From positions 4,644,204 through 4,708,203 of the forward strand of contig OY282386.1 of NCBI GenBank assembly GCA_958295945.1: a DNA stretch of 64,000 nt. Direction: 5' to 3'. Shown piece after piece: positions 1 to 64,000 of this stretch. The notes beneath the pieces were generated by a model. That model worked only from the letters and a program-made list of their open reading frames with translations. It did not search any database and was not told where the DNA came from. A program made the translations under genes and the position numbers. The stretch comes from Candidatus Poribacteria bacterium. Its GTDB lineage: Bacteria; Poribacteria; WGA-4E; WGA-3G. Position 1 is the stretch's first letter; each line of letters opens with the position of its first letter.

Positions 1-346
1 GTATCGTTTTATCAGGTGTCAATGTAATCGGATCGCTTATCATACCGCTTTCAGAACGTTTCACTCGATCCACTTCCGACACCTGTTCCTCAATAGAACA
101 GTTGTAGTGAATTATGCCGATACCACCCTCGCGTGCGATTGCAATTGCAAGTGCAGATTCGGTCACTGTATCCATAGGTGCACTACAGATGGGAATCTTA
201 AGTCGTAGGTTTCGTGTCAACTGAGTGCTCGTGTCAACATCATCGGGGAGGATGCTCGATTCCGCTGGAATGAGCAAAACATCATCAAAAGTTAACCCTT
301 CTTTTGCAAACTTCGGGGGAAATTCTTCGGAAATTTTGGTGTCCAT
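1..346 (-). CDS. guaB: IMP dehydrogenase, N-terminal part (runs off the window)
   Basis: Translating the minus strand from position 346 gives about 115 residues beginning [13 protein letters not shown]. They contain the GuaB hallmarks [26 protein letters not shown] and [18 protein letters not shown], which belong to the first strands of the IMP dehydrogenase barrel; the sequence then moves toward the CBS insert before the window ends. GuaB makes XMP from IMP with NAD, the committed step of guanine nucleotide synthesis, in the cytoplasm. An ATG at 355 is also in frame, but the GGAG motif directly abuts it and lies 9 nt from the ATG at 346, so 346 is preferred. The catalytic Cys loop is outside the window. 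Confidence 0.93.
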
Positions 347-430
347 TGGAATCATCTCCTATATATTGATTATGGTGGGTGAGTATGGTTCGCTATTCTT
401 ATTCTAAAATATGCTTGCCAACTATCTTAA

Positions 431-459
431 ATTATAGCATATTGTCGTATTTATGTCAA
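431..459 (-). promoter_or_regulatory. Consensus sigma70 promoter of guaB
   Basis: On the minus strand TTGACA (454-459) is followed by a 17-nt spacer and TATAAT (431-436), which matches both consensus hexamers exactly. Transcription would start near 424 and leave a leader of about 78 nt before the guaB ATG at 346. Its -35 box lies 18 bp from the repeat at 477-606. Confidence 0.8.
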
Positions 460-476
460 AATATTTTGAATATAAA

Positions 477-606
477 GGATGTGTAAAGTTATTGGCAAAA
501 TTTCATCAAAGAATCAGTAGGTACGATCTCCGTATCACGACAGGTCGGAATCTGAGTTCTCTCTTACAAAGATTTATGTGATTATTGCCAAAAACTTTTC
601 ACAGCC
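477..606. repeat. Degenerate MITE-like copy of the GGGTGTGTAAAG family
   Basis: The left end (477-497) reads GGATGTGTAAAGTTATTGGC and the right end (586-606) TGCCAAAAACTTTTCACAGC, an imperfect inverted pair close to the family consensus. The interior (GATCTCCGT...GGTCGGAATC) matches the reverse complement of the interior of the copy at 40112-40242. No convincing target duplication remains, which suggests an old insertion. It fills most of the space between the divergent guaB and oxidoreductase genes (347-680). Apart from this repeat and the guaB promoter I see only a weak TAAAAT -10-like box at 647-652 for the rightward gene. Confidence 0.7.
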
Positions 607-680
607 AAATGCAACAGTATTTTTTCCAAAACTAATGCAACTGTGCTAAAATATCGTAAAAACAAATTAAGGAGTTAGTA

Positions 681-1727
681 ATGGGAAACCAAAACGTTGG
701 AATTGTTGGACTTGGCTGGGTTGCTGGTGCGCACATTGAAGCATTCAAAGCAGTTGATGGGGCAGATGTAACTGCAATCTGTTCACGACGTGAACACGAT
801 GAAACTGCATTGGCGGAGACTTATGGCACACCACTAAAAGCATATACCGATTATGATAAGATGATTGCCGATCCCGATATACACATAATTGATATTTGTA
901 CACCGCATCCTTTTCATGCAGAACAAGCAATCGCTGCTGCAAATGCCGGAAAACACCTTATCATCGAAAAACCGATATGCCTCACATATCAAGATGCTTT
1001 GGCAATCCGTGATGCTGTAAAATCAACGGGAGTCAATGTATGTGTCTGTTTTGAGTGTCGTTACAGTGCACACTTTACCATGATCCGTTCTGTAATTGAC
1101 AATGGCTTGCTCGGTGAATTGCATTACGCTGAAGTGGATTACTACCACGGAATCGGACCTTGGTACGGACAATATGAATGGAATATCAAAAAGGACTTCG
1201 GGGGAAGCACATTACTTACTGCGGGATGTCATGCCCTTGATGCACTGCTATTCTTTATGGATGGCAATGTTGAAGAGGTAACCAGTTATCATACCAAATC
1301 CGCCGGTGAAGCATTTCAACCTTACGAATACAAAACAACCAGTGTCAGTCTTCTAAAGTTTGAGGATGGACAGAAAATCGGTAAAGTCACTTCTTGTGTA
1401 GATTGCCTGCAACCGTATTATTTCCACATTCATCTTGTTGGAAGTGAAGGAAGTTTGCTTGATAACAGAATCTATTCATCAAAACTAAAAGGAATGGACA
1501 AAAGTAAGTGGAGCACACTTGAAACATCCCTCATTGACTCTGGTGATGTGAGTGATCACCCTTATGAACCGCAATTCCAAGCATTCATAGATAGTATCGG
1601 ACGCAACGAACCGATGCCGTTGACAGATTTTGACACGGCTTTTGAAACACACCGAGTCGTATTCGCTGCTGATAGGTCAGCAGAAGCTGGAGGCCAGACG
1701 GTTAAGTTATCTGGGCTTGCAGGATAA
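681..1727 (+). CDS. Gfo/Idh/MocA family NAD(P)-dependent oxidoreductase
   Basis: This 348-residue protein has an N-terminal Rossmann fold ([13 protein letters not shown] from residue 6), the family motif EKP at 96-98, and a C-terminal alpha/beta substrate domain containing GCHALDAL (His184, Asp187), the usual catalytic position. The family oxidises or reduces sugars, inositols and related polyols in the cytoplasm; the substrate cannot be read from sequence. AAGGAG at 669-674 lies 6 nt before the ATG. It is a single-gene unit diverging from guaB, and a hairpin follows it. A second family member is at 38994-40013. Confidence 0.9.
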
Positions 1728-1775
1728 GATAGCGTGAATATGGAGTTAAATTCGGTTGTGAAAAATCAGCTTCAA

Positions 1776-1805
1776 TTCAGGTGGGGTCTTTTTGCTCCAC
1801 CTGAA
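1776..1805 (+). terminator. Hairpin downstream of the oxidoreductase gene
   Basis: TTCAGGTGG (1776-1784) and CCACCTGAA (1797-1805) form a perfect 9-bp stem around a 12-nt loop, 49 nt after the stop codon. There is no U-tract after the stem, so it may be an mRNA 3'-end stabiliser and not an intrinsic terminator. Confidence 0.4.
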
Positions 1806-1938
1806 CCACTAATTATGAGACATGATGAGGCACAAAGATGCCGCAATAAAATATGGTATGGTGCTGTGCGACAATGTGGTAGTAGGTTGGGTTAGGGAAG
1901 TTGTATATTCTTGGAAATAAAATAATTCGGATCAACAA

Positions 1939-2715
1939 TCAATTTTTTAGTTTGAGATCAATAGCGACGGCTTTCTTCTTTTCTATCAGCATTTTGTATT
2001 CCGCTTTATCCATGTCCTTTTCAACCTTTGCTACATTTTTCATCATGGATTTTATTTGCTTCTCATTTTCTTTCGTCATTTTCGCCAATCTCTTCTTTTC
2101 AGCAGCAATGTCAGTTGATTGTGAGCGTGATCTTTGATTTTTTCTTTCAGTGTCCCTGTTTCTTTCGTATTGAGAAGATGAACTTGAGCGGGACGGACTA
2201 TTACCGGTCTTGAGAAATCCCATAGAACTAGTATTGAAGGTGATCAATTCACCATTTTTATACAAAGTTATCTTTTTCTCCTCAATATGTTTAACTACAG
2301 CATCACCAATTTTATCCCCAACACTGACAATATAGAACTGATTTGAACGTCTTTCCACAACAAAGGCTTGAGAATTGGTTCCTAAATCGTCAATCGCAGT
2401 CCCATTCAAGGTATATTCTGGTTCTTTATTAGGAGGTTTCCATCCGAGAGGACGAAAAATATTATTGTCTATGATGACTTGAAAGAAACCTGAATTATCA
2501 GTAGACTTTGAACTTTCGGAAGTGCTTTTTGATACTTGCTTATGTTTCTGATACTCTCCTACCTCCTGTTTCAGTTGTGCTTTTGATGCGTTCATATTCG
2601 CCTCAACGGTTTCCATTTTGGCAAGATTTCCCCACTGAAGGTCTATGCCAAATACGAAAAGAAAGCCTACAATAGAAGCGATTCCCAACAGAATTAAGAC
2701 TTTTGAGTATTTCAC
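1939..2715 (-). CDS. Membrane-anchored GspC/PilP-like secretion or pilus accessory protein
   Basis: The GTG at 2715 has GGAAA 7 nt upstream, giving 258 residues that start VKYSKVLILLGIASIVGFLF, a clean N-terminal membrane anchor; an in-frame TTG at 2778 would add 21 residues before it. The middle part (IIDNNIFRPLGWKPP, YTLNGTAID, YIVSVGDKIGDAVVKHI, ITLYKNGE) resembles the periplasmic homology region of type II secretion protein C, which links the inner-membrane platform to the secretin. The C-terminal third is highly charged, Lys/Glu-rich and probably coiled coil (KRLAKMTKENEKQIKSM). No other secretion genes are adjacent, so the assignment rests on the domain pattern only. Confidence 0.55.
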   Translation of the reverse strand: MKYSKVLILLGIASIVGFLFVFGIDLQWGNLAKMETVEANMNASKAQLKQEVGEYQKHKQVSKSTSESSKSTDNSGFFQVIIDNNIFRPLGWKPPNKEPEYTLNGTAIDDLGTNSQAFVVERRSNQFYIVSVGDKIGDAVVKHIEEKKITLYKNGELITFNTSSMGFLKTGNSPSRSSSSSQYERNRDTERKNQRSRSQSTDIAAEKKRLAKMTKENEKQIKSMMKNVAKVEKDMDKAEYKMLIEKKKAVAIDLKLKN

Positions 2716-2985
2716 AACAATTTCCTTTTTTCTGTAAAACGCAGTGAAGAAAAATCCGAGTATTTTATAAACTCTCAACTTTAGGTTATTCTCATTACAT
2801 ATATATTGTACTTTGTTTCTAATTTAAAAGCAATGGAAAAATACAATCAATCTGAAACGTAGATGTGTGCGATGTTAATAAATGTATTTGCATGAGTAGG
2901 GACAGGGACTTGTGCTTCAACGGTATGATTGGTATGTAATCCGGCGACCACGCGATATAATCATTTATGAGATACGATCAAATTC

Positions 2986-4038
2986 CTAATGCGTATGACC
3001 TCTATGCCATGCCTGAACCGCTTTTGGAATTTCCTGTAGGTTTTCAATGGTGGTTTGAAGGGGGATAGCACACTCAGGGCCAATCAGGGGAACACCTGCA
3101 TCAAGATTTTTCACGACTTCTGCTCTAACGTCTTCCGGTTCCTTTGCAAAAAGTGTTTCAGGATTGTTTATATTGCCAACAAGTGCAATTCTTTTTTCAA
3201 CAATCTCCATAGATTCTTTCGGTTCGTTCTTTGAGTCGTAGTGGAAAGCTGCCATGCCCGTTTGTGCAATGAATTCCATCCGATCCACAGTGCGTCCACA
3301 GATATGTAAAATTAGCGGTATAGGAATCCTATCAACAAATTCAATGTGTAGGTCACGGAGATAACGTTGATAGTATTCACCACTCACAAGGTCACCTGTC
3401 GCGTGGTCAGGGAGTGTGAGAGCATCCGCACCTGCTTCTATCTGTGCAATTCCAAACTGGACAGTGGCTTCCTTCATACGATCCAGTGCCAGTTTAGTCT
3501 TACCCGGATCATCAAGCGACAATAACAGAAAAGGTTCTACACCGAAGCAGTGATAGCCAAGTGACCAGGGCCCCATCGTCTTACCGATGACAGCAACTTC
3601 GTCACCGTATTCTTTTTTCAATATCTTAATCGCTTCAAGTACACATTGGGTATCGGGATGGGTGAGGAAATCATTGGGAATAGAAATGTCGTCGACATCT
3701 TCCCATATCGGTTCACGCATCTTGACTGTTGGCCAGTTATCCTTCTGTTCCCACTGTATTTTACAGCCGAGAGCACTGGATTCTTGGATAATCGTGAAAA
3801 CCGGCATAATCGTGTCAAAACCGAGTTCTGTATAACCTGTAGCGGCAAGCCTTGCCATCAGTTCAGGTTCACGATTTGCCTCTGGAAATGGCGCATCCAC
3901 CAAATCCATCAATTCCACTGTTGCAACGGAAGTAGGATTGCAAACAGGAGTGCGGTCAGTCGGTTCATTGCGGAGAGCCGCAAGAACACGTTCACGACCT
4001 GTCATCGGTTTTTTGGTTTCACCATTTTGATTATCCAT
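2986..4038 (-). CDS. Uroporphyrinogen decarboxylase-family (MtaA/CmuA-like) corrinoid methyltransferase
   Basis: This 350-residue protein begins TGRERVLAALRNEPTDRTP, the usual start of the URO-D superfamily. It carries LHICG (His245, Cys247) and GPECAIP (Cys323), the His-x-Cys...Cys zinc site of MtaA/MtbA/CmuA methyltransferases, which move methyl groups between corrinoid proteins and thiols. True heme-pathway HemE lacks this zinc triad, so a C1-transfer role is favoured over heme synthesis. The ATG lies 9 nt after the stop of the gene at 4048-4686, implying co-transcription and possible translational coupling. No corrinoid protein is encoded next to it. Confidence 0.75.
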   Translation of the reverse strand: MDNQNGETKKPMTGRERVLAALRNEPTDRTPVCNPTSVATVELMDLVDAPFPEANREPELMARLAATGYTELGFDTIMPVFTIIQESSALGCKIQWEQKDNWPTVKMREPIWEDVDDISIPNDFLTHPDTQCVLEAIKILKKEYGDEVAVIGKTMGPWSLGYHCFGVEPFLLLSLDDPGKTKLALDRMKEATVQFGIAQIEAGADALTLPDHATGDLVSGEYYQRYLRDLHIEFVDRIPIPLILHICGRTVDRMEFIAQTGMAAFHYDSKNEPKESMEIVEKRIALVGNINNPETLFAKEPEDVRAEVVKNLDAGVPLIGPECAIPLQTTIENLQEIPKAVQAWHRGHTH

Positions 4039-4047
4039 TATATTAAC

Positions 4048-4686
4048 CTATATTTGTTGACTAGGGGCAGAAAGCACACCACGGGAAGCAGTTGTTTCCT
4101 CTTCACGCATAATGACACGGACATTTGGCGCACGAACTAATAGCAAACCGACAAGTGCATCATGCGAATGTCCACATGGAAAAAAGACAGTATCACCATC
4201 ACTTTCCAGTCCTGCATGCATTTCACCAAGTTTCATCAAACCACCAGCAATCGCTGAAACACGCCGTTCAGCACCGCGCCCCTCACCATCGGAAGTAACC
4301 CGGTAAGAGCCGCTTCCTAACGAATCAACAGTCATTGTTAATTTAGATTTTTTGTCAAGTGTATTCAATGGACGGGGTTCGACCGGTGTGTTCGGTGGAA
4401 TTTTGCAGGCTTCTAAAAAGACTCTACGACACGCAGCCTCATGATTGTCACCACAAGGAAAGAAAATCTTCCCATTTGACAACTCACTCATTCCACCTAA
4501 AGTGTGCATAGAATTGGCAACTTGCTGAATTCTCCCGGAGGCACCATCTTTACGACTGTAAGTGTGGATTCGAAAAATAGTACACGCGTCAAGCTCCTCT
4601 TGGTAAAGTGCAATCGTAATATCATGAAAATGAGTGTCAATCGGAACGAGTTCAATACGTCTACCGATATTTACTATTGATGGCAT
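4048..4686 (-). CDS. Unknown protein with two internal domain repeats, coupled to the MtaA-like gene
   Basis: I do not recognise this 212-residue protein. It has two similar halves. Each has an Arg/Ser/Gly-rich loop (SRKDGASGRIQQVANSM; GEGRGAERRVSAIAGG), a hydrophobic stretch with an MxxLG or LGEM element, and a KIFFPCGDNHEAA or TVFFPCGHSHDAL motif with invariant F-F-P-C-G-x-x-H. The repeated Cys and His could bind a metal or cofactor. No signal peptide or membrane segment is visible. It sits immediately upstream of the zinc methyltransferase gene, so a role in the same C1 or corrinoid process is a reasonable inference. Confidence 0.7.
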   Translation of the reverse strand: MPSIVNIGRRIELVPIDTHFHDITIALYQEELDACTIFRIHTYSRKDGASGRIQQVANSMHTLGGMSELSNGKIFFPCGDNHEAACRRVFLEACKIPPNTPVEPRPLNTLDKKSKLTMTVDSLGSGSYRVTSDGEGRGAERRVSAIAGGLMKLGEMHAGLESDGDTVFFPCGHSHDALVGLLLVRAPNVRVIMREEETTASRGVLSAPSQQI

Positions 4687-4719
4687 ATTTGTCCTAATGG
4701 TGGATCATTGGTGAAAAAA

Positions 4720-5616
4720 TTACCAGCGATATATGTTATTTATGTAATCATACACTCTTTCAGATACTCTTCGTAGAACGTTTGCACGTTGACCGACCCA
4801 GGCACCAAAAGAAATACGACGTCTGCGTGAGTTTGTTTTGGATTTATCTTCAATCAACCCCGTAAAGACATAAGGTCTGAGTGTACCACTTGCATCACGC
4901 AACACAATTATGCCACTATCTCCAATCAGTCCATATACAGTACCCGTTTTATTGCAGACTTTGGCAGAAGCAGGGATACGCGTCTTTTTATAAATATAAT
5001 CGCCATTAGGTAGTTCAAGGTAATACTTCATCTTGTCCGAGTATGGTAGTGTTTTTTTCCACATCTGCACATAAAACTTATTCAGATCACGTGCACTGGT
5101 CAAATTCCTATATGTCCGTCCATTTGTTGGGATATATTCAACGATCTTTGTTTGTAGAAAGTATGGGTAGTTTGCTTTCAATTTGCGATGCATCTGCCGA
5201 GGTCCTCCGACCAAACGAATAAAATAATTCGTTGAAGAGTTGGAACTGTAGCGGATCATCCTTTCCAAGTGGTATTTATTTCTTTTTGTATGTTGTAATC
5301 GTCCATGCTTAACTTCATGGAAATATACTAGCATCACAAAGTTCTTGATTAAAGATGCAGCCATCCGTGGAGTTTCCTCATTAATGGAAACTAATTTTAC
5401 ATCTCTTGAAAGATCATACACAACAAAACTTGTCCGATCAGAATAGGTTAACCCTCCTCTGGAACGGAATTGTTTCACAAGTTCATCAACTTTTGTTTCA
5501 AGTGGTGAATCAATTGAAAGATCGCGTGTTGCCTGAACAACTGTGATTTCGCTGAGTAAGACGGTGAGACCGCAACATACAAGTAATATGATGAGTTTGA
5601 ATATATAGGTTTTCAT
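4720..5616 (-). CDS. Exported class A beta-lactamase-like serine hydrolase
   Basis: This 298-residue protein has an N-terminal signal sequence (hydrophobic core about residues 7-22). The penicillin-binding fold motifs are in order: SLIK (Ser88, Lys91), YSSN at 123-126 in the place of the SDN loop, and KTG at 223-225. The spacing fits class A beta-lactamases. Asp of SDN is replaced by Ser and a clear E166-type omega-loop glutamate is not obvious, so it may be a carboxypeptidase or transpeptidase-like hydrolase and not a true drug-inactivating enzyme. It acts outside the cytoplasmic membrane. It lies 33 nt upstream of the 4048-4686 gene on the same strand. Confidence 0.75.
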   Translation of the reverse strand: MKTYIFKLIILLVCCGLTVLLSEITVVQATRDLSIDSPLETKVDELVKQFRSRGGLTYSDRTSFVVYDLSRDVKLVSINEETPRMAASLIKNFVMLVYFHEVKHGRLQHTKRNKYHLERMIRYSSNSSTNYFIRLVGGPRQMHRKLKANYPYFLQTKIVEYIPTNGRTYRNLTSARDLNKFYVQMWKKTLPYSDKMKYYLELPNGDYIYKKTRIPASAKVCNKTGTVYGLIGDSGIIVLRDASGTLRPYVFTGLIEDKSKTNSRRRRISFGAWVGQRANVLRRVSERVYDYINNIYRW

Positions 5617-5708
5617 CTGTTATATGTCATCCTCTTGTTGTATAATATGTCCCAATATAGGGTAATAAATAAATGCTCGTGAAAAATTGTGTATTGACTA
5701 TATAAACT

Positions 5709-7223
5709 CTAATTGGTAGAAAGTCGGTAACAGGCTGCCTCTCGATTATTGCGAACAAGTAGATAGTTACCTACGAGGGCAGGGTTGTTCCAAGTCTGTC
5801 CATTAATTGCTTGGAATCTCGCCAGTTCTTGGTGTTCATCTGGATTAGGTTTTATTAGAATGAGCTCACCTGATTCTGTCAGTACTAAAAAAATATCTGA
5901 TATTGCCATAGTCTGTCCATGTCCATAACGACCTCGTTTCCATTGTCGTTTGCCATCTGCTGCATTGATACAAGCAAAGATACCATCGTCAAGACCGTAT
6001 AAATAACCGTGATGGTATATTATAGTAGAGAATTTCACTTTGAATTGGATAGTTTCCCATAGTAGATTAACGTTGAAATCTCCTGATGGGTTACTTCTTG
6101 AAATCTGAAAAAGCTTAGAACCTATACCGTAAGCAGAAGAAATGAGAAGTTTGTCTCCAGGAAGAGGAGTCGGTTGTGCGGCACATTCTGCAGGAGGCCA
6201 TGACTGCTTCCATAGGAGTTCGCCTGTGGCAGGATTATGTGAAGTGACAAGACCGTTGTCAAACACAACAACTTGCTCAATTCCTGCCAAAGTTAAAAGT
6301 GTCGCAGAACTATACCCACTCTGGTTTCTGTGTCCTTTCCAAGCGATATCACCAGTGTCTTTGAAATAAGCCACTGCACCGCCAGCACTGACTATCACCA
6401 GTTCCTCATACACAAGAGGAGAACAACTGATACCCCATGGTGGTTTGTTTGCCTTATTTTCCTCAAAGACGTTAGTTGACCAGATGCGTTCTCCTGTTTC
6501 AACATTCAAGCAGTTTAAAATCCCCGTTGAACCAAGAGAATACACATACTTATTATCTATGGTTGGTGTAGCGCGTGGTCCAAGTCTACCAAGTGCAGTA
6601 TAATATCTTGCTTTATCACGATGTGTCCATTTTTCCTTTCCGGTAAAAATGTCATAACAAACAACCTTTTCCCATTCATCTTCCTGTTCCTGTGTAATTG
6701 CCGAATTACCGACTACAGCAAAACTTCCCCATCCATCACCAATCGGTTGTTTCCAAACCAATTCTGGAGGGTGATTGTTCCAGTCAGTATTTAGTTTTAG
6801 GGTAGTTATAACTGCGTTGCGGTTAGGTCCAAGGAACTGAGGAAAATCTGTATTGGGATTTTCAGGGATTTCTTGAGCAACAGATATACCAACATTATGG
6901 ACAGGCTTTGTTCCCCATTTCCATTCAAATCTCGGTACAAGGTCTCCACTGAATCCAACAAAACGGAATTGGTAAACAAATGTCAGGATAAATATAATGA
7001 ATACACCAAGAGATATAAGCTTAACTTTCCAGACTAACCGTGAAAATCCAACCAACCAAAATAAACTAAGAACAACTGCAAAGAAAAGAATAATTACGGT
7101 GAGTGCAACTTTGTCCTGTCGATGACCAGCATCCATTAACCCAACATAACCTATCCCAATAACAGCAAGACTAATGATGAAAAGTAATGGCCACAACCGA
7201 GTGCGTTTTCTCTCTTGGTTCAT
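5709..7223 (-). CDS. Membrane-anchored PQQ-type beta-propeller protein
   Basis: This 504-residue protein has about three N-terminal membrane segments (roughly residues 10-30, 38-60 and 68-88). They are followed by a propeller of PQQ-like blades recognisable as GKEKWTH, GERIWST, GDIAWKG, GELLWKQ and GKRQWKR, each preceded by V-x-D/N-x-x-T-G-type strands. Proteins of this type (BamB/PQQ-dehydrogenase-like repeats) sit on the outer face of the inner membrane. The Asp/Glu residues of PQQ dehydrogenases are not evident, so a scaffold or sensor function is likelier than an enzyme. A GGAT just before the ATG is a weak ribosome site. Confidence 0.8.
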   Translation of the reverse strand: MNQERKRTRLWPLLFIISLAVIGIGYVGLMDAGHRQDKVALTVIILFFAVVLSLFWLVGFSRLVWKVKLISLGVFIIFILTFVYQFRFVGFSGDLVPRFEWKWGTKPVHNVGISVAQEIPENPNTDFPQFLGPNRNAVITTLKLNTDWNNHPPELVWKQPIGDGWGSFAVVGNSAITQEQEDEWEKVVCYDIFTGKEKWTHRDKARYYTALGRLGPRATPTIDNKYVYSLGSTGILNCLNVETGERIWSTNVFEENKANKPPWGISCSPLVYEELVIVSAGGAVAYFKDTGDIAWKGHRNQSGYSSATLLTLAGIEQVVVFDNGLVTSHNPATGELLWKQSWPPAECAAQPTPLPGDKLLISSAYGIGSKLFQISRSNPSGDFNVNLLWETIQFKVKFSTIIYHHGYLYGLDDGIFACINAADGKRQWKRGRYGHGQTMAISDIFLVLTESGELILIKPNPDEHQELARFQAINGQTWNNPALVGNYLLVRNNREAACYRLSTN

Positions 7224-7388
7224 AAATCCGTTTTTTAATGTATTCCTTATCTACAGATTAGTGTTACTATATAATAATTTTTATTTCAAAATTTGTCAAG
7301 AGAAATTTGTAAAATACTCCCTTCAAAATTAGTATTTTTTCATTTGAATAAGGATGGATAGGATGATTTTTTAAAGGAAATAATATAT

Positions 7389-7598
7389 ATGGCTACTCTT
7401 GACGAGTATGGCACTTGTTATGTCTGTGAATCTGAAATGGAGTCGAGTTGGACTATCCAACTCGGCTATAAGGTTGAATCGGAAAGTGGTTGGGGATGTG
7501 TTAAATGCGATTTACCGATGCAAGCCGCGGCCGCTATTGTTTGGGGTGGCAGTGTTGACAAACATGGGGAAAACGTAGAAGATCAGATAAATATGTGA
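7389..7598 (+). CDS. Small CxxC...CxxC zinc-ribbon-like protein
   Basis: This 69-residue protein begins at an ATG with AAGGAAA 8 nt upstream. It has Cys10-x-x-Cys13 and Cys37-x-x-Cys40, a spacing that suits one zinc ribbon, with an aromatic-rich segment between the pairs (SSWTIQLGYKV). It is monocistronic and divergent from the propeller gene. I cannot name a function; partner binding or nucleic-acid binding are both possible for such ribbons. Confidence 0.65.
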   Translation: MATLDEYGTCYVCESEMESSWTIQLGYKVESESGWGCVKCDLPMQAAAAIVWGGSVDKHGENVEDQINM

Positions 7599-7920
7599 TG
7601 GATGGGAAAAGGGCAGGCTTCCAGTTCCACCGGTGGAAAAACGGGTTACTCACGAGCATGATTTATATTTACATCCAGAGATGAATTCTTGATGTTGACT
7701 GCTATTGTCTTGTCGTTTGTTGTTTTTGTTTCGGTTTGTGGGTTGTGTGAGTTGACGGTGAAGGTTGTGCGTAAAATCAAAAGCAATTAGTGGTTTTTGG
7801 ATTGATAATTGTGCTAAAAGTGCTTTTCGCTAAAATATATTGAGACAGACTCTGGCTAATCGTTGTATTTTATTATCGTAATAGAGTCTAATAACTCAGA
7901 CAATGCTTGGGGTTTTATTT
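7599..7920. other. Intergenic stretch with a palindrome and a possible 32-residue membrane peptide ORF
   Basis: A perfect 14-bp palindrome TTCCACCGGTGGAA lies at 7625-7638, shortly after the zinc-ribbon gene. An ORF at 7692-7790 (+) would encode 32 residues, MLTAIVLSFVVFVSVCGLCE followed by TVKVVRKIKSN. This looks like a single-span membrane peptide with a positively charged C-terminal end, but it has no good ribosome site. Nothing else convincing is seen. Confidence 0.35.
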
Positions 7921-8595
7921 TTAGTTGGATGTTGTTGCCAGGATGATCCAAATCATCTTTGTCCCGTTTTGAATGTCCATTACTACCTTTCCTTTGAATT
8001 GTGAAACATGAATGTAAAGAAATGACCCTCTGGGCGTGATTTTGACATTTATTGATTTTCTTAAAAAATCCAGTAGTTCCTCCATTTTATAGATCCAAAT
8101 AATCTGGGAGTTCGATTTAATTAATACAAAAAGTTCAGGAGAATCCTCTCCGAGTAAACTGTATTTTAGGATATCGAAGGCTTTGTTATGGTTTAGTTCA
8201 TGGACAATAAAAGCAGAGGCCTCACGACTAATCCAGTTTGTTTTTGAGTTTCTTGCTTTCCTTATCATTGATATTTCTAAAACGTGTCTGAATTCATCTG
8301 ATAAACCGAAACGATCTACAAAATGTTTGATTTTCATGCGGGTCGCTTGATTGAACCCCCTTCCCTTGAACGACTTTATATTTGCTCCAAAGTTGTGCCC
8401 ACCTATTGTGCGAATAAACACATCAGATTTTTCTCCATGCTGTCCTTCACGTTCCACTAATTTTATTTTTGGGTTTTTCGGAACACTTTCTGAAAATGCT
8501 TCAATGATTTTTCTGATATTTTTTGGGTCTTTAACTATCTCACGACAAAACAATTCCTCATTATTTTTTCCTATATCTGCATTTTGGTTTGTCAT
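7921..8595 (-). CDS. Probable type II restriction endonuclease
   Basis: This 224-residue protein is encoded 21 nt downstream of a DNA adenine methyltransferase, the classic restriction-modification arrangement. It contains EREGQHGEKSDVFI followed by FGANIKSFKG: Asp58 and Asn72-x-Lys74 fit the D...(E/N/S)-x-K core of PD-(D/E)xK nucleases, with Asn in the usual acidic position. No signal peptide or membrane segment is present. Its recognition site would be that of the partner methyltransferase and cannot be read from sequence. The endonuclease call rests on context and this motif, not on overall family recognition. Confidence 0.65.
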   Translation of the reverse strand: MTNQNADIGKNNEELFCREIVKDPKNIRKIIEAFSESVPKNPKIKLVEREGQHGEKSDVFIRTIGGHNFGANIKSFKGRGFNQATRMKIKHFVDRFGLSDEFRHVLEISMIRKARNSKTNWISREASAFIVHELNHNKAFDILKYSLLGEDSPELFVLIKSNSQIIWIYKMEELLDFLRKSINVKITPRGSFLYIHVSQFKGKVVMDIQNGTKMIWIILATTSN

Positions 8596-8616
8596 TCACT
8601 TGTCCTATTAATAATT

Positions 8617-9447
8617 TTAATAATTAAAAGCAATCATTTCTTGGCTTTTATTTTGAGTAACATACTGCAACGATCTCATCAAAGTAATAGGTCTAACTGC
8701 ATAGGATTTCGGTAGGTCAAATATTTCTGGATGATTTTGTTCGGATAAGACAACTTTATTTTTTAATTCAATAGTTCTTAAAAACTGATTGAACTCACCT
8801 AAATTAAGAACGCCGTTATAATGCCCATTGGTATTATTGAAATAAGGTGGGTCAAGATATAAAAAAGAGTTATCAAGACAAGCAAAGTCTTTATAATCCT
8901 TGTTCATTATGGTTAAGTCTTGAATGACTTTGCTTAAGTTCAACAAAGAATCAAGATTTACTTTAGGACATGTGCTTCCTTTTCTGATAGGCGTATTGAA
9001 TTTGTTGCTTGAATTGAATCTGATTTTACCTGAAAATGCGTTCTTCGCAAGATAAAGGAAGTTCGCCGCCCCCTGCACCCCATTTTCTAAACAGAGTTCT
9101 CGGACATGGTAATAATATTCGGTAGAAGAATTATTGTAATGTTCGTTATACAGTTCCCATAACCGTGTTGGTGATGTTTGAACGTGTCGTATCAGGTTAA
9201 CAATAATAGGGTTATTGTCGTTATAGATAACGTTATGAGATCCAAACCTATTGCACGCATAAAAAGAAAATGCCCCTCCACCACCAAATATATCATAGAT
9301 ACGACAGGTAAGGTTATCAGGTATTATTTTATCAAAAATATCACTGAACCCTGCTTTACATCCAATATAGGGAATTATCTTTAGATCCGTGCGCTTGTTT
9401 TTTACAAAAAACTCGGATTGCTGTATACTTGCCCAGTCTTTATTCAT
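8617..9447 (-). CDS. D12-class DNA adenine-N6 methyltransferase
   Basis: This 276-residue protein has motif I at 52-60 (DIFGGGGAF, the S-adenosylmethionine-binding loop) and motif IV DPPY at 199-202, which catalyses adenine N6 methylation. The N-terminal IPYIGCKAGF corresponds to the WxGxK region of Dam-like enzymes. The ATG at 9447 is chosen because AGAGGAA lies about 10 nt upstream and the length then fits the family; an in-frame upstream extension to 9546 lacks such support. It protects host DNA from the nuclease encoded just downstream. Confidence 0.85.
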   Translation of the reverse strand: MNKDWASIQQSEFFVKNKRTDLKIIPYIGCKAGFSDIFDKIIPDNLTCRIYDIFGGGGAFSFYACNRFGSHNVIYNDNNPIIVNLIRHVQTSPTRLWELYNEHYNNSSTEYYYHVRELCLENGVQGAANFLYLAKNAFSGKIRFNSSNKFNTPIRKGSTCPKVNLDSLLNLSKVIQDLTIMNKDYKDFACLDNSFLYLDPPYFNNTNGHYNGVLNLGEFNQFLRTIELKNKVVLSEQNHPEIFDLPKSYAVRPITLMRSLQYVTQNKSQEMIAFNY

Positions 9448-10484
9448 CTCATCATTCCTCTTGTTGTATACATTTGGATTCATCATAATAGATAGTGTAT
9501 TACAAGAGTTCTGATATTGCAAGCAAAAATCATATTTGTATCCCAATACTACTTATTACGTTTTTCTTTTATCCACTCAAATATGCTACTTCTTTGAGGA
9601 GTAGTACCTGCCCAGGCGTTGCTTCTTGCCAAGATGCATATTTATTTGATTTTAGATAGACCTGGACGTTGTCTCTGTACGGGTAGTAGGTCCCATGTCC
9701 GACCTGCTGCCGTTTTCGTTTTTAAGGATGAAAGGTTTGCGGTTTTTGTGTCTTGTGTCATAACCGCCTTTGATTTTTATATTGGTGGAGGGCGCGCTTG
9801 ATGAGGTCTAATAGCGTGCTACCTTCTAGGTCAAGATTGCTTTGATTTCGGGGGAATTGCGGAGATCTATGAGGAAATCAATGAAGTTCATTGCTATGGT
9901 AGCACTTTTGAGTGTGCCTTGCGATGTTGTATTGTGTCGCGATCTTTGGCAATACCGGAAACGGAAACAGATGTGACGGTGGTTTGGGTATAAAGAGTCT
10001 GGTGTGTCTGAAATATTCAAGGGGGTGTGAATAAGGATAGATATTCGGGCTTATAAAACGCTGTCTTATCTCGGAATCATAACAGCAACTGACCAAAATG
10101 AGGCACCACATCAACCGACTTTCTGATCTTACAGACTTTCAATTCACGTAATCCTTTCAATTGCGATAAGTCAAGATTCTGGCTACGGAAAGCTTACTAT
10201 TTAGATAACAAATCCTAACACAAACCACTTCTCGCAATCCTGTACCAACAGAAGCATTCAATTGTCAATATTCTCTATCGTGAGAGGAGTTTTCAACCCC
10301 GATTTAACAACAAAATCAGTCGTCCTCGCGCAATTCATGCACCTGTTTTATCCTTTGGAAATGTTTTATGTCACTTTAAAATAAGAAAACTCTACAATTG
10401 AATACCTCTGGGATGGATAGGATGGGATTTTGGTGTTACATTCTCCTAATACTGACCATCTGTACATACCGAGAATCCTTATTT
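9448..10484. other. Gene-poor region before serA
   Basis: No ORF here has both a credible ribosome site and sensible composition. On the minus strand 9560-9850 short open pieces in different frames (for example VYLKSNKYASWQEATPGQV) look like remains of a decayed gene, but I cannot identify it. A short near-palindrome, CGCGCAATTCATGC at 10327-10340, recurs at 10703-10718, 45200-45215 and 59503-59515. Confidence 0.4.
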
Positions 10485-10643
10485 ATAACTCAAGTTGCTA
10501 CCTACAAACTTTTGGCCATGCAAACACCGTTTTCAATAGAGCATAACTCATTTTTCGCAAAATTTTTTAGCGTCCTCTGTCAGTTTGCGCACTTACAGGC
10601 ACAATCTTGCAGATTATGCTACAAAGGTGGCAACTTAGGTTAT
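10485..10643. repeat. MITE-like inverted repeat, ATAACYCAAGTTGCTACC family, copy 1
   Basis: The left end ATAACTCAAGTTGCTACCT is mirrored by AGGTGGCAACTTAGGTTAT at the right end, giving a 159-bp element with about 19-bp imperfect inverted ends. A second copy is at 52681-52837. Neither encodes a protein. Confidence 0.7.
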
Positions 10644-10735
10644 TTATAGTAAAATCTGAAATTAACAATACACTGGACATTTAGAAAAACGCGTTTGTAG
10701 TCGCGCAATTCATTGCGCCTCTTATACCAAATTAA

Positions 10736-10892
10736 CCCGATTTGTAGTGCGAGGTCTCCGTGCCTCGCCATCTTACAGTCTGTCAATAATGGCGGGGCAC
10801 GGAGACCCGGGGAATGCCATAGGCGCATTCATACCGTTGATTTGGCACTACAATGGTTAATGTGAAATTTTGCCAAAAACTATACACACCCC
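10736..10892. repeat. Repeat element with one GGGTGTGTAAAG-family end, flanked by a 12-bp direct repeat
   Basis: The right end (10871-10891) reads TGCCAAAAACTATACACACC and matches the family terminus; a recognisable left terminus is missing. The interior holds a facing pair of palindromic units (10744-10771 and 10789-10815, core GGGGCACGGAGACC). ATACCAAATTAA occurs directly on both sides (10724-10735 and 10893-10904), consistent with duplication of target sequence on insertion or with later recombination. Confidence 0.6.
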
Positions 10893-10906
10893 ATACCAAA
10901 TTAAAA

Positions 10907-10935
10907 TTGACACTATACTATGTTGATGGTAGAAT
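10907..10935 (+). promoter_or_regulatory. Sigma70 promoter of serA
   Basis: TTGACA (10907-10912), a 17-nt spacer and TAGAAT (10930-10935) lie 35 nt upstream of the serA ATG. The -35 box begins two bases after the direct repeat that flanks the element at 10736-10892. Confidence 0.7.
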
Positions 10936-10970
10936 GTTAACGGATATGCGTTGTTGGAGGAGATACTATT

Positions 10971-12554
10971 ATGGACAAAGTGCTGGTGAGTGACTTGCTT
11001 TCGCAGCAGGGATTAGATGTTCTCATCAAGAGTGGTAACTTTTCGGTTGAAGTTGCTTTAGAACTGACAGACAAAGAATTGATTGAACGTATTCCTGATT
11101 ATGACGCATTATTAATAAGAAGTGGGACAAGAGTAACTGCAGAAGTTATTAATGCAGCACAGCGACTCAAGGTAATTGGTCGTGCGGGAGTCGGTGTTGA
11201 TAACATTGATGTGGAAGCCGCCACACGTAATGGTATTTTAGTTGTCAATACACCTACCGGTAACACGATTGCAGCTGCAGAACACACAATTGCTATGTTG
11301 TTGGCACTTGCCCGAAACATCGTTCCCGCTGGAATCTCTCTTAGAAATCGTACTTGGGAACGTAATGACTTTATTGGTGTTGAACTCTATGGTAAGGTAT
11401 TTGGCACAATCGGTCTTGGTAGAATTGGACGTGAAGTTGCAAAACGCGCGCAAGCATTCGGTATGCAACTCATTGCTTTTGATCCGTTTATCTCCGCAAA
11501 TGCAGCAGATGATTTGGGGGTGCGTCTCGTTGATCGAGAGACTCTATTTAAGGAGTCAGATTATATCTCAATCCATACCATCCTTGACGCTGAGACCTAT
11601 CATAGTATCGGTGAAGCAGAATTCCAACTCATGAAACCAACAACTCGTTTGATAAACTGTGCGCGTGGTGGTATTATTGACGAAAAAGCACTCTATTCTG
11701 CCTTAAAAGGGAAACAGATTTCTGGTGCTGCATTGGATGTCTTTGAAGACGAACCAGCGACAGACAGTCCACTTCTGGAATTAGATAATTTTCTTGCACT
11801 GCCACATCTGGGAGCATCAACAACAGAGGCACAGGAACATGTTGCTGTTGAAGTAGCACAACAGGTCATTGATGCACTACGTGGGAAACCGGTTGCTAAC
11901 GCTGTTAATCAACCTAAACTTGATCCGAGAGTTTTTGAGATTTTGGGTCCCTATCTTGAACTGGCTGAAAAAATTGGCAGTTTTCATGCACAAATTGTAG
12001 AAGGACAAATGTCCGCAATTAAAATACACTATAGTGGCACACTCTTTCAGAAAGAGGATGTAACCCCTATCTCCGTAGCATTACAAAAAGGTCTATTGTC
12101 CCCTGTGCTAACAGAAGTGAATTACGTGAATGCCCCTTTTTTGGTCAAGCAAAGAGGGATTTCTGTGACGGAAACAAAAAGTGAGTCACAAGCGGATTTT
12201 GCCAACTTAATGACAGTGACTATCATCACGGATAAAGGTGAGACAATACTGGCAGGGACAACATTCGGAAAGAAAGATATACGCATTGTTCGCATAAATC
12301 AACTTCATCTGAATGCAACACCGGATGGATACATACTTTTGATATATAATCGTGATCATCCTGGTATGATCGGATTAATCGGAACTATCTTAGGTGAACA
12401 TGACATCAACATTGCGGATATGACGGTTGGACGTTCTCGTGTTGAAGATGTGGCACTTACGCTAATCAATGTGGATAGTATAGTTCCTCGTAATGTAATA
12501 CAGAAAATCGCTGCACAGGAAAAGATTGCTTTTGTTAAACAGGTAATCCTATAA
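10971..12554 (+). CDS. serA: D-3-phosphoglycerate dehydrogenase
   Basis: This 527-residue protein has the long SerA architecture: N-terminal substrate part, NAD-binding Rossmann fold with FGTIGLGRIGREVAKRA, catalytic residues in NCARGGIIDE and LPHLGAST, an intervening domain, and a C-terminal ACT domain (YILLIYNRDHPGMIGLIGTI...INIADMTVGR) that usually senses serine. It oxidises 3-phosphoglycerate in the first step of serine synthesis. GGAGGAG lies 8 nt before the ATG, with a good promoter upstream. The gene at 12594 follows after 39 nt on the same strand and is probably co-transcribed. Confidence 0.95.
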   Translation: MDKVLVSDLLSQQGLDVLIKSGNFSVEVALELTDKELIERIPDYDALLIRSGTRVTAEVINAAQRLKVIGRAGVGVDNIDVEAATRNGILVVNTPTGNTIAAAEHTIAMLLALARNIVPAGISLRNRTWERNDFIGVELYGKVFGTIGLGRIGREVAKRAQAFGMQLIAFDPFISANAADDLGVRLVDRETLFKESDYISIHTILDAETYHSIGEAEFQLMKPTTRLINCARGGIIDEKALYSALKGKQISGAALDVFEDEPATDSPLLELDNFLALPHLGASTTEAQEHVAVEVAQQVIDALRGKPVANAVNQPKLDPRVFEILGPYLELAEKIGSFHAQIVEGQMSAIKIHYSGTLFQKEDVTPISVALQKGLLSPVLTEVNYVNAPFLVKQRGISVTETKSESQADFANLMTVTIITDKGETILAGTTFGKKDIRIVRINQLHLNATPDGYILLIYNRDHPGMIGLIGTILGEHDINIADMTVGRSRVEDVALTLINVDSIVPRNVIQKIAAQEKIAFVKQVIL

Positions 12555-12593
12555 TCACTTTATCAGAATTGCATACCACAAGGGAGTTTTAGT

Positions 12594-14003
12594 TTGGATG
12601 CAAAACAATTATGTCTGTTCATAAATGATGAAATACCGAAAGAGAAGTTATTTTCCGCTGAAAAAAGGGAAATACACCCCGATTGTAATACTTCATGGAG
12701 AATCTCACCTGAACCTTTTCTGATTTCACAAGATGAATTAGATTGGTTTGAGGAACTTGGACCTCATCTCCTTCAGTTCTACCGTGCAAGCAATTTGCTG
12801 TATTCGCAAAGTGTACGAGGCATTCAACCCACTTGGGTATCTGAATATTTAGATATTGGAAAACCAGAAAGTGTTATCCAGCAAGGGCGGATGAATCGCT
12901 TTAAGAGCCAACTCCCCGGTGTCCTACGTCCTGATATTTTACCGACATCAGATGAAACAAGAGTGATTACGGAATTAGATTCTATCCCAGGTTTCATCGG
13001 TGCGACCGGTTGCTTAGCAAGGTTATATACAAAACTCGGTTTTTCCATCATCGGTGGAAAAGATGGTATGGTGAATGGATTCGCCGAGATGATACGTGCT
13101 TTGACAAAAAATGACGATCCTAATCTTGCAATTGTCGTTTCGGATGAATCTGAAGATTATCGTCCAGAGATGCTATGGCTTGCTAACGCACTTTGTGATG
13201 CTGGACTCAAAACAGCAGCAGCAAAACCACACGAAGTAATCTTTACTGAAGACGGTCTAATCGTTGAAAGTCAATACGGGAAAATCAACGTTGATGTGGT
13301 CTACCGGTTCTATGAAATGTTTGATCTACCCAATATTCCTAAGGCAGAATTAATCTTCTATAGTGCAAAGAAACGCACGGCTATAATGACACCGCCACCA
13401 AAGGCTTATCTGGAAGAGAAATTGTGTCTGGCACTTTTCCATCATCCTTCTCTGCAACCGTTCTGGCAACGTCAACTTGGTAAGAAAACATATCCTTTCC
13501 TACAAGAAGTTATCCCACAGACTTGGATAATTGATCCACGTCCGCTTCCACCTCATGCTGTCATTCCAAATTTAGAAATAGACAATCTTCCTGTAACTGA
13601 TTGGCGGCAACTCGGTAACATCACCCAAAAACAACGTGAATTGGTTATCAAACCTTCAGGCTTTTCGGAACTTGCGTGGGGTAGTCGCGGCGTAAAAATA
13701 GGGCATGATTTACCAACGGAGGAGTGGGAAACCGCAATTGAAAATAGCCTTAAGAACTTTGAAAAGACTCCCCACGTCCTTCAAGAGTTCCACACTGCTC
13801 ATCGCGTTCGTATGCAATACTACGATTTTGAAACAGAGGAAATGCAGGAAATGCCATCACGACCACTCCTGCGACCCTACTATTTTGTCTCTGGTGATAC
13901 TGTAAAACTTGGTGGAATTCAAGCAACCGTTTGCCCTGCAGATAAGAAACTGCTTCACGGAATGGTAGATTCTATTATTGTACCTTGTGCATTAAGAGAA
14001 TAG
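12594..14003 (+). CDS. ATP-grasp-like protein of unknown function
   Basis: This 469-residue protein starts at TTG, chosen because AGGGAG lies 7 nt upstream. The C-terminal third (VIKPSGFSELAWGSRGVKIG, then EEWETAIENSLKNF and PHVLQEF) resembles the nucleotide-binding part of circularly permuted ATP-grasp proteins, where a Lys and a glycine-rich loop contact ATP and VLQEF replaces the usual IQEF. The N-terminal part (WVSEYLDIGKPESVI, RPDILPTSD) is not recognised. Such enzymes form amide or peptide bonds. Linkage to serA could point to a serine-derived product, but that is inference. Confidence 0.5.
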   Translation: MDAKQLCLFINDEIPKEKLFSAEKREIHPDCNTSWRISPEPFLISQDELDWFEELGPHLLQFYRASNLLYSQSVRGIQPTWVSEYLDIGKPESVIQQGRMNRFKSQLPGVLRPDILPTSDETRVITELDSIPGFIGATGCLARLYTKLGFSIIGGKDGMVNGFAEMIRALTKNDDPNLAIVVSDESEDYRPEMLWLANALCDAGLKTAAAKPHEVIFTEDGLIVESQYGKINVDVVYRFYEMFDLPNIPKAELIFYSAKKRTAIMTPPPKAYLEEKLCLALFHHPSLQPFWQRQLGKKTYPFLQEVIPQTWIIDPRPLPPHAVIPNLEIDNLPVTDWRQLGNITQKQRELVIKPSGFSELAWGSRGVKIGHDLPTEEWETAIENSLKNFEKTPHVLQEFHTAHRVRMQYYDFETEEMQEMPSRPLLRPYYFVSGDTVKLGGIQATVCPADKKLLHGMVDSIIVPCALRE

Positions 14004-14017
14004 ACTATGTATAGTTC

Positions 14018-15043
14018 TCAATATTGAACTAATTTTACATGACACCAGAAAGTTAAGTATCTACTAAATGCTGCTACATCCAGACTATTGATATTATATT
14101 CTTCCACAGTAGGTAATATTTGCGGACCAAGACCCTCCGCAACACCGCCAATCGCGTAGATTTTATTGTCTACAACATCTGAACCTAAAAACACACGTGC
14201 AGTAGGCATGTCTGTCCCTATTTCCCATTCATCCGTTAATGGATCGTAGACTTCAACCGTCTTTTCGCCTGCTCCTTGAACAACTGTAGTCCCACCAATC
14301 GCGTAGATTTTAGAATTAACTACACTTGCTGTCAATGCAGTTCGGGGGGTGGGCATCGCAGCTTTTTCAGTCCAAGTGTCGGTCTTTGGATCGTATTCAG
14401 CAACGTTTTTCATAAAAGGTCCTGCAACACCTTCAACACCACCAATTAGGTATATTTTACCATGATGTTCTGCAGCTGCCATCCCAGAACGAGGGTTAGG
14501 CATATCCGTTTTTTGTGTCCATTTATCCGTGGTAGGATCATACTCTTCAACAACCGATAATACAGGACCTACATTCATGGCAACGCCACCAAAAGTGTAA
14601 ATTTTTCCATCTGTAGCAACAGCGGAGAAGAATGAACGTGGTGTCGGCATTTCTGCCTTTTGCGTCCAAGTATCAGTCTTAGGGTCATATTCTTCTACTG
14701 TACCGACAGCAGGATTTTCACCATCCCATCCTCCGATAGCATATAACTTACCATCTACTTCACATGTATCTACACCGGCACGTGCAGATGGTAAACTTGC
14801 TTTCTGAACCCATTCGTCTGTTTCTGTATTATATGCTTCTACACTGTCTATCGGTTGAGCAAGCATTCCTCCTACAGCATAGACCTCTTTGTCTACTGCG
14901 GTAACTGAAAAGAAAAGTCGCGGATTTATCATCCCTGTTTTCTCAACCCATTCTTGAGCATTGACACTGTTAATCAATAAGAATAATATCAAAATGCAAA
15001 ATGACCAACTTGATCTACGAATAAAATTATGATGTGCTTTCAT
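14018..15043 (-). CDS. Exported kelch-repeat beta-propeller protein
   Basis: This 341-residue protein has a signal peptide (hydrophobic core about residues 13-26, ending near VNAQE). Six kelch blades follow, each with a Y/T-x-x-GG pair and a W ten or so residues later, for example YAIGGWDGENPAVGTVEEYD and TDTWTQKAEMPTPR. Kelch propellers bind proteins or sugars and give no reaction by themselves. AAGGA precedes the ATG. It is the last gene of a minus-strand run with the O-methyltransferase and DUF3500 genes. The final 20 residues (AFSRYLTFWCHVKLVQY) do not look like kelch sequence and may reflect a late frameshift. Confidence 0.85.
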   Translation of the reverse strand: MKAHHNFIRRSSWSFCILILFLLINSVNAQEWVEKTGMINPRLFFSVTAVDKEVYAVGGMLAQPIDSVEAYNTETDEWVQKASLPSARAGVDTCEVDGKLYAIGGWDGENPAVGTVEEYDPKTDTWTQKAEMPTPRSFFSAVATDGKIYTFGGVAMNVGPVLSVVEEYDPTTDKWTQKTDMPNPRSGMAAAEHHGKIYLIGGVEGVAGPFMKNVAEYDPKTDTWTEKAAMPTPRTALTASVVNSKIYAIGGTTVVQGAGEKTVEVYDPLTDEWEIGTDMPTARVFLGSDVVDNKIYAIGGVAEGLGPQILPTVEEYNINSLDVAAFSRYLTFWCHVKLVQY

Positions 15044-15090
15044 ATAAATCCTTATATAATCCTTTCAATTGTTAAAATTTGAATTTTCCT

Positions 15091-15690
15091 TTAGCGACGA
15101 TAAATCGTTACTTCCATACCGTCTCGTCTACGTTCCCTTTGCCCTTCTCCATCACCACTGCCACGTCTTCGTCTCCAACTTTCAAACCAGTGTGTTTCTG
15201 ATTCATAGTTTGTACGGACGTGATTGAGATAATCTGCCATCTGATCCACTCTACTGACATTATCAGCCACAATCGTTGCTGGATTTGTGAGTCGCGATTC
15301 AACAGCTTGGAAGCATGGAAAATACCCATCTTTGTTGTTATCAAGAAATAGAAAATCAACAGGTTCCTCTATAGTCTTCAAGACTTCTGCAGCATCTCCG
15401 ATTCGGGAATCCACAAGCTCCGAAACTCCTGCACTTTCAAAGTTGGCACGTGCACGTTCCGCATTAGCATCCTCTATTTCAACAGTGATTAACTTTCCTG
15501 ACCCAATTGTTTGCAAAACACGAGATATCCACAAACCTGAATAACCGATTGCAGTTCCACATTCAACAATCAGAGAAGGTTTTGCCTTCTCAATACAACT
15601 CGCGAGCAGTTTTGCTTTATCAGGTCCGAGCATCGGTACCCGTTCTTCTCTACACTGTTCCTCAACTTCTTCTATAATCTTATCTAACAT
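15091..15690 (-). CDS. SAM-dependent O-methyltransferase (caffeoyl-CoA type)
   Basis: This 199-residue Rossmann methyltransferase has VECGTAIGYSGLWISRVL (SAM loop), LITVEIED (acidic residue for the ribose) and VDFLFLDNNKDGY, which matches the D-x-x-K metal-site region of class I cation-dependent O-methyltransferases. The C-terminal tail is very Arg-rich (SWRRRRGSGDGEGQRERRR), which is unusual. Its ATG overlaps the stop of the upstream gene (TAATG), indicating translational coupling. The substrate is unknown. Confidence 0.8.
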   Translation of the reverse strand: MLDKIIEEVEEQCREERVPMLGPDKAKLLASCIEKAKPSLIVECGTAIGYSGLWISRVLQTIGSGKLITVEIEDANAERARANFESAGVSELVDSRIGDAAEVLKTIEEPVDFLFLDNNKDGYFPCFQAVESRLTNPATIVADNVSRVDQMADYLNHVRTNYESETHWFESWRRRRGSGDGEGQRERRRDGMEVTIYRR

Positions 15691-16880
15691 TAACGTTTCT
15701 CCAACCTTTCTGCATGATGCAGATTGACAATAGTATAACCAAACAACATATCACTCTTTTTATGATGATCTTCATGAACATAATGTTCAAAAAGCGTTCT
15801 TGGACCGTTATTCAACGCAAAAATGCCGTAGTCTTTGCCATTGGGTGAACGGGTAACTGTATGGACGTGGTTCGGTCTACCGTCGTTCCGCTCTTCATCG
15901 TTGAATTCAATCCATATCGCTGGGTTAAAGACACGATAGTAGATAGAGTCTTTCTCAGTTGTCCCACCAATCCAGACAAAATACGTATCCTCTATATCAG
16001 CTTCAATATCTTTCATCCAAATATCTGCAAACTCCGTTTCAAGATTGTAGACATACGATTTAATCAGATCTCTTAGTTTCTCTTTTTGAGCATCACTCAT
16101 GTCTGATGCCTTCAATCCGACACCCACAAAATCAGAATAATCGTAATTCAGAAACGGATCTGTTGTATTCCCAGGACCCACTTTCAACCCACGTCGACCT
16201 GTTTGAATCGCGTTTTCTTTTTGTTCCTTCTCAAGACTATTCAGAAGAGATAAAGCGTTACCTCTTTCACCTTCAAACACTTCATTTCCATTGACAAATG
16301 TTGGTTGCGTTCCAAAATGCGCAGGAACAATAGTAACTTCATCTCCATGCACTAAAAAGTTAAGTGACAGATGATGTCCATCCAACTGAAAACCCCACGA
16401 ACCGTCTGTTTTTGGATTCCCAAATAACGCAATATAGTAGGGACGTGATGACCAGAAATCCTCTCTAATCTTCAGAAAATCTGTTTCTGCTCTTGTTGTA
16501 ATCAGAGATACTTTTGTGTAACCATCATCACTCATAAAAGCATCTAACACTTTGTGAAAAAGAGACAATTGATCAACCGACAACTTGCTGAATTCAATAC
16601 CACCACGATCCTGATTCCTTGATGGCGGCAAATTAGACCAAGAATACATTTCTTTATGTCCCAATGGATAGGAAGCATCAGTAAGCAGTTCATCACTCAG
16701 CGAATCTCGAAAATTATTCATAACTGTTGCTAACATGACAATGGAAGGTTTCTTGGAAATTTTAGCGACTTCTATCTCTTTCTCTGCATCAACTTCAGCA
16801 GAATTGTATATGTTCAATATTGCTGTTATGATACAGGCTGCCAAAAATACAATCAGGATGGAAACTATTTTTCGTAACAT
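15690..16880 (-). CDS. DUF3500 family exported protein
   Basis: This 396-residue protein is read from the ATG at 16880, which has AGGA 5 nt upstream. It starts with a membrane anchor or signal sequence (RKIVSILIVFLAACIITAIL). The body has the DUF3500 signature: WGFQLDGHHLSLNFLVHGDEVTIVPAHFGTQPTF, then WIGGTTEKDSIYYRVFNPAIWIEF and PNHVHTVTRSPNGKDYG. The conserved His residues suggest a metal-dependent role, but the family has no established reaction that I know of. It is coupled to the O-methyltransferase gene downstream by a TAATG overlap. Confidence 0.8.
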   Translation of the reverse strand: MLRKIVSILIVFLAACIITAILNIYNSAEVDAEKEIEVAKISKKPSIVMLATVMNNFRDSLSDELLTDASYPLGHKEMYSWSNLPPSRNQDRGGIEFSKLSVDQLSLFHKVLDAFMSDDGYTKVSLITTRAETDFLKIREDFWSSRPYYIALFGNPKTDGSWGFQLDGHHLSLNFLVHGDEVTIVPAHFGTQPTFVNGNEVFEGERGNALSLLNSLEKEQKENAIQTGRRGLKVGPGNTTDPFLNYDYSDFVGVGLKASDMSDAQKEKLRDLIKSYVYNLETEFADIWMKDIEADIEDTYFVWIGGTTEKDSIYYRVFNPAIWIEFNDEERNDGRPNHVHTVTRSPNGKDYGIFALNNGPRTLFEHYVHEDHHKKSDMLFGYTIVNLHHAERLEKR

Positions 16881-16920
16881 ACAAATCCTTTTCAATTTAT
16901 ATTGATAACTGATAATGAAT

Positions 16921-17317
16921 CTATTCCAGTGAAAGAGTTACATCAATCTGTTCACCCTTACGCAGCAATTTCACCGGCAAAGATTTTGCTTGTGCTTGTT
17001 CTTGTAACACATAACCGATAACACCACTTTCTGAAAGCCGGTCTGTTACGTTCACCGAAACCAACAATTATGTCTCCACGACGGATACCTACCCTCTGTG
17101 CATTCGTCTGTCCACCACCTCTACGTCTATCGCGACGAGCAAGATTTTCAACATGTAAAGCCATTGCAGTTTCGTCAATCCCATTTTGCTTCGTAATGTG
17201 CTTTACATGTCTTTTGATATACAAGTATGGAAATAGTTCGTTTTTGGTTAGTGTGTTAAATGACCAGAATATTGGAATCTCTGGATAAGAAACGATTTGT
17301 GGTACTGTATAGATTAG
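16921..17317 (-). pseudogene. Frameshifted remnant of a PDZ-domain protein
   Basis: One frame reads QTNAQRVGIRRGDIIVGFGE, the start of a PDZ domain. After about position 17050 the PDZ sequence continues only in another frame, as VTDRLSESGVIGYV, then LPVKLLRKGEQIDVTLSLE and a stop at 16921. Upstream an open stretch without a start (FWSFNTLTKNELFPYLYIKRH) reaches about 17317, where a stop appears. Both ends and the frameshift mark it as decayed. It may derive from a PDZ-containing protease or redox protein; no catalytic domain survives. Positions 17318-17516 hold nothing I can identify. Confidence 0.65.
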
Positions 17318-17516
17318 ATGTCACTTTCAAGAACTTGATTTCTTGACTGACTCTTGTAAGAGGACTTGTAAGTACGATTTTGTAAATCAAAATATGTAAA
17401 TCAAGAGTTTGAACCCTAACAGAAAGATATATCTCAGAATAGATGACAATGGGGTAAGTGTCCTAAACCCAATATACAACGTATTTTCGGTTTCAAATTT
17501 ACTCTATGACATTCTA

Positions 17517-19703
17517 TCATTTATCTGTAATATCCCAAATGAGTACCGTGCCATCCAAACTGCCACTCGCAAGCGTGCTTCCATCAGGACTGAACTTGAC
17601 AGAGTAGACATATCCTCTATGTCCTGTCATGATGGTTTTAAGTTGATGTGAATTGATATCCCATAAGAATATATCACGTCTTCCACCGGCAATTGTATTT
17701 CCATTAGGACTAAAAGCTATTGAATAGAGAGGTGACTTCCAATTGAGACCAGCTGTAAAAACTGCTTTAAGGTCACCCGAGATGTAATCCCAAAGATAGA
17801 TCGTTCCGTTGTCATTACTACTTGCGAGAGTCTTACCATCAGGACTGAAAGCAACACAGTTAACACCTGAAGGGTGTTTATCAATTGAATTAATTAATGA
17901 TTGAGTTTTTAAATCCCATAGACGAACGGTTCTGTCCTTACTCCCACTTGCTATTATCTCTCCATTAGGACTTATTGCAACAGAGATCACTTGGTCTGTG
18001 TGTCCTTTAAGTGTTCCTCCACGTGATCCAGAGAAAACACCTTGTAATTTATCTATTGCAGAATTTTTCGCTCTGTTTTTATTATTCCATAAACGAACAG
18101 TGCCATCTAAACTCCCACTCACAATAACTTTGCCATCTGGACTGAATGCAATGCTGCTTGGATGATTGGTAACATATTTTCCTATGTTCTTACCATGTCC
18201 TTTTAAGGTTTTTTGGTATTTTCCGTTAGTCAGATCCCATAAAAGAATTTGACCGTTTCCTCCAGAACGCTGTTTATTTGTGTTTAAACATGCAAGTGTG
18301 TTTCCATCTGGTGAGATTGTTATTGATTGAACCCATAACGGATATGGATTGCCTAAGAGTACCTGCTTGAGTTTTCCAGTAGGAACATCCCAAATCCTAA
18401 TATATTCACTCGCGTAACCACTAGCAATTGTTTGTCCATCTGGACTGAACGCAACAGATCTTACTCCTGGTCTATGTCCAGTGATAAAACATCTGAGACT
18501 AGAATTCTGAAAATCTTTTGTGTCTATATTGAACAAACAGATACCTGTTTCATTGTCCCACCTATCTCCTCTCGCGGCAAGTGTCCTTCCATCCGGACTG
18601 AAGATTAGACGATAGAAAGAACCTTTACTTCTGAATTTTAATTTATACTTTCCAGTTACTGTGTCCCACAACTGTATCTCATTTTGTGTTGAAAGTGCGA
18701 GTGTGCGTCCATCAGGACTGAATACCATTGAATATACATTTTTACTTGAAAGTTCAAAAAACCATTCATCGTCATCCTCATGAACTGTTTTGACATGTTC
18801 AGGTCTGCCTTTGAGTATTCCTATTTTCTGTTGTGTCTGTAAATCCCAAAGGTGAATATTATCTTTATTTTCACTGACGTTTGCAAGTATCTTTTCATCA
18901 GATGATATTGCGAATAATTGTCTCCATCTCGGTGTTGGAACTTTGAATGTCATTTTGACCTTTCCTGTTTCAGCATCCCATATTATTATATGCCAGTCAT
19001 TAGTACCAACAAGGAAGTTTCCATCTGGACTGTATACTATTTTCCTTATTCTATCCGTGCCTATTAGTTTTGTAGTTAATTCTTCATTTTCTACATTCAC
19101 AAGCAGGAATTCACCGTCACTTGAACTTAGGATAGTTTTACCATTTGGACTGAATTGAATCCTGTCCACTATCTTATGTGGTATAGTAATATGTCTGTGT
19201 TGTTTAGTGTCAATATCAAGAAAATGTATATCACCGTTATTACCACCACTTACGAGTATCTTTCCATTAGGATGAAAGGCTAATGATGATATTCCTTCTG
19301 CATGTCCTTCAAGGATAGTTTGAAGTTTGCCGGTGCTTAAATTCCAAAGATGAATCTTAGGATTGTTCCATTGCTCTGTAAAACTCGCGTAATGCTGCCA
19401 ATCAGGACTAACGACAGAGTTTTCAAGTGTTTTCTCCTGTCCACCCTTTAAAAGCCTTAGTTTATCACCTGTATCTGTGTCGTAAACCCACATGCCGATT
19501 GTTGTAAATACAATAAGTTCGCGACTATTGGGAGAGAACTGAAATGGAAACACTCGGTCAGATCCCGATATTTTTCCCTTACCAAGTCTAAACTTTGCAC
19601 CTTTTGGTAATTCCCATTGTGCGTAGTCATCCGCATAGGTGGTCAAGAGAGATGTAGTGTTAATAATATACACAATTAGAACGAGTGTTCGTGTTAGTTT
19701 CAT
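17517..19703 (-). CDS. Exported WD40 double-propeller protein
   Basis: This protein of about 728 residues has a signal peptide (TRTLVLIVYIINTTSLLTTYA), then the lineage module DDYAQWELPKGAKFRLGKG, then about 15 WD40 blades marked by LWDLQTQ, IWDVPTG, LWDYISG and similar ends. That is enough for two seven-bladed propellers. WD40 propellers are interaction platforms. The start is ambiguous between ATG 19703 and GTG 19721; neither has a strong ribosome site and the signal peptide is kept either way. It lies about 25 nt after its paralogue at 19729 and probably depends on the same transcript. Confidence 0.85.
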   Translation of the reverse strand: MKLTRTLVLIVYIINTTSLLTTYADDYAQWELPKGAKFRLGKGKISGSDRVFPFQFSPNSRELIVFTTIGMWVYDTDTGDKLRLLKGGQEKTLENSVVSPDWQHYASFTEQWNNPKIHLWNLSTGKLQTILEGHAEGISSLAFHPNGKILVSGGNNGDIHFLDIDTKQHRHITIPHKIVDRIQFSPNGKTILSSSDGEFLLVNVENEELTTKLIGTDRIRKIVYSPDGNFLVGTNDWHIIIWDAETGKVKMTFKVPTPRWRQLFAISSDEKILANVSENKDNIHLWDLQTQQKIGILKGRPEHVKTVHEDDDEWFFELSSKNVYSMVFSPDGRTLALSTQNEIQLWDTVTGKYKLKFRSKGSFYRLIFSPDGRTLAARGDRWDNETGICLFNIDTKDFQNSSLRCFITGHRPGVRSVAFSPDGQTIASGYASEYIRIWDVPTGKLKQVLLGNPYPLWVQSITISPDGNTLACLNTNKQRSGGNGQILLWDLTNGKYQKTLKGHGKNIGKYVTNHPSSIAFSPDGKVIVSGSLDGTVRLWNNKNRAKNSAIDKLQGVFSGSRGGTLKGHTDQVISVAISPNGEIIASGSKDRTVRLWDLKTQSLINSIDKHPSGVNCVAFSPDGKTLASSNDNGTIYLWDYISGDLKAVFTAGLNWKSPLYSIAFSPNGNTIAGGRRDIFLWDINSHQLKTIMTGHRGYVYSVKFSPDGSTLASGSLDGTVLIWDITDK

Positions 19704-19728
19704 AAGTATTGACTTTCTCACAGGATAA

Positions 19729-21981
19729 CTATTCTATTTTCCATAGGAGTATTGTACCATCATTACTACCACTTGCAAGAGAACGACCATCAGGACTATA
19801 TGCAAGGGAAGTTAACCTTGCCTGTCCACTAAAGGATGAAATGATTTGGAATTGATTCATGTCCCAAAAGTGGATAGAACCATCACCATTCCCATTTGCC
19901 AGTATTTTTCCATCAGGACTGTAAACGAGTGAGGATACCTTACTTCGACCTCGCGCAGTGATATTTGGTGGGTCATCAATTTCCCTCGGCAGACTCGGAG
20001 CTGGGACGAAAAGATCGTTTCCAATAAGAGAAACTTTGTGCTTACCTGTATTTGGATCCCATAAATGGATTGAACCATCTCCACATCCACTTGCAAGTGT
20101 TCTCCCATCAGGACTGAAGGTGACAGTCTGTATTCTATTTGTATGTCCTTCAAGCGTAGCTATAAGTTTCCGATTCCGTACATCCCATAGACATATAGTC
20201 TTATCCTTACTACCACTTGCAGCTATACTTCCATCTGGACTCAAAGCAACTGAAGTGATTTGGTCTGTATGTCCCTTTAGTTTTGCTTTCTGGTTCTGGG
20301 GACCAATAAAAAAACCCAAAACTCGTTGGAATATTGAATCTGATTCTGCAGCCTTTGCATCCCAAATTCGTACAATTCCATCTGAACCACCTGTTACAAA
20401 GATATTGCCTTCGGTATTATACGCGATTCCACCACCATGTGATATATGATAACTATTCTTATCTATTGCATTACTATGTCCTTTTTGAGTCTTCTGATAT
20501 GCGCCTGTTTCCGCGTTCCAAAAGAAGATTTCTGCTTTTCCTGCAGGACGCATATTTAGGCTTGCTAAAACTTTTCCGTGTGGAACAAATGTCAGAGATT
20601 GAATATATAATTGATACGGATACCCATCACAAGTAGTATTGAGTTTTCCATTTACCACATCCCACAGCCTAATCTTCTCTAAATGATGACCACTTGCAAG
20701 AATATTTCCCTCATTATTAAATGCAATAGAACTTACTTCATCGTTATGGCGTTTAATGATATGACGTAGTCCAGATTTTTTTGTATTTTCTTTATCTATT
20801 TTCCATAAGTAAATACGTGTTTCTTCATTATTCATAGAACTTCGTGCAGCAAGCGTGCGTCCATCTGGACTAAACATTAGATAATAGAAGCGTCCATTTT
20901 CTCTAAATAAAAATTTGGGTTCTCCATCCTCAGTATTCCAAAAGATTATACCACCATTTGTTGATACAGCGAGTGTGCTTCCATCTGGACTGAATGTAAT
21001 TGATCTAACTCTTTTTGTTGGATAATTCACTATCTTAGGAATGTTATTAGCTATAGCCAGTATTTTTAAATTTCGTGGATCGTTGGCCAGTGTATTCTTC
21101 AGTTGACCTGTCTGTGTATCCCATAACTGCACCTTATAATCATTGACTCGTGCCGTAGCGAGTGTCTGTCCATCTGGTGATATTGTAAATGAATGTCGAT
21201 AATAATGACCTTCAAGTTCAATTCTCATTTTCAACTTACCAGTATTTGTATCCCAGAATTTCGCTTCATTTTTAGATAAACAGAATAGAGCACTCCCATC
21301 GTTGATGAAAACAATGTTATCAGCACCTATTGTATCCTCTAATTTTGCTATAAAATTTCCAGTTTCAATGTCCCATACCAGCACTTCATTTTTCCTGCTA
21401 CTTACTATAGTTTTTCTATCCGGACTAAACATCACCTTAGAAACTCTTTTGTGGGGTGTAGTAATCACACGGTGTTCCCCATTTTCAATGTTCCATAGTC
21501 TTATTTTGTTCGAATAACCTGTACTTGCCAGCATTTTTCCATCAGAACTAAAACTGACTGATAAAACTCTATTGATATGACCCTCAAGGGTGGTTTTGAT
21601 CTGGTTGGCATTTAAATCCCATATATCAATCTTATGCTTTCGCATATTTGCACAGAGTTGTAAATCTGGACTTAGAATGATTTTATCTGTCAAATATCCA
21701 TTTATTCTTGATAAACTTATCTCTTTTCCTGTCATAACATCGTATAACCAGACACCAATAGAAGTTATCACAGCAAGTTTCGTATTGTCAGATGAAAATT
21801 GATACGAATTTCCCTTTCCTATAGTCGTGAGATGGCTTTCCAGGTTTGCCATTTTTCCCTTACCAAGTCTAAACTTTGCACCTTCAGGTAATTCCCATCG
21901 TGTGTAGTCATCTGCATAAGAGTATGAAAGAATAATCAAAGTTAACAGTAAAATCGCGATCATTGCATGAATCATTCTCAT
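19729..21981 (-). CDS. Exported WD40 double-propeller protein
   Basis: This 750-residue protein is read from the ATG at 21981, with GAGGAG 9 nt upstream; a longer in-frame extension to 22077 overlaps the preceding gene. Signal peptide (IAILLLTLIILSYSYA) is followed by DDYTRWELPEGAKFRLGKG and about 15 WD40 blades (LWNIENG, VWDIETG, LWDVRNR, LWDPNTG and so on). It is a tandem paralogue of the gene at 17517-19703, with conserved blade order and a shared loop (KGHTDQ...SVALSPDGSIAASGSKD). The pair likely arose by duplication. It probably acts in the periplasm or on the surface. Confidence 0.88.
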   Translation of the reverse strand: MRMIHAMIAILLLTLIILSYSYADDYTRWELPEGAKFRLGKGKMANLESHLTTIGKGNSYQFSSDNTKLAVITSIGVWLYDVMTGKEISLSRINGYLTDKIILSPDLQLCANMRKHKIDIWDLNANQIKTTLEGHINRVLSVSFSSDGKMLASTGYSNKIRLWNIENGEHRVITTPHKRVSKVMFSPDRKTIVSSRKNEVLVWDIETGNFIAKLEDTIGADNIVFINDGSALFCLSKNEAKFWDTNTGKLKMRIELEGHYYRHSFTISPDGQTLATARVNDYKVQLWDTQTGQLKNTLANDPRNLKILAIANNIPKIVNYPTKRVRSITFSPDGSTLAVSTNGGIIFWNTEDGEPKFLFRENGRFYYLMFSPDGRTLAARSSMNNEETRIYLWKIDKENTKKSGLRHIIKRHNDEVSSIAFNNEGNILASGHHLEKIRLWDVVNGKLNTTCDGYPYQLYIQSLTFVPHGKVLASLNMRPAGKAEIFFWNAETGAYQKTQKGHSNAIDKNSYHISHGGGIAYNTEGNIFVTGGSDGIVRIWDAKAAESDSIFQRVLGFFIGPQNQKAKLKGHTDQITSVALSPDGSIAASGSKDKTICLWDVRNRKLIATLEGHTNRIQTVTFSPDGRTLASGCGDGSIHLWDPNTGKHKVSLIGNDLFVPAPSLPREIDDPPNITARGRSKVSSLVYSPDGKILANGNGDGSIHFWDMNQFQIISSFSGQARLTSLAYSPDGRSLASGSNDGTILLWKIE

Positions 21982-22016
21982 AATTAAATTCTCCTCATGT
22001 AAACACGCTTTAACAA

Positions 22017-22436
22017 TCAACCCATGTGATAGAGCATTAGATAGATTAGCACACCCGTAACAGAAACATATAACCAAATTGGCAAAGTAATTTTAGCAAT
22101 GCGTCTGTGTTTATCAAACCTTTCTCTCCACGCAAAATAAAGCGTGACCAAGGCTAAAGGAATTATAATAAACGCTAATATTATATGCGATATCAGTATC
22201 GTAAAGTAGACCAGTCGTATCCATCCTTCATGCAAAAACTTTGTAGAACCAGCATTAGCGTGATATATACAATAACTTATCAAAAAAAGTATTGAAACAC
22301 CAAATGCAGCAAGCATACATTTCTTATGCTGTTCAATTTTCCGATTACGAATAAAGACATATCCGATAATTAGAAAAACTGCACTTGTTGCATTTAGGAT
22401 CGCATTGACAGTAGGTAGATTTGATATTTCAAGCAT
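22017..22436 (-). CDS. DUF420 multi-spanning membrane protein
   Basis: This 139-residue protein has four membrane helices and the family pattern: LPTVNAILNATSAVFLIIGY, HKKCMLAAFGVSILFLISY with a following H, FTILISHIILAFIIIPL, and the end KHRRIAKITLPIWLYVSVTG. The conserved His residues suggest heme or copper contact; members often occur near cytochrome oxidase genes. Here it sits 14 nt after a PhyH gene and 35 nt before a WD40 gene, with no oxidase genes in view. A GAGAGAAACC stretch precedes the ATG. Confidence 0.85.
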   Translation of the reverse strand: MLEISNLPTVNAILNATSAVFLIIGYVFIRNRKIEQHKKCMLAAFGVSILFLISYCIYHANAGSTKFLHEGWIRLVYFTILISHIILAFIIIPLALVTLYFAWRERFDKHRRIAKITLPIWLYVSVTGVLIYLMLYHMG

Positions 22437-22450
22437 GGTTTCTCTCTATC

Positions 22451-23329
22451 TTACCGAAGCCATCGGTATGCTTGCACACCTTTGGAATTCTGCAGGGCAA
22501 ACTTCCACCTTTTACACCATGTTTCATAATCTGTTTGACATGCTTCAGGACGTAGACGACTCCGCACCAAAAAAGATGGGTAGTAGGGTCTACCTGTCGG
22601 TTGATACACATCGTGATAACGCAAATCTAAACTCCATCGGACTGTATCAGATTTATTCGGTTTAGCACTGTGCAGCGTATAATTATGGAATAATATTACA
22701 CCACCAGCGCGTATTGGCAAAACCTTTGGTGTTAAGTTCGATGGTTGATGTTCATTTGGAACTGCTAATCCTTCTTCATTCCAACCGTGCGTTAACAACC
22801 CAAATTTATGACTACCCGGTAGCACTTGTAGACACCCATTTTCTTCAGTTGCATCTACAATTGGAATCCAGATTGTAAGCATGAAGTATGGGTCTGTGTC
22901 TGGCCAACACACTCCTGCGTCCTGATGCCGAGGTATCGGCAATTGTTGAGTCTTCTCTATTGGTAGGATTGCACGAATATGTTGAATAGGATTGCACACA
23001 ATCTCAGAACCAACAAGTGATTCCGCAAGATCAAGTATTTTTGGATTTTTGAGGAAGTTATAGGTAGCTTCTCCGCGCGCTCGCATAATGTCTAAATCTG
23101 CTGTTACCTGTTGTGTTTCAGCAACGAGGTATAGCAGCCGTTCTGTGAATGGTTTTTCTGCATAAGTAGATGTAGTCTTACCTTCCTTGTGTAGCTTCTC
23201 AGCACGTTTATCAATAATATCAGTATACTCATCAATCACTGGAGCTAAGTCGTTCTCATCCAATACATCTTCAAGCAGGAGATACCCGTTCTCCTGGAAA
23301 AACGATACTTCCGATTCAGTTAGACGCAT
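22451..23329 (-). CDS. Phytanoyl-CoA dioxygenase (PhyH) family protein
   Basis: This 292-residue protein starts at the ATG at 23329, which has GGAGG 5 nt upstream, so the in-frame extension to 23470 is rejected. It has the Fe(II)/2-oxoglutarate jelly-roll motifs: HQD (His135, Asp137), the strand GCLQVLPGSHKFG, distal His220 in LHSAKPNKS and Arg231 for 2-oxoglutarate. The family hydroxylates varied small molecules; the substrate is not readable. It follows a second PhyH gene after 22 nt, in a run that also includes an amidohydrolase, suggesting a small catabolic or tailoring pathway. Confidence 0.88.
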   Translation of the reverse strand: MRLTESEVSFFQENGYLLLEDVLDENDLAPVIDEYTDIIDKRAEKLHKEGKTTSTYAEKPFTERLLYLVAETQQVTADLDIMRARGEATYNFLKNPKILDLAESLVGSEIVCNPIQHIRAILPIEKTQQLPIPRHQDAGVCWPDTDPYFMLTIWIPIVDATEENGCLQVLPGSHKFGLLTHGWNEEGLAVPNEHQPSNLTPKVLPIRAGGVILFHNYTLHSAKPNKSDTVRWSLDLRYHDVYQPTGRPYYPSFLVRSRLRPEACQTDYETWCKRWKFALQNSKGVQAYRWLR

Positions 23330-23351
23330 AAAAATCCTCCAAGTGTTGTCA

Positions 23352-24155
23352 TTATCCCCATCTCTGTTCAGGTGGATCAAAGACAAATCCGTGAAAAAAC
23401 TTACGTTGTTCAGGTGAAAGTTGTGAGTTATAGAAGTCTTTTGGATACCCCCAATGTTCTTGTGAGGCAATCATCCATGGATGTTCATAAGCGTAATATA
23501 ACATTTCACGTGTCGCTTCCGGCTTGCTAAAAATACCGGCTGAATGCCAGAGCGCGTTATGAAACAGTATAGCACTGCCTGCAGGTGCACATATCTCCAA
23601 TGCTCCAGGATATTGATACGGATAACGCAAGTCTTCATGATTTGGTTCATTCATTGCTTTATGACTACCCGGTATGAGCCAAAGATTACCTTGTCCACTA
23701 TCTGTCATATCTGTGAGATAGTACCCAACTTTGAGTTGTAGCAAGGGAATTGGACGCAGGTTGCGATAACCATCATCATGTCCATCAATGTGCCATCCCA
23801 TCGGACGATCCATAAGGTCTTCGCCAAATTCAACAAGTGCATCTGATGCGTGGTGGTGCGGCATTTGATTGAGAAGACCCGTGACATAAGATAGCATCGA
23901 CTGCCAATCCAACAGTTCTAAGAACAACGGATGATCACCAAGAATATAGAAGATACGTGTACTCTTCTCTCCATGAATATGTGTCATTCCTGTTTGTCGT
24001 AAACCTTTTTCCTCACATTCACGACGTTTATCAATTGTGTCTGCAAGGGTACTTCTAAGAGAAGTTATGTGTGCTTCTTCAAGAAAAGACTCTAATACCA
24101 AATATCCGTTGTTTTCAAAGAAGAAACGTTGTGCATCCGTTAACTCATGTGTCAT
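23352..24155 (-). CDS. Phytanoyl-CoA dioxygenase (PhyH) family protein
   Basis: This 267-residue protein begins THELTDAQRFFFENNGYLVLE, the usual N-terminal helix and strand of this family. WHIDGH supplies His122 and Asp124, WHSAG supplies His204 and KPEATR supplies Arg216, completing the iron and 2-oxoglutarate sites. GNLWLIPGSHKAM is the conserved central strand. It starts 11 nt after the amidohydrolase stop and ends 22 nt before the next PhyH, so the three are very likely co-transcribed. It differs in sequence from its neighbour, so the two may act on successive intermediates. Confidence 0.88.
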   Translation of the reverse strand: MTHELTDAQRFFFENNGYLVLESFLEEAHITSLRSTLADTIDKRRECEEKGLRQTGMTHIHGEKSTRIFYILGDHPLFLELLDWQSMLSYVTGLLNQMPHHHASDALVEFGEDLMDRPMGWHIDGHDDGYRNLRPIPLLQLKVGYYLTDMTDSGQGNLWLIPGSHKAMNEPNHEDLRYPYQYPGALEICAPAGSAILFHNALWHSAGIFSKPEATREMLYYAYEHPWMIASQEHWGYPKDFYNSQLSPEQRKFFHGFVFDPPEQRWG

Positions 24156-24166
24156 CCTGCTTTCCT

Positions 24167-25138
24167 TTAGAATAAATCAAATAGGGCAGCTGCGTTTTCT
24201 CCAAATATCCGTTCTTTTGCCTTTTTAGGAATCTCCATTTTTTCAATTAAAGATACAAATCGCGGTATGTCTACCCACGGATGATCCGTACCAAAAAGAA
24301 GATGGTTCTCTCCAGAAAACTGATATGCAAAATGCAGTGCCTGAAGCGAAGGTGATACAGTGTCCAGATAGATGCGACGCAAATATGCACTCGGTGGTTT
24401 TGTAATGTTCTCTCTTGCTCTACCCAATACTTCTGTTTGGTGATCTATACGACCGCTCATATAAGGTAGAATCCCACCCACATGTGGCATAACAATTTGT
24501 AGATTAGGCAACCGTACCAAGATACCACTCAGAATCAGTCGTAATAACGCGAAACTGCTATCGACTTGTAATCCCATCATACCAATCATCCAGTGATCTT
24601 TTATCGCATCTCCCCAAGTTGGTACGGTGGGATGCATGACAATAGGCAACTGCAGTGATGCTGAATGTGCAAAAACAGGTTCAAATTGAGGTGCATCAAC
24701 AGGTATTCCTCCGATATGGGAATAGAGCATTATACCACGGAAATCCATTTCCTTCACTCTATCCATCTCTGTTATGGCTTCATCAGGATTCTGCCACGGA
24801 AGAGACGCTAATCCCGCGAATCGGTGTGGATGTAGATCAACAAGTTCAGCGATTGCATTGTTAATTGCTTGTGCCCCCTTGTTACCAAGTTCAGCAGATA
24901 ACATGCATGGAGGCGGTATATTCGTACTAAGCAGTGCCATGTCTACCCCCGCTGCATCCATATCCTTGAGTTTACGTATAGGGTCATAAACTTCGTCCTG
25001 CAGTCGAAATGTTTGGACATCACCATAGGTGATGATTGATTCGTTTTCCCTACGAATTACCTGTGGCGGATGTGGGTTTTGCGCGAGTATTTCAATGTAT
25101 TCGCTTGGAAATATGTGACTTTGACAATCAATTCGCAT
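24167..25138 (-). CDS. Amidohydrolase family protein (ACMSD-like)
   Basis: This 323-residue TIM-barrel metal hydrolase resembles the aminocarboxymuconate-semialdehyde decarboxylase branch: HRFAGLASLPWQNPDEA, LQLPIVMHPT, LQIVMPHVGG and LLFGTDHPW supply the later metal His and Asp residues. The N-terminal metal motif reads D4-C-Q-S-H8, so the first His of the usual HxH is Gln. Members decarboxylate or hydrolyse aromatic-derived or cyclic acids. It heads a run with two PhyH genes. The ribosome site before the ATG is weak. Confidence 0.83.
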   Translation of the reverse strand: MRIDCQSHIFPSEYIEILAQNPHPPQVIRRENESIITYGDVQTFRLQDEVYDPIRKLKDMDAAGVDMALLSTNIPPPCMLSAELGNKGAQAINNAIAELVDLHPHRFAGLASLPWQNPDEAITEMDRVKEMDFRGIMLYSHIGGIPVDAPQFEPVFAHSASLQLPIVMHPTVPTWGDAIKDHWMIGMMGLQVDSSFALLRLILSGILVRLPNLQIVMPHVGGILPYMSGRIDHQTEVLGRARENITKPPSAYLRRIYLDTVSPSLQALHFAYQFSGENHLLFGTDHPWVDIPRFVSLIEKMEIPKKAKERIFGENAAALFDLF

Positions 25139-25192
25139 TATTCATCAATCATAATTGGACAGAAATCTAATCAAATGCTAAAACTATGTGTC

Positions 25193-28100
25193 CTACATTC
25201 CTCCACGAGGACTCCATTGAATCATATAATTCGAAGGAACTTCGCGAATGAACATAGACGGAGGAAGTTCACGATCACCATATCGGTAGATTGTAGATGA
25301 CAGAAAAAGTTGCTTTTGTGCCCGCGTCATGCCAACATAAAAAAGCCGACGCTCCTCTTCAAGTTCTGCATCAGTGATGTCCCGTTTCCACATCGGAAAA
25401 CTTCCTTCCTCCATTCCGATGATTATGACAACAGGAAATTCCGTGCCCTTTGCAGCATGCAGTGTCATTAATGTAATCTGTTCTGCGTCATCATCTATCT
25501 CATCATAATTCGTCAATAATTTCTGAAAACTCAGGAAATCTGATAGGCTGTCCCCTTGACCTGCCTTCAGACATTGCAGCAGGAGAGTCCGAAACTTTGA
25601 TTTGGTTTCTACCCAGGCAGTGTCTTCCTGCATAACAGGGACATCAGTCTGTTCTAACTCTTTAAAGTAAGTTTCAACCTGTTGTTTTTCTGTTGTTTCA
25701 AAAGGGAGATCTTCATGTATTTGCTGAGAACCTTCCTTGACCACGCGTATAGCAGCGTTTAGAAATGCCTTCTCTTCTGTGATATCCTTGGCGTTTTGAA
25801 CTGAAATATCTGTTTTGTCAAGAATACCAAGACCAACAAACGGCAAGAAATCTGTGAGTGATTGCACTTCACGTTTCTTTAAGTCAATCCTTATCAATTC
25901 CTTGAATATTTGTCTGTTTACTTCAACATCCTCCATCGCACGATGTAACCTATTATGTTCAATTCCAAATTTCTCAGCAAGTGATTCAATGCCACGTCGT
26001 TGACGAGGCAATAGTCTTCGCGCAGTGGTAAGTGTATCATAATGTGGATTCAATAAGTTTCGTTTTAGATAGGTCTGTAAGTCACGTTCCAAAATTGGGT
26101 TGTCATAGCGAGCGACATTGTGACCTATTAGAATACGGTCTTGAATGAATCTACAAAATTCTGGTAGAACCATCTCAATACTCGGTGCGTCCTTTACATC
26201 CTCACTACTTATGCCGTGAACCTTTGTAACTGCCGGTGGAATGTATCCACCGGGTGGTTTCACTAAGCAATGAAACTCCTCAACTACATTGCCAATTACA
26301 TTAAGCCTTTTCGCTGCAATCTCAACAATATTTGCGCGTTTGATATTGACACCTGTAGTTTCCAGATCATAAATTACCATATCAGACATATTCGGTGTTT
26401 CAAATCTACTCAATAGATGTTGGCAGAGTTTTAATGCGGCAATGCAACGTGTCTTACCTGAACCGAGTTGAATCACATCCGACTGTTCAGAGGTGGTGGT
26501 ACCGATAAGAATTGATCTTGTTTCTATGTCCTTTTCACCAAGTTCCTCAAAATCTCCAATTAGTATATTGACTGCATTTCTGTTGCGTAACCGTTCACTG
26601 TCACCATCTGAGGTCTCAATTTTTGGTAAATATTGGATTTCCACATTCTGATCAAGATAAGATTTTAGTGTTTGACTAATTATATATGCTGAACAATATT
26701 CATCTATACCATAACCTGCAGTGATCTGAATTTGTTCACCCCGAACAAGTGCACTATATAGAACATCTTGTGCCAAACCCAAATTTGATAAATCCGACGT
26801 ATTCTCAATAACAGTTAACTCCTTGTTGCGGTACGGACTTCTTATCATATCTAATTTATCAAATAGAATATTGACAATTTTATCTATTTTTTCATCTCCA
26901 ATTTCATCTTCCAAAGTTGCCAGCTGTTCCCAAAATTGACTGATGTTTTTTCGTGTTAATGGACCGACATCATCTGGATATTGCTCAATGTTGCGTAAGA
27001 GTTCTTTCAACTCTATTCCTTCGCGTTGCGCTAACCACTTGAGTCGCACCCATGTCAGGTCATCAATCCTCTTTTCAGGAAAGTTAATTGCGATTTCTAA
27101 GTCGCGCGGAAGTTGCCACTGAATATAACAGAGATATGAAAGAATTCCCTTCAGTCTTTCGTCATCAAAGGAATTAGTTGGTCGTATCCGTTGAAATTTG
27201 ATTTTAGATCGTATCAACTCTTCTGTCAGAACATCGGCAAGTCTGTGTGTTCTATAAAATACGGCAATGTCGCGATATGAAACATTCCGTTCACTAATCA
27301 GTTTTCCGATAATCCTGATAATAGTGCGTGCTTCCTCAACAGGAGTCATAAACGTATAGTGAAATATGGAACGTCCTTCATCTTTGTGTGTTGTAAGACT
27401 AGACTGCCCCAGTCGTAACGGATTATTCGTAATTACTTCTTCTGCAGCACGTAGGATCGTTTCACTACATCTATAATGATCGTCTAATTCAACTGTATAT
27501 GGAGAGTAATTGGATTTGAAATGCTCTATGAACAGCGGATTTGACCCACGCCAACTATAGATTGACTGGTCAGCATCCGCAACAACCATCAGGTTATTCT
27601 CTGGTGGAGCAGTAAGTAGGCGAAGAAGTTGGTATTGAACTTCGTTCACATCGTGGTACTCATCAACAAGGATGTGTGAGAAATTGTGATGATATTCCAG
27701 CTGCACTTCTGAAATTTCTTCAAACAACTCAACTGTTTTCACAAGTAGATCATCAAAATCAAGTGCATTGTATTCATTGAGTTTGCTATGATAGGCATTG
27801 AAGGCATTTACTAAATTCGCTTCAGCATCAGGATCGTCTATTTCTGCGACATAATCGTGATCAATTCTGATGTTATTTTGTGAATAATCAAGTTTACATT
27901 TTGCTTCACTGATAGCATTCCGTAGTAACCACACAGGATAGTCAATCGGGGGGAGATTCAACTCCTTAATGACTTCAGCGAGTATTTCATCCTGTATTTC
28001 TTGGTCAAAAATGGCAAAGTTTTCACTCAAACCGATGTGATGTGCGTGATTTCTGAGCACCTTCACACAAAAAGCATGAAATGTGGCAACATTAATATTT

Positions 28101-28342
28101 GAACCGTGCGGTTCTCCGATTTCATTATTGACACGATCACGCATCTCTTGTGCGGCTTTATTAGTAAAAGTAATCGCAAGAATTTTGTCAGGCTTGATTC
28201 CGTTATGACGAATTAGGTAAGCAATACGGTGCGTAATGACTTTTGTTTTGCCTGTACCAGGACCAGCAATTACAAGTATAGGTCCAGTGTTGTGTTTTAC
28301 TGCTTCTGTCTGTTTTTCATTTAAACCGTGAAGAATGTTCAT
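25193..28342 (-). CDS. UvrD/PcrA-type helicase with an internal DnaQ-like exonuclease domain
   Basis: This 1049-residue protein has superfamily 1 helicase motifs: AGPGTGKT (26-33), TFTNKAAQEM, VDEYHDV, VADADQSIYSWRGS, and near the C-terminus TLHAAKGTEF (about 957) and ERRLFYVGMTRAQ (about 1000). Inserted at about 650-820 is a complete DEDDh exonuclease: YDLETTG (Asp, Glu), IGHNVARYD and HRAMEDVE (His, Asp). Thus DNA unwinding and 3'-5' degradation are joined in one chain. A region before the exonuclease (about 540-640) is unassigned. UvrD helicases act in repair and replication-fork processing. Motif II has His in place of Gln (DEYHD). Confidence 0.88.
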   Translation of the reverse strand: MNILHGLNEKQTEAVKHNTGPILVIAGPGTGKTKVITHRIAYLIRHNGIKPDKILAITFTNKAAQEMRDRVNNEIGEPHGSNINVATFHAFCVKVLRNHAHHIGLSENFAIFDQEIQDEILAEVIKELNLPPIDYPVWLLRNAISEAKCKLDYSQNNIRIDHDYVAEIDDPDAEANLVNAFNAYHSKLNEYNALDFDDLLVKTVELFEEISEVQLEYHHNFSHILVDEYHDVNEVQYQLLRLLTAPPENNLMVVADADQSIYSWRGSNPLFIEHFKSNYSPYTVELDDHYRCSETILRAAEEVITNNPLRLGQSSLTTHKDEGRSIFHYTFMTPVEEARTIIRIIGKLISERNVSYRDIAVFYRTHRLADVLTEELIRSKIKFQRIRPTNSFDDERLKGILSYLCYIQWQLPRDLEIAINFPEKRIDDLTWVRLKWLAQREGIELKELLRNIEQYPDDVGPLTRKNISQFWEQLATLEDEIGDEKIDKIVNILFDKLDMIRSPYRNKELTVIENTSDLSNLGLAQDVLYSALVRGEQIQITAGYGIDEYCSAYIISQTLKSYLDQNVEIQYLPKIETSDGDSERLRNRNAVNILIGDFEELGEKDIETRSILIGTTTSEQSDVIQLGSGKTRCIAALKLCQHLLSRFETPNMSDMVIYDLETTGVNIKRANIVEIAAKRLNVIGNVVEEFHCLVKPPGGYIPPAVTKVHGISSEDVKDAPSIEMVLPEFCRFIQDRILIGHNVARYDNPILERDLQTYLKRNLLNPHYDTLTTARRLLPRQRRGIESLAEKFGIEHNRLHRAMEDVEVNRQIFKELIRIDLKKREVQSLTDFLPFVGLGILDKTDISVQNAKDITEEKAFLNAAIRVVKEGSQQIHEDLPFETTEKQQVETYFKELEQTDVPVMQEDTAWVETKSKFRTLLLQCLKAGQGDSLSDFLSFQKLLTNYDEIDDDAEQITLMTLHAAKGTEFPVVIIIGMEEGSFPMWKRDITDAELEEERRLFYVGMTRAQKQLFLSSTIYRYGDRELPPSMFIREVPSNYMIQWSPRGGM

Positions 28343-28394
28343 TATGAAACCTGTGTATTGTAATCATAGTTATTTCTTTTTTCAATGTTTTGAT

Positions 28395-28423
28395 AGTATA
28401 TCTAATATTATGTAATACTACAA
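28395..28423 (-). promoter_or_regulatory. Probable sigma70 promoter of the helicase-exonuclease gene
   Basis: On the minus strand TTGTAG (28418-28423), a 17-nt spacer and TATACT (28395-28400) lie about 50 nt before the ATG at 28342, in the gap after truD. Confidence 0.45.
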
Positions 28424-28455
28424 GCATATTGAGTGATATGATGGCACTTGTCCTG

Positions 28456-29505
28456 CTAATCTGTGGGTCTAAAGAGTTCGTCTAACACAACCGTCGCATA
28501 CGCTCCTGCCGGTAAAGTAAAACAGAGTCGTAACCCATCATCAATATGTTGAATCTGATGGACTTCCATTTTTATACGGAATGGACGACGAGTACCGGGT
28601 AACCTTACCCCGACTACCTTGCGAAATGTTTCAGGTTTCACACCTTCTTCAGATAGGAGTTCCATTTCCATCTTTTTCACACTACCAGTAGGCTGCCGCA
28701 TCTTGTAGCCGAAGATGGGTCCTGTCGGACTTATTTCAAATGAATCTGCACGATTCTGTTCAACTGAAACGTTCTCAACATTGAACGGAGCACCGTTGCT
28801 GTGCTTTACTGCTACATCTCCATCCAAAAGTTCTCCGATATAAGGAAAGCGTCTCTCTAAAATGCAATTAAACAGATGTGCTTGATAAGCAGACAAATAC
28901 AACTTTCTGAGTCGATGTGGAATATATCTAATCGCTTTTACTTCATCTAATCGCTGTGTGAGTCTACACATTTGTGCTGTCATATCTGTTGACAAATACG
29001 CTATTACTTCTTCCCAATTGCTTTGCACTAACGCTCTGCCAATCAGATGTGTGTCTTGCTTGTTCCCAAATCTTTGTGAGCCAAACCAATTAGGGACGCC
29101 CTCCTTTGCCATCTGTTCTAATCTCTCAGAAATAATTGAGTATTCCTCTCTAACAACACCACGCAATGTAATATCAAATCTATTTCCTTGAAGATGACCT
29201 ACCCGCAATTTATGAGGATGTCTTTTTACCCACAATACCTCTATAGATGGAAGTTCTATCGCTAATATCTGTTCAGGTGTTATTCCTTCAACAGATAAAA
29301 CTTGGGTAGTGATTGCTCGTTTATCCTTTAACCCAGCATAACCTATATCTCTTTGATTGACTTGTAGATTAGCTGCAATCTTCTTAATCGCTTCAAGAGT
29401 ACTGATATTCCGTTTGCGAATTGAAAAACAGGTATGTGTACCAAAACCGGTTGGTTCATATAATGGTATTTCTTGAACAATGAAATCTTCAGGTTCAAAT
29501 AGCAT
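28456..29505 (-). CDS. truD: tRNA pseudouridine(13) synthase TruD
   Basis: This protein of about 349 residues contains the TruD signature GYAGLKDKRAITTQ with the catalytic Asp at about 61, plus PNWFGSQRFG and the C-terminal PTGPIFGYKM and AYATVVLDELFRP segments. TruD isomerises U13 of some tRNAs. The start is chosen 5 nt after GGAGG (29511-29515); ATG codons at 29508 and 29517 are also in frame and would add one or four residues. Its promoter side faces the mobile element that starts at 29580. Confidence 0.93.
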   Translation of the reverse strand: MLFEPEDFIVQEIPLYEPTGFGTHTCFSIRKRNISTLEAIKKIAANLQVNQRDIGYAGLKDKRAITTQVLSVEGITPEQILAIELPSIEVLWVKRHPHKLRVGHLQGNRFDITLRGVVREEYSIISERLEQMAKEGVPNWFGSQRFGNKQDTHLIGRALVQSNWEEVIAYLSTDMTAQMCRLTQRLDEVKAIRYIPHRLRKLYLSAYQAHLFNCILERRFPYIGELLDGDVAVKHSNGAPFNVENVSVEQNRADSFEISPTGPIFGYKMRQPTGSVKKMEMELLSEEGVKPETFRKVVGVRLPGTRRPFRIKMEVHQIQHIDDGLRLCFTLPAGAYATVVLDELFRPTD

Positions 29506-30458
29506 CATATCCTCCATTTGTATCATAATGGTTATCGTATCTGATTGTCAAGAATTAATAATGTGGTAACGGTGATTCAGGGTGTGTAAAGTTCTTGGCA
29601 CTAACTTCTCACCATGAATTGTAGGGGCGGGTCTCTGTGCCCGCCCGTCGCCTTACAGGACAAGGAATGACGGGGCACAGAGACCCGGGGAATCATGGCG
29701 AATACCAAACGCGTATTCGTCTAAGCGCATTCATACCCGACAAATGCCACTTATTCTTAATTTTCGAGATGCAGAAGCAAGACAATAGAATCCCAATAGA
29801 TTCACCATGTAATCCATTGTCCTCAACACCCAAAAAAACCCATACCCAACACTCAAATAAGTTATAATTATCAATAGTTTGATTCTTAATTCAATAGGTT
29901 GGGTTAAGTAACGAATTCCAACATGATGAAATCTATTGAGCAAGATTTTTGGGTTTCGGACATCAACCAACCGAAGGATACATTTGGGGTAAATTATAGA
30001 ACTCAAACTACGATTGAATGCAAACAAATTGCACACAACACTAAAAAAGGAAGGAACATCAGAATGACACAAGGACAAATCAAGGAACACATCAGCAAAG
30101 TCCACGCACGACACTACAATTGGGAAACCAAAGGAACAGCATTTGACTATGCCCATGACCTTTGGGATACCGCACTCCAATGTATTGAACACAAAGACAC
30201 TGCCGACAAAACAGAACTCGCAAAACAAACCCATGACATACTCCATAGTACAGGAAGTCTTGCAAAATGCCTCACAGACAACTTCAGAAAACTCGTTATC
30301 ATCCATCACGTACGAGGACTCACAACATCACGAACCATTGACTTCATCCTACCCGATGAAACACTAAAAGATGTGACACCCTTCCACGTATTCAAATTCT
30401 CAAACGTCTGTGGTTACGACAACATAAAAAACTTCCTACTCATGCGAGTGAGTTACCT

Positions 30459-31590
30459 GAGGGGTGTGCATAATTGAATTTAGTCAGGATATAGGTTAAA
30501 CTCTTATTAAAAGAATAATCTAAAAGGAGTATTAACCATGAGTTATCCTGACCAAAGATATTATATCACATTTTTCTCTAAACGCTACAAAGATTTTGAA
30601 AAGTCTATCAACGCCAATCAATCCAAACCGAAAGGAAGACCTAAAGTGCATCCTGATAGTTCACTGATTATCTTTTTTGCGATTATGCTGATGAGAGGCA
30701 TAAATCGGTTTAAAGCACAGCACGCTTTTCTTTGTGAACATCCAGCCTGGGTAAAAAAACTCAAGTTCAAAAGCATTCCGGATCGGACAACTTTATCCCG
30801 TCGCTATAAACAACTTGCCCCCAGGATTGAGCAGTTCGTTGACTATCTCGGTGACTTAGGTGTCGCATTAGACACCGATACGCCTCGAGATGTTGTCTTT
30901 GTTGACAAAAGCCTCTATAAAGCAGAAGGCAGTGTGTGGCATCAAAAAGACCGAAAAGAAAATCACATTCCCGAAGGTTTGCGCAACCTTGATACCGATG
31001 CAAGTTGGTCAACAAGCAAGTATCGTGGATGGGTTTATGGGTATGGACTGCATCTGACAACAACAGCGAAAGGTTTTCCGATGTTCGCAAATGTTTGGAC
31101 CGCTTCTGTAAGCGAAAAAACAGGACTTGATCAAAGGACTGACGCACTGCTATCGAGAAATATCCAATATGTCGTTGCGGATGCTGGCTATACCGACTTT
31201 ACTCGCACTCAGACACTTGCAAAAGATGGACTTTTCCTTTTGACACCAATAACAGGTGCTAAAGCTACTGAAAAGGTAGCTTATCTAAAAGCGATTGAAA
31301 CATCACCGCAGCTTGAAACTTATCAAAAACAACGCAAAACTGCGATTGAACCGGTTTTCAATCTGTTGACCGATCTGACAGGAACAAAGAACAATCAGAA
31401 ACAACTGCCAATATCTCGTCTTGAAAATGTGAGAACCTTTCTGATGTTGGCAATCGTCTTGCTACAAATAGCAATGTTGGTCAACTCAATATGGAACAGA
31501 CCTCACAGAGAGGTATCAAGAATGAAAACATTATTTCAATAAACGGAGTGAAAAGGACTATTTTGTTATCAATATTTATGCACACCCCTC
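30459..31590 (+). mobile_element. Insertion sequence, 1132 bp, DDE type
   Basis: Both ends read GAGGGGTGTGCATAA inward, a perfect 15-bp terminal inverted repeat. AGTTACCT is duplicated directly at 30451-30458 and 31591-31598. One transposase gene fills it. The host reading frame is restored exactly on removal, so the insertion is recent. The terminal GGGTGTG is shared with the ends of the surrounding 2.7-kb element. Confidence 0.92.
30538..31542 (+). CDS. IS transposase (DDE_Tnp_1, IS4/IS5-like)
   Basis: This 334-residue protein has the DDE layout: first Asp in VVFVDKSLYK, second in YVVADAGYTDF, and Glu in RKTAIEPVFNLLTDLTG. An N-terminal part (PDSSLIIFFAIMLMRGI, IPDRTTLSRRYKQL) resembles the DUF772-like DNA-binding region of such enzymes. 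AAAAGGAG lies upstream of the ATG. It appears intact, so the IS may be active and could recognise similar ends in trans. Exact family placement was not possible by eye. Confidence 0.88.
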   Translation: MSYPDQRYYITFFSKRYKDFEKSINANQSKPKGRPKVHPDSSLIIFFAIMLMRGINRFKAQHAFLCEHPAWVKKLKFKSIPDRTTLSRRYKQLAPRIEQFVDYLGDLGVALDTDTPRDVVFVDKSLYKAEGSVWHQKDRKENHIPEGLRNLDTDASWSTSKYRGWVYGYGLHLTTTAKGFPMFANVWTASVSEKTGLDQRTDALLSRNIQYVVADAGYTDFTRTQTLAKDGLFLLTPITGAKATEKVAYLKAIETSPQLETYQKQRKTAIEPVFNLLTDLTGTKNNQKQLPISRLENVRTFLMLAIVLLQIAMLVNSIWNRPHREVSRMKTLFQ

Positions 31591-31991
31591 AGTTACCTAA
31601 AGCCCACAGACCCACGATGGCCTGACAAAAAATACGGTGCATACTGGGAACAAGAAAGGAGAGCATACTTAGACTCTATAAACGACATTCCCCTCACACA
31701 CATAAAGGAGCAAATCAATGCTCTATTTGAACACTATCAGACGCTTGAGACACACTTCAGAGCAGCCTTCGAAAGCAAGGAAATAGAGAGACTCCATAAA
31801 GCAAAGTTACAAACCATCGCCGCAATAAACATACTCACAGGCAACACAGGCACCAACCTAAAACAAGAAATCACTCCCAAAAACGTCACACAAAACCTAC
31901 TCAACGGTATTACCACAAACCAAAAACAGATTACGACCAACCAAGGTCAAGATCTGTCCAGAAAATGAACAATAATAGAAAAAACATACCC

Positions 31992-32097
31992 TATTTACTT
32001 GTTTTTTCAAATTTAGAGAAAATAAAATGCCGCCATGAACCCATACCACAACAGAATCGGAAGCACATTTCACAAAAACAAGAAAAACAAGTAAATA
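31992..32097. repeat. Inverted repeat inside the 2.7-kb element
   Basis: TATTTACTTGTTTTT (31992-32006) and its exact reverse complement (32083-32097) bracket 76 nt. They lie just after the passenger gene stop. A short hairpin GGAGC-6 nt-GCTCC follows at 32134-32149. They could end transcription, act as transposition signals, or mark a nested MITE; no target duplication is visible. The rest of 31969-32280 holds no gene. Confidence 0.55.
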
Positions 32098-32326
32098 TAA
32101 AATTTTCGTAGGACTTTCATACCTTCATGCACAGGAGCAGGCACGCTCCGCGTACCATTTTTTCTTTTTTTGGAAGGGTTTCAAATTCAACATAATTCAC
32201 GCGTATGTTGATGGACATCTCAAGGAAATTACCCAATTTATTTCCTAATCTTCATAGGGGACTAAAGAAAGCAGAAGTGTGTATATCTGTGCCAAAAACT
32301 TTACACACCCGGTGATTCATATACAC

Positions 32327-32355
32327 TTGACAACTCCACATGAATGTGCTAAATT
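32327..32355 (+). promoter_or_regulatory. Sigma70 promoter of mutL
   Basis: TTGACA (32327-32332), a 17-nt spacer and TAAATT (32350-32355) lie 49 nt before the mutL ATG at 32405. The -35 box is only 7 bp beyond the right target duplication of the 2.7-kb element. Confidence 0.65.
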
Positions 32356-32404
32356 AATCACCAATTAATGATAGAAAGTCCGTGTCAAATTCTTGGAAAA
32401 ACAC

Positions 32405-34288
32405 ATGCCAAAAATCAAAATACTCTCAGCCGATGTGGCAAATAAGATAGCTGCAGGTGAAGTCGTAGAACGACCTGCATCTGTCGTCAAAGAACTCATA
32501 GAAAACGCAGTAGATGCAGATAGCACCAGCATCCGTGTTGAAATACGCGCAGGTGGGAAACGACTCATCCGTGTCACTGATAACGGCACAGGTATGGAAC
32601 GTGAGGATGCCCTCCTCGCATTAGAACGTCATGCAACAAGTAAAGTCAGCCGGATTGAAGACCTTGAAAACATACAAACTTTCGGATTTCGTGGTGAAGC
32701 GTTGGCAAGTATAGCATCTGTCTCTAACTTTGAACTACTCACACGAACAACTGATGCAATACAAGGCACAAAAATAAATGTAGATGGAGGCGTTTTCCGT
32801 TCAGTTGAGGAAAGCGGTTGTTCTCCAGGGACACATATTTCTATCAACAATCTATTCCACAATGTCCCCGCTCGTTTGAAGTTTCTCAAGACAGACACAA
32901 CCGAGATGAACCATATCATCAAACAAGTTACTTGGGCTGCGTTAGCACATCCGAAAATACATTTTATGCTAATACACAATGGAAAAACAGTTTTGGATGT
33001 ACGTGGCTGTGATTCAAATATAGAACGTGCGCGCTTGGTGTATGGAAAAGAATTTGCTGACAACCTGATTGAATTTGATGAGGAATTACCCGATTTCAAA
33101 CTCACTGGCTTGCTTGGAAAACCAGAATTTACGAAACCGAACCGTGATTATCAACTCTTTTTCATGAACCAACGTCCAATCCGAAGTGCTATGATTGGGG
33201 CTGCACTAAAAGAAGCACTCGGTGCTACTGTGCAGTCTGGACGACATGCTGTGGCAATTCTCTTTATGACGCTTGAACCTGATACGGTTGATGTAAACGT
33301 CCATCCAGCAAAGATTGAGGTGCGTTTCAAAAATGAACGGACAATATTCACCGGCATTGTCAAGATGATCCGCAGTGTGATCAACAAAGAGAAGTTCATT
33401 CCTAAGATTGAGACATCTACAGAGACACAACCTACACCTAATGAAAAGAGTAATATAGAAACAAAAACACCAATATCATCTAAACCATTCATAAGACCAC
33501 GACCAACTATTGCCCCTGAAATAGATACAGAGACACCTGATACCACTAAGACAGAGGAAAAGGCAACAAAGACTGTTGAGACCGAAAGAAAAGAGACAGA
33601 ACCAATAGAGGAAGTTGAGACAGAACCGAGTAATGATGATACTAAGACAGTTGTGCAACCCTCTCAACAGACAATTCCTGAAGGAGCAACGCTCAAACTC
33701 CTTGATTTTGACAATGTTGAATTGAAAACAAACCTATTCAAAACATATATTGTTGCTGAAGGAGAGGATAAGGTTTTCTTTATTGACCAGCATGTTGCAG
33801 CAGAACGTGTGTTATATGAGAGATTTGTGAACCAGTTAAAATCAGACGGTATCCCAGTGCAAGGATTGTTGCTGCCTGTGACTGTTGAAGTAACACCGCA
33901 ACAACTTGCCATACTTAAGGTTCATGCAGAACTGTTCAGTAAAGTTGGCTTTGAATTGGAGGAATTTGGTGCAAATACACTACTGATTCGCGCCATTCCA
34001 GCTCCTTTGCCAACACGAACAGCCGCACAGACAATCACAGACCTACTAGACAAACTCCCTGACCAACCGCATGAAGAAGTAGAATTGCCCAAAGCAATTG
34101 ACGATGCCTTGATTACACTCGCTTGTCGTTCAGCAGTGAAAGCAGGGGATACCTTGGACTCCAAAGAGATGATCAATCTTGTACGTGAGTTATCTGAGGC
34201 GAAACTTCCGTTTAATTGTCCGCATTCTCGACCTATCATTATTGAAATGGGTCGCGATGAATTGGAACGACGATTTCATCGCTCATAA
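32405..34288 (+). CDS. mutL: DNA mismatch repair protein MutL
   Basis: This 627-residue protein has the GHKL ATPase motifs ANKIAAGEVVERPASVVKELIENAVDAD, DNGTGM and TFGFRGEALASI, a Pro/Glu/Thr-rich linker (about 340-425), and a C-terminal dimerisation domain. The latter contains DQHVAAERVLYE near 460, matching the DQHAxxExxxxE metal motif of endonuclease-type MutL (Ala replaced by Val), with ACRSAVKA and CPHSRP nearer the end. It is therefore expected to nick DNA itself, as in bacteria lacking MutH. The ATG at 32405 has GGA 7 nt upstream; an in-frame ATG at 32393 adds four residues. The broken WD40 gene follows after 39 nt. Confidence 0.95.
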   Translation: MPKIKILSADVANKIAAGEVVERPASVVKELIENAVDADSTSIRVEIRAGGKRLIRVTDNGTGMEREDALLALERHATSKVSRIEDLENIQTFGFRGEALASIASVSNFELLTRTTDAIQGTKINVDGGVFRSVEESGCSPGTHISINNLFHNVPARLKFLKTDTTEMNHIIKQVTWAALAHPKIHFMLIHNGKTVLDVRGCDSNIERARLVYGKEFADNLIEFDEELPDFKLTGLLGKPEFTKPNRDYQLFFMNQRPIRSAMIGAALKEALGATVQSGRHAVAILFMTLEPDTVDVNVHPAKIEVRFKNERTIFTGIVKMIRSVINKEKFIPKIETSTETQPTPNEKSNIETKTPISSKPFIRPRPTIAPEIDTETPDTTKTEEKATKTVETERKETEPIEEVETEPSNDDTKTVVQPSQQTIPEGATLKLLDFDNVELKTNLFKTYIVAEGEDKVFFIDQHVAAERVLYERFVNQLKSDGIPVQGLLLPVTVEVTPQQLAILKVHAELFSKVGFELEEFGANTLLIRAIPAPLPTRTAAQTITDLLDKLPDQPHEEVELPKAIDDALITLACRSAVKAGDTLDSKEMINLVRELSEAKLPFNCPHSRPIIIEMGRDELERRFHRS

Positions 34289-34327
34289 CACCCTTTCAAA
34301 TACCAAATATCAGAATAGGGTAGATAA

Positions 34328-35645
34328 ATGAAAACAACACCTCTATACATTCTAATATCCATCATACTAATTGCCATATTTCCCCCGTTAGTCTCTTCAC
34401 AAGAATATAATACTTGGGAGTTACCAGAAGGTGCAATTGCGCGACTTGGTAAAGGTGAAATCACGGGAAATGTTGCCTTCTCTCCAGACGGCAATCGGTT
34501 GGCAGTTGCAGGTTCAATCGGAATTTGGATTTACGATGTGCGCCCCGATAAAGAAACAGAACTGGAACTTATCACTGGACATACGTTGGATGTTACGACA
34601 CTTGCTTATTCACCCGATGGTAGCATACTCGCGAGTGGTAGTAGAGATGGATCAATACGACTGTGGGATACTATTACCGGTAAACAGATTATTTTGTACA
34701 AAGGAGAATGGGAAGAAGTAATCACACTTGTAATTTCAACAGATGGGAAAATGCTTGCAAGTGGACATCATCATTGGTTCAATAATGCACACCAAGTAAG
34801 ACTATGGAACTTACAAACAAAAGAACTCATAACAACAATAGATGACCATACAAGCAACATCTCGTCTTTAGCATTTTCACCTGATGGTAAAACACTTGCT
34901 ACAGGTAGTAGGGACAAGACTGTAAGAATATGGGACACACAAACAGGTGAACACAAATCTACACTTGTAGATCATAAAATGCCTATATCTACGGTAGTGT
35001 ATTCCCCTGATGGGAAGACACTTACGACTGTAAGTCCACGTGATACTGTTTTGCAGTGGGATACAGAAACAGGAACTTATGACACATCACTATTTAAACG
35101 AATTGGACAGATCCATTCACTTACATTTTCTCCAGATGGTAGCACGATAGCAATAGACCAAATCAATTATGTGAAGTTGATTAATTCTGAAACAGGAAAA
35201 CTGGAAACTGTCTTCAGATGCAAGTGCAAGTAGTGATGGATCTGTCAGGTTGTGGGATGTACAATCTTTTGAACTCATCGCATTACCTGGAGGAAATAAT
35301 AAAGGGTCCTATGCCGTAGCGTATTCTCCTGATGGAAACCTAATAGCAAGTGCCGGTGATGACAAAATTATCCAATTGTGGGATGTACAAAGTCAAGGTA
35401 CAAAGAAAATAATTAAGACACCGCAAAACCAAGTTACATGTGTTGCTTTCTCTCCGAATGGCGTATTTTTCGCATCCAGCAGTCGTGATGGTAGCATTGA
35501 ATTATGGAGCACTCAATCAGGTGAACATATTTCATCATTCAAAGTCAATGATGTGTGGATATCAGCAATTGCTTTCTCTCCTAATGGTGATACATTAGCA
35601 AGTAGCAGTTTTGATGGCACTATCCTCTTGTGGAAGCTGCGTTGA
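34328..35645 (+). pseudogene. Exported WD40 protein gene broken by a frameshift
   Basis: The first frame (34328-35233) encodes a signal peptide (LYILISIILIAIFPPLVSS), the module NTWELPEGAIARLGKGEITG and six WD40 blades, then ends abruptly after SETGKLETVFRCKCK. The WD40 sequence continues in another frame: ASASSDGSVRLWDVQSF begins about 35222 and runs through four more blades to 35645. About 20 residues of a blade also seem missing at the junction, so a deletion rather than a one-base error is likely. A separate downstream start at 35250 could make a partial protein. An intact version would have about ten blades. Confidence 0.75.
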
Positions 35646-35663
35646 TGACATAATTACCAGTAA

Positions 35664-36227
35664 TTAGAAGTTTTCTGGGAAGGTTACTGTTACTTTCCCA
35701 TCGTTGATTGAATTTCTAAATCTTACCAACAACGCTTCTTCAGTCTCAGTAGGATCTACATAAGACAAACGAAGATATTCAATAATCAATGGGTCAAATG
35801 TTCGGATGTATTCAAAGTAGAACTTGCCAAGGGTGTTTTCTTCTAATCTCCTCGCAAATCTGTCTTCTAATGAAGCAAATCCATCCAGAACTGTTGAGTC
35901 TTCACGCTTCTCATCTTTATATATATCAACCAATTCCACCCAAAATGCTTTTCTGAAAGCAAGTTCCTCATTCAATATTATTTCAGAATCAGTAAAAACA
36001 ACTAGATAATCACCTGCTGTGTCTGCCTTTTGAAGTGATTCTGTCCGCCTCTGATTAACCCGCTCCATTGCTTCTCGTGCTCTTTGAATAGGAGTTTTAG
36101 TTGGCGGATCAGTTGGTGAAATCACCTCCATCACCGGCTTTGTCATCGATTGATCACAACCGAATGAAAACACTATTAAGGTGAGTGCACATAATTTAAG
36201 TAGGATTATCCTCGTAATACAAATCAT
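35664..36227 (-). CDS. Putative lipoprotein of unknown function
   Basis: The ATG at 36227 has GGAG 5 nt upstream and gives 187 residues; the longer frame to 36296 lacks such a site. The N-terminal hydrophobic stretch (IILLKLCALTLIVFSFGC) ends at a Cys in a loose lipobox, suggesting lipid anchoring after export. The rest is charged and helical (QRAREAMERVNQRRTESLQ, DEKREDSTVLDGFASLEDRF). I do not recognise a family. It lies directly downstream of the GH127 gene's neighbour on the minus strand and converges on the WD40 pseudogene. Confidence 0.6.
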   Translation of the reverse strand: MICITRIILLKLCALTLIVFSFGCDQSMTKPVMEVISPTDPPTKTPIQRAREAMERVNQRRTESLQKADTAGDYLVVFTDSEIILNEELAFRKAFWVELVDIYKDEKREDSTVLDGFASLEDRFARRLEENTLGKFYFEYIRTFDPLIIEYLRLSYVDPTETEEALLVRFRNSINDGKVTVTFPENF

Positions 36228-36296
36228 TTCATCTCCTTTATTTATATATTTATGTATTAGTTCAGACTTACATTCGTACCGTCCAAACATCGTCAA

Positions 36297-38180
36297 CTAA
36301 AAGACCCAAACTGCCATTTGTCCTGCACCACGATTGCACCAAGCATAATAGGGAATTGCTGTAACAGGCAGTTGCTTTGCACTTGGCTCAGAAAGATAGA
36401 GGTTGTTACCCCACTCTTTAATATCATAGATAGTCCCTGTTCCACGAATTAGTGTTATACCACCAAGAGTTTCGCTGTCATAAACGACTTCTACTTTACC
36501 ATTTTCAGCAAGCGTGAGTGTCTCAAATGCACCATCAGGATTGTCAACATCTTCAAAACAGTAAACAAGCGGACCACGACGTAACGCTGATCGTCCAAGA
36601 TTATCTCTCACATTCGGATGAGCATATATTCTATCTACAGACATATCCAATTTCAACTCAACGCTATCATTTGTTTGCCACGTTCTTCCAATTGATAGAT
36701 ATCCATTTTTAGTATCCTTAACGTTAATCGTTTCGCCATTGATACTCACATCAAATTCTTTACACCAACCCGGTATTCGCAAATTCAGGTTGAACTTAGC
36801 AGATTTCTCTGGGTTTACAGTAAGTTTTACATCTCCTGACCATGGATAATCAGTGTCTTGTGTAATACGCAAAGAGACATCATCTGCTATAGTTGTTTCT
36901 GTATTCCCACCAACATAGAGATTAACCCATAGGTCATTGTCATCAATTGCATAGATATATTGACCAAGAGAACCGAGTAGACGAGCAATATTTGGCGGAC
37001 AACACGCACATCCAAACCATGGATTCCGTTGTCTACCACCCCGACTCGCCAGCGGGTTTTGATAGAAGAAGTCCGTTCCTTCAAGAGAAACACCTGAAAG
37101 TGCACCATTGTATAGTGCCGTTTCTAATACATCCATGAAACGTGACTCACCTTTCAATAGGAACATCCGATGCGCCCAGAAAATCAGACCTATGGATGCA
37201 CAAGTTTCCGCATAGGCAGAGAAATTTGGTAATTCATAATCTTGTGTGAACCCTTCATTGTGTCCCGATGGACCAACACCACCAGTAATATATAACCGTT
37301 TTTCAACGTTCTGCCAAAGAGCATCCAATGCCTGCGTTATTTCTGCATCACCTGTTTCCGCGGCAATATCTGCAGCACCAGCATATAGATACATGGCTCT
37401 TACAGCATGTCCGACACATTCTGTCTGTTCCTGAATTGGCAAATGTGCTTGCGAGTAGGTGCCATCATATTTCTCATCGCGTGTGTAGTGATGTTTGTAC
37501 GCACCTAACCCACCCGGTAAATCAGGATTTTCCAATTCTTGCTCAAAAACCGTCGGTCTATGTCCGCGTTTCGTAACAAAGTATTCCGCAAGAGACATGT
37601 AACGGTTCTCTCCAGTAACACGAGCTAATTTCACTAAAGCAAGTTCAATTCCTTGGTGTCCTGGAAGTCCATCCCGTTTGTCTTCACCGAATGTGTTATC
37701 AATAAGGTCAGCAAAGTTGCATGCCACATCAAGAAGGTTTTGTTTACCTGTTGCTTGATGATGTGCGACGGCTGCTTCAAAAAGATGTCCTGCACAATAC
37801 AACTCGTGCATCATGCCAAGGTTTTGCCACTTCTTTTCAGGTTCAACCAACGTAAAATAGGAATTCAGATAACCATCATTCTGTTGACTCTTGGCTATCG
37901 TATCAATAACCTCATCCAATTCATCTTCCCAATCAGGATTTGGGTGGGAGTGTAAAGTGTATGCGGCAGCTTCTACTAACTTATGAACATCAGAATCGTT
38001 GAAAAAGATGCCTTCAAAATTCCCTTCCATTGACCCCGCAGCTTTAGCAAAGTTACTAATTCTGCCTGTTATCCGACACTGTTCTAACTCGTGTGGAATC
38101 GTTTCCTTTGAATTCGTTTCTTGGCGTGGTGACCAGAATCTATCATCAATCGTAACTGCTGTAAAAGGAATTGCTTTCAA
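36297..38180 (-). CDS. Glycoside hydrolase family 127 (beta-L-arabinofuranosidase type)
   Basis: This 627-residue protein starts at TTG 38180, chosen because GAGGGAA precedes it and the sequence then opens with LKAIPFTAVTIDDRFWSPR, the family's N-terminal strand. The alpha/alpha barrel includes NDGYLNSYF, HELYCAGHLFEAAVAH and the zinc-thiolate cluster CACCPPNIARLLGSLGQYIY near residue 390, which with a conserved Glu forms the retaining active site. GH127 enzymes remove L-arabinofuranose and related sugars from glycans. No signal peptide is visible, so it acts inside the cell or on imported oligosaccharides. Confidence 0.92.
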   Translation of the reverse strand: MKAIPFTAVTIDDRFWSPRQETNSKETIPHELEQCRITGRISNFAKAAGSMEGNFEGIFFNDSDVHKLVEAAAYTLHSHPNPDWEDELDEVIDTIAKSQQNDGYLNSYFTLVEPEKKWQNLGMMHELYCAGHLFEAAVAHHQATGKQNLLDVACNFADLIDNTFGEDKRDGLPGHQGIELALVKLARVTGENRYMSLAEYFVTKRGHRPTVFEQELENPDLPGGLGAYKHHYTRDEKYDGTYSQAHLPIQEQTECVGHAVRAMYLYAGAADIAAETGDAEITQALDALWQNVEKRLYITGGVGPSGHNEGFTQDYELPNFSAYAETCASIGLIFWAHRMFLLKGESRFMDVLETALYNGALSGVSLEGTDFFYQNPLASRGGRQRNPWFGCACCPPNIARLLGSLGQYIYAIDDNDLWVNLYVGGNTETTIADDVSLRITQDTDYPWSGDVKLTVNPEKSAKFNLNLRIPGWCKEFDVSINGETINVKDTKNGYLSIGRTWQTNDSVELKLDMSVDRIYAHPNVRDNLGRSALRRGPLVYCFEDVDNPDGAFETLTLAENGKVEVVYDSETLGGITLIRGTGTIYDIKEWGNNLYLSEPSAKQLPVTAIPYYAWCNRGAGQMAVWVF

Positions 38181-38268
38181 CTTATTTCCCTCATCTATGG
38201 ATAAAATGTTTTTGGACAACGGAAATATTAGTCGACAATATCCATTGTCCAACAATTGTCAAATAATG

Positions 38269-38955
38269 TTAGTGACTATTTACACTAATCTGTTTGAATT
38301 CTTCTGAAGGTAAGAATTCTCCTAACACTTTCTGCACATCTGCTTTGTTGAGCCGTTTTGCTGTAATGATAACACATCTTTTTTGCGATTCCTTATCCCA
38401 TGCTTTCTCAAAATCCTTGAAAGTCAATCTACGTTTGCTTTGAATGTTCGGATTCTGAAGGTGTACTATACCTGACGTGTTGTTGTAATGTGATATAGAT
38501 GAAATAAACGGTGTATGCTCTCGCATTTGAATCATCACAATCGGAGCCCAACCTTTTGCTACAAATGCCTTTAAGATATCAAGTGAACAGTTGGATAGAA
38601 AAGCACTATGTTGTCCAATGTCACGTATCTTATTATGAAAATTAACGAGTGCTAATCTATTACGAGGAATAGATGGTTGTTTGTATACATTTCTCAAATA
38701 TGGAGTCTTTTGAAAATTAATAGTGGCTGATTCTGGTAGATTTGATTTAGTAAGTGGTGATCTGACATTCGTGGTCTTGTTAGCTACCGGTATAGTATTT
38801 TTCTTCACTTCAAATTCACTTGTGGGAATAGGAGCGCAGCTACTTATAAAAAACACGAACATAATTAGGAAAATACTTTTATGAAATATTGAATATTCAA
38901 AAGACCTTGACAATATCAGACAGATTTTATTGAAGGACAACAATACATGCTTCAT
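38269..38955 (-). CDS. Putative lipoprotein with a C39-like peptidase domain
   Basis: This 228-residue protein has an N-terminal hydrophobic segment ending SSCAP, a plausible lipobox. The C-terminal part resembles the papain-like C39 fold: NCSLDILKAFVAKGWAPIVMIQM, ISHYNNTSGIVHLQNPN, LTFKDFEKAW and CVIITAKRL correspond to the strand, His, Asp/Asn and closing strands. The N-terminal nucleophile Cys could be that in NCSL, but this is uncertain and it may be an inactive C39-like domain. GGAG lies 6 nt before the ATG. Confidence 0.6.
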   Translation of the reverse strand: MKHVLLSFNKICLILSRSFEYSIFHKSIFLIMFVFFISSCAPIPTSEFEVKKNTIPVANKTTNVRSPLTKSNLPESATINFQKTPYLRNVYKQPSIPRNRLALVNFHNKIRDIGQHSAFLSNCSLDILKAFVAKGWAPIVMIQMREHTPFISSISHYNNTSGIVHLQNPNIQSKRRLTFKDFEKAWDKESQKRCVIITAKRLNKADVQKVLGEFLPSEEFKQISVNSH

Positions 38956-38993
38956 GTTTTTCTCCTCGTGTTATTTAGTTGAATTGAGTATGT

Positions 38994-40013
38994 TCATTTG
39001 ATTTTAACTGTAGTTTCTCTTTTTTCTTGCCATGATTCAACTATTGCTTCTGTAATTCGGAGTGCTTGCAAGCCATCACGACCAGTTGGTTCGGGTATAC
39101 GATCATTCAGCAAATCATCCACTAACGCTGCCATACGGAGTGCGAATGTGCCATCAAATGCAAGTTGCTCCATTCTAAAAATAGATGGACGATATTCCTC
39201 AACAACCTGATTGTCACGTTTCATCAAAGTGGCTTTGCTAAGCACATTATCAACAGTGATTTCTCCTGCAGAACCACAAATTTCTAATCTCTCAATAGGA
39301 TGAATAAAATCACTATCCCAGCTCGCCATAAGCGTAGCTACAACTTCAGTTTCATACTTAAATGATATTGCCATGCTTGTAAAGCAAGCATCTTCCCCAT
39401 CGCGTGCTTCGTGTTCTCTGGGTTTCGCCATCTGTGTACAAACTGCGACAATCTCTCCTCCAAACCAGCGAAGTAAATCAAGTGCATGCGTTTGAAGTTC
39501 ATATAGTAAGTAATACTCCCCTTTCCAAGTTGAGGAAGGACCACCCTGTGACAATTTCATATCCAAGTAATATGTCTGTCCAATTGCACCTGCATCAAAC
39601 CATTTTCTTGCCTGTACATAACCTGGGGCAAACCTCCTATTATAGTCTATTGCAAGATGCACCCCTTTCTCTTCTGCCTTCTCGACCATCTGTTCTGCTT
39701 CATCAATATAGAGTGATAGGGGTTTCTCAGAAATAACATGCTTTCCTGCTTCAAGACATTCCATTACCGGTTCAAAATGTAAATGGTCTGCAGTTACGAC
39801 ATCAACAAGGTCGCACTCTTCATTCTCAAGCATTTCCTTAATAGATGGATACCAGTTCGGTATACCGAGTGATTCAGCCCTGTTTTTTGCTTTATTTACA
39901 TCAATATCGCATACTGCGACTAATTCCGCGCCCTGATGCTGTAAATATCCACGTTGATGTAATAATCCTATCCCACCACAACCAACAGCTGCAACTTTTA
40001 GTTTTCCAGCCAT
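38994..40013 (-). CDS. Gfo/Idh/MocA family oxidoreductase
   Basis: This 339-residue protein starts at 40013, which has AGGAG 9 nt upstream. It has Rossmann sequence VAAVGCGGIGLLHQRGYLQ, EKP at 96-98 and a C-terminal domain with YYLLYELQTHALDLLRWFGG, whose His and Asp occupy the catalytic positions. It is likely to act on a sugar or sugar acid. It precedes the C39-like and GH127 genes on the same strand, which would fit glycan breakdown, but the spacing (38 nt) only modestly supports an operon. It is only distantly similar to the protein at 681-1727. Confidence 0.9.
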   Translation of the reverse strand: MAGKLKVAAVGCGGIGLLHQRGYLQHQGAELVAVCDIDVNKAKNRAESLGIPNWYPSIKEMLENEECDLVDVVTADHLHFEPVMECLEAGKHVISEKPLSLYIDEAEQMVEKAEEKGVHLAIDYNRRFAPGYVQARKWFDAGAIGQTYYLDMKLSQGGPSSTWKGEYYLLYELQTHALDLLRWFGGEIVAVCTQMAKPREHEARDGEDACFTSMAISFKYETEVVATLMASWDSDFIHPIERLEICGSAGEITVDNVLSKATLMKRDNQVVEEYRPSIFRMEQLAFDGTFALRMAALVDDLLNDRIPEPTGRDGLQALRITEAIVESWQEKRETTVKIK

Positions 40014-40111
40014 AATAGTGTTCTCCTTACACATATCGAGAACGATATTCGTTTCTCCCTATAAGTATATTATACAATACACAAAAAATTAGCAAGAAAG
40101 AAAATAGGGAT

Positions 40112-40242
40112 GGGTGTGTAAAGTTTTCGGCATTAACTGCCAAATTCATTGTCCGAGGGAACTCCGATTCCCGACCGTTCGCGATTCGGAGATCGATCCT
40201 ATAGGATGTCTGTGTCCATTTTGCCAAGAACTTTACACACCC
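40112..40242. repeat. MITE-like copy of the GGGTGTGTAAAG family
   Basis: The left end GGGTGTGTAAAGTTTTCGGC (from 40112) and the right end GCCAAGAACTTTACACACCC (to 40242) form a good 20-bp inverted pair. The interior holds a second inverted pair around CTCCGATTCCCGACCG and is homologous, in opposite orientation, to the copy at 477-606. No certain target duplication was found. It lies between the divergent oxidoreductase and glnE genes. Confidence 0.8.
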
Positions 40243-40259
40243 CACCCATATTCATTAAT

Positions 40260-40288
40260 TTGCAATACAAACTATATTTTGGTAATAT
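40260..40288 (+). promoter_or_regulatory. Probable sigma70 promoter of glnE
   Basis: TTGCAA (40260-40265), a 17-nt spacer and TAATAT (40283-40288) lie 35 nt before the glnE ATG. The -35 box begins 18 bp after the MITE-like copy ends. Confidence 0.55.
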
Positions 40289-40323
40289 ATTTACAATCTT
40301 CATGTTTTAAATTGGGGGAGACG

Positions 40324-43300
40324 ATGAATTACAAAGAACTGCCACTACCACAAAGTCAGAGAGAAGAAATTCATCTATTATTGTCCAACACTTCTAAAGA
40401 GCAGGAAAATATTGACTGTGAATCTATATTGCGAAGTCTACAAGAACTTGCCACTGACAATATAGAAATTCAGTCCTGCTTTCAAGAAATTGCTATCCCT
40501 TTATTGACATCCTGCCTAAATACGCCAAATCCGGAAGCAGCATTGAAGAACTTTTCTCGTTTTTCACATGCAACATTCAACCGCAGATGTGTTTATCAAC
40601 TCTTACGAGATATACCCTTTTTGATACCATTGGTGATGTTAAGTTTCGGGGCATCCACATATCTATCTGATATTCTGGTTCGAAATCCAATCTATTTCTA
40701 CGACATTATTGATTCAAATGTAATGGGAACACCAAAAACACGCGATATTATGTATAACGAACTCTCAATATCACTCAATAGATATAGAGATGTTGAGCAG
40801 AAGTTACGAATCATACGACGTTATAAAAGACGAGAAAGTCTAAGAATAGCACTGAAAGATTTACTTCAGGATGTAAATGTTGAGACAACAACATTGGAGT
40901 TAACGAATTTAGCGGAAGCATCATTACAACACGTCTATGAAATCGGGTGTAACCAGATAATGCAACCGAAATACGGCGTTCCTCTCAATGAAGATGGAAC
41001 AACTCCTTGTCGTTTTGCTATTGTAGGTATGGGAAAACTGGGTGGCTATGAACTCAATTTTAGTTCGGATATTGACCTAATCTTTGTGTATTCGGATGAA
41101 GGAAAAACAGACGAAGACATAGATAATAGCGAATACTACGCACGCTTATGTGAGTTCATTATTAAAGCAATGAGTGAAGTAACAGCAGAAGGGTATGTCT
41201 TTCGTGTTGACATCCGTCTACGACCGGAGAGCAGTGCAGGAGTCATCATCCGTTCTATGGAAAGTTACGAAAGTTACTATGAAGGTTGGGGAGACCTATG
41301 GGAGCGTCAAGCGTTAATAAAAGCGAGACCCGTCGCAGGAGATTTAGCTTTCGGAGAAGAATTTATTCGAATGATACAACCATTTGTATATCAACGTTAC
41401 TTAGATGGAGTTACACTCAATGAGATAAAGACCGACATTCGTAACACTAAAACTCGTATTGAGGAACGACTATTAGGAGAACGCATTGAAATAGATAAAC
41501 ATGTTAAACTTGGTCCAGGAGCCATTCGTGATATTGAGTTTACTGTCCAATGTCTACAGATGATCCACGGAGGCAAAAGTAGGTCTCTATGTTCTCAGAA
41601 TACGTTGGAAACACTTGCTGCATTAAATGCAAATAAATTACTGGAATCTGAAGACGCAGATGTTTTGTCCTATGCATATCGTTTCTTACGAAGGGTTGAA
41701 AATGCAATCCAGATTGAGTCAGATCAACAACGCTATTTAGTTCCTGCGAAATCGGATGATGCTACGCAACTTGCTCGTATGTTAGGATATCGTGACGATG
41801 CTCTTGAGTCATTTCAACAGGATTACCAGAAACATACTAGAAAAGTCCGCGACATCTTCGAAAAAGTAATGAATGTTACTGATCCAGATCATTTAGATAT
41901 AGCCGTGCTTATAAACCAAGATGATATGGGTCAGATAGAGCAGAAGTTAGGAAAATTCGGATTTGAAAATATACGCGATGCTCATCGTCTACTTCGTCAA
42001 CTTGCACACGGTGGAGAAGGACAACAATTTTCACCATCAGTCAGACGGACTTTCTTCAAACTGGCTCCGTCTCTACTGAAATGTATAAGTGATTCTCCTA
42101 ATCCAGATATGGCACTACGATATTTTGAAGCATTTGCTGCAAAGGTTGGCGCACGAAGTAGTTACTACACCATGTTTATGGAAAGACAGGGAGCACTTGA
42201 AGCTATAACAACGGTCTGTGGTTCAAGCCTTTACTTGGCAGATCTCTTGATTACAAGTCCAGAACTATTTGATCTTTTGACAGTGCCGACTTTCACTGAA
42301 TTTCCGAAGACACTTGTTCAAAAACATGAAGAGGTAAACCAGATCCTAAATAACACAGTTGAATCACAAGTATTAAGATCACTAAGACGCTATAAGAATG
42401 ATGAGATATGGCGAATAGCCTTGCAGAACATCCTCGGTAAAGCAGACCTACCTACAACGACAGAGGAACTCTCAGACTTAGCTGAAGCAATACTACAAGG
42501 GATATACCGTCAAATTGATATTCAACTACGCAAAGAACACGGAGCACCAAATAACGATGATGGAACACCTGTGACCTTTGCCATCATTGCTATGGGAAAA
42601 TTCGGAGGACGTGATCTCAACTTCAGTTCTGATTTAGATATTATGTATGTCTACACAGCAGATGGAAAGACATCACAAGGTATGCCAAATTCTGAATATT
42701 TCTCTTTACTCGGTTTAGAGTTGGTAAATCAGCTCGGTGGAAATCATGGTATGAGCATTTATGAACTGGATCTACGGTTGCGTCCCTATGGCACAGGTGG
42801 GGCGATTGCATTGCCGTTAGATGGTTATAAAAATTACTATGATAACTCAGCAGAAATCTGGGAACGACAGGCACTTATACGTGCACGAGTTGTCGCAGGA
42901 GATATTGATGGTTTAGGAAGTAACTATATGGAAATTGCACATGCCTTCTGCTACTCTCATCCGCTGACACCTGAAGACATCGCTGAGATAGTACATACTC
43001 GTCAACGTAAAGAGACACAAGCCACTCGTAAAACAAAATCTCGACGCAGACGTAGTGGAAAGGTACAAAGGTCTTCAGCAAACGTTAAATCTGGATACGG
43101 AGGATTGGTTGACATTGAATTTGCAGTTCAAACGCTTCAACTCATACATGGGACTGAGCAAAATTCAATACGAGAACCAAACACTCTTGCTGCAATTGAC
43201 AAACTGTTTGAAATTGAAGTTCTTACAGAAACTCAAAGTGTAGGACTGTCGGAGTCGTATAAATACCTAAGAAGTATTGAAAATGCATTACGGATAGTTC

Positions 43301-43473
43301 ATGATCGTGCCTTAGATGCACTACCTACCAACCGAACAGAATTGGCTCAATTAGCACGTAGACTAGGGTACGAGGCAAACGATGAGACACCTATTGTTGA
43401 GGCATTTTTACAGGATTATGGAAAGTGGACAGAAAAAACGCGTACACTTTTCAATGAACTTCTTGTTAATTGA
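40324..43473 (+). CDS. glnE: Bifunctional glutamine synthetase adenylyltransferase/adenylyl-removing enzyme
   Basis: This 1049-residue protein has two nucleotidyltransferase domains. The N-terminal adenylyl-removing domain carries GMGKLGGYELNFSSDIDLIF (about 235-255). The C-terminal adenylyltransferase domain carries AMGKFGGRDLNFSSDLDIMY (about 756-775). Each is followed by the helical domain with ERQALI(K/R)AR and (A/G)xxDIEFxVQxLQ. GlnE switches glutamine synthetase by adding or removing AMP according to nitrogen state. The ATG at 40324 has GGGGGAG 5 nt upstream; the longer frame would run back into the repeat at 40112-40242 and is rejected. An Arg/Lys-rich insert (TRKTKSRRRRSGKVQRSS) near residue 900 is unusual. 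Confidence 0.95.
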   Translation: MNYKELPLPQSQREEIHLLLSNTSKEQENIDCESILRSLQELATDNIEIQSCFQEIAIPLLTSCLNTPNPEAALKNFSRFSHATFNRRCVYQLLRDIPFLIPLVMLSFGASTYLSDILVRNPIYFYDIIDSNVMGTPKTRDIMYNELSISLNRYRDVEQKLRIIRRYKRRESLRIALKDLLQDVNVETTTLELTNLAEASLQHVYEIGCNQIMQPKYGVPLNEDGTTPCRFAIVGMGKLGGYELNFSSDIDLIFVYSDEGKTDEDIDNSEYYARLCEFIIKAMSEVTAEGYVFRVDIRLRPESSAGVIIRSMESYESYYEGWGDLWERQALIKARPVAGDLAFGEEFIRMIQPFVYQRYLDGVTLNEIKTDIRNTKTRIEERLLGERIEIDKHVKLGPGAIRDIEFTVQCLQMIHGGKSRSLCSQNTLETLAALNANKLLESEDADVLSYAYRFLRRVENAIQIESDQQRYLVPAKSDDATQLARMLGYRDDALESFQQDYQKHTRKVRDIFEKVMNVTDPDHLDIAVLINQDDMGQIEQKLGKFGFENIRDAHRLLRQLAHGGEGQQFSPSVRRTFFKLAPSLLKCISDSPNPDMALRYFEAFAAKVGARSSYYTMFMERQGALEAITTVCGSSLYLADLLITSPELFDLLTVPTFTEFPKTLVQKHEEVNQILNNTVESQVLRSLRRYKNDEIWRIALQNILGKADLPTTTEELSDLAEAILQGIYRQIDIQLRKEHGAPNNDDGTPVTFAIIAMGKFGGRDLNFSSDLDIMYVYTADGKTSQGMPNSEYFSLLGLELVNQLGGNHGMSIYELDLRLRPYGTGGAIALPLDGYKNYYDNSAEIWERQALIRARVVAGDIDGLGSNYMEIAHAFCYSHPLTPEDIAEIVHTRQRKETQATRKTKSRRRRSGKVQRSSANVKSGYGGLVDIEFAVQTLQLIHGTEQNSIREPNTLAAIDKLFEIEVLTETQSVGLSESYKYLRSIENALRIVHDRALDALPTNRTELAQLARRLGYEANDETPIVEAFLQDYGKWTEKTRTLFNELLVN

Positions 43474-43537
43474 ATTATTCTGAACTTTTCATGACTATTT
43501 CTCAAAACGACAACCAATTTCATTATAGGAGGCATGA

Positions 43538-44642
43538 ATGGATTCCGGTTCGTTTTCTATAGGTGAACATTTCCCAAAAAATGTGATAATATGCATCGGT
43601 GATGGGCATGGGGTTTGAAGCAGTTAAAGCTGCAAGTATTTATGCATCAGGTGAAACAGGCACGTTATCTTTTGAACAGTTCCCTCACCATGCAGAAGTT
43701 GCAACCCAAGCAGCAAATACACCGATGACAGATTCAGCCGCAGCAGCAACAGCCATGGCAACTGGACACAAAGTCAACAACGGTGTAATTAGCATGGCAA
43801 TCCCCGGCGATGGAACACCTTTGAAAACTCTCCTTGAGATATCTCAAGACCTAAACAAGAGAACAGGTCTTGTCTCAACTACTTACATCACTCAGGCTAC
43901 CCCTGCTACATTCGGGGCACATAACTCACAACGAAACAATCTCGGTGAAATAGCACATGATTACCTACATTTGACGCGTCCGAATGTGCTGTTTGGTGGC
44001 GGCGGTAACGGAATCACAGAAGAACGTGCGGAAACTTCTCGCTATACTGTTGTCACGGATCGTAATGAATTACTGAACTTGAACACAGAAACAGAAATAC
44101 TTGTCTCTGGTCAATTTGGTCAGACCAATCTCCCGTATATGTATGATGGCACTGAGGAGTTACCACATTTATCTGAAATGGCATCAGTTGCCTTAGATAT
44201 CCTGCTGCAAACTGATGAAGGATTTTTCCTACTCGTTGAGGGTGGACGTATTGATCATGCTGGTCATTCAAACGATATTGATCGGCAAGTCTTAGAGACG
44301 ATTGAGTTCTCTAAAGCAGTGCAAACCGTTTATGAACGTGTTTCAGACAATGACGACACTATCATTTTAGTAACAGCAGACCATGAAACAGGAGGACTCA
44401 GAGCACACCAAAACAATGGAAAAGGAAAGATACCCGAGATCTCTTGGAGTACAGGGGGGCATACCGTCAGCAATGTGCCACTGTATGCTTGGGGAAAGAA
44501 TGCAGAAAGCGTTGAAGGTGTTATGAATAATACTGATCTGATTAATGTTATTTCCCACAATAGTATTTTTTCTGGAGTTCAACTCAGAAGGGTATTAACT
44601 AAATATCCGATGAAATGGACACGTTTTTCCAAAAAACTGTAA
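43538..44642 (+). pseudogene. Alkaline phosphatase family gene with a one-base frameshift in the metal motif
   Basis: From the ATG at 43538 (AGGAGG 5 nt upstream) the frame reads MDSGSFSIGEHFPKNVIICIGDG. It must then shift by one base (an extra C near 43594) to continue as MGFEAVKAASIY...TDSAAAATAMATGHK...GGRIDHAGHSND...TADHETGG...STGGHT, the complete alkaline phosphatase core. The break lies within the conserved GDGMG metal loop. The nucleophile Ser and the later Asp/His ligands are intact. An ATG at 43599 could express the remainder, which lacks the first metal Asp. No signal peptide is visible. A sequencing error is possible. Confidence 0.75.
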
Positions 44643-44680
44643 AATATTAAAAGAAATGTTAAAAATTGTAAATAATAACT

Positions 44681-44710
44681 TGACTTAAGTAATTTGATTG
44701 TGTTATAATA
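44681..44710 (+). promoter_or_regulatory. Strong sigma70 promoter before an orphan ORF
   Basis: TTGACT (44681-44686), an 18-nt spacer and TATAAT (44705-44710) form one of the best promoters in the window, 37 nt before the ATG at 44748. AAGGAAGAG precedes that ATG. Confidence 0.65.
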
Positions 44711-44747
44711 TACGTCACATATACATTGTTGAATAAGGAAGAGAATT

Positions 44748-45293
44748 ATGAAAACAAAACAACGGACACAAGGAATGATGATCATCCTACAAGCAATCTT
44801 TTCAGGACATAGAATGTCAATTCGCAAGAACGACATTTCAAATACATGGACATTTAATATGCATCCTATCCTCACGTACGACAAGCACATGTTTATCGCC
44901 TCTTTTTTAACATTTAACAACATTCTATTTTGTATTCGTCCAATGCTGGACAAGTGTCATCCTCTGACTACCGATTTCACACAACAAAAACAAAATAGGG
45001 AAGACGTACAATTTAAAAAATTTTCGTTTTTTAGTAAACACCTTATGAACCTTTATGTCCACTACTATTACAGTGATGTCCAAGACGTACAGTTGTACGT
45101 GAATTTGTACGTCAATTGTACGTCTTGGACAAGGGAAAAATCTCGGATTTCATTTACAAGACATGCGTTCAATGTGAATGTCTTATACACATTCACCAAG
45201 CGCAATTCATTGCACCTCGGACATTCATCTCACATTGTTGGAGTGGTTTTCAACCACGATTTATTAGAATGTCAACAGTTGTTGAGGGTTTGA
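44748..45293 (+). CDS. Orphan ORF of unknown reality
   Basis: The frame encodes 181 residues starting KTKQRTQGMMIILQAIFSGHRM. It has a near-consensus promoter and a clear ribosome site, but the composition is odd (many Cys, His, Phe and Tyr, few Gly and Ala) and no domain is recognised. A hairpin with an 18-bp stem (45078-45130) lies inside it. The last part runs through DNA resembling dispersed repeats. It may be a decayed gene, a short leader-type peptide, or the 5' part of a non-coding RNA that the promoter actually serves. The remainder to 45496 shows only repeat sequence. Confidence 0.3.
   Translation: MKTKQRTQGMMIILQAIFSGHRMSIRKNDISNTWTFNMHPILTYDKHMFIASFLTFNNILFCIRPMLDKCHPLTTDFTQQKQNREDVQFKKFSFFSKHLMNLYVHYYYSDVQDVQLYVNLYVNCTSWTREKSRISFTRHAFNVNVLYTFTKRNSLHLGHSSHIVGVVFNHDLLECQQLLRV
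45078..45130. repeat. Perfect inverted repeat containing three TTGTACGT copies
   Basis: GTCCAAGACGTACA (45078-45091) pairs perfectly with 45117-45130, and the stem extends to about 18 bp with one G:U. TTGTACGT occurs directly three times (45093-45100, 45105-45112, 45116-45123) at 11-12-bp spacing, near one helical turn. Such phasing suits either a regulator-binding array or an RNA hairpin. Confidence 0.7.
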
Positions 45294-45381
45294 ACCAGAT
45301 GAATGCCATAAGGGCATTCGGCTTTGAATTGGATTGATTAGATTTCAAGCTTTCCATTCGACATGAAAATGAAATGGTTCA

Positions 45382-45402
45382 TGCCAAAAACTTTACACAC
45401 CC
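45382..45402. repeat. Solitary right end of the GGGTGTGTAAAG family
   Basis: GCCAAAAACTTTACACACCC at 45383-45402 matches the family terminus exactly, but no left end was found upstream. It is probably what remains of a deleted copy. Confidence 0.65.
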
Positions 45403-45496
45403 ATGGAACGAGGCACAGTTTAACACAGAATCACGGTTATTTCATGAAACAGAACCTGTATCGGAAATACATTTTACACATGGGAATCCGTTGAAT

Positions 45497-46117
45497 CTAC
45501 AAGATGGAATTAGTTTTCAATTCTGATAGGTATTCTTTCAATTTATCACCTGCACCAGTCGGACTCATGATTCCAGACATCACCGCGATGCCAGATGCAC
45601 CGGCTGCTAAACATTCATTTACTCGGTCAGACGTGATGCCACCCAGAGCAAACAGTGGTATACCCACTTGTTCTGCTATCTTTTGGAGACCCTCTATACC
45701 AACTCCAGGACTGTTATATGTTGGATAAATCGGACTATATGTTATGAAATCTGCTCCTTCTCGGTCCCGTTTTCTTGCAGAATCGCCGCAGTGAATAGAA
45801 CATCCAATCAGGATATCACTCTTTGCTTGTTCTCTTACGTGATTTACAGTTATTTCATTATCGGGAAGATGAACGCCAGCAGCACCGACATCAATCGCAA
45901 CTTGCACATTGGTATTGATAAAGAAGTCAGCACCATAGTCTTTACACATCACTGAAATTGGTTGTGCTATTTTAAAGAGTGATTTATCATCCAAGTCCTT
46001 TTCGCGAAGTTGGATTGCTTTGACACCTGCATCCAATATTTCTGATACAACTGTCAGTAAAGGTTGGGGAGAACACCTTTTTCTGTCGGTAATGACATAT
46101 AGTTGAAAATCAATCAT
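45497..46117 (-). CDS. thiE: Thiamine phosphate synthase
   Basis: This 206-residue TIM-barrel protein has the ThiE landmarks: LYVITDRKRC at the start, KAIQLREKDLDD (pyrophosphate-binding region), GVHLPDNEI, IGCSIHCGDSA, DFITYSPIYPTYN and FALGGI followed by AAGASGIAVMSGIM. It joins the hydroxymethylpyrimidine and thiazole moieties of thiamine. Its ATG is 6 nt after the rsmB stop, so the two are co-transcribed. No thiamine riboswitch was recognised upstream. Position 91 onward has IHC where SxH is common, a minor variant. Confidence 0.9.
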   Translation of the reverse strand: MIDFQLYVITDRKRCSPQPLLTVVSEILDAGVKAIQLREKDLDDKSLFKIAQPISVMCKDYGADFFINTNVQVAIDVGAAGVHLPDNEITVNHVREQAKSDILIGCSIHCGDSARKRDREGADFITYSPIYPTYNSPGVGIEGLQKIAEQVGIPLFALGGITSDRVNECLAAGASGIAVMSGIMSPTGAGDKLKEYLSELKTNSIL

Positions 46118-46123
46118 TTATTG

Positions 46124-47491
46124 CTATATTACACGACGGAGTCTTGCTGCGAAAGTACCATCAACACCGTGTTCGTGTGGGAATGTCTGCAAAAAACCGT
46201 CTTGTGTGATTGCAGTTTCCGTTATATTTGGTAAAAGTTCACCTACGTGTTCTACAGAGAACTTTGGATTGTTCTTGATGAACCGTTTTATGATTTTCTC
46301 GTTTTCTGTTGGGTCAATAGTGCAAGTGCTGTATACCAAAATGCATCCTTTTTTGACGTGTTTTGCAGCGTTTTGCAAAAGTCCGTACTGTAATCTGTTA
46401 AGTGCATGTAATTGTTCCTCAGTCTTGTTCCATCGGATATCTGGATGGCGACGAAGTGTGCCAAATCCAGAACACGGAACATCTATTAGAACTGCATCTG
46501 CAGCACTGATGAAACTGAGATTATCCTTCGTTAAATCTAACACTTTTGTTTCGACGTTTTCAACACCTAACCGTATGCAGTTTTCACACAGGATTTCAAT
46601 TTTCTTTTCAGATATATCTACAGCAATTATTTTACCTTTGTTCTGCATCAGACTTCCGATGTGAGTTGTCTTTCCACCTGGTGCTGCACATAGATCCACA
46701 ACTAATTTGGTGTTTTCCGAAATAAGAAGACAAGGCACTAACATTGCACTTTCATCTTGAGCATAGACATCTGCACGGTTTAATAGTGCTTTTTGACTAA
46801 ACTCTCGGTGAGGGTTTGCCTCAGAATCACTCGGAATTGTCCTGTTTTCTATCACAATACCATCAGGAGAAATGTTTGATAATTTCGTGTTGAAACCCTC
46901 TGTCTTCAAGGAATCGTTTAACACTTCACGGTTTGTAACAAGTGAATTTGCTCGAATGGTCAATGGTGCAATCTGATTACTTGCTTCACAAAATGAGAGT
47001 GTCCAAGACACTCCGTGCGTATGGATCCACCTTTTAACCAACCATTTAGGATATGATAGACGATTGGATATATGATCTATAGGATGTGTTTTAAGTGTAG
47101 GATAGGATAATTCTGTTTTCTTGCGTTGAATTTCCCGCAATACTGCGTTTATAAATCCTGCAGTTTTTCTGTTCTTTTTTGCAAGCTGTACTGTTTCATA
47201 AATGGCGGCATGTGGAGGAATACCGTCAAGGTGTAATAATTGGAATGTGCCAAGTCTTAGGATAGAACGATGTCTGACATCAAGTTGGAAACGAGGATTG
47301 ACAAAGTGCTTTAACACCCAATCAAGTTGTTTTTTCCAACGAATAACACCGTAGACGAGTGCATTTGCCAATCGACGTTCGCGGGTTTCTAAGTTATTAC
47401 GGTCAAATGCAATGTCAATGATAGATGAAACGGACGCTTCGACTTGGGATAGGTCTATTAGACATGCTAATGCGACTTCGCGTGCGTTCAT
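46124..47491 (-). CDS. rsmB: 16S rRNA m5C967 methyltransferase
   Basis: This 455-residue protein has an N-terminal NusB-like helical domain (REVALACLIDLSQVEASVSSI, ILRLGTFQLLHLDGIPPHAAIYETVQLAK) and a C-terminal Rossmann methyltransferase with VVDLCAAPGGKTTHIGSL, VLIDVPCSGFGTLRRHPDIRW and LVYSTCTIDPTENE. The two Cys residues in PCSG and STCT are those of RNA m5C methyltransferases. It modifies 16S rRNA at C967. It is followed after 6 nt by thiE. Confidence 0.93.
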   Translation of the reverse strand: MNAREVALACLIDLSQVEASVSSIIDIAFDRNNLETRERRLANALVYGVIRWKKQLDWVLKHFVNPRFQLDVRHRSILRLGTFQLLHLDGIPPHAAIYETVQLAKKNRKTAGFINAVLREIQRKKTELSYPTLKTHPIDHISNRLSYPKWLVKRWIHTHGVSWTLSFCEASNQIAPLTIRANSLVTNREVLNDSLKTEGFNTKLSNISPDGIVIENRTIPSDSEANPHREFSQKALLNRADVYAQDESAMLVPCLLISENTKLVVDLCAAPGGKTTHIGSLMQNKGKIIAVDISEKKIEILCENCIRLGVENVETKVLDLTKDNLSFISAADAVLIDVPCSGFGTLRRHPDIRWNKTEEQLHALNRLQYGLLQNAAKHVKKGCILVYSTCTIDPTENEKIIKRFIKNNPKFSVEHVGELLPNITETAITQDGFLQTFPHEHGVDGTFAARLRRVI

Positions 47492-47591
47492 TTAGGTGTT
47501 GCCCTCTGGGGCTGAAGAAATGGTGGTTGGAAACCACTCCGAGGCAGATTTAGAGGTTAGAAACCACGTCAACAACTGTTTAGTATTCAAA

Positions 47592-47855
47592 TTAGGCAGT
47601 GAGAGCGTTCATCTTACGATTAAGACGAGATTTTTGCCTGTTCGCTGTGCCTTTTTTAATGACACCTTTCCCCGCTGCTCTGTCAAGCAAACTTGATGTG
47701 ACTTTGCACAATTCTTGTGCAGTTTCTACATCACCTGCTTCCAATGCTAATTCTGTATTTTTGAGCGAAGTTCTGAGAGTTGCTTTGCGGTGTCTGTTCC
47801 GATCGCGTTTCTTCACATCCGCTCGCGCATGTTTTCTTGCAGATTGTCTATGCAA
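47592..47855 (-). CDS. rpsT: 30S ribosomal protein S20
   Basis: This 87-residue basic protein has the S20 pattern HRQSARKHARADVKKRDRNRH, KATLRTSLKN and DRAAGKGVIKKGTANRQKSRL. It binds 16S rRNA early in 30S assembly. The start is a TTG at 47855, 10 nt after AGGAG; no ATG or GTG fits. The E. coli gene also begins with a UUG-type start linked to autoregulation, so the rare codon is probably real. The 100 nt between this gene and rsmB contain a GGTGGTTGGAAACCACT-type hairpin near 47524. Confidence 0.95.
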   Translation of the reverse strand: MHRQSARKHARADVKKRDRNRHRKATLRTSLKNTELALEAGDVETAQELCKVTSSLLDRAAGKGVIKKGTANRQKSRLNRKMNALTA

Positions 47856-47895
47856 AACGAAATATCTCCTTTGATAAGTGTAAATACCAGAGTTA

Positions 47896-47924
47896 ATGAT
47901 ACCATAAAATCGTGTATTTGTCCA
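47896..47924 (-). promoter_or_regulatory. Probable sigma70 promoter of rpsT
   Basis: On the minus strand TGGACA (47919-47924), a 17-nt spacer and TATCAT (47896-47901) lie about 40 nt before the TTG start. Confidence 0.5.
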
Positions 47925-48031
47925 CTTTTTTATTACAAGAATGCAATTGCAAAGATTCTATATTTTTTAATCGCGGATTACTCTGATTGCGTGGATGAGA
48001 GGTCTTCGCACCGTTTCATGTTTCTTATGAA

Positions 48032-48183
48032 AGGTGTGTAGAGTTTTTGGCACTAAGTTCTTACCATCCAATGTAGTGCGGGGTCTCTGTGCCCAGTAGT
48101 TGTTAGTAGATACAAAGATGGCGGGGCACGGAGACACCGCACTACAATGGTTGATGTAATATTTTGCCAAAAACTTTATACCC
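48032..48183. repeat. MITE-like copy of the GGGTGTGTAAAG family with palindromic units inside
   Basis: The left end reads AGGTGTGTAGAGTTTTTGGC and the right end GCCAAAAACTTTATACCC, slightly shortened. Inside are facing palindromic units (48073-48094 and 48118-48147, core GGCGGGGCACGGAGAC). TCTTATGAA (48023-48031) and CTTTATGAA (48183-48191) may be a diverged 9-bp target duplication, in line with the 9 bp seen at 29571 and 32311. It lies between rpsT and the M28 peptidase gene. Confidence 0.75.
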
Positions 48184-48215
48184 TTTATGAACGTCATGCT
48201 TGATTTAAATAGAGT

Positions 48216-49823
48216 TCATCGTATAATTGCTAATTTCCTAACTATGGAAAAGGTTTCTCTCTTTGATTCTACTGAAATATGACAGATATAAATACCAGGT
48301 GATATTACTAACCCATAGACAGTTTGCTGATTCCACCATGTTCTCCATATCCGTTTGTTGAGTCTATCATAGATTCCTTCAATTCTTTGGATTATATTTC
48401 CACGAACATCATACACGATTATCTTCATGTTAGTTATTTCCAGATTTCCTTCCACACGAAATTCAGTTCGCTCATTGAAACGAACTGGATTTGGTGAGAT
48501 GCTTGCCTCCTTCCAGATGAATGCTTCATCTAAAATGATGGTTCGTTTCACAGAAGTCGCACCTAGTGAATACTGAGCAACGACAGTGAGTATGTTTCTT
48601 CCAGGTGTCAATGGAATCGTTGCCCGAAATGTCTGAGTTTCTCTGTCCAAATCTGCCTTCACTCTACTCGGATGAATTACAATGTCTATCGGATAATCTG
48701 TTTTATAGGTGCCTGAAATTTGTAATGGATTGTCTTTCACATTCTCTGGTAATTCCAGAGATATTTGGGGTAATTCTCTATCCGATTTAAACATATCGTT
48801 TAGTAGACTATCAACAGTGATAAGTACAAGTTTTGTAACTTTCGTCACCAAAAGAAAGTTGATTTTATCTACAGTATCAGAATATGTATGATAAAATGGG
48901 TTTGCGGAATAGTTCTGCGAATCTCGCCATGGTGTAGAATTTTCGATCAATGTTACTGCATGATATCCTGCATCCCAAAATGGTTTGTGTGAGGAGATGT
49001 CGACAAATTCATCTTGGGTTTGCCGAATTGTCAATCCGATGTTGTGCCATGTATTTGCTATTGCAAGTGCCCGACTGAGCCATATAGAATCTCTGTTTGC
49101 GATTACTTCAACCAGATCGCTTTTCCAGTTATAACCGAGCATATCTAAATTGAACACAGCAGTTATTTTTTCAGATTCAGGTGAACGTGATTTTTCCAAT
49201 GATTCGCTATGTGATTTCTCACCCCCAATTGCTTGATGGATATAATTTCTACTTCCTGAAAAACCGAGTTCTTCACCACCGAATGCAATAAATCTGATTT
49301 TGTGGTCATATTCATTTTGGCTTAGGATTTGTGCAATTGCCAACATGGATGCCATACCTGTTCCATTTTTATTTGCTCCCGGTGCTTCTGATGCTAATGG
49401 GTTCCAGTTGGTTTCTTTATCGGCTTTGGTGTCGTAATGTGCACAAATAATGAAAACGTGCTTGCTTGTAGAATTTTTCTTTGGTGGAAGTTCTGCAATG
49501 ATATTCCGGATACCGCCTATATTCTGCTCTGATACTTGTAATCGTCCGTAACTTCGAAAGGATGACTTGATGTAATTAACAACGTTTTCAGTTGCTTTTT
49601 TGTGATGGGCATTCCTTGATCTAAAGATGCGTTTGGTGGGAAATAGTGTGATATTGTCTTGTAGTGCGATTACATGTTTTTCCAAACTCTCAGTTCTGAC
49701 TCTTGATATGAGTTCTTCACCAATATCTGCGGATGTTGAATAAGTTGAAGTAAGTAAGTATATCAGAAAGACACACAACAAAAATATATGTGTTCTAAGC
49801 AGGGAATGTATGTTTGTTGTCAT
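48216..49823 (-). CDS. Exported M28 family zinc aminopeptidase with a C-terminal Ig-like domain
   Basis: This 535-residue protein has a signal peptide (IFLLCVFLIYLLTSTYSTSA). The M28 catalytic domain has CAHYDTKAD, ANKNGTGMASML, FIAFGGEELGFSGSRNYI, NLDMLGYN and a later His region (ISSHKPFWDAGYHAVTLIE), the ligands of a two-zinc aminopeptidase or glutamate carboxypeptidase-like enzyme. The C-terminal 90 residues (SPNPVRFNERTEF...ITNMKIIVYDVRGNII...GLVISPGIYICHI) form a FlgD/secretion-sorting-type Ig domain seen on exported enzymes. An extended -10 (TGCTATAAT, 49868-49876) and an 11-bp hairpin (49888-49912) lie upstream. Confidence 0.88.
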   Translation of the reverse strand: MTTNIHSLLRTHIFLLCVFLIYLLTSTYSTSADIGEELISRVRTESLEKHVIALQDNITLFPTKRIFRSRNAHHKKATENVVNYIKSSFRSYGRLQVSEQNIGGIRNIIAELPPKKNSTSKHVFIICAHYDTKADKETNWNPLASEAPGANKNGTGMASMLAIAQILSQNEYDHKIRFIAFGGEELGFSGSRNYIHQAIGGEKSHSESLEKSRSPESEKITAVFNLDMLGYNWKSDLVEVIANRDSIWLSRALAIANTWHNIGLTIRQTQDEFVDISSHKPFWDAGYHAVTLIENSTPWRDSQNYSANPFYHTYSDTVDKINFLLVTKVTKLVLITVDSLLNDMFKSDRELPQISLELPENVKDNPLQISGTYKTDYPIDIVIHPSRVKADLDRETQTFRATIPLTPGRNILTVVAQYSLGATSVKRTIILDEAFIWKEASISPNPVRFNERTEFRVEGNLEITNMKIIVYDVRGNIIQRIEGIYDRLNKRIWRTWWNQQTVYGLVISPGIYICHISVESKRETFSIVRKLAIIR

Positions 49824-49887
49824 GAGAAATTTTGTTTTGTATTTTAGTTCATTTCTATTTAAAAGATATTATAGCAATTCTGTAAAT

Positions 49888-49912
49888 GAATTTCCATTTT
49901 GAATGGAAATTC
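49888..49912. promoter_or_regulatory. Hairpin next to an extended -10 element
   Basis: GAATTTCCATT and AATGGAAATTC form an 11-bp perfect stem with a 3-nt loop, 11 bp upstream of the extended -10 TGCTATAAT (49868-49876, minus strand) of the M28 gene. Its position overlapping the -35 region would suit an operator. Confidence 0.4.
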
Positions 49913-49920
49913 GCTGTAGT

Positions 49921-49998
49921 TATAGTAGATTTTGAAATTACTTGAACACTCTGCATCGGCGAGATTAGGAAACCTCGCCTACCGTGGGACGAAAGTGT
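49921..49998. repeat. 78-bp dispersed repeat, copy 1
   Basis: The sequence TATAGTAGATTTTGAAATTA through the hairpin core GGCGAG...CCTCGCC to GAAAGTGT is present again in opposite orientation at 52594-52671 with about 90 percent identity by eye. The two copies flank the gene at 50167-52251. Confidence 0.75.
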
Positions 49999-50014
49999 TA
50001 ACTTATCTTTATAA

Positions 50015-50145
50015 CAGGACTTACGCAGTTTCTCTTAAAGTCCCCTTGATAAGGGGGATTTAGGGGGTTAAAAAGACCAAAAACACTGAAATATTGCACT
50101 ATTTAACCCCCTACCCCCTTATCAAGGGGGAATGCGTAAGTCCTG
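50015..50145. repeat. 131-bp MITE with 13-bp perfect ends and a 7-bp target duplication
   Basis: CAGGACTTACGCA at the left is mirrored exactly by TGCGTAAGTCCTG at the right. TTTATAA is duplicated at 50008-50014 and 50146-50152. The interior contains a long GC-rich inverted pair around CCCCTTGATAAGGGGG. It is a clean, probably recent insertion just downstream of the gene at 50167. Confidence 0.85.
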
Positions 50146-50166
50146 TTTATAATTCACTATAACATT

Positions 50167-52251
50167 CTATTTATCCTGTGTTTCTGATTTTGGCTGTATG
50201 GTGGAAAGCAACCCGTCATTTTCAAGAATTGCTTGTCGCGTCATTGTCCATAGAGTAGACTGCGGAGCAGTTGCCTGCCATGCCCCATTAAGATTCATAA
50301 CCACATGATCCTTTTCATCATCTGTAAGATTTCCATCAGGAAAAAGTTCAATGGTTTCCCAGTTCTTAAATGTAACAGGTTCACCACCATCCCACTTCCA
50401 TTCTCCCTCTTTTTCCAAATCATTGAGTCCAATCCAGAAGAATCCGCTGCCGTAGATTTCTTGAATCCATTTGTTTTCAGTTTCATCGTTAATTGAGACG
50501 AGATGTGCCCCATTTTGTGTTGCTTTGTGGTGAGCATCATGCCAGTCATCACATACAATCAACTTGTAGGAATGTCCATTTATTGGGTTAACAACCCACA
50601 CATCTGGTATCTGTTCTTCGTCAGCAGCAGCTTTGTCCTCAGAAGTTGTATCAGGAAAGAGCAGTTTTCCATTCAACTTCAGGACAAGGTCATCCTGTTG
50701 TAATTTGTCTTTGATTGTGATAGGTCCTGCTTCTGCATTGAGGAGGATGTATTTTACATGAAAGTAATAATCACCCGATTTTTCAACATAAATGGAAAAA
50801 TTTCCGTAATTATCAGTCTTAATATTTGCACTTGATGTGTAACCATCTGCATCCCCTATCCGACGTATTTTACTTTTACCTTGCGGTGCCTTTATTCTTA
50901 ACTTAGTATTTCGGTTTTTTAATGGTGTTCCATCTGCATAGACAATTTTTCCACTTATACTTATTCTCTGTTTTACGGTAATTTCTACATTGTCAATTTC
51001 AGTTCCAGGTTTTATTCCAAAAATAATATGGCTTAAAATAGATTGTTGGTCTAATGTTTTCTTAAAAATCAGATTCCCGATTTTGACCGAGAGAATCTCA
51101 AATTTTGTCCGTAAGTGATCTAAAATACGTATATCGGAGGGTATCTTTGATAACGTCATATCATCAGGTAAAACGAATAATTTAAGCAGTCCATACTCAA
51201 TCCCATTGAATGAAAATGTCCCTGTAGAAGTTAACTGAGATGTGAGTCTATTTCGAGGAGGCAGTCTGAAGTCAGTGTCAACTAACGGTGTTGAATCTGT
51301 AATGTTTTTACGAGTTTTATCATCAGTAGTATCACTGGTTGTCCCGATACGATACCTTTCAGATATGAAGTAACCATCAAGGAGTTGCATTGGCTGTAGA
51401 CCTATCTGTATATCCGAAACTGTGTTTCCAAATGTATCTACAATGCTGCCAGTGAATGTTGATTTCTCCTCTGGTGTCAACGTTGTTCTAAGAATTGACT
51501 TTTCTCTGTCCATCTGGAAAGTCCGCAATCTCTGCGTTATATTTATATCTTCTTTATCAAAATTACTGTCAGTATTGCCACCAAGCATCAAAACGAGATT
51601 ATCCTCTTCTGGTTTTCCTGTAATGAATATTTCATCTGTTGTTGCAATTTTTTTCTGATATTCCACCGAAAAGGTAAAGTAACCTGGACCGTCAACATAT
51701 TTTTCAAAATAACCATCTGCATCAAGTTGAACCAACATTCCGCGTGTTATCGTTGAAGTGCCATTTATTGTCTGTCCACTGAGGTTTAAAAGCACATCAA
51801 CATTACTTAGTGGTGTGTCATCGGGATTGAGCACCCGTCCTCTTATCAAAGTTCGTTTACGCACATATATTTGAACATCTTGAATATCTACTCCATCCAC
51901 AATTGAAAATACAAAACCATCAGAATAGTTTGAGTGTTTATCTGGATAGTAGATAATTCCTTCTATAATTATCTTGCTTATAACATAAGGTGTATTTTTT
52001 TTCGGATGTAAGTTCATTTTGACTGGGAAATTAGTTCCTGATACAGAGAAAACCCCATCATCATCGGTAATTGATAATTCTGTTTTTTCATTATTGAATT
52101 CACTTAGGGCAACTGTTATATCTGGCACAGGATTGCCATTGTAATCAATGACGCGACCTGAAAGTGTCTCTGCCATTGTTAGTGGTGAAAATAATATTAA
52201 CCCCAGAAGTATGAAGAAAACTGATATGGAATGAAAGATTTTAAGTCTCAT
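50167..52251 (-). CDS. Exported carboxypeptidase-regulatory-like repeat protein with a C-type lectin domain
   Basis: This 694-residue protein has a signal peptide (ISVFFILLGLILFSPLTMA). Several beta-sandwich repeats of the carboxypeptidase D regulatory type follow (LSGRVIDYNGNPVPDITVAL, RGRVLNPDDTPLSNVDVLL, FTGSIVDTFGNTVSDIQIGL, ISGKIVYADGTPLKN). The C-terminal 130 residues form a C-type lectin domain (GHSYKLIVCDDWHDAHHKATQNGAHLVSI split by EIYGSGFFWIGLNDLEKEGEW), with WDGGEPVTFKNW in the sugar-binding region. The repeats resemble those of the sigma-fusion protein at 59643-62087. It is likely a surface glycan-binding protein. Confidence 0.82.
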   Translation of the reverse strand: MRLKIFHSISVFFILLGLILFSPLTMAETLSGRVIDYNGNPVPDITVALSEFNNEKTELSITDDDGVFSVSGTNFPVKMNLHPKKNTPYVISKIIIEGIIYYPDKHSNYSDGFVFSIVDGVDIQDVQIYVRKRTLIRGRVLNPDDTPLSNVDVLLNLSGQTINGTSTITRGMLVQLDADGYFEKYVDGPGYFTFSVEYQKKIATTDEIFITGKPEEDNLVLMLGGNTDSNFDKEDINITQRLRTFQMDREKSILRTTLTPEEKSTFTGSIVDTFGNTVSDIQIGLQPMQLLDGYFISERYRIGTTSDTTDDKTRKNITDSTPLVDTDFRLPPRNRLTSQLTSTGTFSFNGIEYGLLKLFVLPDDMTLSKIPSDIRILDHLRTKFEILSVKIGNLIFKKTLDQQSILSHIIFGIKPGTEIDNVEITVKQRISISGKIVYADGTPLKNRNTKLRIKAPQGKSKIRRIGDADGYTSSANIKTDNYGNFSIYVEKSGDYYFHVKYILLNAEAGPITIKDKLQQDDLVLKLNGKLLFPDTTSEDKAAADEEQIPDVWVVNPINGHSYKLIVCDDWHDAHHKATQNGAHLVSINDETENKWIQEIYGSGFFWIGLNDLEKEGEWKWDGGEPVTFKNWETIELFPDGNLTDDEKDHVVMNLNGAWQATAPQSTLWTMTRQAILENDGLLSTIQPKSETQDK

Positions 52252-52593
52252 AAGATAGGTATCCTCTTAATGATAGTTGCTGTTGATATTTATTGTAAAC
52301 ATAGAGTGCAATTTATGTGCCAATATTTATGCACAGAATTGGTAGGTTTATCCATCTCACAAGAAAGTACCTGCACAAAAACGTGCAACTACTTATTTAA
52401 CGATTTGTGTCAGTTAACAATATGTTTATTGTAAATTCACATATATTGGGGATGATTTATAAACATATTATCCCTAATGAAGATAAAAAAATAAATTGGG
52501 TAATTTGAGATCAAAGTCCTGCGCGCTTACAAAGCTCGCATACAGGTTCTGGGATATATATAAGACATTATGGTGAAGTATAAAATTATATTT
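52252..52593. other. Intergenic stretch without recognised features
   Basis: Nothing gene-like is seen. The 67-residue frame at 52231-52434 on the plus strand overlaps the start of the minus-strand gene, has no ribosome site and is not supported. Confidence 0.5.
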
Positions 52594-52671
52594 ACACTTT
52601 CATCCGACGGTAGGCGAGGTTTCCTAACCTCGCCGGTGTAGAGTGTTAAAGTAATTTCAAAATCTACTATA
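52594..52671. repeat. 78-bp dispersed repeat, copy 2 (inverted)
   Basis: This is the reverse-oriented partner of 49921-49998. Its inner GGCGAGGTTAGGAAACCTCG forms a hairpin. Confidence 0.75.
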
Positions 52672-52680
52672 ATGTCTATT

Positions 52681-52837
52681 ATAACCCAAGTTGCTACCTA
52701 TAAGTTTTTAGACATGGAAACTCTGTTTTTAGTGAAAAGAACTGATAATTAGCCAATATTTTGTAGCGTGAACTTTTAGTTTGCGCCTTATGACACAAAC
52801 TGAAAGTTTGTGCTACATAGGTGGCAACTTGGGTTAA
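52681..52837. repeat. MITE-like inverted repeat, ATAACYCAAGTTGCTACC family, copy 2
   Basis: ATAACCCAAGTTGCTACCTA at the left is mirrored by TAGGTGGCAACTTGGGTTA at the right; the other copy is at 10485-10643. Its right end overlaps the TAA stop codon (52834-52836) of the WD40 gene, so insertion seems to have replaced that gene's last codons. Confidence 0.75.
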
Positions 52838-54873
52838 TTAATAAATGGTTCCATAGCCCACAATAGGACAGTGCCATCATAACTGCCACTTGCCAGATGT
52901 TTTCCATCTGGTGAAAAGGCTACATCTTGGACATCCGATGCGTGTCCCCAGAAAGTATAGATGTTTTCACCCGTTGACATATCCCACAAATGTATCGGTG
53001 CTTTATCCAATCCCCATTTCCACCAAGCACCTGATGCGAGGTACTTTCCACACGGGGAAAATGCTAATGCCCACGGACGAATACACCCATGAGGTTGAAG
53101 GAATATCATGTGTGTTTCTAACGTTTCTGTGTCCCACAATCGGATTTCATTTATTAACGCATCACCCGTCCAATTGCCGAGTCCACCAGCAATCCAGTTG
53201 CCACAAGGCGAAAAAACAATAGATTGCATGTGTTGATATTTCTTATATTGAAGATTCCCACCATTGATGACTCGCTCAATTTCCTGTGGTTCGCCTCTGT
53301 ATTTAGAGGCATCTTCTAAGGTTTCAGGTAAAGGAAGTGGTGAGATTTGTTCTCCGGTTTCAACATTCCAGAGTAATGCGGTTCCATCCCTGGAGGAGGT
53401 AACGAACCGTTTTCCATCAGGATGGAATGCAATTGCCTCAATTGAACTTGTATGTCCTATCAGTGTGTGCTGTTTTCTCCATCGTGTGATATCCCAAACG
53501 TATAATTCATCTCTCGTTCCTCCACTGACAAGATATTCACTGGTAGGAGAAAACGTCAAGGAATAGATGTCTTTTTCATGTCCTGTTAGTTCGGTAACTA
53601 ATACTTCAGATTCAATATTCCAGATTTGTATATCGTTGCCTCCTGTATCAATAGCCAAGAGTTGATCATCTGGAGACAACGTCATGCATCCTCCTAAAGA
53701 ACTGCGTTTGTCTGAAGGTGGGAGTATCCGCTCGACTTCCCGTCTATTAATATCCCAAAATAATTTACCAGTACCTCCCCAGTTCCCACCGATCAATGTT
53801 TTGTTATCTTGCATAAATGCCACCGAATAGGGAACACCTCCATATCCAGAAAAGAATGATCTTGTAGTAGAGTCACCTTCATGCCATATTTGGATTTTGC
53901 GGTTCTTACATGTAATTGCGAATTTTGATCCATCGCTTGAAAACCTTGCGTAATTGTCTGTGTTCCCAATAGTGTTGAAGGTATCCAACATATTGTGCTG
54001 TGAAGCATCCCAGATTACTACTTTGTCGCTATAGATGTCTGCAACTCGTAATGTTTCATCAGGAGTATAAGCAAGTCTTACTCTTTCACCTTGATATGTT
54101 TTGGGGTGCATTGCAAGAGATTCATCCTGAATGTCCCATACTTGAACGGTAGCACCAAGGCTTGCACTGGCAAGGTACTGTCCACAAGGTGAAAACAGGA
54201 GGGTATGTAATGGGGCAGTGTGTCCTGTTAGTTGCGTTATGTCTTCACCATTTTTTATATCTGAAAGCGTTACTGTTTCAGGTGAAGACACATAAGCAAA
54301 TATATTACTGTTGGTTGAAAAGGCGATGGGAAAATATCTGTCATTGGCAGTCCCTTCTTTCCTATAATCGTTACTTTTTGTGTTTTCAATTTTAAAGCTG
54401 CTGATAGGGACAATCTGTTCTTCGCGCCATGCATAAATAGCACTATGTCCGAGTCCTGAAGCAGCGAGATATTGATCGTCCGGTGAAAAGCGTGCATGAA
54501 AGATAACATTGCGTTCCTCAGTACCTCCCCAGTCAGTTTTTGCAACGCACTGTCCGTTTTGTGTATCCCACACCTTGAGAATCCCGTCTTGGTCGCCTGT
54601 GGCAATCCATCGTGAATCATGCGAGAAGGTGGCGACATTCATCATGCCGCGTTCTGTTCCCCACAATGCGCGAGGTGCAAGGGTATTCGTATCATATAAC
54701 CAGAATCCGATTGTTGTTGATACGGCAAGATATGCGGCATCATTTGAGAATTCTACGTCAAGTCGTAATCCGTGTCCGAATCGCGCTAACGCGCCTTCAG
54801 GGAGTTCCCAAGTTGTTACATCTGTGTCGTTAAGTGGTCGCAGTGCGGGAGTTAAAGGTTGTCTGTTTTCCAT
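52834..54873 (-). CDS. Cytoplasmic-type WD40 double-propeller protein
   Basis: This 679-residue protein starts at the ATG at 54873, which has AGGAGG 8 nt upstream; the frame extends to 54957 without support. It has no signal peptide. It opens ENRQPLTPALRPLNDTDVTT then WELPEGALARFGHG, followed by about 14 WD40 blades (VWDTQNG, VWDIQDE, FWDINRR, LWNVETG, LWDMSTG and others), enough for two propellers. It is the first-decay-stage (intact) member of a four-copy array. Blade order and the linker SKYRGEPQEIERVINGG resemble the neighbouring copies. Its stop codon lies in a MITE end. Confidence 0.85.
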   Translation of the reverse strand: MENRQPLTPALRPLNDTDVTTWELPEGALARFGHGLRLDVEFSNDAAYLAVSTTIGFWLYDTNTLAPRALWGTERGMMNVATFSHDSRWIATGDQDGILKVWDTQNGQCVAKTDWGGTEERNVIFHARFSPDDQYLAASGLGHSAIYAWREEQIVPISSFKIENTKSNDYRKEGTANDRYFPIAFSTNSNIFAYVSSPETVTLSDIKNGEDITQLTGHTAPLHTLLFSPCGQYLASASLGATVQVWDIQDESLAMHPKTYQGERVRLAYTPDETLRVADIYSDKVVIWDASQHNMLDTFNTIGNTDNYARFSSDGSKFAITCKNRKIQIWHEGDSTTRSFFSGYGGVPYSVAFMQDNKTLIGGNWGGTGKLFWDINRREVERILPPSDKRSSLGGCMTLSPDDQLLAIDTGGNDIQIWNIESEVLVTELTGHEKDIYSLTFSPTSEYLVSGGTRDELYVWDITRWRKQHTLIGHTSSIEAIAFHPDGKRFVTSSRDGTALLWNVETGEQISPLPLPETLEDASKYRGEPQEIERVINGGNLQYKKYQHMQSIVFSPCGNWIAGGLGNWTGDALINEIRLWDTETLETHMIFLQPHGCIRPWALAFSPCGKYLASGAWWKWGLDKAPIHLWDMSTGENIYTFWGHASDVQDVAFSPDGKHLASGSYDGTVLLWAMEPFIN

Positions 54874-55005
54874 AAAAGTGCCTCCTGTTGTTGCCAAAAA
54901 GTGTTTGAGGTTTAAGTGTCTCGCATGCTTATTACGAAGTTGGTTGGGTGAGTTCACTATGCCAGCAGCAGGCGATATACTATCGGTGAATTGACATGAA
55001 TGGCT

Positions 55006-57198
55006 TTAAGCACTTATAAAGGGTTTTACATCCCAAAGGAGGATGGTGCCATCATAACTACTACTTGCCAGCAGTTCGCCATCCGGTGAAAAATTGACCG
55101 ATAATATATCAGTAGGGTGTGCCCAGAAGGTGTGAAAATTTTCACCCGTGGCAATATCCCACAAACGGACGGAGGTTTTTTGCTGTCCCTTTTCCCATTC
55201 CTCGTCCCATCGAGAACCAGAGGCAAGGTATTTACCACATGGTGAAAATGCGAGCGCGTAGGGTGCTTGATATCCTGTAGGTTGAATTAGTGCCATCAGC
55301 GTTTTGAAGGTAGTTGCGTCCCAAAGTCTAATTTCACCCCACATTCCACCAGCGATAATGTCATGACAAGTAGAAGTCTGGAGTGCTCTAATGCGACGGG
55401 GACCTTCTCTCTGACGCTCTTGGGCACGTTGAAGGTCTTGTAGCATGCCTTTATATATAGAAGTATCTATACATGGTTCAATATCAAGCAATCCGATTTG
55501 TTCGTCGCTTTTGAAATTCCAGACTATAGCAGCTCCTTTTGGAGGACGAGTGTAAAACTGCTTACCATTTAAATCAAAATGCAACTTCCAGCCCGGATAT
55601 GTTTGTGGTGTTAGTGGTGCGTGATAGTGTTTTTCCCATTGCTCCACATCCCACACAGCGATACTATCTCCATAGATGACAACGAAGTATGCCCCTGTAT
55701 GTGAGAACCCTATCTTGGACACATGTGAAGATGGACGTTTGGGAAGTTCAGTGACTTGTGTACCGGATGCAACATGCCAAACTTTAATAGGGGTAAGAAT
55801 GTCTACACTCACAAGATATTCCCCAGCTGGTGAGAACACCATTTTTCTGACTCCCAATTTTTTTTCGGTGAATTCTGTGACTTGTGTGTCAGATGGAAGA
55901 TGCCAAACACTAATGGTATCTTCCTTTGCTTTGTTGATTGCCAATAGTTCTCCACTGGGTGAGGTAACAATGGCACCGGATATATTGGGGTTCTTGTTCT
56001 CAAAGTGGAATGTGCGTTTAACCTGTCGGCTCGTAACATTCCATACACAGACTGCGGAATGGGTCCGGTGTGTACTTACCAGTGTACGACCATCTTTAGA
56101 AAAACTTACTGAACCGGCGTTCTGATGATGTACAGGGAGAGATGCAAGTGCTGCTGCCCCTTCTGTCCAGACATGGAGTTCTCCGCGTGCATTAGCAACA
56201 GCAAAACGTGTGCCATCTTTTGAAAAACATGCACTGATATTAGTCGGATTCCAAGATTCAAAAGTATCTATTGTCTCCTGTTGAGCTGCATCCCATAACA
56301 CGACTTCAATGCCACCGATACCAGCAACCTGTAAGGTCCCATCCTTCGTATAAGAAGGTATGCCAAACATTATGTAGTGATTTTCACCATAAGTGGTAGG
56401 TGCCATTTCCAAGGTGCCATTATGTATATTCCATATATGCACCTTGTTTCCCCTGTTACAGGCGGCGAGATACTCTCCACAGGGAGAAAAAACGAGTCTG
56501 TCACATCCCTTTACGGATTCTTCGGTGTAGTCATCGTGAAGTTCTGCAATCAGTTCCTTAGTTTCCATACAGATGACAGATGTCATGTTTGCATCAGACG
56601 TGTATGCAAAGAGGCTGCCATCTGATGAAATTGCTTTGGGAGCAACGTTGTCTCTTTCCCGCCCAGATTTTATTGTGTAGCTTTTGATAGGCGTGTTAAT
56701 GTCTGTACGCCAGTCGTAAACGGCACACTGGCTGTCATAGAATCTTGGAGTCTGGTCGGAATATGTGTCACAATAGTACATGGCTAAGTGTTGGCTATCA
56801 GGCAAAAAGGTGACATTGGTAGCCGAGACTCTTACAGCTCTCGAATCCTCGGGCACATCTATTTCTGCGACACATTGTAGGTTTTGGGTGTTCCATATCT
56901 TCACAACACTATCCCAGTCCCTGGTAGCGACCCATTGTCCATCGTCGGAAAATGAGATGGTTGCGCCCATCCCACGCTCTGTTCCCCATAATGCGCGGTT
57001 TGTCATCGTATCAAGGTCATACAACCAGCAACCGATACGTGTTGGAACAGCAAGATGTGTCCCATCGGGTGAAAATGCTATTTTGCCTATCTGCCCTCTG
57101 CCTAAACGAGCAATTGCACCTTCGGGGAGTTCCCAAGTTGTTACATCTGTGTCATTAAGTGGTCGCAGAGCGGGAGTTGAAGTGTGTTTGTTTCTCAA
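55006..57198 (-). CDS. Cytoplasmic-type WD40 double-propeller protein
   Basis: This 730-residue paralogue of the 52834 gene starts at a TTG with GGAG 8 nt upstream, aligned with the ATG of its neighbours. The N-terminus RNKHTSTPALRPLNDTDVTT and WELPEGAIARLGRG match the array pattern, and about 14 WD40 blades follow, many with degraded WD ends (VYDWRTD, VWTEGAA, IWNFKSD). The C-terminus LLWDVKPFISA is complete. No signal peptide is present. It is separated from the 52834 gene by about 130 nt with no promoter recognised. Confidence 0.83.
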   Translation of the reverse strand: MRNKHTSTPALRPLNDTDVTTWELPEGAIARLGRGQIGKIAFSPDGTHLAVPTRIGCWLYDLDTMTNRALWGTERGMGATISFSDDGQWVATRDWDSVVKIWNTQNLQCVAEIDVPEDSRAVRVSATNVTFLPDSQHLAMYYCDTYSDQTPRFYDSQCAVYDWRTDINTPIKSYTIKSGRERDNVAPKAISSDGSLFAYTSDANMTSVICMETKELIAELHDDYTEESVKGCDRLVFSPCGEYLAACNRGNKVHIWNIHNGTLEMAPTTYGENHYIMFGIPSYTKDGTLQVAGIGGIEVVLWDAAQQETIDTFESWNPTNISACFSKDGTRFAVANARGELHVWTEGAAALASLPVHHQNAGSVSFSKDGRTLVSTHRTHSAVCVWNVTSRQVKRTFHFENKNPNISGAIVTSPSGELLAINKAKEDTISVWHLPSDTQVTEFTEKKLGVRKMVFSPAGEYLVSVDILTPIKVWHVASGTQVTELPKRPSSHVSKIGFSHTGAYFVVIYGDSIAVWDVEQWEKHYHAPLTPQTYPGWKLHFDLNGKQFYTRPPKGAAIVWNFKSDEQIGLLDIEPCIDTSIYKGMLQDLQRAQERQREGPRRIRALQTSTCHDIIAGGMWGEIRLWDATTFKTLMALIQPTGYQAPYALAFSPCGKYLASGSRWDEEWEKGQQKTSVRLWDIATGENFHTFWAHPTDILSVNFSPDGELLASSSYDGTILLWDVKPFISA

Positions 57199-57293
57199 AA
57201 TGATGTCTCCTTTACACTTATAAATGGCGAAAGTCGTTAATGTTACACATTGAGTTGTTTAAGAAATTGACCAATAGAAATTAAAAGACATAT

Positions 57294-59302
57294 TTATGTG
57301 CTGATATACGGTCTCATATCCCATAGCAGGATAGTGCCTTCATAACTACTACTTGCCAAGAGTTCTCCACTCTTTGAGAAAGCAAGATTCTGAATATCTG
57401 ATGGATGTCCCCAGAATGTATGGATGTTTTCTCCAGTAGCAACTTCCCATATTCGGATGGAGACTTTGTCTGTTTTGTTCCACCAAGTACCTGAGACAAG
57501 ATACCTTCCACATGGGGAAAATACTACCTTGCCGACACGCCAGCAACTTTCGGGTAGAATCAACCCCATGTGGGGCTCTAAAGTTGCTGAATCCCAGAAG
57601 CGCACCTCTCCATATAGACCTCCAGCAAGAAGTGTACCGCAGGGAGAAAATGCTATGGAATTGATCCATTCCGTTTTTGAACTTTGATTGATATGACGAT
57701 GGATTTCACGTGCATCTCCTTTATACAGAGATGTATCAGCTAAAGTGAAGTCTACACTTGGTGATCCAAGTTGTTTCCCACTCGTAACATCCCATAAATG
57801 GACAGGACCATCCCATTCAACGGTTGCGAATTTCTGACAATTTGGGTGAAAGGCTATAGCTTTAATTACGTCTGTATGAGCGATGAATGCGTACTGCTTT
57901 TCCCATCGCTGGACACTCCACACAACAAGATTTCCATCAGTATCACCGCTGATGAGGTGTTGACCTGAAGGTGAAAAGACCATGGCAGAAATTGAACTCT
58001 TATGTTCGGAGAGTTCTGCCATTTGAGTTCCTGATGCGATATTCCAGACTTCAAGCGTCTGCCTATCTTCTCCTATGAGAGCCAACAAATTTTCACAGGG
58101 TGACAGGGCACACTTTTTGCCGTTACTATTTACCATAATCGGTGGTCGAATCCTCTGTTTCTTACCAATATCCCAAAAGACAATACTACTTTCGCCCCAG
58201 TACTTGCATATCAACATATTATCCGATTGAGAGAAAAACATAGCATTGGATGGTGAAGAAGGTTCTTCAATTGGAATTACTGTGATGGATGTATCTGCCT
58301 GCCATACGTTGATCTCATGCGAAGTAATGATCACCCACAGTTGTCCATCAGAAGAAACATTGACTGCTTTAGGAGTAGTTTGGTATTCAATGGTGTCAAG
58401 TTTTTCTCCTTGAGACCCATCTAACATGACGATCTTATTCTTATAGGTAACAGCAACTTGTAAGGCATTTTCGGGGGTATATGCAGGAAGCACTCGAGTT
58501 CCACCGATGTCTGTGTATGTTGTCTCTAAGGTCTCTTTATTGATATTCCATACTTGCACCTCAATGTTTTTTCTGTATTGAGATCTTGAATACTTGCAGC
58601 AAGAAACTGACTACATGGTGAGAAAACGAGACCATATACATAACATTGACTGGATAGATGAAGAGTTGTAGGCAAAGATGCGATACGTTGTTGCGATTTT
58701 AGGTTTCGGACAGTGAGAGTGAACTTATCAGAAGCATACGCGAGCAGCTGCCCATCAGGTGAAAAGCAGATTGGGTAACGGGTGGGGTGCCTTTCATCTT
58801 TCTTACGTTTCCCTTCCACCCTACCTTCTAACCTGAAACTTACGACATGTTTGCCGGTTTGTGTGTGCCACATGTATACGTCTCCGTATCCATTACCAGC
58901 TGCGGCAATATATTGATTGTCAGGTGAGAAGGTGAGTTGAGATGTGTTTTTGTACCATCCTTGTATTTTGGCAACACACTGTTGGGTATCTGTTTCATAC
59001 ACTTTAATGATACCGTCCCAGTTGTGGGTTGTAATCCACTGTCCATCATCAGAAAGTGCAACTTTATTTACCATACCTCTTTCGGTATCCAATAATGCAA
59101 CGGGTTGCTTTGTATCAAGTTCATATATCCATGTTCCGATGTGAGTAGCAACAGCAAAAATCCTTTTTTCTGAAGAAATTGCAATATCGCGTATAACGCC
59201 TCGTCCTAACCGAGCAATCGCTCCATCAGGAAGTTCCCAGGTTGTCACATCCGCGTCGTGGATAGGTCTAAATGTAGGGGTTATAGGTTTTCTGTTTTCC
59301 AT
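57294..59302 (-). pseudogene. Third WD40 paralogue, frameshifted at an A-tract
   Basis: The first frame (59302 down to 58526) starts ENRKPITPTFRPIHDADVTT, has WELPDGAIARLGRG and four to five blades, and ends LNTEKTLRCKYGISIKRP. The second frame (58559 down to 57294) continues with VQVWNINKETL and runs through nine more blades to DMRPYIST. One extra A in the run of six A near 58565 would rejoin them as TEKNIEVQVWNINK, a perfect WD40 blade end. So a single base is missing at a homopolymer. It could be decay, slippage expression or a sequencing error. Confidence 0.75.
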
Positions 59303-59320
59303 AAAACATCTCCTTGTATT

Positions 59321-59500
59321 CTACAGATAAGGTTTCAGATCCCAAAGGTAAATCGCACCATCATGTCCACCACTTGCAAGAATGGTACAGTCCTGCGAAA
59401 ATGCAAAGCACTGTACATCAGTAGTATGTCCCTTAAACGTGGTGATACTCTTACCTGTTGCGACTTCCCATAAACAGATGGATGTCTTTTTTAGTCCACC
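59321..59500 (-). pseudogene. C-terminal remnant of a fourth WD40 paralogue
   Basis: Fifty-nine codons before a TAG at 59321-59323 encode the last two blades of an array member: KKTSICLWEVATGKSITTFK followed by DVQCFAFSQDCTILASGGHD and IYLWDLKPYL. Sequence upstream of 59500 is dispersed-repeat DNA, so the rest has been deleted or replaced. No start codon remains. Confidence 0.8.
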
Positions 59501-59567
59501 TTATGAATTGCGCGCCTACGAACATGTCTCCTTTCAAATCGTGGTTGGAAACTGTTCCAACTATGGG

Positions 59568-59598
59568 ATGGCGGGGCACGGAGACCCCGCACTACAAT
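59568..59598. repeat. Palindromic unit of the GGCGGGGCACGGAGAC family
   Basis: ATGGCGGGGCACGGAGACCC through CGCACTACAAT is near-identical to units at 10789-10815 and 48118-48147, and to opposite-facing units at 10744-10771, 29621-29648 and 48073-48094. Here it stands alone, next to the break point of the WD40 remnant. Confidence 0.7.
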
Positions 59599-59642
59599 AG
59601 CAACAACGGTTGTCAACTAGGAATGATATATTGTTTGTAGAA

Positions 59643-62087
59643 CTATGGGATACTTTCTAATTGTAATATCAATTCCTCATACCTTTCTCCAGGTTTAAGG
59701 AGAATAGGTTCAGACTCAGCTATCATATTTCTATATCTCACACCAAAAACATAATGCATGGGATCGTGTTTCTCCTTCGGATAATAGATAAAGTATCCGT
59801 TTGCATCAGTTTTTGGTTTACCACCTGAACGTCCAAACCCCATTCCATCTTCAGTATATCTTGATTCACTAAGATGGATTCTTACATTGGCAACCGGTAT
59901 GTCATCAGAAAGAAGTCGACCACGGACTCGCAATCTTGGTTTTACCGTAACGACTACATTTTTGCTTTGTGTTCCTGGATTAATACCAAATACAATTGGA
60001 TTAGTGTTGTTGCGCGGATAGAAAGTTATCCCTTGTTTACGTATAGATAACACTTCATAATCTGGTTCAAAATCTTCTTGTTCCATAAAAGTGTATCCTG
60101 ATAAACGCAGCTTTTCCCTATCCTTTTTGTCTAAATCTTCACTCTTCTTGTTCGCAAGACCATCAGGTAGGAATGTGTTTATCTTATCTGTCAATAGGCC
60201 CAAGTATATAGCCCCAGATGAAATGTTTTTGATAGTAAAAGTGCCTTCATTATTGGTCCGTGAATTTTGAGAAGTAAAGTAATAACGCGGTATAAATGTT
60301 GTATTTACACGTCTAATATCAGAAGTTTTAACGGATCGAACGTATATAGGTAGATCCGTGACCGGTTTACCTTCAATATCAACAACCTTTCCTGATAGTG
60401 TAGAAGTTTGTTGCGGAACAATACTGTGAGATTGTCTATCATTTTGGATATTGATATTTGTCTGAGAAGGTGTATTTGTATTACTATCGTCCTGTAGTTG
60501 GGAAATTGTTACTTGCTCCTCACCCAAAACGAGAACAACATTATATGTCCCATGTGTAGATTTCATTTCAAACGGTGCTGCACTTGCTGTTTGCTTATCA
60601 TAAGTTGTAGTCATCCTGCAAGTATATGTTACATCTTTATTCCAGAAATTATCAATGTAGTGCACGAAGTTTCCATTTTCATCTGTATCTACTGTCATAT
60701 CCAATGTAGATTTTCCATATTTACTCTCAAATTCAATATCACATCTCATTGTGTCATTTGCGAGTGCTGTACCGTCGCTATTTAGGACCTTTACACGCAA
60801 TTGCGGCTGCTTGAGTATGACTTTAATATCTTCATGGTGTGCATCTGGAGATATTGCAAACACAACACCTTTTTGACCTGACATCTCAGTAGGATAGAAA
60901 TACAAACCTGCCACTTGCACCTTTGACATACGATATCCAGATCTAAGATGAGGAAATAAGGTTAATCTAACGGTGTCACCTAAGGGATTGGTAACCGTGA
61001 AATGTCCTTCCATATTCGTTTCTGCCTGATATAAAGACTCATCTATTGGATCCCCATTTTCATCACTCCGAATTGGAAACCATCCTCCATTTTCATTTCT
61101 AACTGGGGTTAGTGCGATTTTTATACCTGATATAGGATTGCCTGCTTCATCAATAACACGACCGGAGTTAGAGGATGGTAACTTGGCATCCACGTTCTGA
61201 TTCGCACCGTCGCTCTTATTTTGTGCATCAACATTGCCAATCTGATTTCTGACACTTGGGTCTGATGGGAGATTCATCATTACTGATGCGTCAACGATTT
61301 CTACTGACATTTTTGAGGTGGAATCAAGGTTAAATGGTTTCTGAAAATGTGCAAGGTATTGTGCACCGAGTCCAAGCATGAGTACGACTAAAACGAGTGT
61401 TGACGCTGCAGACAGAATCGGAATGAATGGTTTGGCTGTAGGTGGATCAATCTGCGTTCCTGTCTGTTTTATTTTGGTGATGATACTATCTGTTAATGCA
61501 GTTGATGGTTGGAAACTTCCTAAAGTTTCTTTGAGCATGTTTTCCTCCTTCTGTAATCGTTTTCTTGCGCGATGTAGACGGCTTTTCACCGTATTCATTG
61601 ATACACCTAAAAACTCACTTATCTCTTTAACTGAACTCTCTGCGAGGTAATGGAGTGTTATGACAATTCTTTCACTCTCAGGTAATTTTTGGAGGAGACG
61701 TTTGACGAGATCCATCCTATTTTCAGATGCAATATCCTCACGTTGTTTCGCTGCATAATCAGAAAATGCATGCAGCTCAAGTTCTTCTGTAGGCATAGTT
61801 TCCAACGATTGCATCTCTTGTGCTTTCTTAGAGAACCAAGTTTTGCACAGTCGATTTGCGATGACATATAACCATCCCGCAAATAGTTGAGGATTCTTCA
61901 ATGAACCAAGGTTTCTGTATGCCCTCAAGAAAGTGTCTTGTGTAATCTCTTCAGCAACGTGGAAATCTTCAGTTTTACGCCATGCAAGTGCATGCACGCG
62001 ATTCTGATATCTGTGTACTAACTTGGTAAATGCATCCTGATCGCCGTTCAATGTATATTTTATCAGTTGTGCGTCTGTTAGTTCCAT
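59643..62087 (-). CDS. ECF sigma factor fused through a membrane segment to exported beta-sandwich repeats
   Basis: This 814-residue protein begins as an ECF sigma factor: region 2 (GDQDAFTKLVHRYQNRVHALAW, AEEITQDTFLRAYRNL, about 14-60) and region 4 (LPESERIVITLHYLAESSVKEISEFLGVSMNTVKSRLHRARKRL, about 134-178). A single membrane segment (ILSAASTLVLVVLMLGLGAQYL, about 222-243) then leads to an outside part with carboxypeptidase-regulatory repeats (SGRVIDEAGNPISGIKIAL near 310, SGKVVDIEGKPVTDLPIYV near 565). The topology suggests a sigma factor tethered to the membrane and controlled by an external sensor, possibly by proteolysis. GGAG lies 7 nt before the ATG. It lies upstream of the WD40 array. 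Confidence 0.87.
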   Translation of the reverse strand: MELTDAQLIKYTLNGDQDAFTKLVHRYQNRVHALAWRKTEDFHVAEEITQDTFLRAYRNLGSLKNPQLFAGWLYVIANRLCKTWFSKKAQEMQSLETMPTEELELHAFSDYAAKQREDIASENRMDLVKRLLQKLPESERIVITLHYLAESSVKEISEFLGVSMNTVKSRLHRARKRLQKEENMLKETLGSFQPSTALTDSIITKIKQTGTQIDPPTAKPFIPILSAASTLVLVVLMLGLGAQYLAHFQKPFNLDSTSKMSVEIVDASVMMNLPSDPSVRNQIGNVDAQNKSDGANQNVDAKLPSSNSGRVIDEAGNPISGIKIALTPVRNENGGWFPIRSDENGDPIDESLYQAETNMEGHFTVTNPLGDTVRLTLFPHLRSGYRMSKVQVAGLYFYPTEMSGQKGVVFAISPDAHHEDIKVILKQPQLRVKVLNSDGTALANDTMRCDIEFESKYGKSTLDMTVDTDENGNFVHYIDNFWNKDVTYTCRMTTTYDKQTASAAPFEMKSTHGTYNVVLVLGEEQVTISQLQDDSNTNTPSQTNINIQNDRQSHSIVPQQTSTLSGKVVDIEGKPVTDLPIYVRSVKTSDIRRVNTTFIPRYYFTSQNSRTNNEGTFTIKNISSGAIYLGLLTDKINTFLPDGLANKKSEDLDKKDREKLRLSGYTFMEQEDFEPDYEVLSIRKQGITFYPRNNTNPIVFGINPGTQSKNVVVTVKPRLRVRGRLLSDDIPVANVRIHLSESRYTEDGMGFGRSGGKPKTDANGYFIYYPKEKHDPMHYVFGVRYRNMIAESEPILLKPGERYEELILQLESIP

Positions 62088-62192
62088 GTTACTTCTCCAA
62101 AGTATGTTTCATATAGATAGACTCGTATTTTTGTGGAAAAGGTTGCATAAAATAACTTCAATTAGCATTAATTGTTTGTTGGATTGTGTGAA

Positions 62193-62270
62193 AATCGCGG
62201 TTGAAAACCGCTCCAACAATGGGAGACTGCGCACTGCAATCGCGGTTGAAAACCGATCCAACAATGGGAG
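62193..62270. repeat. Two tandem copies of a 33-bp unit with 45-bp period
   Basis: AATCGCGGTTGAAAACCG plus CCAACAATGGGAG occurs at 62193-62225 and 62238-62270 with one mismatch. CGGTTGAAAACCG is itself a near-palindrome and could form a hairpin. Similar GGTTGGAAAC sequences occur at 47524 and 59541. The rest of 62088-62413 holds nothing recognised. Confidence 0.65.
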
Positions 62271-62413
62271 CGCACTTGAAAAGCGCACCTACGGAGTTTT
62301 GGGAATTTAATATTACACGTGTAATATATTAATCTTCATGAGCGTGCCTACTACTATGCATGGAAGAGGGTAGTGTTCTTGGGAGTAGTGCCTAAAACAT
62401 CTGTCTTTGCTGT

Positions 62414-63268
62414 CTATTCAGCATCTGGTATCGGTAAGGTGTCACGATTTACAGGTTCCATTTTTTCAGAGTAAGTATCACCACGGACCCACATCACAGG
62501 ACGTATATTAGCCCCCTCTTTTTTAGGTATACGTTCTGCATTTGTACTGATATAATGTGCGACATTACACCGCCTATAGCGTAGACTGTGATTATCAGTG
62601 CTTTTGTGTAGGAGTTGGTTGTTGAACCAAATAACCGTACCCGGTGGTGCTTCAACTGCGACACCATCTTCGTCCTTTGCACCACGAGCAATTTTGAATT
62701 CATTCTGCTGTGAACCCTCTAAATCTTCATGTTTGAGTATACCTAACTTGTGACTACCCGGTATAACATATAAACATCCATTGTCTTTGTCAGCAGCATC
62801 AATGGCAGTCCACGTTCCGACTGTCATCTCCGTTTTATATTGCCAGTTAAAATACCATTTATCTTGATGCCATGGGAAACCCAAACCTATCTTTGGAGAT
62901 TTCCAGATATACAGATTATTGAGTCCGAGTATATTTGGTCCGAGTAAGTCAACAACCGGGTCGGTTAGTCGCGGGTCGCGAACACGCGCAAGAAATTCAG
63001 GGATATAAACACTTACATGATGGATTTTATGCATTGCCTGGATACCGGATGCCTCAACTTTACCATCTCTAACTAATGCATTTTGGTTTATATTATCTGC
63101 GGGGAAAGGTCTTTTTCCATCAACGATGTCATCGGCAATCTGGCGGAGAGCATCGTTTTCTTCTTCTGTGAAAACGTCATATCGGACAAAATATCCGTTT
63201 TCATCCCAGAAAGAAAGTTCATCAGGTGTCATTGCAAATTTACTTGTCATTGATTTATGGTGTTTCAT
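62414..63268 (-). CDS. Phytanoyl-CoA dioxygenase (PhyH) family protein
   Basis: This 284-residue protein has MTPDELSFWDENGYFVRYDV near the start, WHQD (His134, Asp136) for iron, CLYVIPGSHKLG as the central strand, and LLHKSTDNHSLRYRR with the distal His and Arg. It shares most of its sequence with the next gene upstream, indicating a tandem duplication. Its ATG overlaps the stop of that gene (TAATG), so translation is coupled. GGAG lies 8 nt before the ATG. The two enzymes probably form a heteromer or act on related substrates; this is inference. Confidence 0.9.
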   Translation of the reverse strand: MKHHKSMTSKFAMTPDELSFWDENGYFVRYDVFTEEENDALRQIADDIVDGKRPFPADNINQNALVRDGKVEASGIQAMHKIHHVSVYIPEFLARVRDPRLTDPVVDLLGPNILGLNNLYIWKSPKIGLGFPWHQDKWYFNWQYKTEMTVGTWTAIDAADKDNGCLYVIPGSHKLGILKHEDLEGSQQNEFKIARGAKDEDGVAVEAPPGTVIWFNNQLLHKSTDNHSLRYRRCNVAHYISTNAERIPKKEGANIRPVMWVRGDTYSEKMEPVNRDTLPIPDAE

Positions 63269-64000
63269 TAATTCTCCAAATCTGCAAGGATAGGCAAGAC
63301 ATTGTGATGGACGGGTTCCATCTTCTCCGAGTATGTCTCACCGCGTACCCACATAACCGGACGGACTTTAATTGCCTGCTTTTTGGGGAGTCGTTCAGAA
63401 TCTGCACTGATATAATGTGCGACACTACAACGTCTGAAACGCTTGCTTTGGTTATCAGTGCTTTTGTGTAGGATAGAATTGTTGAACCACACAACAGCAC
63501 CCGGTGGTACTTCAACCGCGACACCATCTTCGTCTCTTGCATCACGTGCTACCTTAAACTCATTCTGTTGTGATCCATCAAGGTCTTCATGGTCAAGTAC
63601 ACCATATTTATGGCTACCGGGGATAACATATAGACATCCGTTATCACGGTCTGCTGGATCAATAGCTGACCACGTACCGACAGTGCTTTCTGTAATATAG
63701 TTTCGGTTAAAATACCATTTATCTTGATGCCACGGGAAGCCTAATCCTATTTTTGGCGGTTTCCATATATAGAGATTATTGAGCCCCAGTATATTTTCAC
63801 CTATTAAGTCCACAACCGGATCTGTCAGGCGTGGATCCCGTGTTCGTGTAAGGAATTCAGGAGAATAATGGTTGATATGGTGAATACAATGCATCGCGTG
63901 GATTCCAGATGCTTCAACTGTTCCATCTCTAACTAATGCGTTATGGTGCACATTTGCTGCAGGGAATGGACGTTTTCTTTCAGCGATATCATCAGCGATT
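63268..64000 (-). CDS. Phytanoyl-CoA dioxygenase family protein (5' end outside the window)
   Basis: The reading frame stays open to the window edge: IADDIAERKRPFPAANVHHN precedes the GTG at 63951 and aligns with IADDIVDGKRPFPADNINQN of the downstream paralogue, so the real start lies beyond 64000. It has WHQDKWYFN, GCLYVIPGSHKYG and LHKSTDNQSKRFRR, giving the iron and 2-oxoglutarate ligands. About 240 of an expected 285 residues are present. Its stop overlaps the start of the next gene. Confidence 0.9.
   Translation of the reverse strand, partial: IADDIAERKRPFPAANVHHNALVRDGTVEASGIHAMHCIHHINHYSPEFLTRTRDPRLTDPVVDLIGENILGLNNLYIWKPPKIGLGFPWHQDKWYFNRNYITESTVGTWSAIDPADRDNGCLYVIPGSHKYGVLDHEDLDGSQQNEFKVARDARDEDGVAVEVPPGAVVWFNNSILHKSTDNQSKRFRRCSVAHYISADSERLPKKQAIKVRPVMWVRGETYSEKMEPVHHNVLPILADLEN

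Follow-up and report, generated by a model that had tools for sequence, protein, structure and literature searches.

A UvrD-type helicase of Poribacteria with a DEDDh-type exonuclease inside its fold

A helicase interrupted within domain 2B

The window, by which we mean the whole stretch of 64,000 nucleotides analysed, carries on its reverse strand a single open reading frame that joins a UvrD-type helicase to a DEDDh-type exonuclease. The features are listed below, those of the composite gene in the order of its protein and then those of the neighbourhood.

25193..28342, reverse strand: composite UvrD-type helicase/DEDDh exonuclease, open reading frame of 1049 residues
26831..28342, reverse strand: first part of the helicase (residues 1-504), with 1A, 1B, the start of 2A and the first part of 2B; PF00580 at 7-279; Walker K32, motif II D227/E228, motif IV R291
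27062..27070, reverse strand: site equivalent to the GIG motif (residues 425-427), reading RID, that is x-hydrophobic-D instead of GIG
26390..26830, reverse strand: truncated, eroded RecJ/Cdc45-type DHH domain (residues 505-651), from hhalign to RecJ and a compatible fold
26693..26719, reverse strand: relic of DHH motif I, AGYGIDEYC (residues 542-550), in which D547 corresponds to RecJ D83
25883..26389, reverse strand: DEDDh exonuclease (residues 652-820; D659, E661, D747, H800, D805), PF00929 and fold match to 2gui
25628..25882, reverse strand: helical connector (residues 821-905), helices in the model, least conserved part
25196..25627, reverse strand: second part of the helicase (residues 906-1049), with the remaining portions of 2B and 2A, motifs V and VI (R1007) included; PF13361 reaching 1016
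28456..29526, reverse strand: TruD tRNA pseudouridine synthase, upstream neighbour
32393..34288, forward strand: mutL, divergent, beyond TruD and a DDE transposase gene

Pfam places UvrD-helicase (PF00580) at residues 7-279 (E 5.7e-81) and the RNase_T exonuclease (PF00929) at 656-813 (E 1.2e-31), while UvrD_C (PF13361) is spread over 285-1016 and thus spans the RNase_T match, indicating that the C-terminal half of the helicase is interrupted by the exonuclease. The closest named family to the whole protein is PcrA, at 506 bits and far below the cut-off of 911, and PcrA is also the nearest solved structure by sequence to the motor (1pjr, E 5.7e-101); for the exonuclease it is that of Thermotoga maritima PolC (2p1j, E 3.2e-24).

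The AlphaFold2 model of the 1049-residue protein, built on an alignment of 51 sequences (the window protein and 50 of the 70 full-length proteins from the loci), has a mean pLDDT of 86.5 and a pTM of 0.81. Rather than setting the exonuclease behind a complete helicase, the prediction pairs residues 1..1045 with UvrD of Deinococcus radiodurans (4c2t_D, 627 of 645 residues, Z 40.6, 3.9 Å), and the match to 3pjr is similar (Z 40.2, 4.4 Å, 630 aligned). When residues 505-905 are left out, one BLASTP alignment of 649 columns (35.9% identity, E 2.3e-111) joins the protein nearly end to end to PcrA of its own genome, and the helicase is therefore complete around the insert. This insert of about 400 residues interrupts the second half of 2B, between the segments aligned to GYLENFR and EAQNRVEN of PcrA.

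Conservation of the motor was counted in 51 sequences, namely the window protein, 48 relatives from one search set and two from another, with the partial sequences L054 and L055 and four full-length matches (G029, G042, G044 and G045) left out of the counts. K32, D227, E228, Q259 of motif III and R291 are present in every one, and R1007 of motif VI in 50, the remaining row being truncated. By analogy with its relatives, the motor would translocate 3'-to-5' on single-stranded DNA.

The first-pass annotation had read this gene as a UvrD-type helicase with a complete DEDDh exonuclease inside its fold, a reading borne out by the Pfam matches, the AlphaFold2 model and the conservation in relatives. 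On the predicted structure, we regard it as confirmed that an intact DEDDh exonuclease (residues 652-820) sits in 2B of a complete UvrD/PcrA-type helicase, between motif IV and motifs V and VI. That unwinding and digestion are physically coupled in the composite protein, as had also been proposed, is plausible.

The motor also departs from its relatives at a site of known regulatory weight. The GIG motif in 2B of PcrA and UvrD is described as contacting duplex DNA, and such contacts as autoinhibiting UvrD monomers until they are relieved by dimerisation through 2B or by the binding of MutL to 2B (PMC13238157). GIG is found in none of the same 51 sequences from Poribacteria and in none of 13 Chloroflexota composite proteins; an aspartate replaces its last glycine in 63 of these 64, whereas all five PcrA paralogues from the same phylum retain the motif. 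Since GIG is absent, the composite protein is filed as a derived member of the UvrD family rather than as a PcrA/UvrD ortholog.

The exonuclease and the domain in front of it

Residues 652..818 of the model superimpose on E. coli DnaQ (2gui) with Z 23.9 and 1.5 Å over 165 aligned residues. All five DEDDh residues are found in the window protein, in 48 of the 51 family sequences and in 13 of 13 Chloroflexota sequences, a set that is biased as its members were found through exonuclease motifs. The exonuclease is the best conserved part of the composite, with a mean identity among 49 sequences of 66%; the corresponding values are 61% in the helicase parts, 49% in the DHH domain and 37% in the connector. 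Judged by its sequence, the exonuclease is predicted to be active, with a presumed 3'-to-5' polarity.

The five positions are ruined in the remaining three of the 51 sequences, which read ARPEA (L047), DADAI (L048) and DADSI (L049), all belonging to families other than that of the window; its close relatives show no such loss. These three exonucleases appear dead by sequence while their helicases are kept intact, and coupling is consequently not needed in every lineage. Their existence lends something to the notion of a vestigial exonuclease in a protein that functions purely as a helicase, which we consider improbable given the five residues kept nearly throughout and the high conservation of the domain.

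The exonuclease of Staphylococcus aureus DinG (9ii8, Z 23.9) stands among the closest structures. DinG with an N-terminal DEDD domain is reported to degrade single-stranded DNA 3'-to-5' as well as the RNA strand of hybrids (PMC12525004), and the composite could likewise be a regulatory or RNA-directed enzyme in which the motor removes RNA polymerase and the DEDDh domain acts on RNA, such as nascent RNA or R-loops. Against this, the closest sequence relatives include DNA-acting proofreading exonucleases of the PolC/DnaQ type, 2p1j among them, and the Pfam scan of the protein returned no RNA-binding domain; we hold an RNA-directed role to be unlikely. The idea is modelled on proposals made for exonuclease-bearing DinG and for accessory roles of UvrD and Rep.

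Ahead of the exonuclease, the first-pass annotation had left residues 540-640 unassigned. A separate region does exist, but it starts near residue 505 and is an eroded domain of the DHH type: profile comparisons, together with a fold that is compatible, identify residues 505-651 as a DHH domain of the RecJ/Cdc45 type that is truncated and eroded in its catalytic residues. A likeness to the beginning of RecJ can already be noticed by eye. The region matched no Pfam family in 23 sequences, stray single matches aside, and received no name from the NCBIfam and PADLOC scans. Folded alone, it reaches a pLDDT of 85.9, and its structural matches are led by Thermus RecJ (2zxo, Z 12.8, 134 aligned, 3.3 Å; 1ir6, Z 12.8, 138 aligned, 3.1 Å), with RecJ residues of about 46-205 paired and further RecJ and Cdc45 entries lower down. 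The SIS-fold phosphoheptose isomerase 3bjz ties with them (Z 12.8, 140 aligned, 4.1 Å), and the Foldseek ranking by E-value puts the SIS-fold entries 7kqa and 3bjz first. Owing to this tie, the fold alone does not decide, and an unrelated Rossmann-like domain, SIS-like or newly formed, would also agree with the want of a Pfam match.

Profile comparisons decide otherwise. The hhalign probability was 93.5% (E 2.3e-7) against RecJ from 16 Poribacteria genomes and 94.2% against 27 RecJs, and still 88.3% and 70.9% against the latter when the Poribacteria-only and Chloroflexota-only halves were used, as compared with 0.1-0.9% for the SIS, NrnA, exonuclease and helicase controls; over all pairings, RecJ scored 41-94% and SIS 0.1-0.8%. 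Single HMMER matches are weak (E 0.007-0.43). Searched against its own genome at E<=10, the profile nevertheless returned RecJ (E 0.007) alone besides the protein itself, and of 12 matches at E<=10 among 177,635 PDB sequences, seven were RecJ or Cdc45 and none SIS. The SIS-fold reading raised by the structural tie was set aside on these results, and an origin of the region in any unrelated Rossmann-like fold appears rather improbable. Two further matches were taken as chance: mTERF (E 0.022), which neither the fold nor the own-genome search supports, and USP36 (E 0.014), a human deubiquitinase that provides the two best matches of the PDB profile search, likewise without support from the fold or the own-genome search.

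What is left of the DHH active site is slight. The metal ligands of D. radiodurans RecJ are given as D79, D81, D83, D135, H159 and D223 (PMC4846377). The equivalents of D79 and D81 are each aspartate in two of the 51 sequences and that of D83 (D547) in 50, while the likely position of D135 is aspartate in 33 and that of H159 is histidine in none. Motifs II and III were placed by strand order in the model, and an HMMER alignment to 8y30 places the stretch differently; the DHH triad is gone under either placing. The domain moreover ends before motif IV and has no DHHA1. With metal ligands and DHHA1 missing, it is a relic and not a RecJ nuclease.

Distribution and genomic setting

The insert occurs in 75 of 84 Poribacteria species genomes and in 52 of the 55 of high quality, and can therefore be neither a chance product nor an assembly join. 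The nine genomes without it include two from the genus of the window (G008 and G016, 90-96% completeness), so that the composite may be dispensable. Scanning 84,980 species genomes yielded 97 relatives, of which 80 were kept and 78 loci read, with a full-length protein in 69; by record title, 62 loci are from Poribacteria and 16 from Chloroflexota, in a scan whose patterns were taken from exonuclease motifs and which thus favours intact exonucleases and may have overlooked other phyla.

Within Chloroflexota, matches are concentrated in one order, where 18 of 20 genomes have them, two by partial stretches only. Across the phylum at large, in an even draw of 301 genomes with a completeness limit of 85, the whole insert was covered in three, and the matches of a further 99 genomes lie solely within or near the exonuclease part. 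A tree of 41 composite proteins and five PcrAs unites the Chloroflexota proteins in one clade with a support of 100; its deep branches have supports of 48-56, and the direction of transfer between Poribacteria and Chloroflexota cannot accordingly be read from it.

The composite gene lies between TruD upstream and amidohydrolase and PhyH genes downstream. Of 54 loci whose upstream sequence exceeds 4 kb, seven have mutL nearby and nine have TruD, and the synteny with mutL is limited to genus level; a mismatch-repair operon, suggested by the nearby mutL, is not carried by synteny in seven of 54 loci. The same genome encodes a separate PcrA, RecJ and NrnA, an AddA-like gene of 1151 residues and another PDDEXK gene. 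Considering that PcrA, RecJ and the AddA-like enzyme are all encoded separately, the composite enzyme is an addition to them and not a substitute.

The first-pass annotation had also suggested a nuclease for repair or against mobile elements. Repair stands as the most economical reading, whereas the role against mobile elements found no support. A helicase that unwinds foreign DNA for an exonuclease to destroy would be in keeping with the nuclease-helicase pairing common in defence, and PADLOC models do respond to the composite, those of GajB (best E 1.3e-102) and a Cas-associated DEDDh model (E 5e-34). The GajB matches, however, fall on the UvrD motor that both have in common; no GajA, whose adjacency would mark a Gabija system, and no other defence gene was found among the neighbours tested, and no mobile-element or defence context was seen at the locus. 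The insert is near-universal in its phylum rather than confined to islands. No place covering 80% of it was found in 323 plasmid records or 158 phage records, and the 24 relatives on viral contigs match the exonuclease part only. An anti-mobile-element or antiphage nuclease is, on this evidence, highly improbable.

Proposed function and relation to known helicase-nucleases

We favour, at a probability of roughly 0.5, a chromosomal, lineage-core repair helicase-exonuclease of the UvrD family whose regulatory 2B has been rebuilt. Its mechanism is inferred and could run as follows. First, the missing GIG contact would remove the usual autoinhibition by 2B, and one chain on its own may then be able to unwind DNA. 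Second, the eroded DHH domain would no longer cut and might guide or sense single-stranded DNA. Finally, during excision or the processing of ends, the DEDDh domain would trim the tracked or displaced strand from its 3' end. Mismatch excision, or the repair of stalled forks and 3' ends, would be the likely setting, beside PcrA, RecJ and the AddA-like enzyme. More tentatively, and as a possibility to which we give less weight, 2B may have acquired a built-in Cdc45-like part, its grip on the duplex having given way to a dead RecJ domain, which would hold single-stranded DNA and feed the 3' end to the DEDDh exonuclease.

Compared with PcrA, UvrD and Rep, the composite has the same complete motor, with all the motifs tested and the shared fold described above, and differs by its insert in 2B and its lack of GIG, a canonical PcrA being encoded separately. 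How helicases of the UvrD family become activated has long been disputed, and the regulatory domain 2B lies at the heart of that debate (PMC13238157). A natural family without the inhibitory GIG and with two nuclease-type domains in 2B offers a direct test of the autoinhibition model, and poses the questions of whether the monomer unwinds and whether the nuclease follows the rotation of 2B.

With exonucleases of the DnaQ/PolC type, the composite shares the DEDDh fold and the five catalytic residues, but its exonuclease lies within a helicase instead of being joined to a polymerase. Fusions of a helicase with a terminal nuclease are known: RecB and AddA carry a C-terminal PD-(D/E)XK nuclease, and in WRN the nuclease is N-terminal. 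No PDDEXK domain appears among the Pfam matches of the composite up to E 10. Exonuclease-bearing DinG likewise combines helicase and nuclease in a single chain, with its exonuclease described as N-terminal on a superfamily 2 helicase (PMC11981726, PMC12525004). In place of this ExoDinG layout, with its XPD-like motor, the composite has a superfamily 1 UvrD motor and an internal exonuclease. None of DinG, RecB/AddA and WRN is known to have a nuclease inside 2B, and a search of open-licence papers found no account of DHH and DEDDh domains placed within 2B of a UvrD helicase. We file the composite as a new variant among UvrD-family helicase-nucleases; should the Cdc45-like arrangement prove true, it would represent a third design besides the C-terminal (RecB/AddA) and N-terminal (DinG, WRN) fusions.

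For mismatch excision, E. coli takes the UvrD helicase, RecJ and DEDDh exonucleases from separate proteins, and the composite joins these three types of activity in one chain. UvrD is described as acting there with one of four exonucleases (PMC6876574). With RecJ and Cdc45, the composite shares by profile, and with a compatible fold, the first half of the DHH domain, including D83; it differs in that this domain is truncated (without the part bearing motifs IV and V and without DHHA1), is embedded in a helicase and lacks D81, H159 and the triad. Cdc45 has likewise lost metal ligands, being reported without D79, D135 and H159 (PMC4846377), and inactivated DHH domains are described in archaea, with inactivated RecJ homologues forming part of the replication complexes of archaea and eukaryotes (PMC3307487). 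If the Cdc45-like arrangement holds, the composite would show bacteria to have independently put a pseudo-RecJ at the service of a helicase, and would be a bacterial parallel to the inactive RecJ homologues at the replicative helicase of archaea and eukaryotes.

A lone aspartate in the former RecJ metal site

In the eroded RecJ/Cdc45-type DHH domain of the window protein, which combines a UvrD-type helicase with an inserted DEDDh exonuclease, one aspartate of the one-time RecJ metal site persists:

26702-26704: retained Asp (aa 547, equivalent to RecJ D83)

Most of the other metal ligands have been lost, and this residue is kept in 50 of the 51 Poribacteria sequences and in all 13 Chloroflexota proteins.

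Composite genes in related genomes

Genome G035 carries the composite gene as tandem copies at a single locus (L042), whose products share 43% and 49% identity with the window protein:

L042 1998-5177 (-): first composite copy
L042 5396-8575 (-): second composite copy

A second copy is likewise present in G038, of the same family, and such a diverged pair of proteins could form heterodimers. In relatives from other families (L047, L048 and L049), a degenerate DEDDh active site accompanies an intact helicase.

Other ORFs and genes in the window

A transposase gene lies between truD and mutL, with an ORF beside it:

29923-30477 (+): 184-aa ORF adjoining the transposase gene, with no Pfam match
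30538-31542 (+): DDE transposase gene (PF01609)

Elsewhere, two neighbouring WD40-like ORFs in differing frames look like a single gene split by a frameshift, and a 694-aa ORF combines C-type lectin and carboxypeptidase-regulatory-like domains:

34328-35233 (+): WD40-like ORF
35250-35645 (+): WD40-like ORF
50167-52251 (-): 694-aa ORF
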